The position numbers and the translations under genes were made by a program. Below are positions 1-39,503 of a stretch of 39,503 bases of DNA, one piece after another. The notes beneath the pieces are model-generated. The model was not told where the DNA came from. It ran no database searches and saw nothing but the letters and a program-made list of their open reading frames with translations. The stretch is from contig WGCQ01000206.1 of NCBI GenBank assembly GCA_015493765.1, positions 1 to 39,503 of the forward strand, given 5' to 3'. This stretch comes from Deltaproteobacteria bacterium. GTDB taxonomy: Bacteria; Myxococcota_A; UBA9042; DTJE01; S145-11. Each line of letters begins with the position of its first letter. Position 1 is the stretch's first letter.

Positions 1-795
1 AAATTGTTCATGATCCACCAGTCCCTGGGTGAGGATGCCAAGATCTTTGCACCGGATGAGATACCGGAACCATCCACCTTGTACAAGCGCCTGACACAAA
101 ACCCCGAGGATATGGAAGAGGAGGGTTTTGAAACCAGGATCCGGCAAGAGTACCTGGAAATAAAGGCGGCGTGTCCCCAGCAGGTAAAGCAGGCTGAGGC
201 CCTGTTTCCCAGGGTAAAGACCGCGGCAGAGGGGCAAAAAGACGAGTTGTACGTGTTCAGGCGCAAGGGACTGGGTATGTTCGTGCTGCACGTGCCCGAT
301 ACCATGGCAGGCAGACCCGAGGTCAAAGAGATCACATTCAAACAAGGCGTGGATGCAATCAAGGCAAAATGCAGTGAGCCGGACCTGGGCAAGGGGCCTG
401 GCTTTGCCCGGGCCTACGTAAAGGCCCTGAACTTTTCACCGATACGCAAGGGCGGGGGACGTTCCGAAAACTCCGTGGAACAAAGGGCGTTCAACAATTT
501 GACCACGGCAAAAGATCTCCTGCGGGACCGTTTTTCCCAGGAAGAACGGGATTTCATCCAGACCCTGATCAGGGACCTGCGAGAGTATTTCACCCTGCCC
601 AAGTCCACTCTGCGCACATTGCAGGAATACGATTTGAACCCGGATTTACCGGATTTGGACGACAGGGTCGATGGGTTCAAACGGGCCCTGCACCGGTTGA
701 TGGGCATGCTGGGCACGGACTACCTGGACAGACTAAAGCCAAGGATCAAAAATCTCGCGGACGAGGTTGTGGTGGCCGTGGAGCACAGGCGATAA
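1..795 (+). CDS. C-terminal part of a large protein, probably SNF2-type helicase-related (5' end outside the window)
   Basis: Frame is open from base 1 (AAA TTG TTC ATG...) to the stop at 795. The segment 'DEIPEPSTLYKRLTQNPEDMEEEGFETRIRQEYLEIK...PRVKTAAEGQKDELYVFRRKGLGMFVLHV' resembles the post-helicase C-terminal region of defence-island SNF2 helicases (family memory, not searched). Confidence 0.5.
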   Translation, partial: KLFMIHQSLGEDAKIFAPDEIPEPSTLYKRLTQNPEDMEEEGFETRIRQEYLEIKAACPQQVKQAEALFPRVKTAAEGQKDELYVFRRKGLGMFVLHVPDTMAGRPEVKEITFKQGVDAIKAKCSEPDLGKGPGFARAYVKALNFSPIRKGGGRSENSVEQRAFNNLTTAKDLLRDRFSQEERDFIQTLIRDLREYFTLPKSTLRTLQEYDLNPDLPDLDDRVDGFKRALHRLMGMLGTDYLDRLKPRIKNLADEVVVAVEHRR

Positions 796-864
796 TTCAG
801 AGCCAGGGTCAAAGGTGGACATCGTACTCGAATTACCAGCCTGATTTGGTATTCTGCCAATAAT

Positions 865-893
865 TTGACTATCTGACGGATCCACGGTATTTT
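865..893 (+). promoter_or_regulatory. Putative sigma70-type promoter (TTGACT-N17-TATTTT) for the 909 gene
   Basis: TTGACT at 865-870, 17-nt spacer, TATTTT at 888-893; gene starts at 909. Confidence 0.45.
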
Positions 894-908
894 TTTCGTG
901 GAGATGCT

Positions 909-1610
909 ATGAAATACCTGGTGTTTTTTGTCATCACTGCCTGGATGGTGCCTGTTTACGCGTACAGCACGTTCGTTTTGGATGCGACCGATACGAATAC
1001 GGACAGCAAGGCCAGGTTCGTGGTCAAGACCGCGTCGGACAAGGACACGGGGATCACGTATTGCTCGGAATTGCTGTACGTTGCCGGTGAACAGGACAAA
1101 AACGGGAAATATCACTATTCCAGGACGACAAACCGGATGTACGGGGAGTTCGGCAGGGGGGGGCGGCTGTTGAAATACAAGAGGTGGTTGCCCGGTGCAG
1201 GCGGTTCGATCATGTACATGGTGTTTCGTTACGGCAGCAGGATAAGGCAGAGGGTCGAGGAGGTCATAGGCGGCAATGCCAAGGTGCGCACGATTACGAG
1301 GGGCCGTACGATCCACGTGGTGGACCCGCAGGGAGTGGGCTGGATGCTGATACTGCTGCGTTACAGGGGCATAAAATCATTCAAGTGTATTAATCCCGTG
1401 AGCGGTGAGGTGGGGACAGAAGTCATCACATCGCAGGAATCCGAGGTGATCTTACCCCAGGCCGGACAGGTCAAGGTCAAGGTCCTGCACTTCGGCGGTG
1501 CATGCGGCGAGGCGGACGCCTTTTTGGACAGGCACGGGCACCTGATTGGCGGCCGCGTCGGCAAATACACCCTGGAAAAACACAAGGGCCGGGTCAATCT
1601 AAAAAAGTAA
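909..1610 (+). CDS. Secreted protein of unknown function
   Basis: ORF of 233 aa with an N-terminal signal peptide (MKYLVFFVITAWMVPVYA). Preceded by a plausible promoter at 865-893. Confidence 0.7.
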   Translation: MKYLVFFVITAWMVPVYAYSTFVLDATDTNTDSKARFVVKTASDKDTGITYCSELLYVAGEQDKNGKYHYSRTTNRMYGEFGRGGRLLKYKRWLPGAGGSIMYMVFRYGSRIRQRVEEVIGGNAKVRTITRGRTIHVVDPQGVGWMLILLRYRGIKSFKCINPVSGEVGTEVITSQESEVILPQAGQVKVKVLHFGGACGEADAFLDRHGHLIGGRVGKYTLEKHKGRVNLKK

Positions 1611-1631
1611 CCGTGGCCGTTGACCGTGTCA

Positions 1632-1855
1632 GTTGGCCGAGTCCGTGTGGGGCCGGATCCTGCCGGCCTTTCCGTGTCCGTGGCAGTGTGCTCCCGGTTG
1701 CAACGGAAGCCTTCCCGAAGGCCCACGGGGCCGTCCCGCGCAGCCGCAGGCTGCGACCCGACGCCCGATGCCAGAGGCCCGAGGCCGAGTCCGTGACCGT
1801 TGGCCGAGTCCGTATGGGGCCGGATCCTGCCGGCCTATCCGTGTCCGTGGCAGTG
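1632..1855. repeat. Two direct copies of a 57-bp repeat (1632-1688 and 1799-1855) in NNCCGT-rich intergenic DNA
   Basis: gttggccgagtccgt[g/a]tggggccggatcctgccggcct[t/a]tccgtgtccgtggcagtg; 55 of 57 positions identical by eye. Confidence 0.85.
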
Positions 1856-1885
1856 GCCGTGTAATTCCCGGTGGTGACGGGAGTC

Positions 1886-1953
1886 GTGGAGCGCAAGCGG
1901 CCTCGAGGGTATTGAAAAGTGCCTCCCTGGGATCGCTGGCTTCCAGCCGGCAT
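1886..1953. repeat. Dispersed ~68-bp REP-like block, copy A ('GWKPAIPG' block)
   Basis: gtggagcgcaagcggcctcgagggtattgaaaagtgcctccctgggatcgctggcttccagccggcatt; closely matches 16378-16444. GCTGGCTTCCAGCCGGC is internally palindromic. Confidence 0.8.
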
Positions 1954-2121
1954 TCTTAAATGGCTTTAAAATCAATATGTTACAAAATGCTCGAGATCTC
2001 AGATTTGCTTCGAAACCAATCAAATCAACATCCTCGTCTCGCCGGCAATAATATCCTGGTTTCTCAACAAGTTACATTGCATTACCCACAAGATCGGGTC
2101 ACGGAGCCTCCCCTACTGGCC

Positions 2122-2138
2122 GATATGCAACGCATATC
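2122..2138. promoter_or_regulatory. Inverted repeat GATATGC-AAC-GCATATC, candidate operator
   Basis: Perfect 7-bp arms with 3-nt spacer; the same arms and spacing recur at 18184-18200. Confidence 0.5.
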
Positions 2139-2170
2139 AATAACATCTCGATAAAATTCGCAAATAATCG

Positions 2171-2199
2171 CAGACAAATCTATCCGAATTTGATATAAT
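2171..2199 (+). promoter_or_regulatory. Putative sigma70-type promoter for the 2352-7502 operon (CAGACA-N17-TATAAT)
   Basis: CAGACA 2171-2176, 17-nt spacer, consensus TATAAT 2194-2199, in an AT-rich intergenic region. Confidence 0.5.
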
Positions 2200-2351
2200 A
2201 AAATTTGTTGTGTTACGCGCAAAATGGCACGATAATTGCAAGCGAAGGGGCTTGATGCTGAAGGCCTCACGACATACCAGGGCCGGAAATGCGGGACCAA
2301 CAATGACTATAAACGGCATGTGGGATTGAACTTTAAAGACTGAGGGTGCGG

Positions 2352-3254
2352 ATGGAAGAGATGTTCAATAAAGACACTTCAGGTGATGACAAAAAACAGG
2401 ATATTGCAGGCACGGCAAGGGACGTGAAAAAACTTGCCGCCCGGTTCAAGGCATTTGCCGATGACCTGGCAGGCCTGGCAAAGAGGGTCGAAAAGGGCGG
2501 ATACAACCCGTTCGTGGCGGCCGCGGACCTGCACAAGGTCATGCGCAAGGCGCCCAAGGGCGATGAACTGGCCGATGCCGTTGCGCGGGCAAACGGTTTG
2601 CTGGAGCAGTTTGCAGAAATCATCGAGCAACAGCAGTCCAGGCAACGGCTGGCCATTGTGAACGAACTGGCGCAAGGGATGGCGGAAATCGGCCTGGGTG
2701 TAACCGGCCAGATACCCATGCTAAAGGCAGGGCCTTTTACCCTGGTGTTCGATTTCGGGGAAAAGGCCTCGGTAAAGGTGTTCCTGGGTCCCAAGATCTA
2801 TGCCCTGGGCAAGGTCCCCATGGACGTGGACAAGGTAGTGACCCTGGTCAAACAAAAATACCAGGCCTTTTTCGTGGACGATTTCGACGTGCAAGGTTTT
2901 GTTCGGGACCTGCTGGCCGCCTACAACGCCATATTGAAACAGGACAAACTGGAGCCTGGCAGCCGCGTAAAGATATCGCAGGTGATGCTGAAATACGTGC
3001 TGATGAAACAGCGAAAGGCCTTTTTCGTGGACCCGAGGCGTGAAAACTTTGCGTCCGTGGGGCGTATGGAATTCGCCTGCATGCTGTACCGGGCTTCAAG
3101 CATGCGCCGCGTGGATGCATGGGAGATGCGCATGGACGTGGCGGCCATGGGGGACACGAAAGACCCGCTGGACCACTTGTGGGTGCCGGGTGGCATGAAC
3201 GGGCAGGGTGTGAACTATACAACCATGCGATTTGTAAGGAGGGGGAATGAGTGA
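2352..3254 (+). CDS. Uncharacterised protein, first gene of the DUF2791/helicase operon
   Basis: ORF of ~300 aa with an alpha-helical N-terminus; ATG at 2352 with GAGG upstream (ORF track begins at GTG 2346). Overlaps the next gene by 8 nt. Confidence 0.75.
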   Translation: MEEMFNKDTSGDDKKQDIAGTARDVKKLAARFKAFADDLAGLAKRVEKGGYNPFVAAADLHKVMRKAPKGDELADAVARANGLLEQFAEIIEQQQSRQRLAIVNELAQGMAEIGLGVTGQIPMLKAGPFTLVFDFGEKASVKVFLGPKIYALGKVPMDVDKVVTLVKQKYQAFFVDDFDVQGFVRDLLAAYNAILKQDKLEPGSRVKISQVMLKYVLMKQRKAFFVDPRRENFASVGRMEFACMLYRASSMRRVDAWEMRMDVAAMGDTKDPLDHLWVPGGMNGQGVNYTTMRFVRRGNE

Positions 3255-4509
3255 TTTGACCATGACCAGGGCCAGGAGGATCATCGAGGTCCTCGGTGCA
3301 TCGGGTACGCCGCCGGAATGGGGTGTACAGTTCTTTACATCCGGGATCGACCCGTATTTGCGGGTGATCGAGGAGGACTACCTGTCCACGTTCATCAAGG
3401 ACGGCGGCTCCGCATTCAAGATGGTCGTGGGAAACTACGGCGGCGGCAAGACGCATTTTTTGTACAATATCAGGCAACTGGCGTGGCAGCACAACTACCT
3501 GGTCGCCTACTGTCCCCTGACACACGAGGAATCGCCCTTTCACCAACTGGAAAAGGTGTTTCGGTCCGTGGTGGTGAACCTGATGTATCCAATGGACCCG
3601 GACGAACTGTTGTCAGGCAGCGAAAAGGGGATCGAGGCATTCATGCGCATGTATGTGTCCAGGATACAGGAGGATGCTCAGGCAGCGGGCGGCGACCCGG
3701 AGGAGGTCCAGGAGCGGGCGTATGCAATCATCCGGGACTCCACCACGAACATCGAGAGCGCAAACTTCGCCAGGGCGGTGAGGGCCGCGATGAACGCCTT
3801 GCTGGAAGACCGGGACGACGATTTTGAAAACGTGATCCAGTATTTGAAGGTGGACGGCTACAGCAGCCGAATCCACCGGGAATACGGAATTTTGCAAGGG
3901 ATCGGACGCAGCCAGGCGTTCACCATGCTGAGGTCGCTCAACCAGTGGATTCGCAACCTTAACTACAGCGGCCTGGTGGTCCTGTTCGACGAGGCCGAAA
4001 TGGTGGTCAGCCTGAACCGCAAGCAAAAACAGGCGGTGCTGGCGAACCTGCGCGAACTGGTGGACCAGTGCGGCCAGGCCACGCTGAAGAACACCATGGT
4101 CTTTTACGCGGTGCCGAACGAAAACTTCCTGGAGGGCAGCACGCACGTTTACGAGGCCCTCAGGCAGCGGGTGGCCACCGTGTTTCATTACCTGAATCCC
4201 ACGGGCGTAAAGATACGGCTGGACAGCCTGATAGAGGAGCCCAAGCAGTTCCTGCAGGACGTGGGATTCAAGTTGATCTCGGTGTATGAAACGGCCTACG
4301 GCATCCAGGTGGACGAGGTGACACGCCAGCGGATCGTCGATCCCCTGTCGGATGCGGCACTTGAGATGCGTTTCGGGGAATCCGGGTATATGAGGCCGTT
4401 TGTGCAGGGGCTTATTTCGGTGCTGCACATGATGCGCCGCGACCCGAACACGCAACTGGATGCGGGAAGTATCCGCAAACTCGTGCCAGGGGGTTATGAT
4501 GCTGAGTAA
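3247..4509 (+). CDS. BrxC/BrxD-like (DUF2791) P-loop ATPase, first copy
   Basis: Walker A 'VVGNYGGGKTHFLYNIRQLAW', then 'CPLTHEESPFHQLEKVFRSVVVNL', Walker B 'GLVVLFDEAEMV'. Strong SD (aaggaggggga) before ATG. Confidence 0.8.
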   Translation: MSDLTMTRARRIIEVLGASGTPPEWGVQFFTSGIDPYLRVIEEDYLSTFIKDGGSAFKMVVGNYGGGKTHFLYNIRQLAWQHNYLVAYCPLTHEESPFHQLEKVFRSVVVNLMYPMDPDELLSGSEKGIEAFMRMYVSRIQEDAQAAGGDPEEVQERAYAIIRDSTTNIESANFARAVRAAMNALLEDRDDDFENVIQYLKVDGYSSRIHREYGILQGIGRSQAFTMLRSLNQWIRNLNYSGLVVLFDEAEMVVSLNRKQKQAVLANLRELVDQCGQATLKNTMVFYAVPNENFLEGSTHVYEALRQRVATVFHYLNPTGVKIRLDSLIEEPKQFLQDVGFKLISVYETAYGIQVDEVTRQRIVDPLSDAALEMRFGESGYMRPFVQGLISVLHMMRRDPNTQLDAGSIRKLVPGGYDAE

Positions 4510-5899
4510 AGGCGACCTGGTCAAACATCGGAAGTTCGGTATAGGCACGGTGCTTGGTTTTCGTCACAGGCGTGCCTATGCCCGGGTGAGTTTCGGCAGG
4601 TTCAGGCTGTGGATACGGGCACACGAGCTGGAGCGCATAGGGGATGGTATAAAACTGGTGGGGCCGGAGGGCGAACGGGCAAACGCCCGCAATCTCGCGC
4701 CTGCGACGAGGCCTTTGAAGGCGAACCCCACCCTCAGTTTCAGCCGCAAGTCGGACATGCAAAAGATGCAGATACTGGAGTCCCTGCGCACCGGTCTGGT
4801 GCCGAAATCCGCGATCGAACAGTGGACGTTCGGCCGGGATGATGAGGTGCGCGAGGTCAGGCATTGGCTGCATGACCTGGCGGAGGGCGCAATCCTGATC
4901 GAAGGCGGCTATGGCATGGGCAAGAGCCACTTGCTGGCCTACCTGGAGCATATCGCGTGGCACGAGGGTTATGCCGTGGCATTTACCGGGTATGACCCGG
5001 CCGAGGCGACCGCTGCATTCCCGAAGCGGTTTTACCGCAACCTCGTGTCCACGCTGGTTGTGCCGCACGCAGGCAGCGCCATGAACTTCCGCGAGTTCAT
5101 GCACGAGTTGCAAAACCGCGGCGGCGCGGATTTTTTCAAGGGACATACGTACCTGGGGGCGTTCATGCAGGCCATGGAGGCCGGGGAACTGGACGAGGCG
5201 GACTGGGAATGGCTGGAGGGCCGCGATACGTACAGCAAGCGGTTCGGTTTTTTATACGACCACAGGACCGCGGCGAACATCTACTGCAACCTGCTGTCCG
5301 CCCTGTCCGTGGCAATGGTGGAATTCATGGGCCTGAAGGGCCTGCTGATCCTGGTGGACGAGGCCGAGGTGATCCGTGCCCAGCGTTATCAATACCAGGT
5401 GGAAGGGGCATTGAACCTGATGCGGGGGCTCGCCATGGTATCCAACGATGACCCGGTTTTCCTGGAGGAAAAGGTGGTGCGCATCGAAGGGGCCTACAAG
5501 GGCAAGGAAACGGGGTTGATGTACTCCGGGTTTATGCCGGGTGTGCGCTATATTCACCAGGTTCCGACGTACATGAAGATTGCGTACGCGCTGACGCCCA
5601 CCGAGGTCCCCGGATTTCACAAGATGCGCCAGCAGATGCCCGTAATACACCTTTCGTCCCTGAAACGGTCCGATATCGAGGCCCTGTTCCGGCAACTGGT
5701 CAACACGTACAAGGAGGTGTACGACCTGGTACTGGACAAGCAGTGGCAAAACCGGCTGCTGCTGGAGGCACTGGACCTGTTTGACCCGGGTGTACACCCG
5801 TTAAGGCTACTGGTGAAATCCCTGGTGGAGGCCATGGACATCATGCGATTCTATCCGGAAACCGGCCTGGAAGACATATTCGAGTCCGCACATGCGTAA
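4499..5899 (+). CDS. BrxC/BrxD-like (DUF2791) P-loop ATPase, second copy, with an N-terminal small beta (Tudor/CarD-like) domain
   Basis: N-terminus 'LSKGDLVKHRKFGIGTVLGFRHRRAYARVSFGRFRLWI'; Walker A 'IEGGYGMGKSHLLAYLEHIAWHEGYAVAF'; Walker B 'GLLILVDEAEVI'. Start 4496 or 4499, overlapping the previous stop. Confidence 0.75.
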   Translation: MLSKGDLVKHRKFGIGTVLGFRHRRAYARVSFGRFRLWIRAHELERIGDGIKLVGPEGERANARNLAPATRPLKANPTLSFSRKSDMQKMQILESLRTGLVPKSAIEQWTFGRDDEVREVRHWLHDLAEGAILIEGGYGMGKSHLLAYLEHIAWHEGYAVAFTGYDPAEATAAFPKRFYRNLVSTLVVPHAGSAMNFREFMHELQNRGGADFFKGHTYLGAFMQAMEAGELDEADWEWLEGRDTYSKRFGFLYDHRTAANIYCNLLSALSVAMVEFMGLKGLLILVDEAEVIRAQRYQYQVEGALNLMRGLAMVSNDDPVFLEEKVVRIEGAYKGKETGLMYSGFMPGVRYIHQVPTYMKIAYALTPTEVPGFHKMRQQMPVIHLSSLKRSDIEALFRQLVNTYKEVYDLVLDKQWQNRLLLEALDLFDPGVHPLRLLVKSLVEAMDIMRFYPETGLEDIFESAHA

Positions 5900-7502
5900 T
5901 CTGCTGCCCAGGACATGGCCGGTCTTCTTTTTCCGGTTTGGCAAGCCCACCAGGATCCAGGAACTGGCGATCCCGGTGCTCATGGAGGGCAGGGATGCCC
6001 TGCTGGTGTCGCCGGCTGCCACGGGCAAGACCGAGGCGGCGCTGGCCCCGCTGGTGGAACGCTACTGCATGGACGACCCCGGGAAGATGTCCATTATTTA
6101 CGTGGCGCCTACCAGGGCACTGGTGAATAATATTTTCAGTCGTTTCAACGAGTTATTACGGGAGGCAGGCCTGCGCATGGCCATAAAGACCGGCGACAGC
6201 CCTGGCGTATCCGAAAAGCGGCCGCCCGATATACTGGTGACCACGCCCGAGTCCCTGGATTCCATGCTGGGCCGCAAGCGCAATTTGCTGCGCAATGTAA
6301 AGGCAGTGGTCCTGGACGAGATCCACCTGCTGGACAACTCGTACAGGGGCGACCAGTTGATCGTGCTGATGCGACGCCTCAGGGCCACGGGACTGGCATT
6401 CCACCTGGTAGCCATGTCCGCCACCGTGCCTGACCCCAAGGGCATTGCCAGCCGCTATTTTGACTCGCCCCCCCGGATACTGATCAACCAGCAGGTCAGG
6501 CCCATTGCCCTGGAGGTCACGAACGACATCCCGCAGACCGTGGAAAAACTGAAACAGGAGGGCCTGTTCAAGGTGGTGTGGTTTTGCAATTCCAGGCGCA
6601 TGGTGGAAACCGTTGCAACCACGCTGAAAGAGGGCTTATGGCGCAGGGACCGGGTATTCGTGCACCATGCCAGCCTGCCAAAGGCCAAGCGCCTGGAGGT
6701 GGAAAGCGCGTTGCAGCAGTTGCAAACCGGGCTTTGCGTGGCCACCACCACGCTGGAACTGGGCATTGACATCGGTGACGTGGACGCGGTGGTGCTGCAA
6801 GGGCCGCCGCTGGACGTGTCGTCCTACACCCAGCGCACGGGCCGTGGATGCCGGCGCAAGGCAGGGATGCTGGCCATCGGCATCGCCGAAAACGAGGCCG
6901 AGTCCGAGGTGTTTCACGAATTGAATCGCATGGCCAATCACGGGGCCATGGCAGGCGAGCCCTACATGGCCGACCCATCGGTCGCGGTGCAGCAGACCTT
7001 TTCGATCCTGTTCGAGCACCCCCAGGGGGTCAGGCGGTCCGAATTGAAGCGCCTGCTGCGCGGCATTGTGGACGCAGCGGATTACGATGCCATAATCGAA
7101 CACCTGGACAACGAGGGCTGGGTACAGCCAGGTCCCATGGGCAGGGTCATGGCAACCACGAAACTCATGGATTTTGCCCAGCGTGGCCGAATCCACTCCA
7201 ATATACCGGGTTTCGGGACCTGGGAACTGGTGGACATCAAGACGTCACGGGCCGTGGGCAAGATCGATGCAATGGCCGGTGTGGGCATGATCATCACGGT
7301 GGGCGGCGTCATGTGGAAGGTCGTGTCCATGGACACCAGGCTGTGGCGTTTGTTTGTCAGCCGCGTGACAAAGGGCGAAATCGTGACCGCATTCAAGTTC
7401 AGGCCGGGATTCGGTGCATTTTACAGTTACCTGCCCGAAATCGTCAGGCAGCACCTGGTGGAAAAGATGGAAAACCCGTTCCTGGAGGAACCATCCGGTT
7501 GA
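5892..7502 (+). CDS. DEAD/DEAH-box superfamily II helicase, Lhr/BrxHI-like
   Basis: Motif I 'LLVSPAATGKTEAAL', Ia 'YVAPTRALVNN', II 'VVLDEIHLL', III 'MSATVPDP', V 'ATTTLELGIDIGDVDAVV', VI 'QRTGRGCRR'. Overlaps the upstream gene by 8 nt. Confidence 0.85.
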   Translation: MRNLLPRTWPVFFFRFGKPTRIQELAIPVLMEGRDALLVSPAATGKTEAALAPLVERYCMDDPGKMSIIYVAPTRALVNNIFSRFNELLREAGLRMAIKTGDSPGVSEKRPPDILVTTPESLDSMLGRKRNLLRNVKAVVLDEIHLLDNSYRGDQLIVLMRRLRATGLAFHLVAMSATVPDPKGIASRYFDSPPRILINQQVRPIALEVTNDIPQTVEKLKQEGLFKVVWFCNSRRMVETVATTLKEGLWRRDRVFVHHASLPKAKRLEVESALQQLQTGLCVATTTLELGIDIGDVDAVVLQGPPLDVSSYTQRTGRGCRRKAGMLAIGIAENEAESEVFHELNRMANHGAMAGEPYMADPSVAVQQTFSILFEHPQGVRRSELKRLLRGIVDAADYDAIIEHLDNEGWVQPGPMGRVMATTKLMDFAQRGRIHSNIPGFGTWELVDIKTSRAVGKIDAMAGVGMIITVGGVMWKVVSMDTRLWRLFVSRVTKGEIVTAFKFRPGFGAFYSYLPEIVRQHLVEKMENPFLEEPSG

Positions 7503-7630
7503 GTTGTACATGCACCTGACCACTTCGGTCATCGGTCCGGTAGCAATGTCAAACCACTCATAAAACCCCAACATACAATTCAAAAACAATTGGTTGCAAC
7601 CTTATGAGTACTCACTCATATCCACAGGGG

Positions 7631-7660
7631 ACCGGATTTTCGGACTCAGTCGGACTGTTT
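7631..7660. repeat. CCGGATTTTCGGACT repeat/hairpin-like element, copy A
   Basis: accggattttcggactcagtcggactgttt; shares CCGGATTTTCGGACTC and CGGACTGTTT with 39181-39235. Lies between convergent genes. Confidence 0.6.
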
Positions 7661-8647
7661 CTACTTGTCGCGCCTGATTAAAAGATAGGTGACCTTGCCG
7701 CTTTCCACGTGAAATGTCGTGGCCGGGAAGGTATAGGTTTTGTGCTTTACCGTGAGTGTATAGGTTTTTGCCTGGGCAGGTGACACGTTGATCAGGAAAA
7801 ACAGGCTCTGCGCCGGGTCTGTGGATTTACGGCCTGTGTTCTTTATGTCCTGGGCATCCAGGTACACCACCTGGAAATCCTTGTTGTCTGGTACAGGTTT
7901 TATGGCCACTGTTGCGTCGCCTATGAATCCTGTAACAGGTGTTGATTGCTGTGGGTCCACCCCATCCGCTATCAATCCTATCACCAGGCCCCTGTTGTCG
8001 TTCCACGGGATATGCCACAACGTGGATACCCCATTGATCAGTGCCTGGCCCGCCATGACCATGAACGTGTAAAAACTGTCATTTGCAGTGAAATCCTGGC
8101 TGATGCAATCAGGATATCCATCCATGCCAGTTGCCGTCAGGTAAAATGTCCGACCGTCCCGGGGGATGCCTTTAAAAACAAACGAACCGCAAGCGAACTG
8201 CTTGTCGTTCCACCATGTTGCACAGTCCTTATCCACACTGGTGGTGGTCAGGTCCTTTGCCAACCCGTGCGTTGATATTGTGATCCCTGCCATGGGGAAA
8301 TAGGTATAGTCCTTGCCGGTTGCAACGCTGTATCCCCACACCCTGCCGGCCACGGTCAGGCCCTCGGGCTGCTGGATATCCCTTTTGCCCGTATCCTGTG
8401 GCACGGTTACGTCCTCCCCGCCCTGTTGTTCGTCGCGCGGCATACGGATGTCTTCCCCCGAATGATTGGTGTCTGTTGCGCCCAGGATTTCTTCCGTGCC
8501 TGGCGAGGTATCCCGTATGGTCGTCCCGTCATCTGATGCCTGTATGGTATCCGCCTGCACCGTGTCGGTCTGGCGATTATCCTGGGAACAGGCCATCAAA
8601 CCGAGGCACCAGGCTATTGACAGGGAGAGCGCAATCATTTTCTTCAT
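7661..8647 (-). CDS. Lipoprotein with a possible carboxypeptidase-regulatory-like/Ig-like domain
   Basis: Lipobox 'LMACSQDN'; 'VAGRVWGYSVATGKDYTYFPMAGITIST' resembles carboxypeptidase regulatory-like repeats. Confidence 0.7.
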   Translation of the reverse strand: MKKMIALSLSIAWCLGLMACSQDNRQTDTVQADTIQASDDGTTIRDTSPGTEEILGATDTNHSGEDIRMPRDEQQGGEDVTVPQDTGKRDIQQPEGLTVAGRVWGYSVATGKDYTYFPMAGITISTHGLAKDLTTTSVDKDCATWWNDKQFACGSFVFKGIPRDGRTFYLTATGMDGYPDCISQDFTANDSFYTFMVMAGQALINGVSTLWHIPWNDNRGLVIGLIADGVDPQQSTPVTGFIGDATVAIKPVPDNKDFQVVYLDAQDIKNTGRKSTDPAQSLFFLINVSPAQAKTYTLTVKHKTYTFPATTFHVESGKVTYLLIRRDK

Positions 8648-8703
8648 GTTAACCTCCTCGGACTGCTCACAAATAGTATATTAAATCCGCTGGGTTTATA
8701 CAA

Positions 8704-10812
8704 TTACAATTCGCACGGGTCCACCACGGGCGTCTGGCCCGATGCAAGACCTTTCATGAAGTGCTGGTAGGTGCATGCCGCTGTTGCGCTTTCAAATGCC
8801 GCGAAGTGCCCGTAGTCGCAAAACTGCATTGCGGCCGCGGTGTAATGCCCCTGGATATTCGCCTTGATCGGGGGCTGGGTACCTGTGATGCCGCTCAATT
8901 TCATGCCAGGGGATACCTCACAAGGCGGTGCCACCACAGGGAGACCGGCACCTGCGATCATGGTCTCGGCCACTGACGGCGGGGAATCGATGTCTTTCAT
9001 GCCCTGGGTCATGAATATATCCCTGGGATGGCCGTCCTGGTGCCAGGTTGCAAAGTAATACGGCGTATAGGAATTCGGGTCCGAGACATCGATCACCTGC
9101 TGGGCAATGGTCAATATCGGGTGAAACTGGTCGATCATGTCCTGGGGTATGTTGAATATGATGGATATGGCCTGCTTTGCATCCAGGTCCGTGCCGCCCA
9201 CGCTGATTTTGCGGTCCAGCAATGCATTTGTCAGTCCCGCGCCTGCGCCGGACAACACGCCTCCCACAAAGCGGTCCTCCACACCGAACAACATGGCGCC
9301 TGAAATACCGCCCTGTGAATGGCCCCAGAATAACACCTTGTTTTTATTGAATTTAAAATCCCTGGTGTCCAGGTTGCCTGCCCGAATCATGCGCAAAATG
9401 CTGATTTCATCGGCAATGGACTGGCGCTGGACCGTTCGCCCCGCGGTGGGATTGAACACGTTGAAACTGTACAGGTCCACCTCGTCGGATGACAGGGGCG
9501 GGTCCACGCGTGTGCCGTGCAGGGGTTCGTCTATGCCGATGCACGCGATCCCGTCCTGGGACAACAGTTTGGCCTCGTTGTACGGTCCGGAGCGCAAAAA
9601 CGTGTGGTAATCACCACCAGTGCCGTGCATGATGACTGCGATCGGCAGGTTCGATGAATTCACACCCTTCGGAATAGTCAATGCAAAGCGCATCGTTTCC
9701 ATGTGGTCCACCACCGGACGGCCCTTGGTATCGAATTCGAATCCACCGCCGGTATTTTTGTATGGCGGCTTTCCGTGCAAGAAATACGGGGCCTTGTAAT
9801 GCCCCTCGTAGCGTACGTAATAGTCCGTTGAATTGGATCGCGTAATATCCGTGACCACTGGGGCCGGGCTGCTGTCGATATAATCCCTGATCGCCAGCAA
9901 TTCGGCCCTGGGGTTGGTAATGGTGAATACCGTGCCCACGACCAGGTCATCCGCGGCTATGCCCTTGTCCGCCAGGTAGTTGTGCAGCGGTTGCAGGGCA
10001 TTTACAAACCGCGCAGGGCACGCGGCCTTGCCCTGCAGGCACCGCGAGAACCAGGGATTTACGGACAGGGCATTGCCGGACTGGTCATGCAACGCCTTTG
10101 TGATATACAGGGCATAGGTCTCGTCCTCGTGCAGCACGATACCCCACACCGGTTTTACGGCCAGCGTATGGGCAGGCCAGAACCTGGTCTTGTCCTCCTG
10201 GAATTTCCACAGCATGGGGACTTTTTCACCGTAATGGTGCCCCTTTGACACGTCCACCATGACCACACTCGAGTTATCGGCAGGTATGTAGCCCTTTGGA
10301 AATCCTGAAACATCGATTGGTGCGCTGAAGGTCACGTACACGGTCTGGGCGGGGCTGAATCCGTGGATGTGGTCGGTTATTTCGGCCAGGTAGGCCTCGA
10401 TCAAGGGCTTGGCATCCGGGTTTGGAAACAGGGACAAGTCGATTTTTCCGGAAGCGGGGTCCTTGAGGTAGTCACCGGGATAAGGCAGGCCGCCCCAGTC
10501 CTTGGTGTGCGGGTCGAAAAAGGCATAGGTCCCGGTGGGTGGGGGGAGGGCGGTGTCCGTGGCCGTGTCCGTGTCCGTGTCCGTGTCCGTGTCCGTGTCC
10601 GTGGCCGTGTCCGTGGCGGTATCCGTGGCCGTGGCCGTGTCCGTGGCGGTATCCGTGGCCGTGGCCGTGGCCGTGGCGGTATCCGTGGCCGTGGCCGTGT
10701 CAGTCACAGTGTCGGTGACATTCACGGTGTCGGGCCCTGGCAATGCAAATTCGGTCCCACCGCATCCGCCAAAAATCATCAAAAAGACTACAAAAACAAC
10801 ATATTTCCTCAT
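8704..10812 (-). CDS. Lipoprotein with a Thr-Asp/Thr-Ala linker and an alpha/beta-hydrolase domain
   Basis: Lipobox 'IFGGCGG', long (TD/TA)n repeat, nucleophile elbow 'FWGHSQGGISGAML' (GxSxG-type), 'AVIMHGTGGD'. Confidence 0.8.
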   Translation of the reverse strand: MRKYVVFVVFLMIFGGCGGTEFALPGPDTVNVTDTVTDTATATDTATATATATDTATDTATATDTATDTATDTDTDTDTDTDTATDTALPPPTGTYAFFDPHTKDWGGLPYPGDYLKDPASGKIDLSLFPNPDAKPLIEAYLAEITDHIHGFSPAQTVYVTFSAPIDVSGFPKGYIPADNSSVVMVDVSKGHHYGEKVPMLWKFQEDKTRFWPAHTLAVKPVWGIVLHEDETYALYITKALHDQSGNALSVNPWFSRCLQGKAACPARFVNALQPLHNYLADKGIAADDLVVGTVFTITNPRAELLAIRDYIDSSPAPVVTDITRSNSTDYYVRYEGHYKAPYFLHGKPPYKNTGGGFEFDTKGRPVVDHMETMRFALTIPKGVNSSNLPIAVIMHGTGGDYHTFLRSGPYNEAKLLSQDGIACIGIDEPLHGTRVDPPLSSDEVDLYSFNVFNPTAGRTVQRQSIADEISILRMIRAGNLDTRDFKFNKNKVLFWGHSQGGISGAMLFGVEDRFVGGVLSGAGAGLTNALLDRKISVGGTDLDAKQAISIIFNIPQDMIDQFHPILTIAQQVIDVSDPNSYTPYYFATWHQDGHPRDIFMTQGMKDIDSPPSVAETMIAGAGLPVVAPPCEVSPGMKLSGITGTQPPIKANIQGHYTAAAMQFCDYGHFAAFESATAACTYQHFMKGLASGQTPVVDPCEL
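10552..10720 (-). repeat. Hexanucleotide repeat (ACGGAC/ACGGCC) encoding a (Thr-Asp/Thr-Ala)n linker
   Basis: Tandem gtccgt/ggccgt units on the + strand; minus-strand translation TDTVTDTATATDTA...TDTDTDTDTDTATDTA. Confidence 0.9.
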
Positions 10813-11891
10813 TCTTTACCGTCCTTCTTCAACATGTCAATGGCCTGCATGCCCCTGTTCATATCCGGAAAACGCCTGGCCAGTTCCCTCAATACCTGCA
10901 TGGCCCTTGCCTTCCTGCCCCTGCGCAGGTACATCCGGTAAACCGCGTACAGGGCGTCATCGCACTTCCTGCTGGTCGGGTGCAGTCGAATAAAACGCCT
11001 GTAATCCCGTTCGGCACGAGCCGGATTGTTCATGTACAAATCCCACACCCTGGCCGCCTCCCACAGGGCGGGCCCCTCCATGCCCGTGGCATAACTGCCT
11101 ATCAACAGTGACCTGTCCGTGCCGAATGCCAACTTGTACAGGACCTCGAGCGCGCCCACCGGGTCCCGGGCCTCTACCTGTTTTACCAGTGTGAATGCGG
11201 CCTTTGCGCCAAGTGGTTGCTTGGGGAAATGCGTGGCCAGGGTCAACAGTATGGATTTTCTTTGTCTGCCACTGGCCAGTCCGGCGGCAATGGACAGGAC
11301 CTGCGGTGCCATTTCCGCAGTCGGGTGCAGCCTGTACAGTTTGTGCAGGAACGGCAGCAGGTCAATACCAGCCTTTTTTGCAGCAACGAGCAATTCGAAC
11401 AACGCAGGGTGGGCGGCCGCACTGTTAGGGTAGGCCAAAAGCACCCTTTCGAATACCCGCGTCGCATCGGCAGGGTCCTTAACCAGAAGCCCCAGTTCGA
11501 ACAATCCCCACGCCGCTATATCCCTCTGGGTCCCGCATTGCGTCTTTACCTGTTTCAGCATGTCCATCGCCCGCCTGCCCTGCCCGGCCAGCCTGAAATA
11601 CCTGGCCCTGTACAGCCTCAGCAAACACGCCTGGTGCATTGTCAAGTGCCGTTGTTCAATCGCGTGTATCAACGCATCCGCCCTGTGTGTCCTGCGTGCT
11701 CCAATGGCCTGGTCCAGGTGATAGAGGTCCTGCTCCACCTGTGAAACAGGGTTACAGCCCGAAGCAGCGATCCAAAGGGAAAACACCACCAGCACTACCC
11801 GGATTACCTGACTAAATTCAGGCACTAAAATATTGATTGAATTTCGCCGTAGGCCTTCATCCTGTCTTATGTTTGTGCTAAAATTCACCAC
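10809..11891 (-). CDS. TPR-like repeat lipoprotein
   Basis: Helical repeats and a lipobox-like 'LWIAASGCNPVSQ'. The signal peptide suggests the real start may be GTG at 11795. Overlaps the next gene by 4 nt. Confidence 0.65.
   Translation of the reverse strand: MVNFSTNIRQDEGLRRNSINILVPEFSQVIRVVLVVFSLWIAASGCNPVSQVEQDLYHLDQAIGARRTHRADALIHAIEQRHLTMHQACLLRLYRARYFRLAGQGRRAMDMLKQVKTQCGTQRDIAAWGLFELGLLVKDPADATRVFERVLLAYPNSAAAHPALFELLVAAKKAGIDLLPFLHKLYRLHPTAEMAPQVLSIAAGLASGRQRKSILLTLATHFPKQPLGAKAAFTLVKQVEARDPVGALEVLYKLAFGTDRSLLIGSYATGMEGPALWEAARVWDLYMNNPARAERDYRRFIRLHPTSRKCDDALYAVYRMYLRRGRKARAMQVLRELARRFPDMNRGMQAIDMLKKDGKE
11798..11822 (-). repeat. 22-mer motif copy (cctGAATTTAGTCAGGTAATccGGG)
   Basis: Minus-strand match to GAATTTAGTCAGGTAATTTGGG at 20 of 22 positions. 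Confidence 0.65.
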
Positions 11892-11924
11892 TGGCGACTT
11901 TACCAGATCGTGGAGTGATAATCA

Positions 11925-12821
11925 ATGAGAAAGGAACTTGCAGTGATTCTGATCATCCTGGCTTTCGGGGTGGGCGTCGTGATCGGACGGATATCGTTTC
12001 AACCCAATTCCGGGGCAAAAACGGTACCCGTAAAAACAAAAATCGAAAAGAAAACGGCCAGGGTCGTAAAACCCAAACCCAGGCCGGCCCGACATGTGGC
12101 CAGGCGTATTCAACACAAGCCCGTGGCCAGGCGGCCTGCCTCCAGCCGTTACCGCGCGGACCCTGCTGCCATGAAAAAGACCTTCGGCGTAAAGGTGGCA
12201 ACAGACCCGTCACCCACGGAAGGCACAACCAGGCCACTGGTGCTGGTAATCGAGATGTCGGACTTCCAGTGCCCGGTGTGCAAACGTGCCTATCCCCCAA
12301 TGAAGCAACTGAAAAAGGACTTTCCGACACAGGTGGAACTGGTATTCAAGCAACTGCCCCTGCCCATGCACAGGTATGCACTGCCCGGGGCCGTGGCATC
12401 CATGGCCGCTGCAAGGCAGGGCAAATTCTGGCAGTATGCGGATATCCTGTTTACCAAGTGGGGCCGGTTCGAGGAGCCGATGCTGGAGGGGATTGCCCGC
12501 CAGGTGGGGCTGAACCTGGCACGATTCAGGAAGGACGTGGCTGACCCGCTGCTGAAGGCCAGGGCACAGACCGAGTCCGCTGCGGGCCTGGCAATAGGCG
12601 CCCGCGGAACGCCTTCATTCCTGATAAACGGCAAACTCCAGGTGGGATGGGCATCCTACCAGTCCATCAAGTACGACGTCAATCGTGAAATCAAGGCAGT
12701 CAAGGCCCTGATGGCGCAGGGCAAAACCAGGCACCAGGCCCTAATCGAACGCATTCGTGCCAACAATCCCGATGCTGACCTGCTGTTGAAGTCGATCCTG
12801 ATGAAATATTTTAAATGGTGA
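11925..12821 (+). CDS. DsbA-family thioredoxin-fold protein with an N-terminal membrane anchor
   Basis: N-terminal TM 'LAVILIILAFGVGVVIG'; active site 'SDFQCPVCKRAYP'; 'GTPSFLINGK' cis-Pro loop typical of DsbA/thioredoxin proteins. Confidence 0.85.
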   Translation: MRKELAVILIILAFGVGVVIGRISFQPNSGAKTVPVKTKIEKKTARVVKPKPRPARHVARRIQHKPVARRPASSRYRADPAAMKKTFGVKVATDPSPTEGTTRPLVLVIEMSDFQCPVCKRAYPPMKQLKKDFPTQVELVFKQLPLPMHRYALPGAVASMAAARQGKFWQYADILFTKWGRFEEPMLEGIARQVGLNLARFRKDVADPLLKARAQTESAAGLAIGARGTPSFLINGKLQVGWASYQSIKYDVNREIKAVKALMAQGKTRHQALIERIRANNPDADLLLKSILMKYFKW

Positions 12822-12911
12822 CAGGACATCAAGGCACCTGGTGGTGACAAAGTTCGTGGAACTCAGGCCTGCCATAGGGTGTTGAAAAAGTCATTGTATT
12901 AGGCTCTTCCG

Positions 12912-12934
12912 GAATTAGCCTGGGTAATTTGGGG
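12912..12934 (+). repeat. 22-mer motif copy (GAATTAGCCTGGGTAATTTGGGG)
   Basis: Diverged copy lying 14 nt upstream of TTGACG at 12949. Confidence 0.55.
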
Positions 12935-12948
12935 ATACCCCCCGGGTC

Positions 12949-12977
12949 TTGACGTGGTCGATACGTCATCATACAAT
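12949..12977 (+). promoter_or_regulatory. Putative sigma70-type promoter (TTGACG-N17-TACAAT)
   Basis: TTGACG 12949-12954, 17-nt spacer, TACAAT 12972-12977; gene GTG at 12984. Confidence 0.55.
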
Positions 12978-12983
12978 GGACCT

Positions 12984-13553
12984 GTGAAAACGAAATCCTT
13001 ACTTGTGCTGTTTGTTGCATTTATTGCATGTTCTTCCGGCGGTACCGGTCCGGTACAGACTGTTCAACGCTTTTTTGACTGCATGGACCACCACGACATA
13101 AAATGCCTGTGGCGGATGTCCGGGCCCAAGACCAGGAAGGTATTTACCAGGCTGGCCGTGCGACTGGAGCATGCCAGGGATATTGTATTTCATAAAATCC
13201 CGGCAAAATACAGGCAACGGTATGTAAAGTCCCTGTTATTGGACAAGTTTTCATCGAAAATAACACCAGAGGATTGCATGACCGTACTGTTAAAGAAAAA
13301 CCTGCTGGCCCCAGCCATAGCCAAAAAGGACATGGTGGTCAATAAAATCGACAAGAACAGTTCCAGTGTTTACCTGCCTGGAAACACAACAGTGATCCTG
13401 GTCCGTCGCAAGGACAGGCTTACGCTGGAGGTCCTGGGTGATACACTGGTTAATTTGCCCATTTACCACACCTTGCAGCACAACATGGATGTGCTGGACA
13501 AGGACGCCGCCCTGTTTGCAAGGATACAAAAAACACACAAAAACAAGCAATGA
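12984..13553 (+). CDS. Small lipoprotein of unknown function
   Basis: VKTKSLLVLFVAFIACSSGG lipobox; GTG start at 12984 (ORF track starts at 12954). Confidence 0.65.
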   Translation: MKTKSLLVLFVAFIACSSGGTGPVQTVQRFFDCMDHHDIKCLWRMSGPKTRKVFTRLAVRLEHARDIVFHKIPAKYRQRYVKSLLLDKFSSKITPEDCMTVLLKKNLLAPAIAKKDMVVNKIDKNSSSVYLPGNTTVILVRRKDRLTLEVLGDTLVNLPIYHTLQHNMDVLDKDAALFARIQKTHKNKQ

Positions 13554-13644
13554 CCCGTTATCCCAAAATTTGTCCGCTAATTTAGGATTTTACAATTCCG
13601 CTGGTTTTATGTAGATTTTATATGGCCACATTCAGGGAGGACAC

Positions 13645-16245
13645 ATGAGATATGTTTTTACAGGCCTTTTAGCCCTGTTGTTGACGGCAGGGTGTTCGGG
13701 TTCTGCCAGTAAAACGGATACATCGGGTGGTTTCGATGCTGTTGAGGTCCAGGATACAGGAACCGATACCGCCGAAGTGTCCGATGCAAGGCATGATGCG
13801 GGCGATGTCTTGCAAGACATCGGAACGGGCGACGTGGGCCAGGATATGACCAATGCTGACACAGGGACGGACGCCGTGGATACGGGCGACGTGGCACAGG
13901 GCACAGCCGATGCCGACGCAATCGCAGACGCCGTGGATACGGGCGATGTCGTACAGGACCCGGGGACCGGCGATGTTGCCGTTAACCCGGATGCCTGGGA
14001 CTGGGAACTGCCCGATGCAAAGGCCGTGTACGTGAATACGCAGCAACCGCAACCCCTGGTGGACACGCCGTACCAAATCGACACACCCCTGTTCTATCCA
14101 ATCGATGGACCGGGTGCTGCGCAGAACGTGTTGTGTCTGGCCGAGGTGGATGGCTCGGTTTATGCCGGTACAGGTGACGGCGTGTACGTCCTGACCGGCA
14201 AAAAATGGGTAAAATCAGGGGACGATACGCAGGCTGTCAGCGCGATTGTAAAAAATCCCTTTGGTAAGGGAATCTGCACCGCTTCTGATAACCAGGTTAG
14301 TTGTGCAGACGGGGACAAGACGTTCAGCCTTGCGCAGGATGAAACTGTGTCAAGTATGGCCGCATCGAATTCGCAGGTATGGGTGGTCGGTACAAACGGT
14401 CTTTACAGGTGGGACGGCGGACAGCCTGGTGTGGTCAGCGGACTTAAGGGACAGCCCAGGGCCGTGGCAATACTGGGCGATGGCCACGTGATTGTGGTTA
14501 CGGACCGGGGCGTGCAGGTCAACGTGGATGCACAATGGGTGGCCGTCGATGCATCAAAATTGCCGGATTCGGACTGTAGCAGCGTGTCAACTGACGGGCA
14601 GAACGTGGTGATAGGTTGCAAAACAGGCATTGCCAGGGGACGTATCACAGTGTCCCAGGGCAAGGTCAGCCTGGACGAGTGGAAGACCTACAAGGCCGGG
14701 ATCGGTGGGCTGGCCAGTGACGCAATCAGGGCTGTGTCGATCCACGGGGATACGATTACCCTGGCCTACGGCTTCGGTGGCGGCGCCATTACCGGCGATA
14801 TGGCGCACCAGGACTACTACGTATCCCTGCGTTGGCTGCCATCGAACCATGTACAGGCCGTTTTGAGCGCATCGGATAACAGGCGTTATTACGCAACGGA
14901 CAAGGGGATCAGCATTATTTACCTGGCTACCAGGACCATTGCGCAAAAGGCCGAGTGGACACACAAGGACCTGGATGAACACTTCTGGCGGATGGACGGA
15001 TTCGTGTCACCCGAAATGTACGTACATGACGATGGCACAATGCACCTTACGGACTCTGACAACGACGGACTGTGGACCCAGATGATGATTGGCGCATTTT
15101 GTTATGCCTACGCCGTTACAAAGGACCCGAAATACAAGCAGGAGGCACGCAAGGCCATACACACCATGTTTTTACAGGTTGACATACCGGCAATTTCTTT
15201 CAAGGCCAGGGGGATGAAGCGTGGTTTCGTGGCGCGCAGCCTGTGCAGGGACGACGAGGAGTGCTTTGCGGACAAGAAAGGTCAATCAAACTGGCACCTG
15301 GTAACCTACAAGGGACATCAGTACTACTGGAAGGACGACACATCGTCGGACGAAATCGACGGGCATTTCTTCGGCTATCCCTTGTATTACGACCTGTGTG
15401 CGGACACGGCCCAGGAAAAGGCCGAGGTGGCTGATCATGCACTGGCTATTGCATCCTACATACTGGACAACGGTTTTCGGCTGATTGACCTGGACGGCAA
15501 GGAAACAAAATGGGGACACTGGCAACCTGACCGACTGGCCTGCGCAATCGACGGGCTCAGCAAATGCATACATGACGGCTATTCCCTGGATTGGTGCGTC
15601 AGCTCTGCGCATGGCGGCGGCTGGCTGAATTCGCTGGAGATCCTGGGCACGATGCTGGCCGCGTATCACATGAGCGGTGACCCCAAGTATTTCAATGCAT
15701 TCAAAGACCTGGTATTGAAATACCGGTACTGGAAACTGGCCATGGGCACTGACGATACGTGGACCGTAACCAGGCCGGCAGTAGAAAACCATTCCGACCA
15801 CGAACTGGCGATCCTTGCCTACCATACGTTGCTGCGCTATGACCCCGATCCTGCTCGCCGGCAGTGGTGGCTGAAGTCGCTGCGTTGGTTCTATGAACAC
15901 GAGAAGCCCGAACACAACCCCTTGTGGGCGGGTATATTTGCGATGTTTGCCCCCGGAGAGGCCGACCAGGCACACGCGGTCCAGAGTCTTCGCGAAATGC
16001 CTGTCCGGGACAGGCGCGAGGTCCTGGTGGATAACTCGCACCGCAAGGATGCAAAGTACATCGGCATTGACAGGGGTAAGGACAAGCAGATCGACCGGGT
16101 ATATCCGTTTGATGAAATCAGGACGATGTGGTGGAACGGTAATCCCTATGAAATGATAGGCGGCGGCAATGCACATGAGGTCAGGGGACCCATGGCCTTT
16201 CTGCTGGCCTATTGGAGCCTGAGGTATTCCGGAATACTCAAATGA
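13645..16245 (+). CDS. Large lipoprotein: Asp/Thr-rich linker, beta-propeller-like repeats, C-terminal (alpha/alpha)-toroid-like domain
   Basis: Lipobox 'LLTAGCSGS'; D/T/G-rich linker; repeats such as 'VVGTNGLYRWDGGQP', 'VIVVTDRGVQVNVDAQWVAVD', 'RYYATDKGISIIY'; helical C-terminus 'MMIGAFCYAYAVTKDPKYKQEARKAIHTM...'. Confidence 0.75.
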   Translation: MRYVFTGLLALLLTAGCSGSASKTDTSGGFDAVEVQDTGTDTAEVSDARHDAGDVLQDIGTGDVGQDMTNADTGTDAVDTGDVAQGTADADAIADAVDTGDVVQDPGTGDVAVNPDAWDWELPDAKAVYVNTQQPQPLVDTPYQIDTPLFYPIDGPGAAQNVLCLAEVDGSVYAGTGDGVYVLTGKKWVKSGDDTQAVSAIVKNPFGKGICTASDNQVSCADGDKTFSLAQDETVSSMAASNSQVWVVGTNGLYRWDGGQPGVVSGLKGQPRAVAILGDGHVIVVTDRGVQVNVDAQWVAVDASKLPDSDCSSVSTDGQNVVIGCKTGIARGRITVSQGKVSLDEWKTYKAGIGGLASDAIRAVSIHGDTITLAYGFGGGAITGDMAHQDYYVSLRWLPSNHVQAVLSASDNRRYYATDKGISIIYLATRTIAQKAEWTHKDLDEHFWRMDGFVSPEMYVHDDGTMHLTDSDNDGLWTQMMIGAFCYAYAVTKDPKYKQEARKAIHTMFLQVDIPAISFKARGMKRGFVARSLCRDDEECFADKKGQSNWHLVTYKGHQYYWKDDTSSDEIDGHFFGYPLYYDLCADTAQEKAEVADHALAIASYILDNGFRLIDLDGKETKWGHWQPDRLACAIDGLSKCIHDGYSLDWCVSSAHGGGWLNSLEILGTMLAAYHMSGDPKYFNAFKDLVLKYRYWKLAMGTDDTWTVTRPAVENHSDHELAILAYHTLLRYDPDPARRQWWLKSLRWFYEHEKPEHNPLWAGIFAMFAPGEADQAHAVQSLREMPVRDRREVLVDNSHRKDAKYIGIDRGKDKQIDRVYPFDEIRTMWWNGNPYEMIGGGNAHEVRGPMAFLLAYWSLRYSGILK

Positions 16246-16289
16246 TTCCGGATGGCTCAACCGTGATTTTTTCGAAAACCGATTTTTTG

Positions 16290-16444
16290 AAACCCTGGCC
16301 GTTGCCCGAGTCCGTGACCGTGACCGCTGACCGAGTCCGAGACCGAGACCGAGTCCGTGACCGTGACCGCTGACCGTGTGGAGCGCAGGCCGCACGGAGG
16401 GTTTGTAAACTCCGCCCTGGGATCGCCGGCTTCCAGCCGGCATT
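16290..16444. repeat. Composite repeat: NNCCGT hexamers followed by 'GWKPAIPG' block copy B (16378-16444)
   Basis: gtggagcgcaggccgcacggagggtttgtaaactccgccctgggatcgccggcttccagccggcatt, preceded by gagtccgtgaccgtgaccgctgaccg repeats; mirrors 1632-1953. Confidence 0.8.
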
Positions 16445-16565
16445 GAAAAAATTGTTATTACCCAACGCACAACCCATTGTGTGCTGTAACGCTCTGAATT
16501 TACACAATATTCGTAGAGACAGGTTCGTGATCCGGCCAATCACCAAACCAACTGCCACGCGGATA

Positions 16566-18101
16566 TTACAGCCACATATCGGTTTTTTTCTTCTTTCTGA
16601 GCGTGTTTTTTCTGTTTTTCGGCTTGCGACCGTGTGTTTTTATGATTTTATTCAGGATTGCGGGCCTGCGACCGGACATGGATATGCCCAGGGCCTCCCG
16701 CCGTACGGTCGGGGCAGGCACATCCACGTGCTGTACGGCCCCGGCCACGTGCCTTTGACTGGCGTTTTTTTCGGAATGATGCGAATTGAACATAAAAAAA
16801 GCCCCGGCCATGGCCAGCAATAACACCAAGCCGGCCAGCCACCACGTCTTGTGTCCGCGGCCCGGGGTGAAATCCGCCGATTCCAGGTAAGGGAGTTCCT
16901 CATCCGGACTTGTCGCGGGTTTTACAGGACTTGGTGGTTGCGTCGGTTGTGCCGCGGGGGGCGGCGTGGTATGGACCTTGATTGCCTCGATGGGCTTGGA
17001 TGAACTGTAACTCGAATGCGGGCTGAGCCCCGCAGGCGCGGTATTCGTATCCAGTGAAACCATTACCTCTCGCAACGCGGCCAGCATGCTCATGGCATCC
17101 GGAAACCGCGCATCCGGGTCCATGGCCATGGCCTTTGCCAGGAACGAACGCAGGCCTTGTGGTAGCAAGGCTGCCTCGGGCAGGGCAAGAGGGTCATACT
17201 CAGCATCGACCTTCTTCCAGATGATCTCCTTGTGGTTCTGGCCTGTGAACGGTCTTTTCCCGGTGAACACCTCGAACAGCATCACCCCCACGGCATACAG
17301 GTCCGTTTTTGGGGTCACCACCTGGCCCCGCTGTGCAAAGTATGTCTGTTCCGGTGCCATGTAATGGGGGCTGCCCAGGATACTCCCTGCCTGGGACAGT
17401 TCGACATTGAATCCTTCCATGGCCTCCATGGCCTTTGCCAGCCCGAAGTCCAGGATCTTCACAAGGACCTGGTTGTCCTCCAACGGCAGCACCATGATGT
17501 TTTCAGGCTTGATATCCCGGTGTATCAGGCCTGTTTTGTGTGCCGCGTTCAACCCCTTCAGCACCTGCGAGAATATGGATTCCACGTCCTGCAGGGTAAT
17601 TCCCGTCTGCGAGTTTCCCTTTTCATTGAACCATTGCCGCAACGATATACCGTTATTCAGCAACTCCATCACGATAAAGGGCGAATCGCGGCCGTCGAGC
17701 ACCACGAAATCAAAGTCGTACAGGCGCACAACATTGGGATGGTCGATCATGGCCATGGCCTTGGCCTCGCGGAAAAAACGCTTTTTCAATTCCTCGTTCG
17801 CCTTTACAGTGGTCAACAGTTTTACGGCCACTTCCCGCATGATCGGCCTTTGCAAGGCAATATAGACGGCGCCCATGCCCCCTTCGCCGATCCTGCGTAC
17901 AAGCAGGTATTTGCCCACAAGGACCAGGCCTATCCGTTGATCCAGAAAACGGCTTTTTTCGTCCTCATTTTGTGGCAGGAATGCCATTGGAATCAGGTGG
18001 TAACCGTTCGCGCTGCAACCGCGGTCAGGGCAAGGGACAAAGAAATCTTCCCCCTCTTGCATGCAATGCGGGCAAAACCCCTTGTTATCCTGACTGCTCA
18101 C
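16566..18101 (-). CDS. Serine/threonine protein kinase with N-terminal Cys-rich (zinc-ribbon-like) segment and C-terminal TM helix
   Basis: 'VAVKLLTT', 'LIHRDIKPENIMVL', 'ILDFGLAKA', 'YMAPEQ', 'DLYAVGVMLFEVFTGKRPF'; N-terminal 'CPHCMQEGEDFFVPCPDRGC'; TM 'WWLAGLVLLLAMAGAFFMF'. Confidence 0.95.
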   Translation of the reverse strand: MSSQDNKGFCPHCMQEGEDFFVPCPDRGCSANGYHLIPMAFLPQNEDEKSRFLDQRIGLVLVGKYLLVRRIGEGGMGAVYIALQRPIMREVAVKLLTTVKANEELKKRFFREAKAMAMIDHPNVVRLYDFDFVVLDGRDSPFIVMELLNNGISLRQWFNEKGNSQTGITLQDVESIFSQVLKGLNAAHKTGLIHRDIKPENIMVLPLEDNQVLVKILDFGLAKAMEAMEGFNVELSQAGSILGSPHYMAPEQTYFAQRGQVVTPKTDLYAVGVMLFEVFTGKRPFTGQNHKEIIWKKVDAEYDPLALPEAALLPQGLRSFLAKAMAMDPDARFPDAMSMLAALREVMVSLDTNTAPAGLSPHSSYSSSKPIEAIKVHTTPPPAAQPTQPPSPVKPATSPDEELPYLESADFTPGRGHKTWWLAGLVLLLAMAGAFFMFNSHHSEKNASQRHVAGAVQHVDVPAPTVRREALGISMSGRRPAILNKIIKTHGRKPKNRKNTLRKKKKTDMWL

Positions 18102-18183
18102 ACCATCCCTTAAAATCAGCGTTCATAAGAAATCCTGTATCTAATTTAGCATACGTATTCTATTAGTCAAATTCAAACTAAAT

Positions 18184-18200
18184 GATATGCGATGCATATC
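18184..18200. promoter_or_regulatory. Inverted repeat GATATGC-GAT-GCATATC, candidate operator (second site)
   Basis: Perfect 7-bp arms identical to the 2122-2138 site. Confidence 0.5.
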
Positions 18201-18288
18201 TTGGTTGCGCGGCCCGGCAGGCAGGGGTGAGGGATTTTGGGAGATGCAAGGGTTTGTTGCAGTGGCTCGGGGTCGGTGTCGCCCGCAA

Positions 18289-18354
18289 GGGGTCTCGCAG
18301 TGACCCCCTCGCCCAGCAAGTCCCCATAAAATGCGGAGCGGGTTCTAAACCCGC
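18289..18354. repeat. Two adjacent hairpins (GGGGTC-N7-GACCCC and GCGGGTT-CTA-AACCCGC), REP-like
   Basis: 18289-18307 and 18338-18354 form perfect stems; they lie directly upstream of a REP-associated-transposase remnant. Confidence 0.6.
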
Positions 18355-18406
18355 CCAATGGTGATTTCGCCGATAAACCCAATTCGAATGATACGGATGT
18401 CAAACC

Positions 18407-21781
<3,375 letters not shown>

Positions 21782-21798
<17 letters not shown>

Positions 21799-22582
21799 AG
21801 GACGTTCCTATTCATGCCCGATCTGCATGGGGCTCGGCTACGTGGTCCAGAGGCAGGGTGAATACGCTGTTGCCCGGGTATGCGATTGTTCACGGCATTG
21901 TGAGTTGTGCGATGACCTCGGGTTCGTGATCGAGGATGTGAACGGGGTCCCCACCAGCCGTAAGTGCCAGTGTCGCATGTTGCAGGACCGCATACGCCTG
22001 TTCAACGAGGCCAGGCTTCCCGCCAGGTACAGCGACAAAACAGTGGAACGCTACGAGGTCCATACCAAACAGCAGGGTTTTGTGAAATCCATGCTCAGCC
22101 GCTATCGCGACGCCTTTTCACCAAATGCAAAAGGTATTCTGTTGTACGGTGGTACCGGCGTCGGTAAAACGCACCTGGTTGCGGGTATGGTGCGCTACCT
22201 GACCCTGGAAAAGGGCTTTTCCGCGCGTTTCGTGGATTTTTTCGCACTGATTCAGCAAATCAAGGCCGGTTTTTCCACCCAGGACAGCGAGGCCAGGATT
22301 ATTGCCGAACTGGACCGACCGGACATCCTGGTGATCGACGAACTGGGCAAGGGCCGTGCCACCGAGTGGGAACGTACGGTCGTGGATTCCCTGATTGCCC
22401 AGCGCTATAATTCGGGTAAAACGCTTTTTATAACAACGAATTATGACGTCAGGGAGGATAAATTGGGCAGCCTGTCGGAGAGGGTTGGCCCCAGGGTGAT
22501 GTCGCGTCTGTACGAAATGTGCGAGTTTTACGCACTTGACGGGGATGATTACCGTAAGATGCGGGCAACACCGATCTCTTAG
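21782..22582 (+). CDS. DnaC/IstB-type AAA+ ATPase (helicase-loader-like) with N-terminal zinc-binding Cys cluster
   Basis: 'CPICMGLGYVVQRQGEYAVARVCDCSRHCELCDDLGFV...CQC'; Walker A 'LLYGGTGVGKTHLVAGM'; 'ILVIDELGKGRATEWE'; 'TLFITTNYD'. Confidence 0.88.
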
Positions 22583-22636
22583 ATTCAAGTGTTGAGGGTA
22601 TTTCCACGAATTAAAACCCTCTTCGACGCCTGTCAT

Positions 22637-22665
22637 TTGACAACCGATCTCGAAATCCATATAAT
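22637..22665 (+). promoter_or_regulatory. Perfect-consensus sigma70 promoter (TTGACA-N17-TATAAT)
   Basis: TTGACA 22637-22642, 17-nt spacer, TATAAT 22660-22665; SD aaggag then ATG at 22705. Confidence 0.85.
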
Positions 22666-22704
22666 CCATTGCAGGTTATCCGCAGTTTTATTAAGGAGAG
22701 CAGG

Positions 22705-24408
22705 ATGAAGAAATTACTATCGATTTTTACTATGCTCACCGCACTATACGGTTTGCAGGCATGTAACAACGGGACAACGGGCAGGGTAAATGTACCGGCA
22801 AAAGGTGTTCTGGGGCAGGTCAAGGATACGGATGGCAAGGCCATTTCAGGGGTTACGGTAAAAGGCCGTGGCGTGAGTGCATCCACGGATTCAAAGGGGC
22901 AATTCGTATTGAACCTGGACCCGGCTGATGGTGCCCAGGCGGTTTTATCCTTTGCCAAGGACGGCTATGTCACGGTATATCGCAGGGTCAAACTGGTGGC
23001 CTCAAACGCGTCCAGGATGGATGTGACCATGTCCATGGTCCAGGCACAGCAGGACCTGGATGATGCGTCGGCAGGCGGAACCTTGAACGGAGCCGGGATT
23101 ACGGTGAAGGTGGATGCGAATGTCCTTGTGGATGCCTCGGGCCAGCCAGTGACAGGTAAGGTATCATTTCAACTGACCCACCTGGACCCGGCCAAGGCAT
23201 CGGATTTATCCGCATATCCGGGTACGCTGACAGGTAAGACCGAATCCGGTAAAACAACGGCCTTGCAGACTTATGGGGTTGTGGACGTGACGGCAATGCA
23301 AAACGGCAAAAAACTGCAGGTGGCTGATGGCAAGGCATTGACAGTCAACATACCGCCGCCTGCTGGTGCCACGAATCCACCTGCAAAGGTGGCGCTGTGG
23401 AGCCTGGACGAACAAACCGGCCTGTGGACCCAGGAAGGTTATGCTGAATACGACCAGGCAAACAAGGTCTATGTGGCAAAGATACCCCACATGTCGCCAT
23501 GGAACCTGGACCAGCCATTGGAAACCACCTGCATCAAGGGCAAGGTGATCGATGAAAACGGTAATGCCGTCGGCGGTGGACAGGTTTTGTTTCAGGGGTC
23601 TGACATCTATACGTCCGGCGACACGATTTCCGATGACAACGGTGCCTTCTGCATGTCCACACCCAGAAACCAGAAAATCACCATCACGGCCATACACCCA
23701 TCAGGTGGCGGTACGCAAAAGGCTGTCACCACGCCGGACACGATTGTTCCCTATCCTCCCCAATGCGATCAATGCAAGGATATCGGGACAATCACGGTGA
23801 AATCGGGTTATTTCACGGATTCCTCGGGTAACACAAAGTCATGCGATCAGTTCATGGAAAAACTGAACGGGACTTGTGCCGAGGGCATGAAGGATTATGG
23901 CGACTGTTTCAAGACCAGCGGCAAATGCGTTATGAAAAACCAGGGTGTGAAATCCACTACGACCTGGGAAAACGGGGCACGCATGGAGATGACCACCACA
24001 ACCCAGTCCGGCACGTTCGAGTCGGTAATCAAGACCTACGGACCGGACGGCCAGTTGTGCGGTACCACCCACGCTCACGGGTCGTACGGCAACAACGACC
24101 AGGACATTGAATACGAAATCACGGACATGAACGGTAAGACCTGGAAGATGGACTACCAAAAGGATAGTGGCGACTTGACTATCCTGTGTCCGGACGGGGG
24201 AACCGTCCAGGTGTCAAAAGACGAATTGGATGCTTACAACGCATGCATGGGCCAGACAAAAGAAAACCAGTGCAAGGTCGATAACGGCGGAAATATGGGT
24301 TACACCTTATGCTCGTCGAATGAGGATTGCGACTCTGGTATGGAATGCTGCAGGGATGATTCCTCCAGTTCTGGTGTCTGTATTCCCAAAGGCGCCTGCC
24401 CGTACTGA
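22705..24408 (+). CDS. Lipoprotein with carboxypeptidase-regulatory-like domains and Cys-rich C-terminus
   Basis: Lipobox 'LYGLQACNNG'; 'VLGQVKDTDGKAISGVTVKGRGVSASTDSKGQFVLNL' and 'IKGKVIDENGNAVGGGQVLFQG'. Confidence 0.8.
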   Translation: MKKLLSIFTMLTALYGLQACNNGTTGRVNVPAKGVLGQVKDTDGKAISGVTVKGRGVSASTDSKGQFVLNLDPADGAQAVLSFAKDGYVTVYRRVKLVASNASRMDVTMSMVQAQQDLDDASAGGTLNGAGITVKVDANVLVDASGQPVTGKVSFQLTHLDPAKASDLSAYPGTLTGKTESGKTTALQTYGVVDVTAMQNGKKLQVADGKALTVNIPPPAGATNPPAKVALWSLDEQTGLWTQEGYAEYDQANKVYVAKIPHMSPWNLDQPLETTCIKGKVIDENGNAVGGGQVLFQGSDIYTSGDTISDDNGAFCMSTPRNQKITITAIHPSGGGTQKAVTTPDTIVPYPPQCDQCKDIGTITVKSGYFTDSSGNTKSCDQFMEKLNGTCAEGMKDYGDCFKTSGKCVMKNQGVKSTTTWENGARMEMTTTTQSGTFESVIKTYGPDGQLCGTTHAHGSYGNNDQDIEYEITDMNGKTWKMDYQKDSGDLTILCPDGGTVQVSKDELDAYNACMGQTKENQCKVDNGGNMGYTLCSSNEDCDSGMECCRDDSSSSGVCIPKGACPY

Positions 24409-24451
24409 CCCGATTTTTCCATCCCGACCAGCACACACCTGACTTAGACAA

Positions 24452-24473
24452 GAATTTGGTCAGGTAATTTGGG
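24452..24473 (+). repeat. 22-mer motif copy (GAATTTGGTCAGGTAATTTGGG)
   Basis: 21 of 22 identical to 28870-28891; lies between convergent genes. Confidence 0.75.
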
Positions 24474-24486
24474 ATTTGAGCGGAAA

Positions 24487-26652
24487 TCAACGACACCGGA
24501 CCGTGTCATGGAAGAAGTCAACGAGGGTCCTCAGCAGGTGGCGCCTGGTGGCATTGCCCCACAGCGAGTGGGCCTTGCCCGGGTACAACATCAGCCGAAA
24601 TGGCCTGGGTATGGCCTGAAGGTCGTAAATTACCCTCAGCGAATTCACCAGCAAAACGTTGTCATCGCTCATACCGTGGACCAGCAGAAAACGGGCCTTC
24701 ATGTGCTTCAGGCGTTGCATCGTAATCCTGGATGCCTGGTAATTCTTAGGGTCCATACCCATGTAGCGTTCAGTGTAGTGCGTGTCGTACAGGGTCCAGT
24801 CCGTGGGTGGGGCCACTGCTGCGCCCGCCACGAACAGGTCCGAGGCGGTCAGCGTGGCCAGGACAGTGTAACCGCCGTAACTCCATCCCCATATACCGCG
24901 GCACTGTTTGTGTATCCCCTTTGAGTCCAAAAAACGTGCAATGGCCCGGGAATCGTCCACCTCGTACCTGCCAAAGGCCATGTAAGGGGCCTTGGCAAAG
25001 GCCTCGTCCTTGTACAACCCGCCGCGTCCGTCCACCACCAGCACGTTGAAACCCTGCCTGGCGAACCACTGGTTCCACAACATGGAACCGCGCATGACAT
25101 CCCTGACCATGTGTCCGTGAGGCCCGCCGTACACGTAAACCAGGGTACGACGTGTCCGTGAGGCCGCCTTAAACCACAGGCCGTTCAGTGAGCCGCCCTT
25201 GTACGGAATCCGGACGAATTCGGGCCGCGGCAGCGTTTTCAACCACTTTGCAGGCCGGGCCAGCGGTGGAATCAGGTCCAGTTTTTTGCCAAAACGGTCA
25301 CGAATCCACATGTGCAGGGGCGTGCGGATAGTGGTAAAACTGTCCACGAAGCGTTCGCATTTTGGCGCTGCCACAATGGAATGCCAGCCAGTGGGCAGGG
25401 GAATGGATTTCACCTTGTGCTGCCTGAATTTCCATACCCGTAATTGCGTGCGTATCCCGTGGTCCGTGTACACCAGGTACCAGGCCTCGCCCCTGGTCCA
25501 GTTCGTGCATACCAGCCGGTCCAGTGGTTGGTGGTCAGGTAGCGTGGCCAGTACCTTTCCCGAGTAATCGAATAATTGCAGTGACCTGCCCCAGGGCTTT
25601 TCGACAGCCCACAAAAACGATTTTTTGCCGAATTTGAAGTCCTTGTGCAATTCCACCCAGGTCTTGCTGGCAAAGGTTTTTATGTCCTTGCAATCACCGG
25701 TGTCCACCCGACAGGCCGTGATCCTCAGGTGTTTCTGCAGCCGGTCCTGCAACACCGCATACACCCGTCCGTCAGGCAGCCACCCTGCCCTGGCCACGTA
25801 TTCGTACTTGCCCAGTTTCAGCCGAACCCCACGATCCACGAACAATTGCACCATGGCATTGGGTTGGCCCACGGCAGGATAGCGTTCATTTACCACCTTT
25901 GCACCCTTTGGGCCGTACTCCAGGCGTTTGCGCACAGGTACGCGGCTTTCATCCACCCGCGTGTACAACAGGTGCCGCCCGTCTTTGGACCACCACAACC
26001 CTTTATAGCGGTCCATTTCCTCCTGGGCCACGAACTCCGCCACACCGTACTGAACACCGGTCTTTTTTGCGCATACTTGCCAGCCTTTCCCTTTGGGGTT
26101 CCACACATCCACGCACCCCTTTTTCGACCATGCCAGTGCATGCGTTGCAGCAACGGTCGGGGTGATTTCAGGTGCCGGGTCCCCGGTGCCAGGCACCCGC
26201 TGGACGTGACCCGTGTCCACGTGATACAGGTACACCGCGCCGGACAAAGGAAACACCACGGTGCTGCCGTCCCTGGACCAGTTGTATTCCACGATTCCGG
26301 ACCTGGACATGCGCATGCGTTCGCGCCTGGCCTTTTCGGCCTGGCTTTCCTTCATGGTCTTTACCAGGTCAGCGACCTTCACCAGGACACGCCTGGTTTT
26401 GGACTTCACATCGTACACCCACAACGCCATGGGTGCGTCCGGTCTGTCCGATTGGGGTGCCAGAAAGCCCAAAAATCTGCCATCGGGCGACCACTTCAGT
26501 CCCCTGACCGGTACACCGGCAACTTTGGGTGAAGTGGCATCCTTTAACGTGGGGTGGGCTGGCATTGCATCGGCCTGCTTTGCCGCGGCCTCATACGGGT
26601 CCATTGCACAGAAAAACGCAACAATCAACGAAAGTAACAAAACCTTGCGCAT
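24487..26652 (-). CDS. S9-family prolyl oligopeptidase / dipeptidyl peptidase IV-like secreted peptidase
   Basis: Catalytic Ser 'GIWGWSYGGYTVLATL', Asp 'LVHGMSDDNVLL', His 'YPGKAHSLWG'; N-terminal propeller and signal peptide (start MRKVLLLSL). Confidence 0.92.
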   Translation of the reverse strand: MRKVLLLSLIVAFFCAMDPYEAAAKQADAMPAHPTLKDATSPKVAGVPVRGLKWSPDGRFLGFLAPQSDRPDAPMALWVYDVKSKTRRVLVKVADLVKTMKESQAEKARRERMRMSRSGIVEYNWSRDGSTVVFPLSGAVYLYHVDTGHVQRVPGTGDPAPEITPTVAATHALAWSKKGCVDVWNPKGKGWQVCAKKTGVQYGVAEFVAQEEMDRYKGLWWSKDGRHLLYTRVDESRVPVRKRLEYGPKGAKVVNERYPAVGQPNAMVQLFVDRGVRLKLGKYEYVARAGWLPDGRVYAVLQDRLQKHLRITACRVDTGDCKDIKTFASKTWVELHKDFKFGKKSFLWAVEKPWGRSLQLFDYSGKVLATLPDHQPLDRLVCTNWTRGEAWYLVYTDHGIRTQLRVWKFRQHKVKSIPLPTGWHSIVAAPKCERFVDSFTTIRTPLHMWIRDRFGKKLDLIPPLARPAKWLKTLPRPEFVRIPYKGGSLNGLWFKAASRTRRTLVYVYGGPHGHMVRDVMRGSMLWNQWFARQGFNVLVVDGRGGLYKDEAFAKAPYMAFGRYEVDDSRAIARFLDSKGIHKQCRGIWGWSYGGYTVLATLTASDLFVAGAAVAPPTDWTLYDTHYTERYMGMDPKNYQASRITMQRLKHMKARFLLVHGMSDDNVLLVNSLRVIYDLQAIPRPFRLMLYPGKAHSLWGNATRRHLLRTLVDFFHDTVRCR

Positions 26653-26725
26653 ACGGCATCCTCCCATGAAAGACGTTACATTGTTTACCACTTTATCCGC
26701 TGCGCGTGAAGCCAAACCCGGATTA

Positions 26726-26768
26726 TTGGGCTTCGATGGTAGATACCACCCAGGCCGGGTCCGGCTGA
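26726..26768. repeat. GGTAGATACCACCCAGGCCGGGTCCGG element, related to 35568-35617
   Basis: Shares (g)ATACCACCCAGGC(c)GGG(a/t)TCCGG with 35568-35617. Confidence 0.6.
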
Positions 26769-26773
26769 ATCGC

Positions 26774-26794
26774 GAATCAGGCTGGTAATTTGGG
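26774..26794 (+). repeat. 22-mer motif copy (GAATCAGGCTGGTAATTTGGG)
   Basis: Diverged copy, 12 nt upstream of TTGCAA (26807) in front of the AAA gene. Confidence 0.6.
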
Positions 26795-26900
26795 GGATTA
26801 CCGGACTTGCAATTTATGCCAAAATAATCACAATGTACTGTATGCTGTCCCGGTGGTGTCCGGGGGTGACATGGGCGAAGGCTGAAATCAAGGTGTTGTT

Positions 26901-28670
26901 ATGTGTTCCGATGGAAATGACGAGGAAAAAACTGGTATCGAGCAATCCGACGTCATGGATGAGATTGAGGATTTGATAAACGATATTGACATGGACCGGA
27001 TTGATATGGACGACGATTCAGATCCGGTAAGCGCCATGGATGACTTTCTGGATACACTGCATGGTATGTGGCGCGACGTGATGGAAGATGGGACCATACC
27101 ATTAAGTAAGGATGACTATATTGACATCACGTTTGACCAAATAATCGGCCTGGATCGGGTGATAGAACGCGTGCAAAACGAAATCATCCCCTTCTTCAAG
27201 GCCGTGCTGGAATTGGAATCGTCTGTTCCTCGGGTGGCCGGTCTGATGATCAGTGGTCCCAGGCATACGGGCAAGAGTCATATTGCCCTTGCCATTATCC
27301 GGGAGTTGGCTTTACATCACGACGTCACCGTTTTTCGCGTACAACTGAGCGACGGTTCAACGGACGACATCGACACCGGCACCCTGGATGAGGTCTTCAA
27401 GCAACTGCAGGAGAAAGAGACTGGTCCGGCGATATTACTGCTCGAAAATATCCCGGGAAAATCCAGTTTTAACGCGGAAACGCTCATGATGAAGTCCGGT
27501 GTGCTGGATGACCTGGCGGATGACCTGATGGAGATGGTGGAGCAAGTCCCCGGACCATTGCTGATGATCGGTACGACCACAGACCTCAAGGACCTGCCTG
27601 CCGGCCTGTTCGACCTCTCGTTGTTTCCATTGAACATCCGGACCCGGTATCCTGACATCATGGCAACGTGGCGGCGTATCATGGAAGACGCAGGGCTTGA
27701 ACCGATTACCACCGGGCTGGACAGGTCATCCAAACTGACGGTTCGCCAGGTAAAACACCTGTTAAAATTTGCAATGATTCATGCGCGGATTGATGGCCGC
27801 AGCACCCTTCAGGAGGGGGATATCCGTTATGCCCGTTCCTTGCTAAAGGCCAAGGAACAGGTATTCGATGTACCCGTAGAGGTACCGAAGGTCGATTTGA
27901 ACTCATTCGTAGGCCACAAGGCCGTCAAGGTCGTGCGGGAACAGTTGCTGCTGCCCATCCGGTATTCCGACCTGGCCCAGCATTACGGTATTCCTCCTGC
28001 CAAGGGCGTGTTCATTACAGGTCCCATGGGATGCGGCAAAACGCACCTGGCGCGCTGTATTGCGGGGGAACTAAAGTGGTCACTGGTCCACCTGAATGTA
28101 GGCAGTTTTGGCAGCGAATACCTGCATGCCCATGAACGGCAGTTACACATGATGGTCAACGACTGGCTGGGGCGCCAGGAACCCATGGTGGTGCTGATGG
28201 ACGAGGTGGACAACCTGGTTCCGTTGGAGGCCAGCAAGGAGGACTGGGCAGCAAGGACAGGCAACATGGTATTGCTGGAAATCGAGAGGCTGTTGCACCG
28301 CAAGGGTGAGCCCCTTTTGGTGGTGGCCGCCACCAGCAGGCCCGAGGACGTAAACCCTGCATTGATCAGGGCGGGCAGGTTGGACTTGCGTATTGACCTG
28401 GGTTTCCCCGATGAACAGGAGCGAGAGGCCCTCTTCCGGCTGTACCTGGGCGAGATCGGCAAGGACCTGGATATTTCCGCCGCCGTACAGCAGCCCTATA
28501 CACCCGCAGAGATCGAACGCGTGTCCAAGCGTACATTGTGGCAGGCCTTTGTTCGCGCCACCAAGACCGGTATCCAATCCCCGCCCAGCGAGGTGGACCT
28601 GCAACAGGCCATGAGGCAGGTACCGCCCCAGGACAAGGTCCTGCACAATCGAGGCAGCGTCAGCAGGTAA
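26901..28670 (+). CDS. Tandem-domain (Cdc48/FtsH-like) AAA ATPase with an acidic N-terminus
   Basis: First P-loop 'GLMISGPRHTGKSHIALAII' with 'AILLLENIP'; second 'GVFITGPMGCGKTHLARCIAGEL', 'MVVLMDEVDNL', 'VVAATSRPEDVNPALIRAGRLDLRIDLGFPDEQEREALF'. Confidence 0.85.
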   Translation: MCSDGNDEEKTGIEQSDVMDEIEDLINDIDMDRIDMDDDSDPVSAMDDFLDTLHGMWRDVMEDGTIPLSKDDYIDITFDQIIGLDRVIERVQNEIIPFFKAVLELESSVPRVAGLMISGPRHTGKSHIALAIIRELALHHDVTVFRVQLSDGSTDDIDTGTLDEVFKQLQEKETGPAILLLENIPGKSSFNAETLMMKSGVLDDLADDLMEMVEQVPGPLLMIGTTTDLKDLPAGLFDLSLFPLNIRTRYPDIMATWRRIMEDAGLEPITTGLDRSSKLTVRQVKHLLKFAMIHARIDGRSTLQEGDIRYARSLLKAKEQVFDVPVEVPKVDLNSFVGHKAVKVVREQLLLPIRYSDLAQHYGIPPAKGVFITGPMGCGKTHLARCIAGELKWSLVHLNVGSFGSEYLHAHERQLHMMVNDWLGRQEPMVVLMDEVDNLVPLEASKEDWAARTGNMVLLEIERLLHRKGEPLLVVAATSRPEDVNPALIRAGRLDLRIDLGFPDEQEREALFRLYLGEIGKDLDISAAVQQPYTPAEIERVSKRTLWQAFVRATKTGIQSPPSEVDLQQAMRQVPPQDKVLHNRGSVSR

Positions 28671-28869
28671 AGGCACCTCACATCTTTTTGATTTGCAAAA
28701 CAGAGCGATTTAATCCAAATAACCTGTCAGATTTGAGTACAAAGTACGCCGAAAGTGGTTCATCTACGTGGAGTTAAGCCAATTTGAGCGCAGGCGTAAT
28801 AGCGGTACGTCGAGCATCAAACAGGTGCAGACGACAAAGTAGGTTAGCCGCTTGCGGCGTACGACTGCC

Positions 28870-28891
28870 GAATTTAGTCAGGTAATTTGGG
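28870..28891 (+). repeat. 22-mer motif reference copy GAATTTAGTCAGGTAATTTGGG
   Basis: Best match to the consensus; 9 nt upstream of the -35 at 28901. Confidence 0.75.
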
Positions 28892-28900
28892 TTTTAGCCC

Positions 28901-28928
28901 TTGACATGCCCATATCGATATGGATAAT
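28901..28928 (+). promoter_or_regulatory. Putative strong promoter (TTGACA-N16-GATAAT) with internal palindrome CCATATCGATATGG
   Basis: TTGACA 28901-28906; palindrome 28910-28923; GATAAT 28923-28928; SD ggaggt before ATG 28984. Confidence 0.7.
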
Positions 28929-28983
28929 AGATTGTCCCTTTTATTTGGGGAGGAATAGTGTTCACTTCATTGGAGGTACGGTG

Positions 28984-30666
28984 ATGAAACGTTTTTTGGT
29001 AGCAACATCAGGTTTGCTGTTGCTGTGGGGACTTGCATGCGGCAGTTCCAGCAACGGCAAAAAAACGACCACTGACAACGGTGGTCCCGGAGGAGCCGTG
29101 TGCGGCAACTCCGTCTGCGAATCGGGCGAGACACCGCAGAATTGCCCGTCCGACTGCAAGGGAACTTGCGGTAACGGTACATGTGACCAGGGTGAGACCG
29201 CCCAGACTTGCCCGGCTGACTGCGGTAACAACAACGGTGGGCCAAAGTGCGGCAACGGTGCCTGCGAACAGGGCGAAACCCCTCAGAACTGCCCGTCCGA
29301 CTGCCAGAATGATGTAACGATAGATAACAACAACCCTCCGGATACCAATCCGGGAGCGGTATGCGGCAACGGTAAGTGCGAGCAGGGTGAAACCCACCAG
29401 AACTGCCCGTCCGACTGCCAACAACAGTCCGTATGCGGCAACGGTGCCTGCGAACAGGGTGAAACCCCTCAGAACTGCCCGTCCGACTGCCAGGGCGACG
29501 TAACAAACGATAATGGCAACGACACTACGGGCGGTCCGGTGTGCGGCAACGGCAAATGTGAAGATGGCGAAACCGCGGCAAACTGCCCCGCCGACTGCAG
29601 TGCTCAGAAAATGGACTGTAAAGGGTATGCAAAATGCTGGGGTGACTGCAACAGCAATCACAGTGGCGATGCCTCTTGCGTCACCAACTGCCAGAACCAG
29701 TCCACGACCCAGGCAGTGCAAAATTTCAGCGATTTTCAGGGCTGCCTGAGCCAAAACTGCAAGAATGCTTCGACTAATGATGAACTGAATAAATGCCTTG
29801 AGGCCCACTGCCTCGACCAGTATTTCAAGTGCTTCAGCGGTACCAAGTACCAGAAGTGCACCGATTTGGTCAACTGCCTGAACAACTGTCCCAAGGACGA
29901 CCCCTCTACACCGAAGGTCAACGAACAGCAGCAATGTCTGGGCAATTGTTGGAGCGATTCCACCTACGACACGGAGTGGGACCTGCAGCACCTGATCGAT
30001 TGCGCCAACGGCCTGTGCAAGAACGAATGCCAGGACCCGAAGAGCGATGCCTGCAACCAGTGCTTCAACAATGCATTCTTTGACCAGCAATGCATCCAGT
30101 ACACAAAGAAGTGCTTCCCGAACGGCAATAACACCTGCGGCCAGACCCTGGACTGCCTGGGCACATGCCAGCAGGGCGACAAGCAGTGTGTACAAAATTG
30201 CTTAAACAAAGGCACGCTGGAGGCCCAGAAACAATTCTCCGACTGGCAGCAGTGCGCAGTCAATGCATGCAAGAGCCAGTGTGCGGACACATCGTCCCAG
30301 CAGTGCAACGATTGCTGGAACCAGGTCCTGGGTAATGGCGGTTCCTGCCATGACAAGTACCAGGCGTGCGCTGAGGACATCCCCAACGGTGACCAGCACT
30401 GCAAAGAGAGCTGGAACTGCATGGCCGGTGCAACGACCAATGACGAGTACCTGCAGTGCAAGTACAAGGCGACCAAGGATGCCCAGCAGCAGATCGAAAA
30501 GATCCAGCAGTGCATCGCCCAGAATTGCAAAAACGATTGTGCGGATACCTCGAGCTCGCAGGGCAAGCAGAAATGCCAGACCTGCCTCAAGAACGTGCAG
30601 GATCCGAATAATGGCGCTTGCAAGGACCCGATCAACCAGTGCCTGAGTGATTCGAATCCCAGCTAA
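28984..30666 (+). CDS. Cysteine-rich repeat lipoprotein (six CGNGxCExGETxxNCPxDC repeats plus several Cys-rich helical units)
   Basis: Lipobox 'LLWGLACGSSS'; repeats at about 29100, 29167, 29250, 29361, 29434 and 29542; Cys-rich C-terminal units with recurrent C(x3)C spacing. Confidence 0.85.
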   Translation: MKRFLVATSGLLLLWGLACGSSSNGKKTTTDNGGPGGAVCGNSVCESGETPQNCPSDCKGTCGNGTCDQGETAQTCPADCGNNNGGPKCGNGACEQGETPQNCPSDCQNDVTIDNNNPPDTNPGAVCGNGKCEQGETHQNCPSDCQQQSVCGNGACEQGETPQNCPSDCQGDVTNDNGNDTTGGPVCGNGKCEDGETAANCPADCSAQKMDCKGYAKCWGDCNSNHSGDASCVTNCQNQSTTQAVQNFSDFQGCLSQNCKNASTNDELNKCLEAHCLDQYFKCFSGTKYQKCTDLVNCLNNCPKDDPSTPKVNEQQQCLGNCWSDSTYDTEWDLQHLIDCANGLCKNECQDPKSDACNQCFNNAFFDQQCIQYTKKCFPNGNNTCGQTLDCLGTCQQGDKQCVQNCLNKGTLEAQKQFSDWQQCAVNACKSQCADTSSQQCNDCWNQVLGNGGSCHDKYQACAEDIPNGDQHCKESWNCMAGATTNDEYLQCKYKATKDAQQQIEKIQQCIAQNCKNDCADTSSSQGKQKCQTCLKNVQDPNNGACKDPINQCLSDSNPS

Positions 30667-30686
30667 CGGGAGCATTGGGAGGCATT

Positions 30687-31454
30687 ATGACGAGGTATTT
30701 TACCCTCATCGTCAGCATGGCATTTGCAATTGCATGTTCGTCGTCATCGAACACGAAGACGGACGCGAACAACGCAAATGACCCCGGCCTTCATTCCGAT
30801 GCCGCAGTGGACATCCCCTCCGAAAACGGGGGGGATGTCCCTGTGGTCGTTGACCATGGCATCGACCATGGACAACCGGCTGTTGATACAAATCAACCGG
30901 ATAACGGAAATCCCGTGGACACCGCGGTTGACACTAACACGGGCGGCGGCTGTCCTTCCGTGGCAGTGTCCGGTTCCACTTGCGCCGAGGTTGGCGCCTG
31001 CATGCTGGCGTGCGATGATGCAACCTACCAGGCTCAGTGCAAGTCGGGCTCCACAAGCAGTGCCACTGCTGACTTCCAGGCCGTGGAGGATTGTGCCAAG
31101 CAGGCAAACTGTGACCCGATATTTACCGGCGAGAAATTTACGCAATGCGTGCTGGACAATTGCGAAACACAGTACGACAAGTGCTTCGTAGGTACAAAGA
31201 CCTGCCAGAGCATCAGGGATTGCCGGAAGGATTGTCCGGCCGGTGACCCGACGTGCCCGGTAAAATGCGTGGCCCAGGGTTCGACCAAGGCCCAGGAAGA
31301 CTACTTCAAGTATGTGACCTGCCTGTTCGACACCGACTGTGTAAAGGTTTTGCACCAGGTAATGGCCAATGGTTGGCCTACTGACGATTGCGAAAAAAAC
31401 GCCAGGGGCATAAACTGCGGTAATTACTGGCAAGCCTGCATGAATCCGCACTGA
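30687..31454 (+). CDS. Cysteine-rich lipoprotein paralogous to the C-terminal units of the upstream gene
   Basis: Lipobox 'AFAIACSSSS'; 'CAEVGACMLACDDATYQAQCKSGSTSSATADFQAVEDCAKQANC' parallels 'CKGYAKCWGDC...CVTNCQNQSTTQAVQNFSDFQGCLSQNC'. Confidence 0.8.
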   Translation: MTRYFTLIVSMAFAIACSSSSNTKTDANNANDPGLHSDAAVDIPSENGGDVPVVVDHGIDHGQPAVDTNQPDNGNPVDTAVDTNTGGGCPSVAVSGSTCAEVGACMLACDDATYQAQCKSGSTSSATADFQAVEDCAKQANCDPIFTGEKFTQCVLDNCETQYDKCFVGTKTCQSIRDCRKDCPAGDPTCPVKCVAQGSTKAQEDYFKYVTCLFDTDCVKVLHQVMANGWPTDDCEKNARGINCGNYWQACMNPH

Positions 31455-31498
31455 TCCCTGTCTCTATCCTGTTATCCGCATAAAAAAATCAAAAAGTT

Positions 31499-31527
31499 TT
31501 CAAATTTTCGTTAGATTTTGATACAAT
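31499..31527 (+). promoter_or_regulatory. Putative promoter (TTCAAA-N17-TACAAT)
   Basis: TTCAAA 31499-31504, 17-nt spacer, TACAAT 31522-31527, SD taggagg, ATG 31556. Confidence 0.45.
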
Positions 31528-31555
31528 ATATTGTCTATTGCTTATAGGAGGTTGT

Positions 31556-32065
31556 ATGCCTGGTGAAATGAGTGTATCGTCCAAGAAAAAGAAGGGCCTG
31601 ACCGAGGGCGCCAAAAAGACCAACAAGGCAAAGCAAAAAACCACGTCTTCAAAGGCGAAGGTGCCGCCGCCATTGTTGAAAGGTGAACCCGGGTCAAAAC
31701 ACAAAAAACAGGACGCTGTTGCCGAATTGAAGCAGTTGTTCGTGGAAATGGACCTGCCGGACAGGATCGTCCCTAACAACGTCAAGTCCTTCCATTACAA
31801 CCGATCTTCCGGTGAGTTGCGGATCGAACTGCACAGCGGATTCGAAAAGGCCTTTGACAAGGACAACGTGATCAAATTCGAGAGCCATGTCGAAGGGCGT
31901 CTGAAACACGGCGTATTCGATCGGATCAAAGGCGTAACCAGGGGATCGGCCTCGATCGTTTCCATCGAAAGGGGTAAGCCCGGACACGTTGACATCACCG
32001 GGAAACTGGGATTCTTCCACAAAACCATGACATTTGCGGACAGCGCTATACCGGATATGCCCTAA
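31556..32065 (+). CDS. Uncharacterised protein with Lys-rich N-terminus
   Basis: SD taggagg followed by ATG at 31556; Lys-rich first ~50 residues then a compact beta-rich segment. Confidence 0.65.
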   Translation: MPGEMSVSSKKKKGLTEGAKKTNKAKQKTTSSKAKVPPPLLKGEPGSKHKKQDAVAELKQLFVEMDLPDRIVPNNVKSFHYNRSSGELRIELHSGFEKAFDKDNVIKFESHVEGRLKHGVFDRIKGVTRGSASIVSIERGKPGHVDITGKLGFFHKTMTFADSAIPDMP

Positions 32066-32070
32066 ATGCC

Positions 32071-34149
32071 CTAAGTGTGTTTCAAGGCTTCCACGACCTC
32101 TGACGCTATTGTCTGTGCGGTTTTGGGACGTTCCCTGGGGTCTTCGGATAAGGACATTTTCAGCAGTGCCAGCACACCAAGTGATAGTTTGGCTTGTTGT
32201 TTCCTGAGTTCTACCAACGCGGCCCCCATGTCCACCGTGGAATCCACCGGTCTGCGTGGTAAATCGTTACCCAGCAACAGGGCAATCACCAACAATGCGT
32301 AGCTATAAATATCGGATGCCACCGTAATCTGACCGCCCATTAGCGCCTCAGGACTAAGAAATGTCTGGTCGCCCCACAAAATGGGTCCATGTTTATCAAA
32401 CCTGGCGTCAGGTATTCCAAAACAACCCACTTGCACGGAATCGCCGGATTTGGACACGTAAATACATGATGGTGACAAACCTTTATGTACAAAACCATGG
32501 CCATGTGCATGATCCACGGCCGCTGCAGTGTTGGAAAGCACACTGATTATGCTTTGCAAGGATAACGGGCCTTGCGACTCGGACATAATGTCTTTAAGAG
32601 AACGTCCTGGCGGTTCCATCGTTACCACGTAGGGCATGTTTTCTATAACTCCGCCTTCTATGGCCTGTACGATCGACGGATGGCGAAGTTCCTTGACCCG
32701 GCCCGCTTCCTCGATGATCCTGTTCAGTTCCGGTTTTATAATCATCTGCCAGGCGTGCATAATCCTGATATGACAGTCCACCCCACTCTGTTTATACAAG
32801 GCGCTAAACGTGCTTACCACGCCACTGTCCCCGAGTTTCTCCTTGATTCCAAACCGGTTATTCAACAACAATTCGACTTGTCTGTTATCCATACCCGTGG
32901 ATTGTGGTTTGTTTCCTTCCTTAACCCAGGCATCCAAAGGCACCACTTCACCCATCATGGCCTGCACATGCCGGATTTCCAGTTGCTGCATCTTGTCCTT
33001 CATCTCCTGGTCCAGCAGCCTCGCCTCTTTCATCCGTCGGATCCCGGCCAGGCAGGTTTCCAGGTCGCCCATTCCTTCAACGGCCTTCAGCGCAAACTTC
33101 ATTGAAGCCACTGCCTTTGCATTTAGCGTACTGTGCAACAGGTAATGTTTCAGGTAATTGCGGGCCTCCTCGGTCCTCCCGTCCTCGATGCAGATTTTTC
33201 CCAGTATCAAGGCCGCGGTCGTGTAACCCTTGTCCGTAGGTTTCAAGGCCCTTAGCAAGCGCTCCGTCAACGGATAGTCCTTATCCTTGAATGCCTGCAT
33301 ACCTGCCTCGAACAGGTTACCCTTGTTCGCCAGCCTGAGCACATCGGAATTTGTTACTGGCTTGGTACTGGCCGCCCTCGCCGCCTCTCCGAACAAACCA
33401 GCCTTTTCATACAATTTCACCGCATCCTGGGGCCGACCAGCGATTTCCAAGGCCCTGGCAGCCTTTTCGGGTTTTGAGGCCTTTAAAAATGCCTGTGCCG
33501 CCCTCGAATAGTCACCGGCCTGCTCGAATGCCTGGGCTGCCTCCTGGAAATGACCCGCAGTAAAAAACGCCTGGGCCGCCTTCGCATATTCCCCTTTACC
33601 TGCCCATACCGATGCCATCACCTGCAAGCGCTCGTACTCGGACGCCCGCTCCTCCAGTATTTTTATGGCACGCTCCTCCTGACCCGCCTCCAGCAACATC
33701 CGCGCAGCCATCACGGGGTTACCGGCCTGCAAATACATCTCGGCCGCCTGGTCCCATTTCCTGGCCACCCTGAAGGCCTCAGCCGCCTTACCTGCCTTGC
33801 CCAGTTTCATAAACCATTCCGCGGCATTCTCATAATCCTTGCCCCGCAGGAACAGTTCGGATGCCCGTTCTTCCTGTCCCACCAGTAAGGCCACCCGGGC
33901 CGCCTCGGAATACTTGTGCCGCCTTATCAGGGTTTCCATGGCCCGCACAAATTCACCGTTTTCCAGGAAGGCCACCACCACGCCCCCCACAATGGGATGC
34001 GCCTCCTGTTGCTGTTGACTGCTGAGCAACGCCATCCTGGGACGGCTTTGCTTGCGCAGTTTCAGCACTACGATCACCGCAACAACGGCAGAAATCAACA
34101 AGCCGATTATTAAATATGGTACAACTCCGGTAACCATCGCTATGTACAT
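32071..34149 (-). CDS. Membrane-anchored TPR protein with C-terminal predicted pseudokinase domain
   Basis: N-terminal TM 'VVPYLIIGLLISAVVAVIVVL'; TPR-like repeats 'AAEMYLQAGNPVMAARMLLEAGQEERA'; kinase-like C-terminus with 'FVHKGLSPSCIYVS', 'VGCFGIPD', 'FLSPEAL'. Confidence 0.85.
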   Translation of the reverse strand: MYIAMVTGVVPYLIIGLLISAVVAVIVVLKLRKQSRPRMALLSSQQQQEAHPIVGGVVVAFLENGEFVRAMETLIRRHKYSEAARVALLVGQEERASELFLRGKDYENAAEWFMKLGKAGKAAEAFRVARKWDQAAEMYLQAGNPVMAARMLLEAGQEERAIKILEERASEYERLQVMASVWAGKGEYAKAAQAFFTAGHFQEAAQAFEQAGDYSRAAQAFLKASKPEKAARALEIAGRPQDAVKLYEKAGLFGEAARAASTKPVTNSDVLRLANKGNLFEAGMQAFKDKDYPLTERLLRALKPTDKGYTTAALILGKICIEDGRTEEARNYLKHYLLHSTLNAKAVASMKFALKAVEGMGDLETCLAGIRRMKEARLLDQEMKDKMQQLEIRHVQAMMGEVVPLDAWVKEGNKPQSTGMDNRQVELLLNNRFGIKEKLGDSGVVSTFSALYKQSGVDCHIRIMHAWQMIIKPELNRIIEEAGRVKELRHPSIVQAIEGGVIENMPYVVTMEPPGRSLKDIMSESQGPLSLQSIISVLSNTAAAVDHAHGHGFVHKGLSPSCIYVSKSGDSVQVGCFGIPDARFDKHGPILWGDQTFLSPEALMGGQITVASDIYSYALLVIALLLGNDLPRRPVDSTVDMGAALVELRKQQAKLSLGVLALLKMSLSEDPRERPKTAQTIASEVVEALKHT

Positions 34150-34334
34150 GATAACCCATATTCCGGGTTTTTGCAGTTTTTTTCACCCGAATTTTTCACT
34201 TTGTTTTCAATCACAGATGCCCATGCCCGAATTACCTGCCTTTTCATTAATGATCTGGCTAAATTTGTGGTGGCCAGGCCTTGTTTTATATTTTTTGGGA
34301 CTTATAATTCTTGGGGCTTTTGATGAGGTGTGAA

Positions 34335-35537
34335 ATGATCGATAAAATCAAGCATTTTGAGGCGGATTTGGCCCCAAAAGTAACGAATTTTCTGGCCGAC
34401 ATAGTCAGCATAAAATCCCTGAGCAGCCAGGAGGATGCGGTAATTGCGCGTATAAAACAGGAAATGGAGGCCGTTGGTTTCGACTCGGTCAGGGAGGACG
34501 GCTTCGGCAACCTGATCGGCGTAATCGAGGGGGACGGGCCTACCATAGCCTTTGACGCGCACATAGACGTGGTGGATGCCGGTGATACCGAGGCATGGCA
34601 GACTCCACCTTTTGAGGCCGTAATCCGGGATGGTTGGTTGTACGGACGTGGTTCCAGCGACCAGAAGGCGGGTATGGCCTCTATCGTGTACGGGGGATGG
34701 CTGTTGAAGCAACTGGGCGTGAAATTGCCGTTTCGGTACGTTGCAACCGCTGCGGTCCAGGAGGAGGATTGTGACGGGTTGTGCTGGCGTTACATGGTTG
34801 AAAAGGACGGGTTCAGACCGGACGCCGTGGTAATAACGGAACCTACGAACAACCAGGTGTACCGCGGACACAGGGGCAGGATGGAGGTGATGATTCGCGT
34901 CCGAGGCCTGTCTGCCCACGGTGCCATGCCCCAGCAGGGCAAGAATGCCATCTACATGATGTCTGACATCGTGCAGGAGGTTCGGGACCTGTCCAACCAC
35001 TTGAAACACCACGATTTCCTGGGCTCCGGCACATTGACCATATCAGGTTTCAAGTCCGGCGCACCCAGTCAGTGCTCTGTGGCGGATTATGCCGAGATCT
35101 ACATCGACCGCCGCATGACACTCGGTGAAACCAGGGATACGGTTGTCCAGGAATTACAAAACCTGCCTTCGGTCAAAAAATACGGGGCCGAGGTGATCGT
35201 GCCGGTGTATGAACGCCCCACGCGCACTGGCCTGGTTTACCCGGTGGACAAGTACTTCCCCACCTGGCTGACAACCGAGGATGCGCCGGTGCTAAAGGCC
35301 GCACTCGAGGCCGGCGAATCAGTCCTGGGCAGGCCACAGACCGCAGGACGCTGGAAGTTTTCCACGAACGGTGTGAGCACCATGGGGGTGTACGGCATAC
35401 CAACCATCGGGTTCGGACCGGGCAACGAGGACTTTGCGCACTCCCCCAATGAACGCTGTGATATTGCGCAACTGCCTGTCGCATCGATGTTTTATGCGCT
35501 CTTCGGCTTCGATTTTGCAAAACACTTCCAGGGTTGA
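34335..35537 (+). CDS. M20-family metallohydrolase, YgeY-like
   Basis: 'IAFDAHIDVVDAGD', 'GWLYGRGSSDQKAGMAS', 'AAVQEEDCDG', 'TEPTNNQVYRGHRGR', 'GLSAHGAMPQQGKNAIYMM', 'GFGPGNEDFAHSPNE'. SD gaggtg upstream of ATG 34335. Confidence 0.88.
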   Translation: MIDKIKHFEADLAPKVTNFLADIVSIKSLSSQEDAVIARIKQEMEAVGFDSVREDGFGNLIGVIEGDGPTIAFDAHIDVVDAGDTEAWQTPPFEAVIRDGWLYGRGSSDQKAGMASIVYGGWLLKQLGVKLPFRYVATAAVQEEDCDGLCWRYMVEKDGFRPDAVVITEPTNNQVYRGHRGRMEVMIRVRGLSAHGAMPQQGKNAIYMMSDIVQEVRDLSNHLKHHDFLGSGTLTISGFKSGAPSQCSVADYAEIYIDRRMTLGETRDTVVQELQNLPSVKKYGAEVIVPVYERPTRTGLVYPVDKYFPTWLTTEDAPVLKAALEAGESVLGRPQTAGRWKFSTNGVSTMGVYGIPTIGFGPGNEDFAHSPNERCDIAQLPVASMFYALFGFDFAKHFQG

Positions 35538-35567
35538 GCAAAAAATCCAACCGTGACATGATATTTT

Positions 35568-35617
35568 GGGCTCTTCCGTAAGTGGTGGATACCACCCAGG
35601 CGGGATCCGGAAGAACC
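35568..35617. terminator. Nested palindrome between convergent genes, possible bidirectional terminator or REP-like hairpin
   Basis: Outer arms ggctcttccg/cggaagaacc (9 of 10 bp), inner GGTGG-ATA-CCACC. Confidence 0.5.
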
Positions 35618-35659
35618 TTATTTTGTACAAAAATGAATATTGAGATGATGTTCAGCCTG

Positions 35660-37873
35660 TCACCTGGTGCAATTTCCGGCCTTTCCGCGCAGCAGTTTTT
35701 GCATCTTTTGCCTGTGCCCTCGGGTGGTCAGGCTGCCCGGAGTGGACACGCGTTTCCATACCTTTGAGCCCATGTTGCGGTGGCATCCCAGGCATGTGCC
35801 TGTACGCAGCAGGGTTTGCCGTTCCCTTTTGTTCAGGGGCCTGGACAATTTCCAGTGTGAACCCACGGTCTGTAACTGGCGGCCATCCCTGCTGACCACC
35901 TGGCTCCAGTCCGTGGGCAGGGTGTTCACCGGGTTGAACTGCACCTTTGCCGCAGTCGGAAACTTGCCATCGGTCTTTACGTCCACCTTTCTGGGTTTAT
36001 CATAGCCGCGAAAGAAACGGCCACCCTCGATTCCGTAACCGGCCGCCTTGGGGTCTGCATGACAGGATTCACAGGAACGGGCGTGCTTGTCCACGGTGTG
36101 TGGAAACACCGGCGCCATGTCCAGGCCTGGTACACCCTCCGAATCCCATACCCTGGAATGGGCAAGGCTGCGTCCGCCAGGCCCAACCACGGTGGATACC
36201 ACCTGGCAGCCCGGTTCCAGCGGCGTAATCCTGCCCTCGCCATTCACGCCCAGGATCGGACGTTCCCAACGCAGGTAACTGCGCGATTCCCTGACCCTGC
36301 CCATCAACTGCGGCAGTTTTTCACCCTTTACAAAGGACCGGTCGGGTGTGGTGCCATCAGCGCGATGCGCATTGCCCACAGCCAGCCAGTCGATGCCTTT
36401 TTTGCGTGCGTCATAGGACACGTGGCAGCCGTAACACTGGGGGGCCCAGGTGGAGTGGCATGTGTAACACTCCATCTTTTTCGTGTGTATGGTGACCCGG
36501 TCCATGGCGGTCAGGGCATTTTCGTTCAATTTACCCTGTTTTTTCAATGCCTTAAGCAAGGGCACCTGGTGGTCACGACCGTCCACTGCATGCAGAACCA
36601 CAGTGCCATCCTTCATGCGCTCCACATTGCCGAAGGGATTTCCACGTGCGGTCAACAGTTCGCCTGAACCGTCCGATTTTTGCCGCCACAACCCACGGGG
36701 CCTGCCACTTGCCGGTTTCGTGGAAAATTCATCCATGTAGCCCAGGGGCAATTCCCAGGGATAGGCCCTGGTCGTGCCATGGCAATCGCTGCACTCGATC
36801 TCCACCTGCGCCAGGGTTGTGCCAAAAATACGCCCGTCCCCGTGTATGTCAGTGGTGGTGTGACAGTCCTGGCATGTCATGCCGGCACGGTAGTGCACGT
36901 CGGACTGGATATGCACGTAGTACTTGCCGTGAATCCTGGGCTGGCTTTCGCCGTGTGGGCCAAAGGGCGTGGGATACGGACTCTCCATCATGCCCGTAAA
37001 ACTGGTTCCGATACGCTTGCCCCTGGTGTGGCAATGCAGGCAGTTCTGGGTTGGCACACCGGCACCCAGGTTGCGAGTACCCACCAGCCGGTGATACAAC
37101 GGGTGACCTGGCTGGTCCTTCGGTATGGTAGGGTCTGCGGACTGGGACAGCCCTTCGTTTGAATACACGATGTGACACGAGGAACACCCCATGCCGCGGT
37201 AATCGCCTCGTCGATGCCTGCCGGATACACCCACGTGGCAGGCCAGGCACTCCTCCCGTAAATAATTGAATGTGTATTCGTTAGGATGCCTGGCGAGCCT
37301 TTTCGGGTCTGTTAGCGGCAATTGTTTTAAGGTTCTGGGAAAGGGACCGGGATTTTGTGCGGCCAGGCGTTTCATATAGGCCAGGTATGCAGGCGTACCC
37401 TCCAGTTCGTTGTCCGGCAGGCTCCTGGCGTCGTAATTGCCGTACCTTACGGTTTTATCCTGCTGGATTGCCACGGTGTGCAGGGCACCCTGGATCTTAC
37501 CCGCCTCTGTTGCCATCAGCGAGTTGTTTACCCTGGCAGTGTACGAAGGATGGCACTGGCCGCAGGTTTTTGCCACGATCCACGGGCTGCCCGGGTCCGG
37601 AAAGAATCCCTTTTTGCCTTTTCCCCGTGCAGCAGCACGATGCGCCGCCGCCTTCGTTACGGCGGACGGGTCCCCCCCGTGGCATACCACGCAGGTTCCA
37701 TCCCGGCCACCAAAGCCCTTCAAGGCCTGGGCCATACCGGTTTGGGGAGGCACAATGGACTCGATCCCCTTGTGGCAGTCAAGGCAGTGATTTTTTGCCA
37801 CCGCCTGAATCGACACCACCGCCACCACGAAAGAAATTACCGTCATGAATTTATAAATAAAACCTTTATGCAT
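35660..37873 (-). CDS. Exported dodecaheme c-type cytochrome (12 CxxCH motifs)
   Basis: CLDCH, CVVCH, CGQCH, CLACH, CSSCH, CLHCH, CQDCH, CSDCH, CYTCH, CYGCH, CESCH, CLGCH; N-terminal signal sequence. Confidence 0.9.
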   Translation of the reverse strand: MHKGFIYKFMTVISFVVAVVSIQAVAKNHCLDCHKGIESIVPPQTGMAQALKGFGGRDGTCVVCHGGDPSAVTKAAAHRAAARGKGKKGFFPDPGSPWIVAKTCGQCHPSYTARVNNSLMATEAGKIQGALHTVAIQQDKTVRYGNYDARSLPDNELEGTPAYLAYMKRLAAQNPGPFPRTLKQLPLTDPKRLARHPNEYTFNYLREECLACHVGVSGRHRRGDYRGMGCSSCHIVYSNEGLSQSADPTIPKDQPGHPLYHRLVGTRNLGAGVPTQNCLHCHTRGKRIGTSFTGMMESPYPTPFGPHGESQPRIHGKYYVHIQSDVHYRAGMTCQDCHTTTDIHGDGRIFGTTLAQVEIECSDCHGTTRAYPWELPLGYMDEFSTKPASGRPRGLWRQKSDGSGELLTARGNPFGNVERMKDGTVVLHAVDGRDHQVPLLKALKKQGKLNENALTAMDRVTIHTKKMECYTCHSTWAPQCYGCHVSYDARKKGIDWLAVGNAHRADGTTPDRSFVKGEKLPQLMGRVRESRSYLRWERPILGVNGEGRITPLEPGCQVVSTVVGPGGRSLAHSRVWDSEGVPGLDMAPVFPHTVDKHARSCESCHADPKAAGYGIEGGRFFRGYDKPRKVDVKTDGKFPTAAKVQFNPVNTLPTDWSQVVSRDGRQLQTVGSHWKLSRPLNKRERQTLLRTGTCLGCHRNMGSKVWKRVSTPGSLTTRGHRQKMQKLLRGKAGNCTR

Positions 37874-37888
37874 AACACCTCCATGGCC

Positions 37889-37899
37889 ATTATAGCACA
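37889..37899 (-). promoter_or_regulatory. Extended -10 promoter element (TGTGCTATAAT) for the cytochrome gene
   Basis: Minus strand TG-C-TATAAT just upstream of the cytochrome start; a 22-mer motif copy lies further upstream. Confidence 0.6.
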
Positions 37900-37922
37900 A
37901 ACCATGCGTGTATAGTCATAAA

Positions 37923-37946
37923 CCCAAATTGCCTGACTAAATCAGG
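37923..37946 (-). repeat. 22-mer motif copy (cctGATTTAGTCAGGCAATTTGGG)
   Basis: Minus-strand near-match to the consensus, directly upstream of the cytochrome promoter. Confidence 0.7.
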
Positions 37947-38062
37947 AAATGAAACTTCGCCTGACGGCTCGTTGTCACGGCCTGCGGCCTTAGGCAAGTC
38001 GCATCAAGCGGCCCATCTGCTTCGTCATTGTACCTGAACCCATTTCTGCAACCTTTGTCCTC

Positions 38063-38082
38063 GAATTTGGCAGGTAAATTGG
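38063..38082 (+). repeat. 22-mer motif copy, diverged (GAATTTGGCAGGTAAATTGG)
   Basis: Second copy in the same intergenic region, one internal deletion relative to the consensus. Confidence 0.5.
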
Positions 38083-38113
38083 TTATAAATGATTCCTGTT
38101 GGATTTTTAAAGA

Positions 38114-39004
38114 TCACGGCCGGTCTTCGGTATCACAGGGGGTGTCCAGGGACTCGCACTGCAAGGTCACGTGATGTATGTTAAAACGTTTTTCCAGCAG
38201 GTCCTGGATCCGCAGCCTGATTTGGTCTGTTTGTGACACCGTGGCCTCACCCACCTTGATGTGAGCCTCCAGGTGGATGTCGTGGTCGCTGACCTCCCAC
38301 AGATGCACGTGGTGCACACCCTGTACCCCGGGTACGTCCATCAGGGCATTGCGTACCTCATCCAGGGATACGCCTGGCGGCGAGGCCAGCAGGACCATGT
38401 CGGTTTCGTGCTTCAGGATATGCACGCTTTCCTTGAATATGTAAAGGCTAATCAGGATCGTCAATACCGGGTCCACCCAGAACACGTCCCAGTACAGGAT
38501 AGCCACACCGCCGACCACCACCCCCAGGCTGGACATGGCATCGGATAGCAGGTGCAGGTAAACTGCACGCAGATTCGTGTTTTTGCCTGCACCCTGGTGC
38601 AACAGCCAGGTCCCGGCCACGTTCGCAACCAGCCCGATCAAGGCTACAACGGTCATCACCGAACCGGTGACCGGCTGTGGATGGATCAGTCGTTTCACCG
38701 CCTCGATCACCAGGTAAACGCTGATCCCCACCAGGGTCCCTGCATTGATGAACGCGGCAATAACCTCGGCCCGCTTTAACCCAAACGTGTAATGCTGATT
38801 AGCAGGCCTCATGCCCAGTCTCATGGCCACCCACGCAATGACCACTGCCAGGGCGTCGCTAAGGTTGTGGATTGCATCGGATACCAGGGACAAACTGCCG
38901 CTGATCAATCCGCCAACCACCTCTGCCAGCGTGATCGTGAGGTTCAAAGCCACCACTGCTGTTAAGCGTTTTCCACTGGTCGGAATTTCATGTTCGTGCG
39001 ACAT
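38114..39004 (-). CDS. CDF-family cation efflux transporter (CzcD-like)
   Basis: 'NLTITLAEVVGGLISGSLSLVSDAIHNLSDALAVVIAWVAMRLG...YTFGLKRAEVIAAFINAGTL'; cytoplasmic 'GVQGVHHVHLWEVSDHDIHLEAHIKV'. Start MSHEHE at 39004. Confidence 0.92.
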   Translation of the reverse strand: MSHEHEIPTSGKRLTAVVALNLTITLAEVVGGLISGSLSLVSDAIHNLSDALAVVIAWVAMRLGMRPANQHYTFGLKRAEVIAAFINAGTLVGISVYLVIEAVKRLIHPQPVTGSVMTVVALIGLVANVAGTWLLHQGAGKNTNLRAVYLHLLSDAMSSLGVVVGGVAILYWDVFWVDPVLTILISLYIFKESVHILKHETDMVLLASPPGVSLDEVRNALMDVPGVQGVHHVHLWEVSDHDIHLEAHIKVGEATVSQTDQIRLRIQDLLEKRFNIHHVTLQCESLDTPCDTEDRP

Positions 39005-39180
39005 AAGGGACCTCATTGCTGTGGACCCGTTTTTCGGGCCACCATGTATTAAGTTTAGCACATCATGTATGGGGAAATCCTTGCCTTGGATTAAGGTTTT
39101 GTAGGATTCGGTTGAGTATTATGTATTAAGGTGATGGATGCATCAGCAGGCCGTCGGTGGTGGTCGAGGGACGTGATAAA

Positions 39181-39235
39181 ACAGTCCGGATTTTCGGACT
39201 CTTCCGGACTGATGTGTCCGGATAGCCGGACTGTT
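39181..39235. repeat. CCGGACT palindrome cluster, copy B
   Basis: ACAGTCCGG (39181-39189) and CCGGACTGT (39226-39234) enclose further CGGACT/CCGGA units; shares CCGGATTTTCGGACTC with 7631-7660. Confidence 0.65.
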
Positions 39236-39260
39236 TGTTCCCATGATTAAGTATGCATAG

Positions 39261-39286
39261 TGCTGTAATTAATTGATCTTACAGCA
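39261..39286. repeat. Inverted repeat TGCTGTAA-N10-TTACAGCA
   Basis: Perfect 8-bp arms, followed by T-rich ttattgtgtttt. Confidence 0.55.
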
Positions 39287-39388
39287 TTATTGTGTTTTGT
39301 ATGCGTTTTGGCACATCTATTGCAATCACGTACGTTGTCCCTTTAGGGACGCTTGACAGGGCGACCGCGGTGGTCAAACAGCGCGCGC

Positions 39389-39430
39389 GGGGTTTAACCC
39401 CACAGACCTTTGGTGGTGGAACAGGTCTGT
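39389..39430. repeat. Adjacent hairpins GGGGTTTAACCCC and ACAGACCT-N13-AGGTCTGT
   Basis: Read directly from sequence at 39389-39401 and 39402-39430. Confidence 0.55.
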
Positions 39431-39503
39431 CCCCGGACCTGGATTTGGCTCGGCGTGCCGGCGGGGGAGGGCCCATGCGTTAGCCCGCTCCCTGCGCATC
39501 GGC

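Follow-up and report, generated by a model that had tools for sequence, protein, structure and literature searches.

Shango, for which anti-phage activity has been shown (PMC10250203), is composed of the TerB-like protein SngA, the ATPase SngB, and the helicase SngC. In BREX type 2 (Pgl), a BrxD-like ATPase adjoins a BrxHI-like helicase, which BrxD has been proposed to load or activate (PMC12839542). An AAA+ ATPase is also found with a helicase in the BREX-Related systems, which are built on DUF499, a methyltransferase, and an SNF2 helicase, and which carry Tudor domains in their helicases (PMC12839542). With regard to Lhr helicases, the Lhr-like group without Domain 4 serves here as a comparison group (PMC8301817), and archaeal Lhr has a preference for replication forks (PMC7437997). 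PcrA attaches to RNA polymerase through its Tudor domain and acts to suppress R-loops (PMC8318588).

In this study, we describe a cassette of four genes, A to D, in a window of 39,503 nucleotides from a Deltaproteobacteria bacterium. We show conserved linkage or co-occurrence of these genes, the composition of the cassette, and intact catalytic motifs. Moreover, sequence comparisons show a kinship of B, C, and D with the BrxD-BrxHI and SngB-SngC pairs. A is a new protein family and the hallmark of the cassette. No description of the quartet was found in the open-licence literature, nor of a fixed Lhr operon with two AAA+ partners in PMC8301817, and the cassette appears to have been unnamed previously.

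Results

The four open reading frames lie where the initial annotation had placed them, and its view that they form a single operon is borne out by their overlaps of 8 nt (A/B), 11–14 nt (B/C, set by a C start at 4496 or 4499), and 8 nt (C/D) (Table 1). Gene calls were made with a home-made caller, for which wrong start codons are expected in some cases. The sigma-70-like candidate upstream of A, already proposed as a promoter, is the top match within 8 kb, and 9 sites of the same class were found as against 3.9 expected. The sigma-54-like candidate was rejected as a conserved regulator; the exact site is present in the window alone and is not kept upstream of other A genes.

Table 1. Coordinates of the cassette genes, candidate promoters, and neighboring helicase in the window
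Feature	Position	Strand	Basis
HKD(PLD)+SNF2 helicase, C-terminal part; neighbor outside the system	1..795	+	Continued on contig C107
Sigma-70-like promoter candidate, extended -10	2171..2199	+	10/12 consensus positions; consensus match alone
Sigma-54-like promoter candidate TGGCACGATAATTGCA	2225..2240	+	Exact consensus match
Gene A, 300 aa, uncharacterised family	2352..3254	+	No Pfam/NCBIfam/PADLOC family; AlphaFold pLDDT 90.8
Gene B, 420 aa, BrxD-like ORC/Cdc6-type AAA+ ATPase, first paralogue	3247..4509	+	PF10923 E=3.8e-46
Gene C, 466-467 aa, BrxD-like AAA+ ATPase, second paralogue	4496..5899 (start 4496 or 4499)	+	PF10923 E=5e-19
Predicted Tudor/SH3-like barrel, five strands, C residues 1-48	4499..4642	+	C model and conserved signature
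Gene D, 536 aa, Lhr/BrxHI-type SF2 DNA helicase	5892..7502	+	PADLOC BrxHI 4.1e-71, SngC 2.2e-57

The suggestion that B and C are two DUF2791/BrxD-like ATPases agrees with their matches to PF10923 (BrxC_BrxD), a family matched by all 65 C proteins, and with their Walker A and B motifs, which together place both in the ORC/Cdc6-type AAA+ (BrxC/BrxD) family. The motifs GGGKTH (residues 65-70) and FDE (247-249) of B are invariant across 28 homologues, as are G139xGK142 and DE287-288 of C across 65. Both proteins score below the BrxD NCBIfam cut-off of 350 bits (B 129 bits, C 53 bits), and in the tree each falls in a clade of its own, apart from BREX-2 BrxD and Shango SngB. The predicted structure of C (pLDDT 90.4) has PDB matches to ORC, the BREX ATPase BrxC (9zll), and TnsC, each of which is a DNA-bound or DNA-loading AAA+ protein. 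Its N-terminal barrel, with strands modelled at residues 7-10, 14-22, 27-31, 36-40, and 44-48, is a candidate polymerase-binding Tudor domain: the model supports the fold and an H-x-x-[YF]-G-x-G signature is present in at least 50 of the 65 C proteins, but the PcrA_UvrD_tudor match (0.0049) is weak and lies under the Pfam cut-off. The barrel is usual at the N-terminus of C and is absent from one bacterial group.

As had been proposed for the last gene, D is an Lhr-like helicase: besides the BrxHI and SngC profiles, it matches the DEAD and Helicase_C families of Pfam (1e-35/2e-15) that make up the SF2 core, the closest PDB entry to the D family is Lhr (5v9x, 1e-66), and its catalytic (DExH) motifs are invariant. 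In the tree, D forms a clade (100/100) separate from BrxHI and SngC.

The first gene, which the initial annotation could not recognise, remains without a family model or a solved-structure match. The window A protein has no significant family in Pfam, NCBIfam, or PADLOC, the 69 A members have no consistent Pfam or PADLOC family, and the confident AlphaFold model, made with these 69 sequences as input, has no fold match in the PDB at E<=0.001. The model predicts a helical hairpin (residues 10-112), a small beta domain (117-156), and a C-terminal winged-helix-like part (about 200-297), the last assigned tentatively from secondary structure and weak fold matches (best E 0.19). A TerB identity was rejected, as no TerB family match was obtained in the 69 A proteins and no fold match in the PDB, and so was a nuclease, for which there were no sequence or fold matches and no conserved catalytic residues. 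Conserved polar residues are few in A, which fits an adaptor.

The cassette resembles Shango in having an adaptor-like gene, a BrxD-like ATPase, and an Lhr-like helicase in the same order, with B matching the SngB model and D the SngC model. However, it has no TerB-type protein, A belonging to another family; two ATPase paralogues stand ahead of the helicase where Shango has one SngB followed by SngC, with the Tudor barrel on the second; and the B and D clades are apart from SngB and SngC. The likeness to BREX type 2 lies in the adjoining ATPase and helicase (B to BrxD, 2e-37 with NCBIfam; D to BrxHI, 4e-71), but here the ATPase is duplicated and A is new. PglX, PglZ, PglW, and BrxC were found neither among the window genes scanned nor as conserved neighbors in 80 loci, in keeping with the earlier remark that the window holds no PglX, PglZ, or TerB partner. 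Compared with Lhr helicases, with which it shares the SF2 core, the window D has only 536 aa and is tied to two AAA+ partners in one fixed operon. In contrast to the BREX-Related systems, the cassette lacks a methyltransferase and its Tudor barrel sits on the ATPase.

The expectation that the set would recur in other genomes was confirmed by loci of about 25 phyla of bacteria and archaea, in which the order A-B-C-D is repeated. In loci with room for the neighbor, A precedes B in 68/71, C follows B in 70/70, and D comes next in 50/60; the retention of this order across many phyla indicates that the cassette is more than a chance arrangement. D was located elsewhere in the genome (E<1e-170) in six of eight genomes without an adjacent D, and three genomes without an adjacent A have a single-copy A elsewhere, one of them with D elsewhere too. 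Two genomes having A, B, and C yielded no D at E<1e-40; together with the absence of the barrel in one group, this means that D and the Tudor barrel are not strictly needed everywhere. Among phylum genomes 66 of 377 were positive, as were 7 of 17 in an ANME family, and Methanosarcinaceae gave five true matches in 113. Recent inter-order transfer among archaea was considered for four nearly identical loci (L106/L107/L110/L116) and rejected, as these are probably ANME-1 genomes under outdated names; they were left out of the count. None of the outcomes that the initial annotation had set against its own proposal, namely a standard BREX type 2 locus, homologues that do not co-occur, or ATPase calls failing a profile search, came up.

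The window is a whole contig. The leftward extension proposed earlier was made by joining contig C107 of the same genome, which shares an exact 151-nt overlap with the start of the window; the join gives a 1023-aa open frame, and no further contig overlap was found beyond C107. The tail at 1-795 by itself had no Pfam match. The joined frame matches PADLOC DrmD/HKD+Snf2 and Pfam SNF2 and Helicase_C, in agreement with the probable SNF2 helicase noted earlier as ending at 795. It was rejected as a member of the system for want of conservation beside the cassette: it had no match in 33 cassette loci, and a homologue was present in 1 of 52 relatives and missing in 51. In genome G002, the SNF2 homologue sits after an Eco57I-like methylase.

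Discussion

Our working model, to which we give an even chance, is that A to D are the four subunits of a complete, ATP-driven machine for DNA surveillance, which works by AAA+-assisted loading of an Lhr-type helicase. B and C, ORC/Cdc6-like ATPases that go back to an ancient duplication, would come together on DNA, where they would load the Lhr-type 3'-5' helicase D or switch it on. A would have no enzymatic role and would serve as the adaptor: its winged-helix-like end would touch DNA, and its helical hairpin would keep the subunits in one complex. Docking would fall to the Tudor barrel of C, with RNA polymerase or some other nucleoprotein as the target, as for the Tudor domains of PcrA/UvrD and Mfd. 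The complex, which has no nuclease of its own, would use ATP for unwinding or stripping wherever nucleic acid is stalled or foreign. This is what we infer for loading, docking, substrate, and purpose.

Two roles are compatible with such a machine. Firstly, it may defend against phages or plasmids in the manner of Shango and BREX-2, with the AAA+ pair loading the helicase on invading DNA and blocking its replication, a role that we regard as quite possible, if somewhat short of an even chance. The kinship of B, C, and D to BrxD/BrxHI and SngB/SngC speaks for it, as do the patchy distribution between families (for example, among Methanosarcinaceae and in the ANME family), the HKD+SNF2 helicase upstream of the window copy, a cassette on Aulosira laxa plasmid3 immediately after BREX-2 PglZ-BrxD-BrxHI, and a Desulfomonile plasmid copy near an AbiE pair. 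However, only two plasmid copies of A were found, the phage collection gave no match, and the 148 neighbors showed no strong defence enrichment, with at most four members per PADLOC family in a comparison that had no matched control set.

Secondly, the cassette may carry out resident genome maintenance at transcription-replication conflicts, R-loops, or repair sites, sharing ancestry with the defence pairs and now being core in several lineages, a role that we hold to be as likely as defence. In the sister family, 12 of 13 genomes have one copy, syntenic with the RluD, Lon, and NAD kinase genes, and B is conserved there like its housekeeping neighbors (70% vs 65%). A is present in 5/5 genomes of the Desulfofervidaceae (the family of genome G510), and elsewhere A and D lie scattered among metabolic genes, dispersed without being lost. 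The Tudor and Lhr domains are known, moreover, in repair and RNA polymerase contact. The single syntenic copies of the sister family, the conservation of B there, and the dispersed A and D also weigh against defence, which the initial annotation had favored and which is left as one of two live readings. Against maintenance stand the plasmid copies, one beside BREX-2, and the many complete relatives without the cassette, from which it follows that the cassette is not essential in general. The cassette is patchy in some families and fixed and syntenic in others.

With the balance leaning against it, we tentatively suggest that this is a new maintenance machine of bacteria and archaea, which combines an ORC/Cdc6-like loader, duplicated and fitted with a Tudor dock, with a new adaptor family and a helicase of the Lhr type, and that the ATPase-helicase pairs of BREX-2 and Shango were drawn from its kin. 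The four-gene unit occurs in methane-oxidising and methanogenic archaea among its many phyla, and ties BrxD-BrxHI and SngB-SngC, defence modules of which little is understood, to a core-like set of several lineages. The loader-helicase idea becomes testable outside defence, and the origin of the two modules could emerge.

The initial annotation had also considered A-D as the right half of something larger. A BREX-like or restriction system beginning on the left with the SNF2 helicase is very improbable and already largely refuted: the SNF2 gene belongs to a defence type and its G002 homologue has a methylase neighbor, but the gene does not travel with the cassette, a separate gene for a secreted protein and about 740 nt stand between the two, and the cassette, self-contained at other loci, is complete.

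Composition and recurrence of the cassette

The four overlapping genes A-B-C-D lie on a window that constitutes an entire contig of a 3.57 Mb genome, and they are found where the initial annotation had placed them, with overlaps of 8 nt (A/B), 11-14 nt (B/C) and 8 nt (C/D). Its reading of two BrxC/BrxD-like ATPases and a final Lhr-like helicase is borne out by profile matches, as is that of an unrecognisable first gene. Alignments of homologues show no variation in the catalytic motifs of the two ATPases or of D.

Features of the window, with coordinates and best matches
Feature	Position	Match or description
Truncated ORF	1-795	SNF2-type, continues on contig C107
Direct repeats	1624-1688; 1791-1855	65 nt each, 94% identical, 167 nt apart
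Sigma-70-like promoter candidate	2171-2199	best such match in first 8 kb, by consensus match alone
Sigma-54-type promoter candidate	2225-2240	TGGCACGATAATTGCA, exact sequence, 127 nt upstream of A
Gene A	2352-3254	no match (Pfam, NCBIfam, PADLOC models)
Gene B	3247-4509	PF10923 BrxC_BrxD, 3.8e-46
Gene C	4496-5899	PF10923 BrxC_BrxD, 5e-19
Gene D	5892-7502	PADLOC BrxHI, 4e-71; SngC, 2e-57
Minus-strand gene	8704-10812	contains the tandem array
Tandem array	10553-10701	units of 6 and 30 nt, GTGTCC-like
DNA gyrase B	18729-21197	
Consensus sigma-70 promoter	22637-22665	TTGACA-17-TATAAT, perfect

With the single A sequence as query, 34 genomes out of 185 gave a homologue (the source genome of the window counted), including 12 of the 13 genomes of the sister family, one copy apiece; within the phylum, a profile search detected A in 66 genomes out of 377. 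The initial annotation had proposed looking for the set elsewhere, and A-B-C-D does recur in loci of about 25 phyla: when named genomes were scanned once with the B profile, 80 loci emerged (some MAG names may be outdated), among others in bacteria (Myxococcota, Desulfobacterota, Nitrospinota, Poribacteria, Brocadia, Atribacterota, Acidobacteriota, Chloroflexota, Gemmatimonadota, WOR-3, Zixibacteria, KSB1) and archaea (ANME-1/2, Methanosarcina, Methanoperedens, a Lokiarchaeote). In profile searches the order A-B-C-D on a single strand is kept at nearly all loci, and where the contig has room B is linked to A (68/71), C (70/70) and D (50/60). Because this order recurs and no other gene conserved with the cassette across phyla was found, the cassette is a complete unit.

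Among 79 ATPases placed in a tree, B forms one clade (support 87/78) and C another (97/93), both separate from BrxD and SngB, which puts their duplication before the spread of the system; D likewise forms one clade among 39 helicases (100/100), separate from BrxHI and SngC. The parts belong to known superfamilies. By their defining tests, the quartet is neither BREX-2 nor Shango, the closest three-gene system, and no description of it was found in the open-licence papers searched.

Six of eight genomes without an adjacent D carry D elsewhere (E<1e-170). Three genomes have B-C alone at the locus; all three have a single A elsewhere and one has D elsewhere, D not being found in the other two at E<1e-40. 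In these genomes the separated genes have metabolic neighbours: B-C lies between what we take to be rpe and selA, A directly downstream of presumed hexulose-phosphate synthase/isomerase genes (in both L160 and L161, the Desulfofervidaceae loci with A unlinked from B-C, whose genomes gave no D at E<1e-40), and D beside a presumed dnaE. One family with dispersed genes has A in 5/5 genomes; occurrence is patchy in Methanosarcinaceae (5 true matches/113) and an ANME-2 family (7/17).

Predicted structures and possible role

The A model (pLDDT 90.8, 69 sequences) comprises a helical hairpin (10-112), five strands (117-156) and then helices and strands that we read as a putative winged helix. Foldseek gave no match at E<=0.001 in PDB or viral models; among the weaker PDB matches ORC1 was best, with Stn1 and Cdt1 lower. 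Its strongly conserved residues are mostly structural, and the C-terminal 100 residues carry a mild positive charge (median +4). The C model (pLDDT 90.4) has a five-stranded barrel at residues 1-48, whose signature recurs in bacterial and archaeal C proteins alike (at least 50 of 65), and a core matching ORC, the BREX ATPase BrxC (9zll), TnsC and RuvBL. The nearest solved structure to D is Lhr. At three euryarchaeal loci, including Methanosarcina (L113, L119, L122), the C-containing frame is lengthened to about 870-1030 residues, a long uncharacterised N-terminal part preceding the ATPase.

BrxD has been proposed to load or activate BrxHI (PMC12839542), PcrA, which has an RNA-polymerase-binding Tudor domain, suppresses R-loops (PMC8318588), and archaeal Lhr prefers replication forks according to the abstract of PMC7437997. 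Combining this literature, we infer as the most economical model that B and C would form an AAA+ pair loading D, with A as a DNA/complex adaptor and the Tudor barrel of C as a dock. The make-up of the cassette, its linkage and its intact motifs are observed directly; loading, docking and purpose are deduced from them and from this literature.

Whether this machinery would serve defence or resident maintenance seems about even. Shango is anti-phage (PMC10250203), a Desulfomonile plasmid has the cassette near an AbiE pair, and Aulosira laxa plasmid3 carries a divergent A-B-C-D immediately downstream of BREX-2 PglZ-BrxD-BrxHI. Against defence, any PADLOC family had at most 4 members among 148 immediate neighbours (raw counts, without a matched control), a phage collection gave no match, and occurrence that is fixed and syntenic in some lineages and dispersed in others resembles a resident function. 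In the sister family the operon adjoins pseudouridine synthase, Lon-like protease and NAD kinase genes, and between-genome identity is 70% for B and 51-57% for the other three cassette genes, compared with 65-66% for the neighbours RluD and Lon and with 51% for the NAD kinase gene. The cyanobacterial plasmid cassette behind BREX-2 (L138, AP018310.1 18893-24287), whose C protein has no Tudor barrel, is possibly a BREX accessory version.

Upstream region and remainder of the window

The truncated ORF continues on C107, another contig of this genome that shares an exact overlap of 151 nt with the window, giving a frame of 1023 aa whose start is still open. The SNF2 call made earlier held, the joined frame containing HKD-like, SNF2 and Helicase_C segments and matching the PADLOC DrmD and 'HKD+Snf2' models. 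The homologue in G002, a genome from the same order, lies behind an Eco57I-like methylase (L150, C83 68-6987), a pair that looks like a two-gene restriction-type system. From domain content, model matches and this context, the gene is of defence type. It occurs in 1 of 52 relatives and adjoined the cassette at none of 33 other loci.

In the gap before A, the promoter proposed in the initial annotation proved the top sigma-70-like candidate. The sigma-54-type candidate starts 25 nt downstream of it; its conservation was looked for in relatives and not found. The direct repeat has no third copy in the window.

The remaining window, with gyrase B, kinases, peptidases and a cation transporter, looks chromosomal. 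The tandem array encodes a Thr/Asp/Ala-rich stretch after a lipoprotein-like signal, and the perfect consensus sigma-70 promoter, of which none is expected by chance, stands immediately upstream of a gene at 22669.
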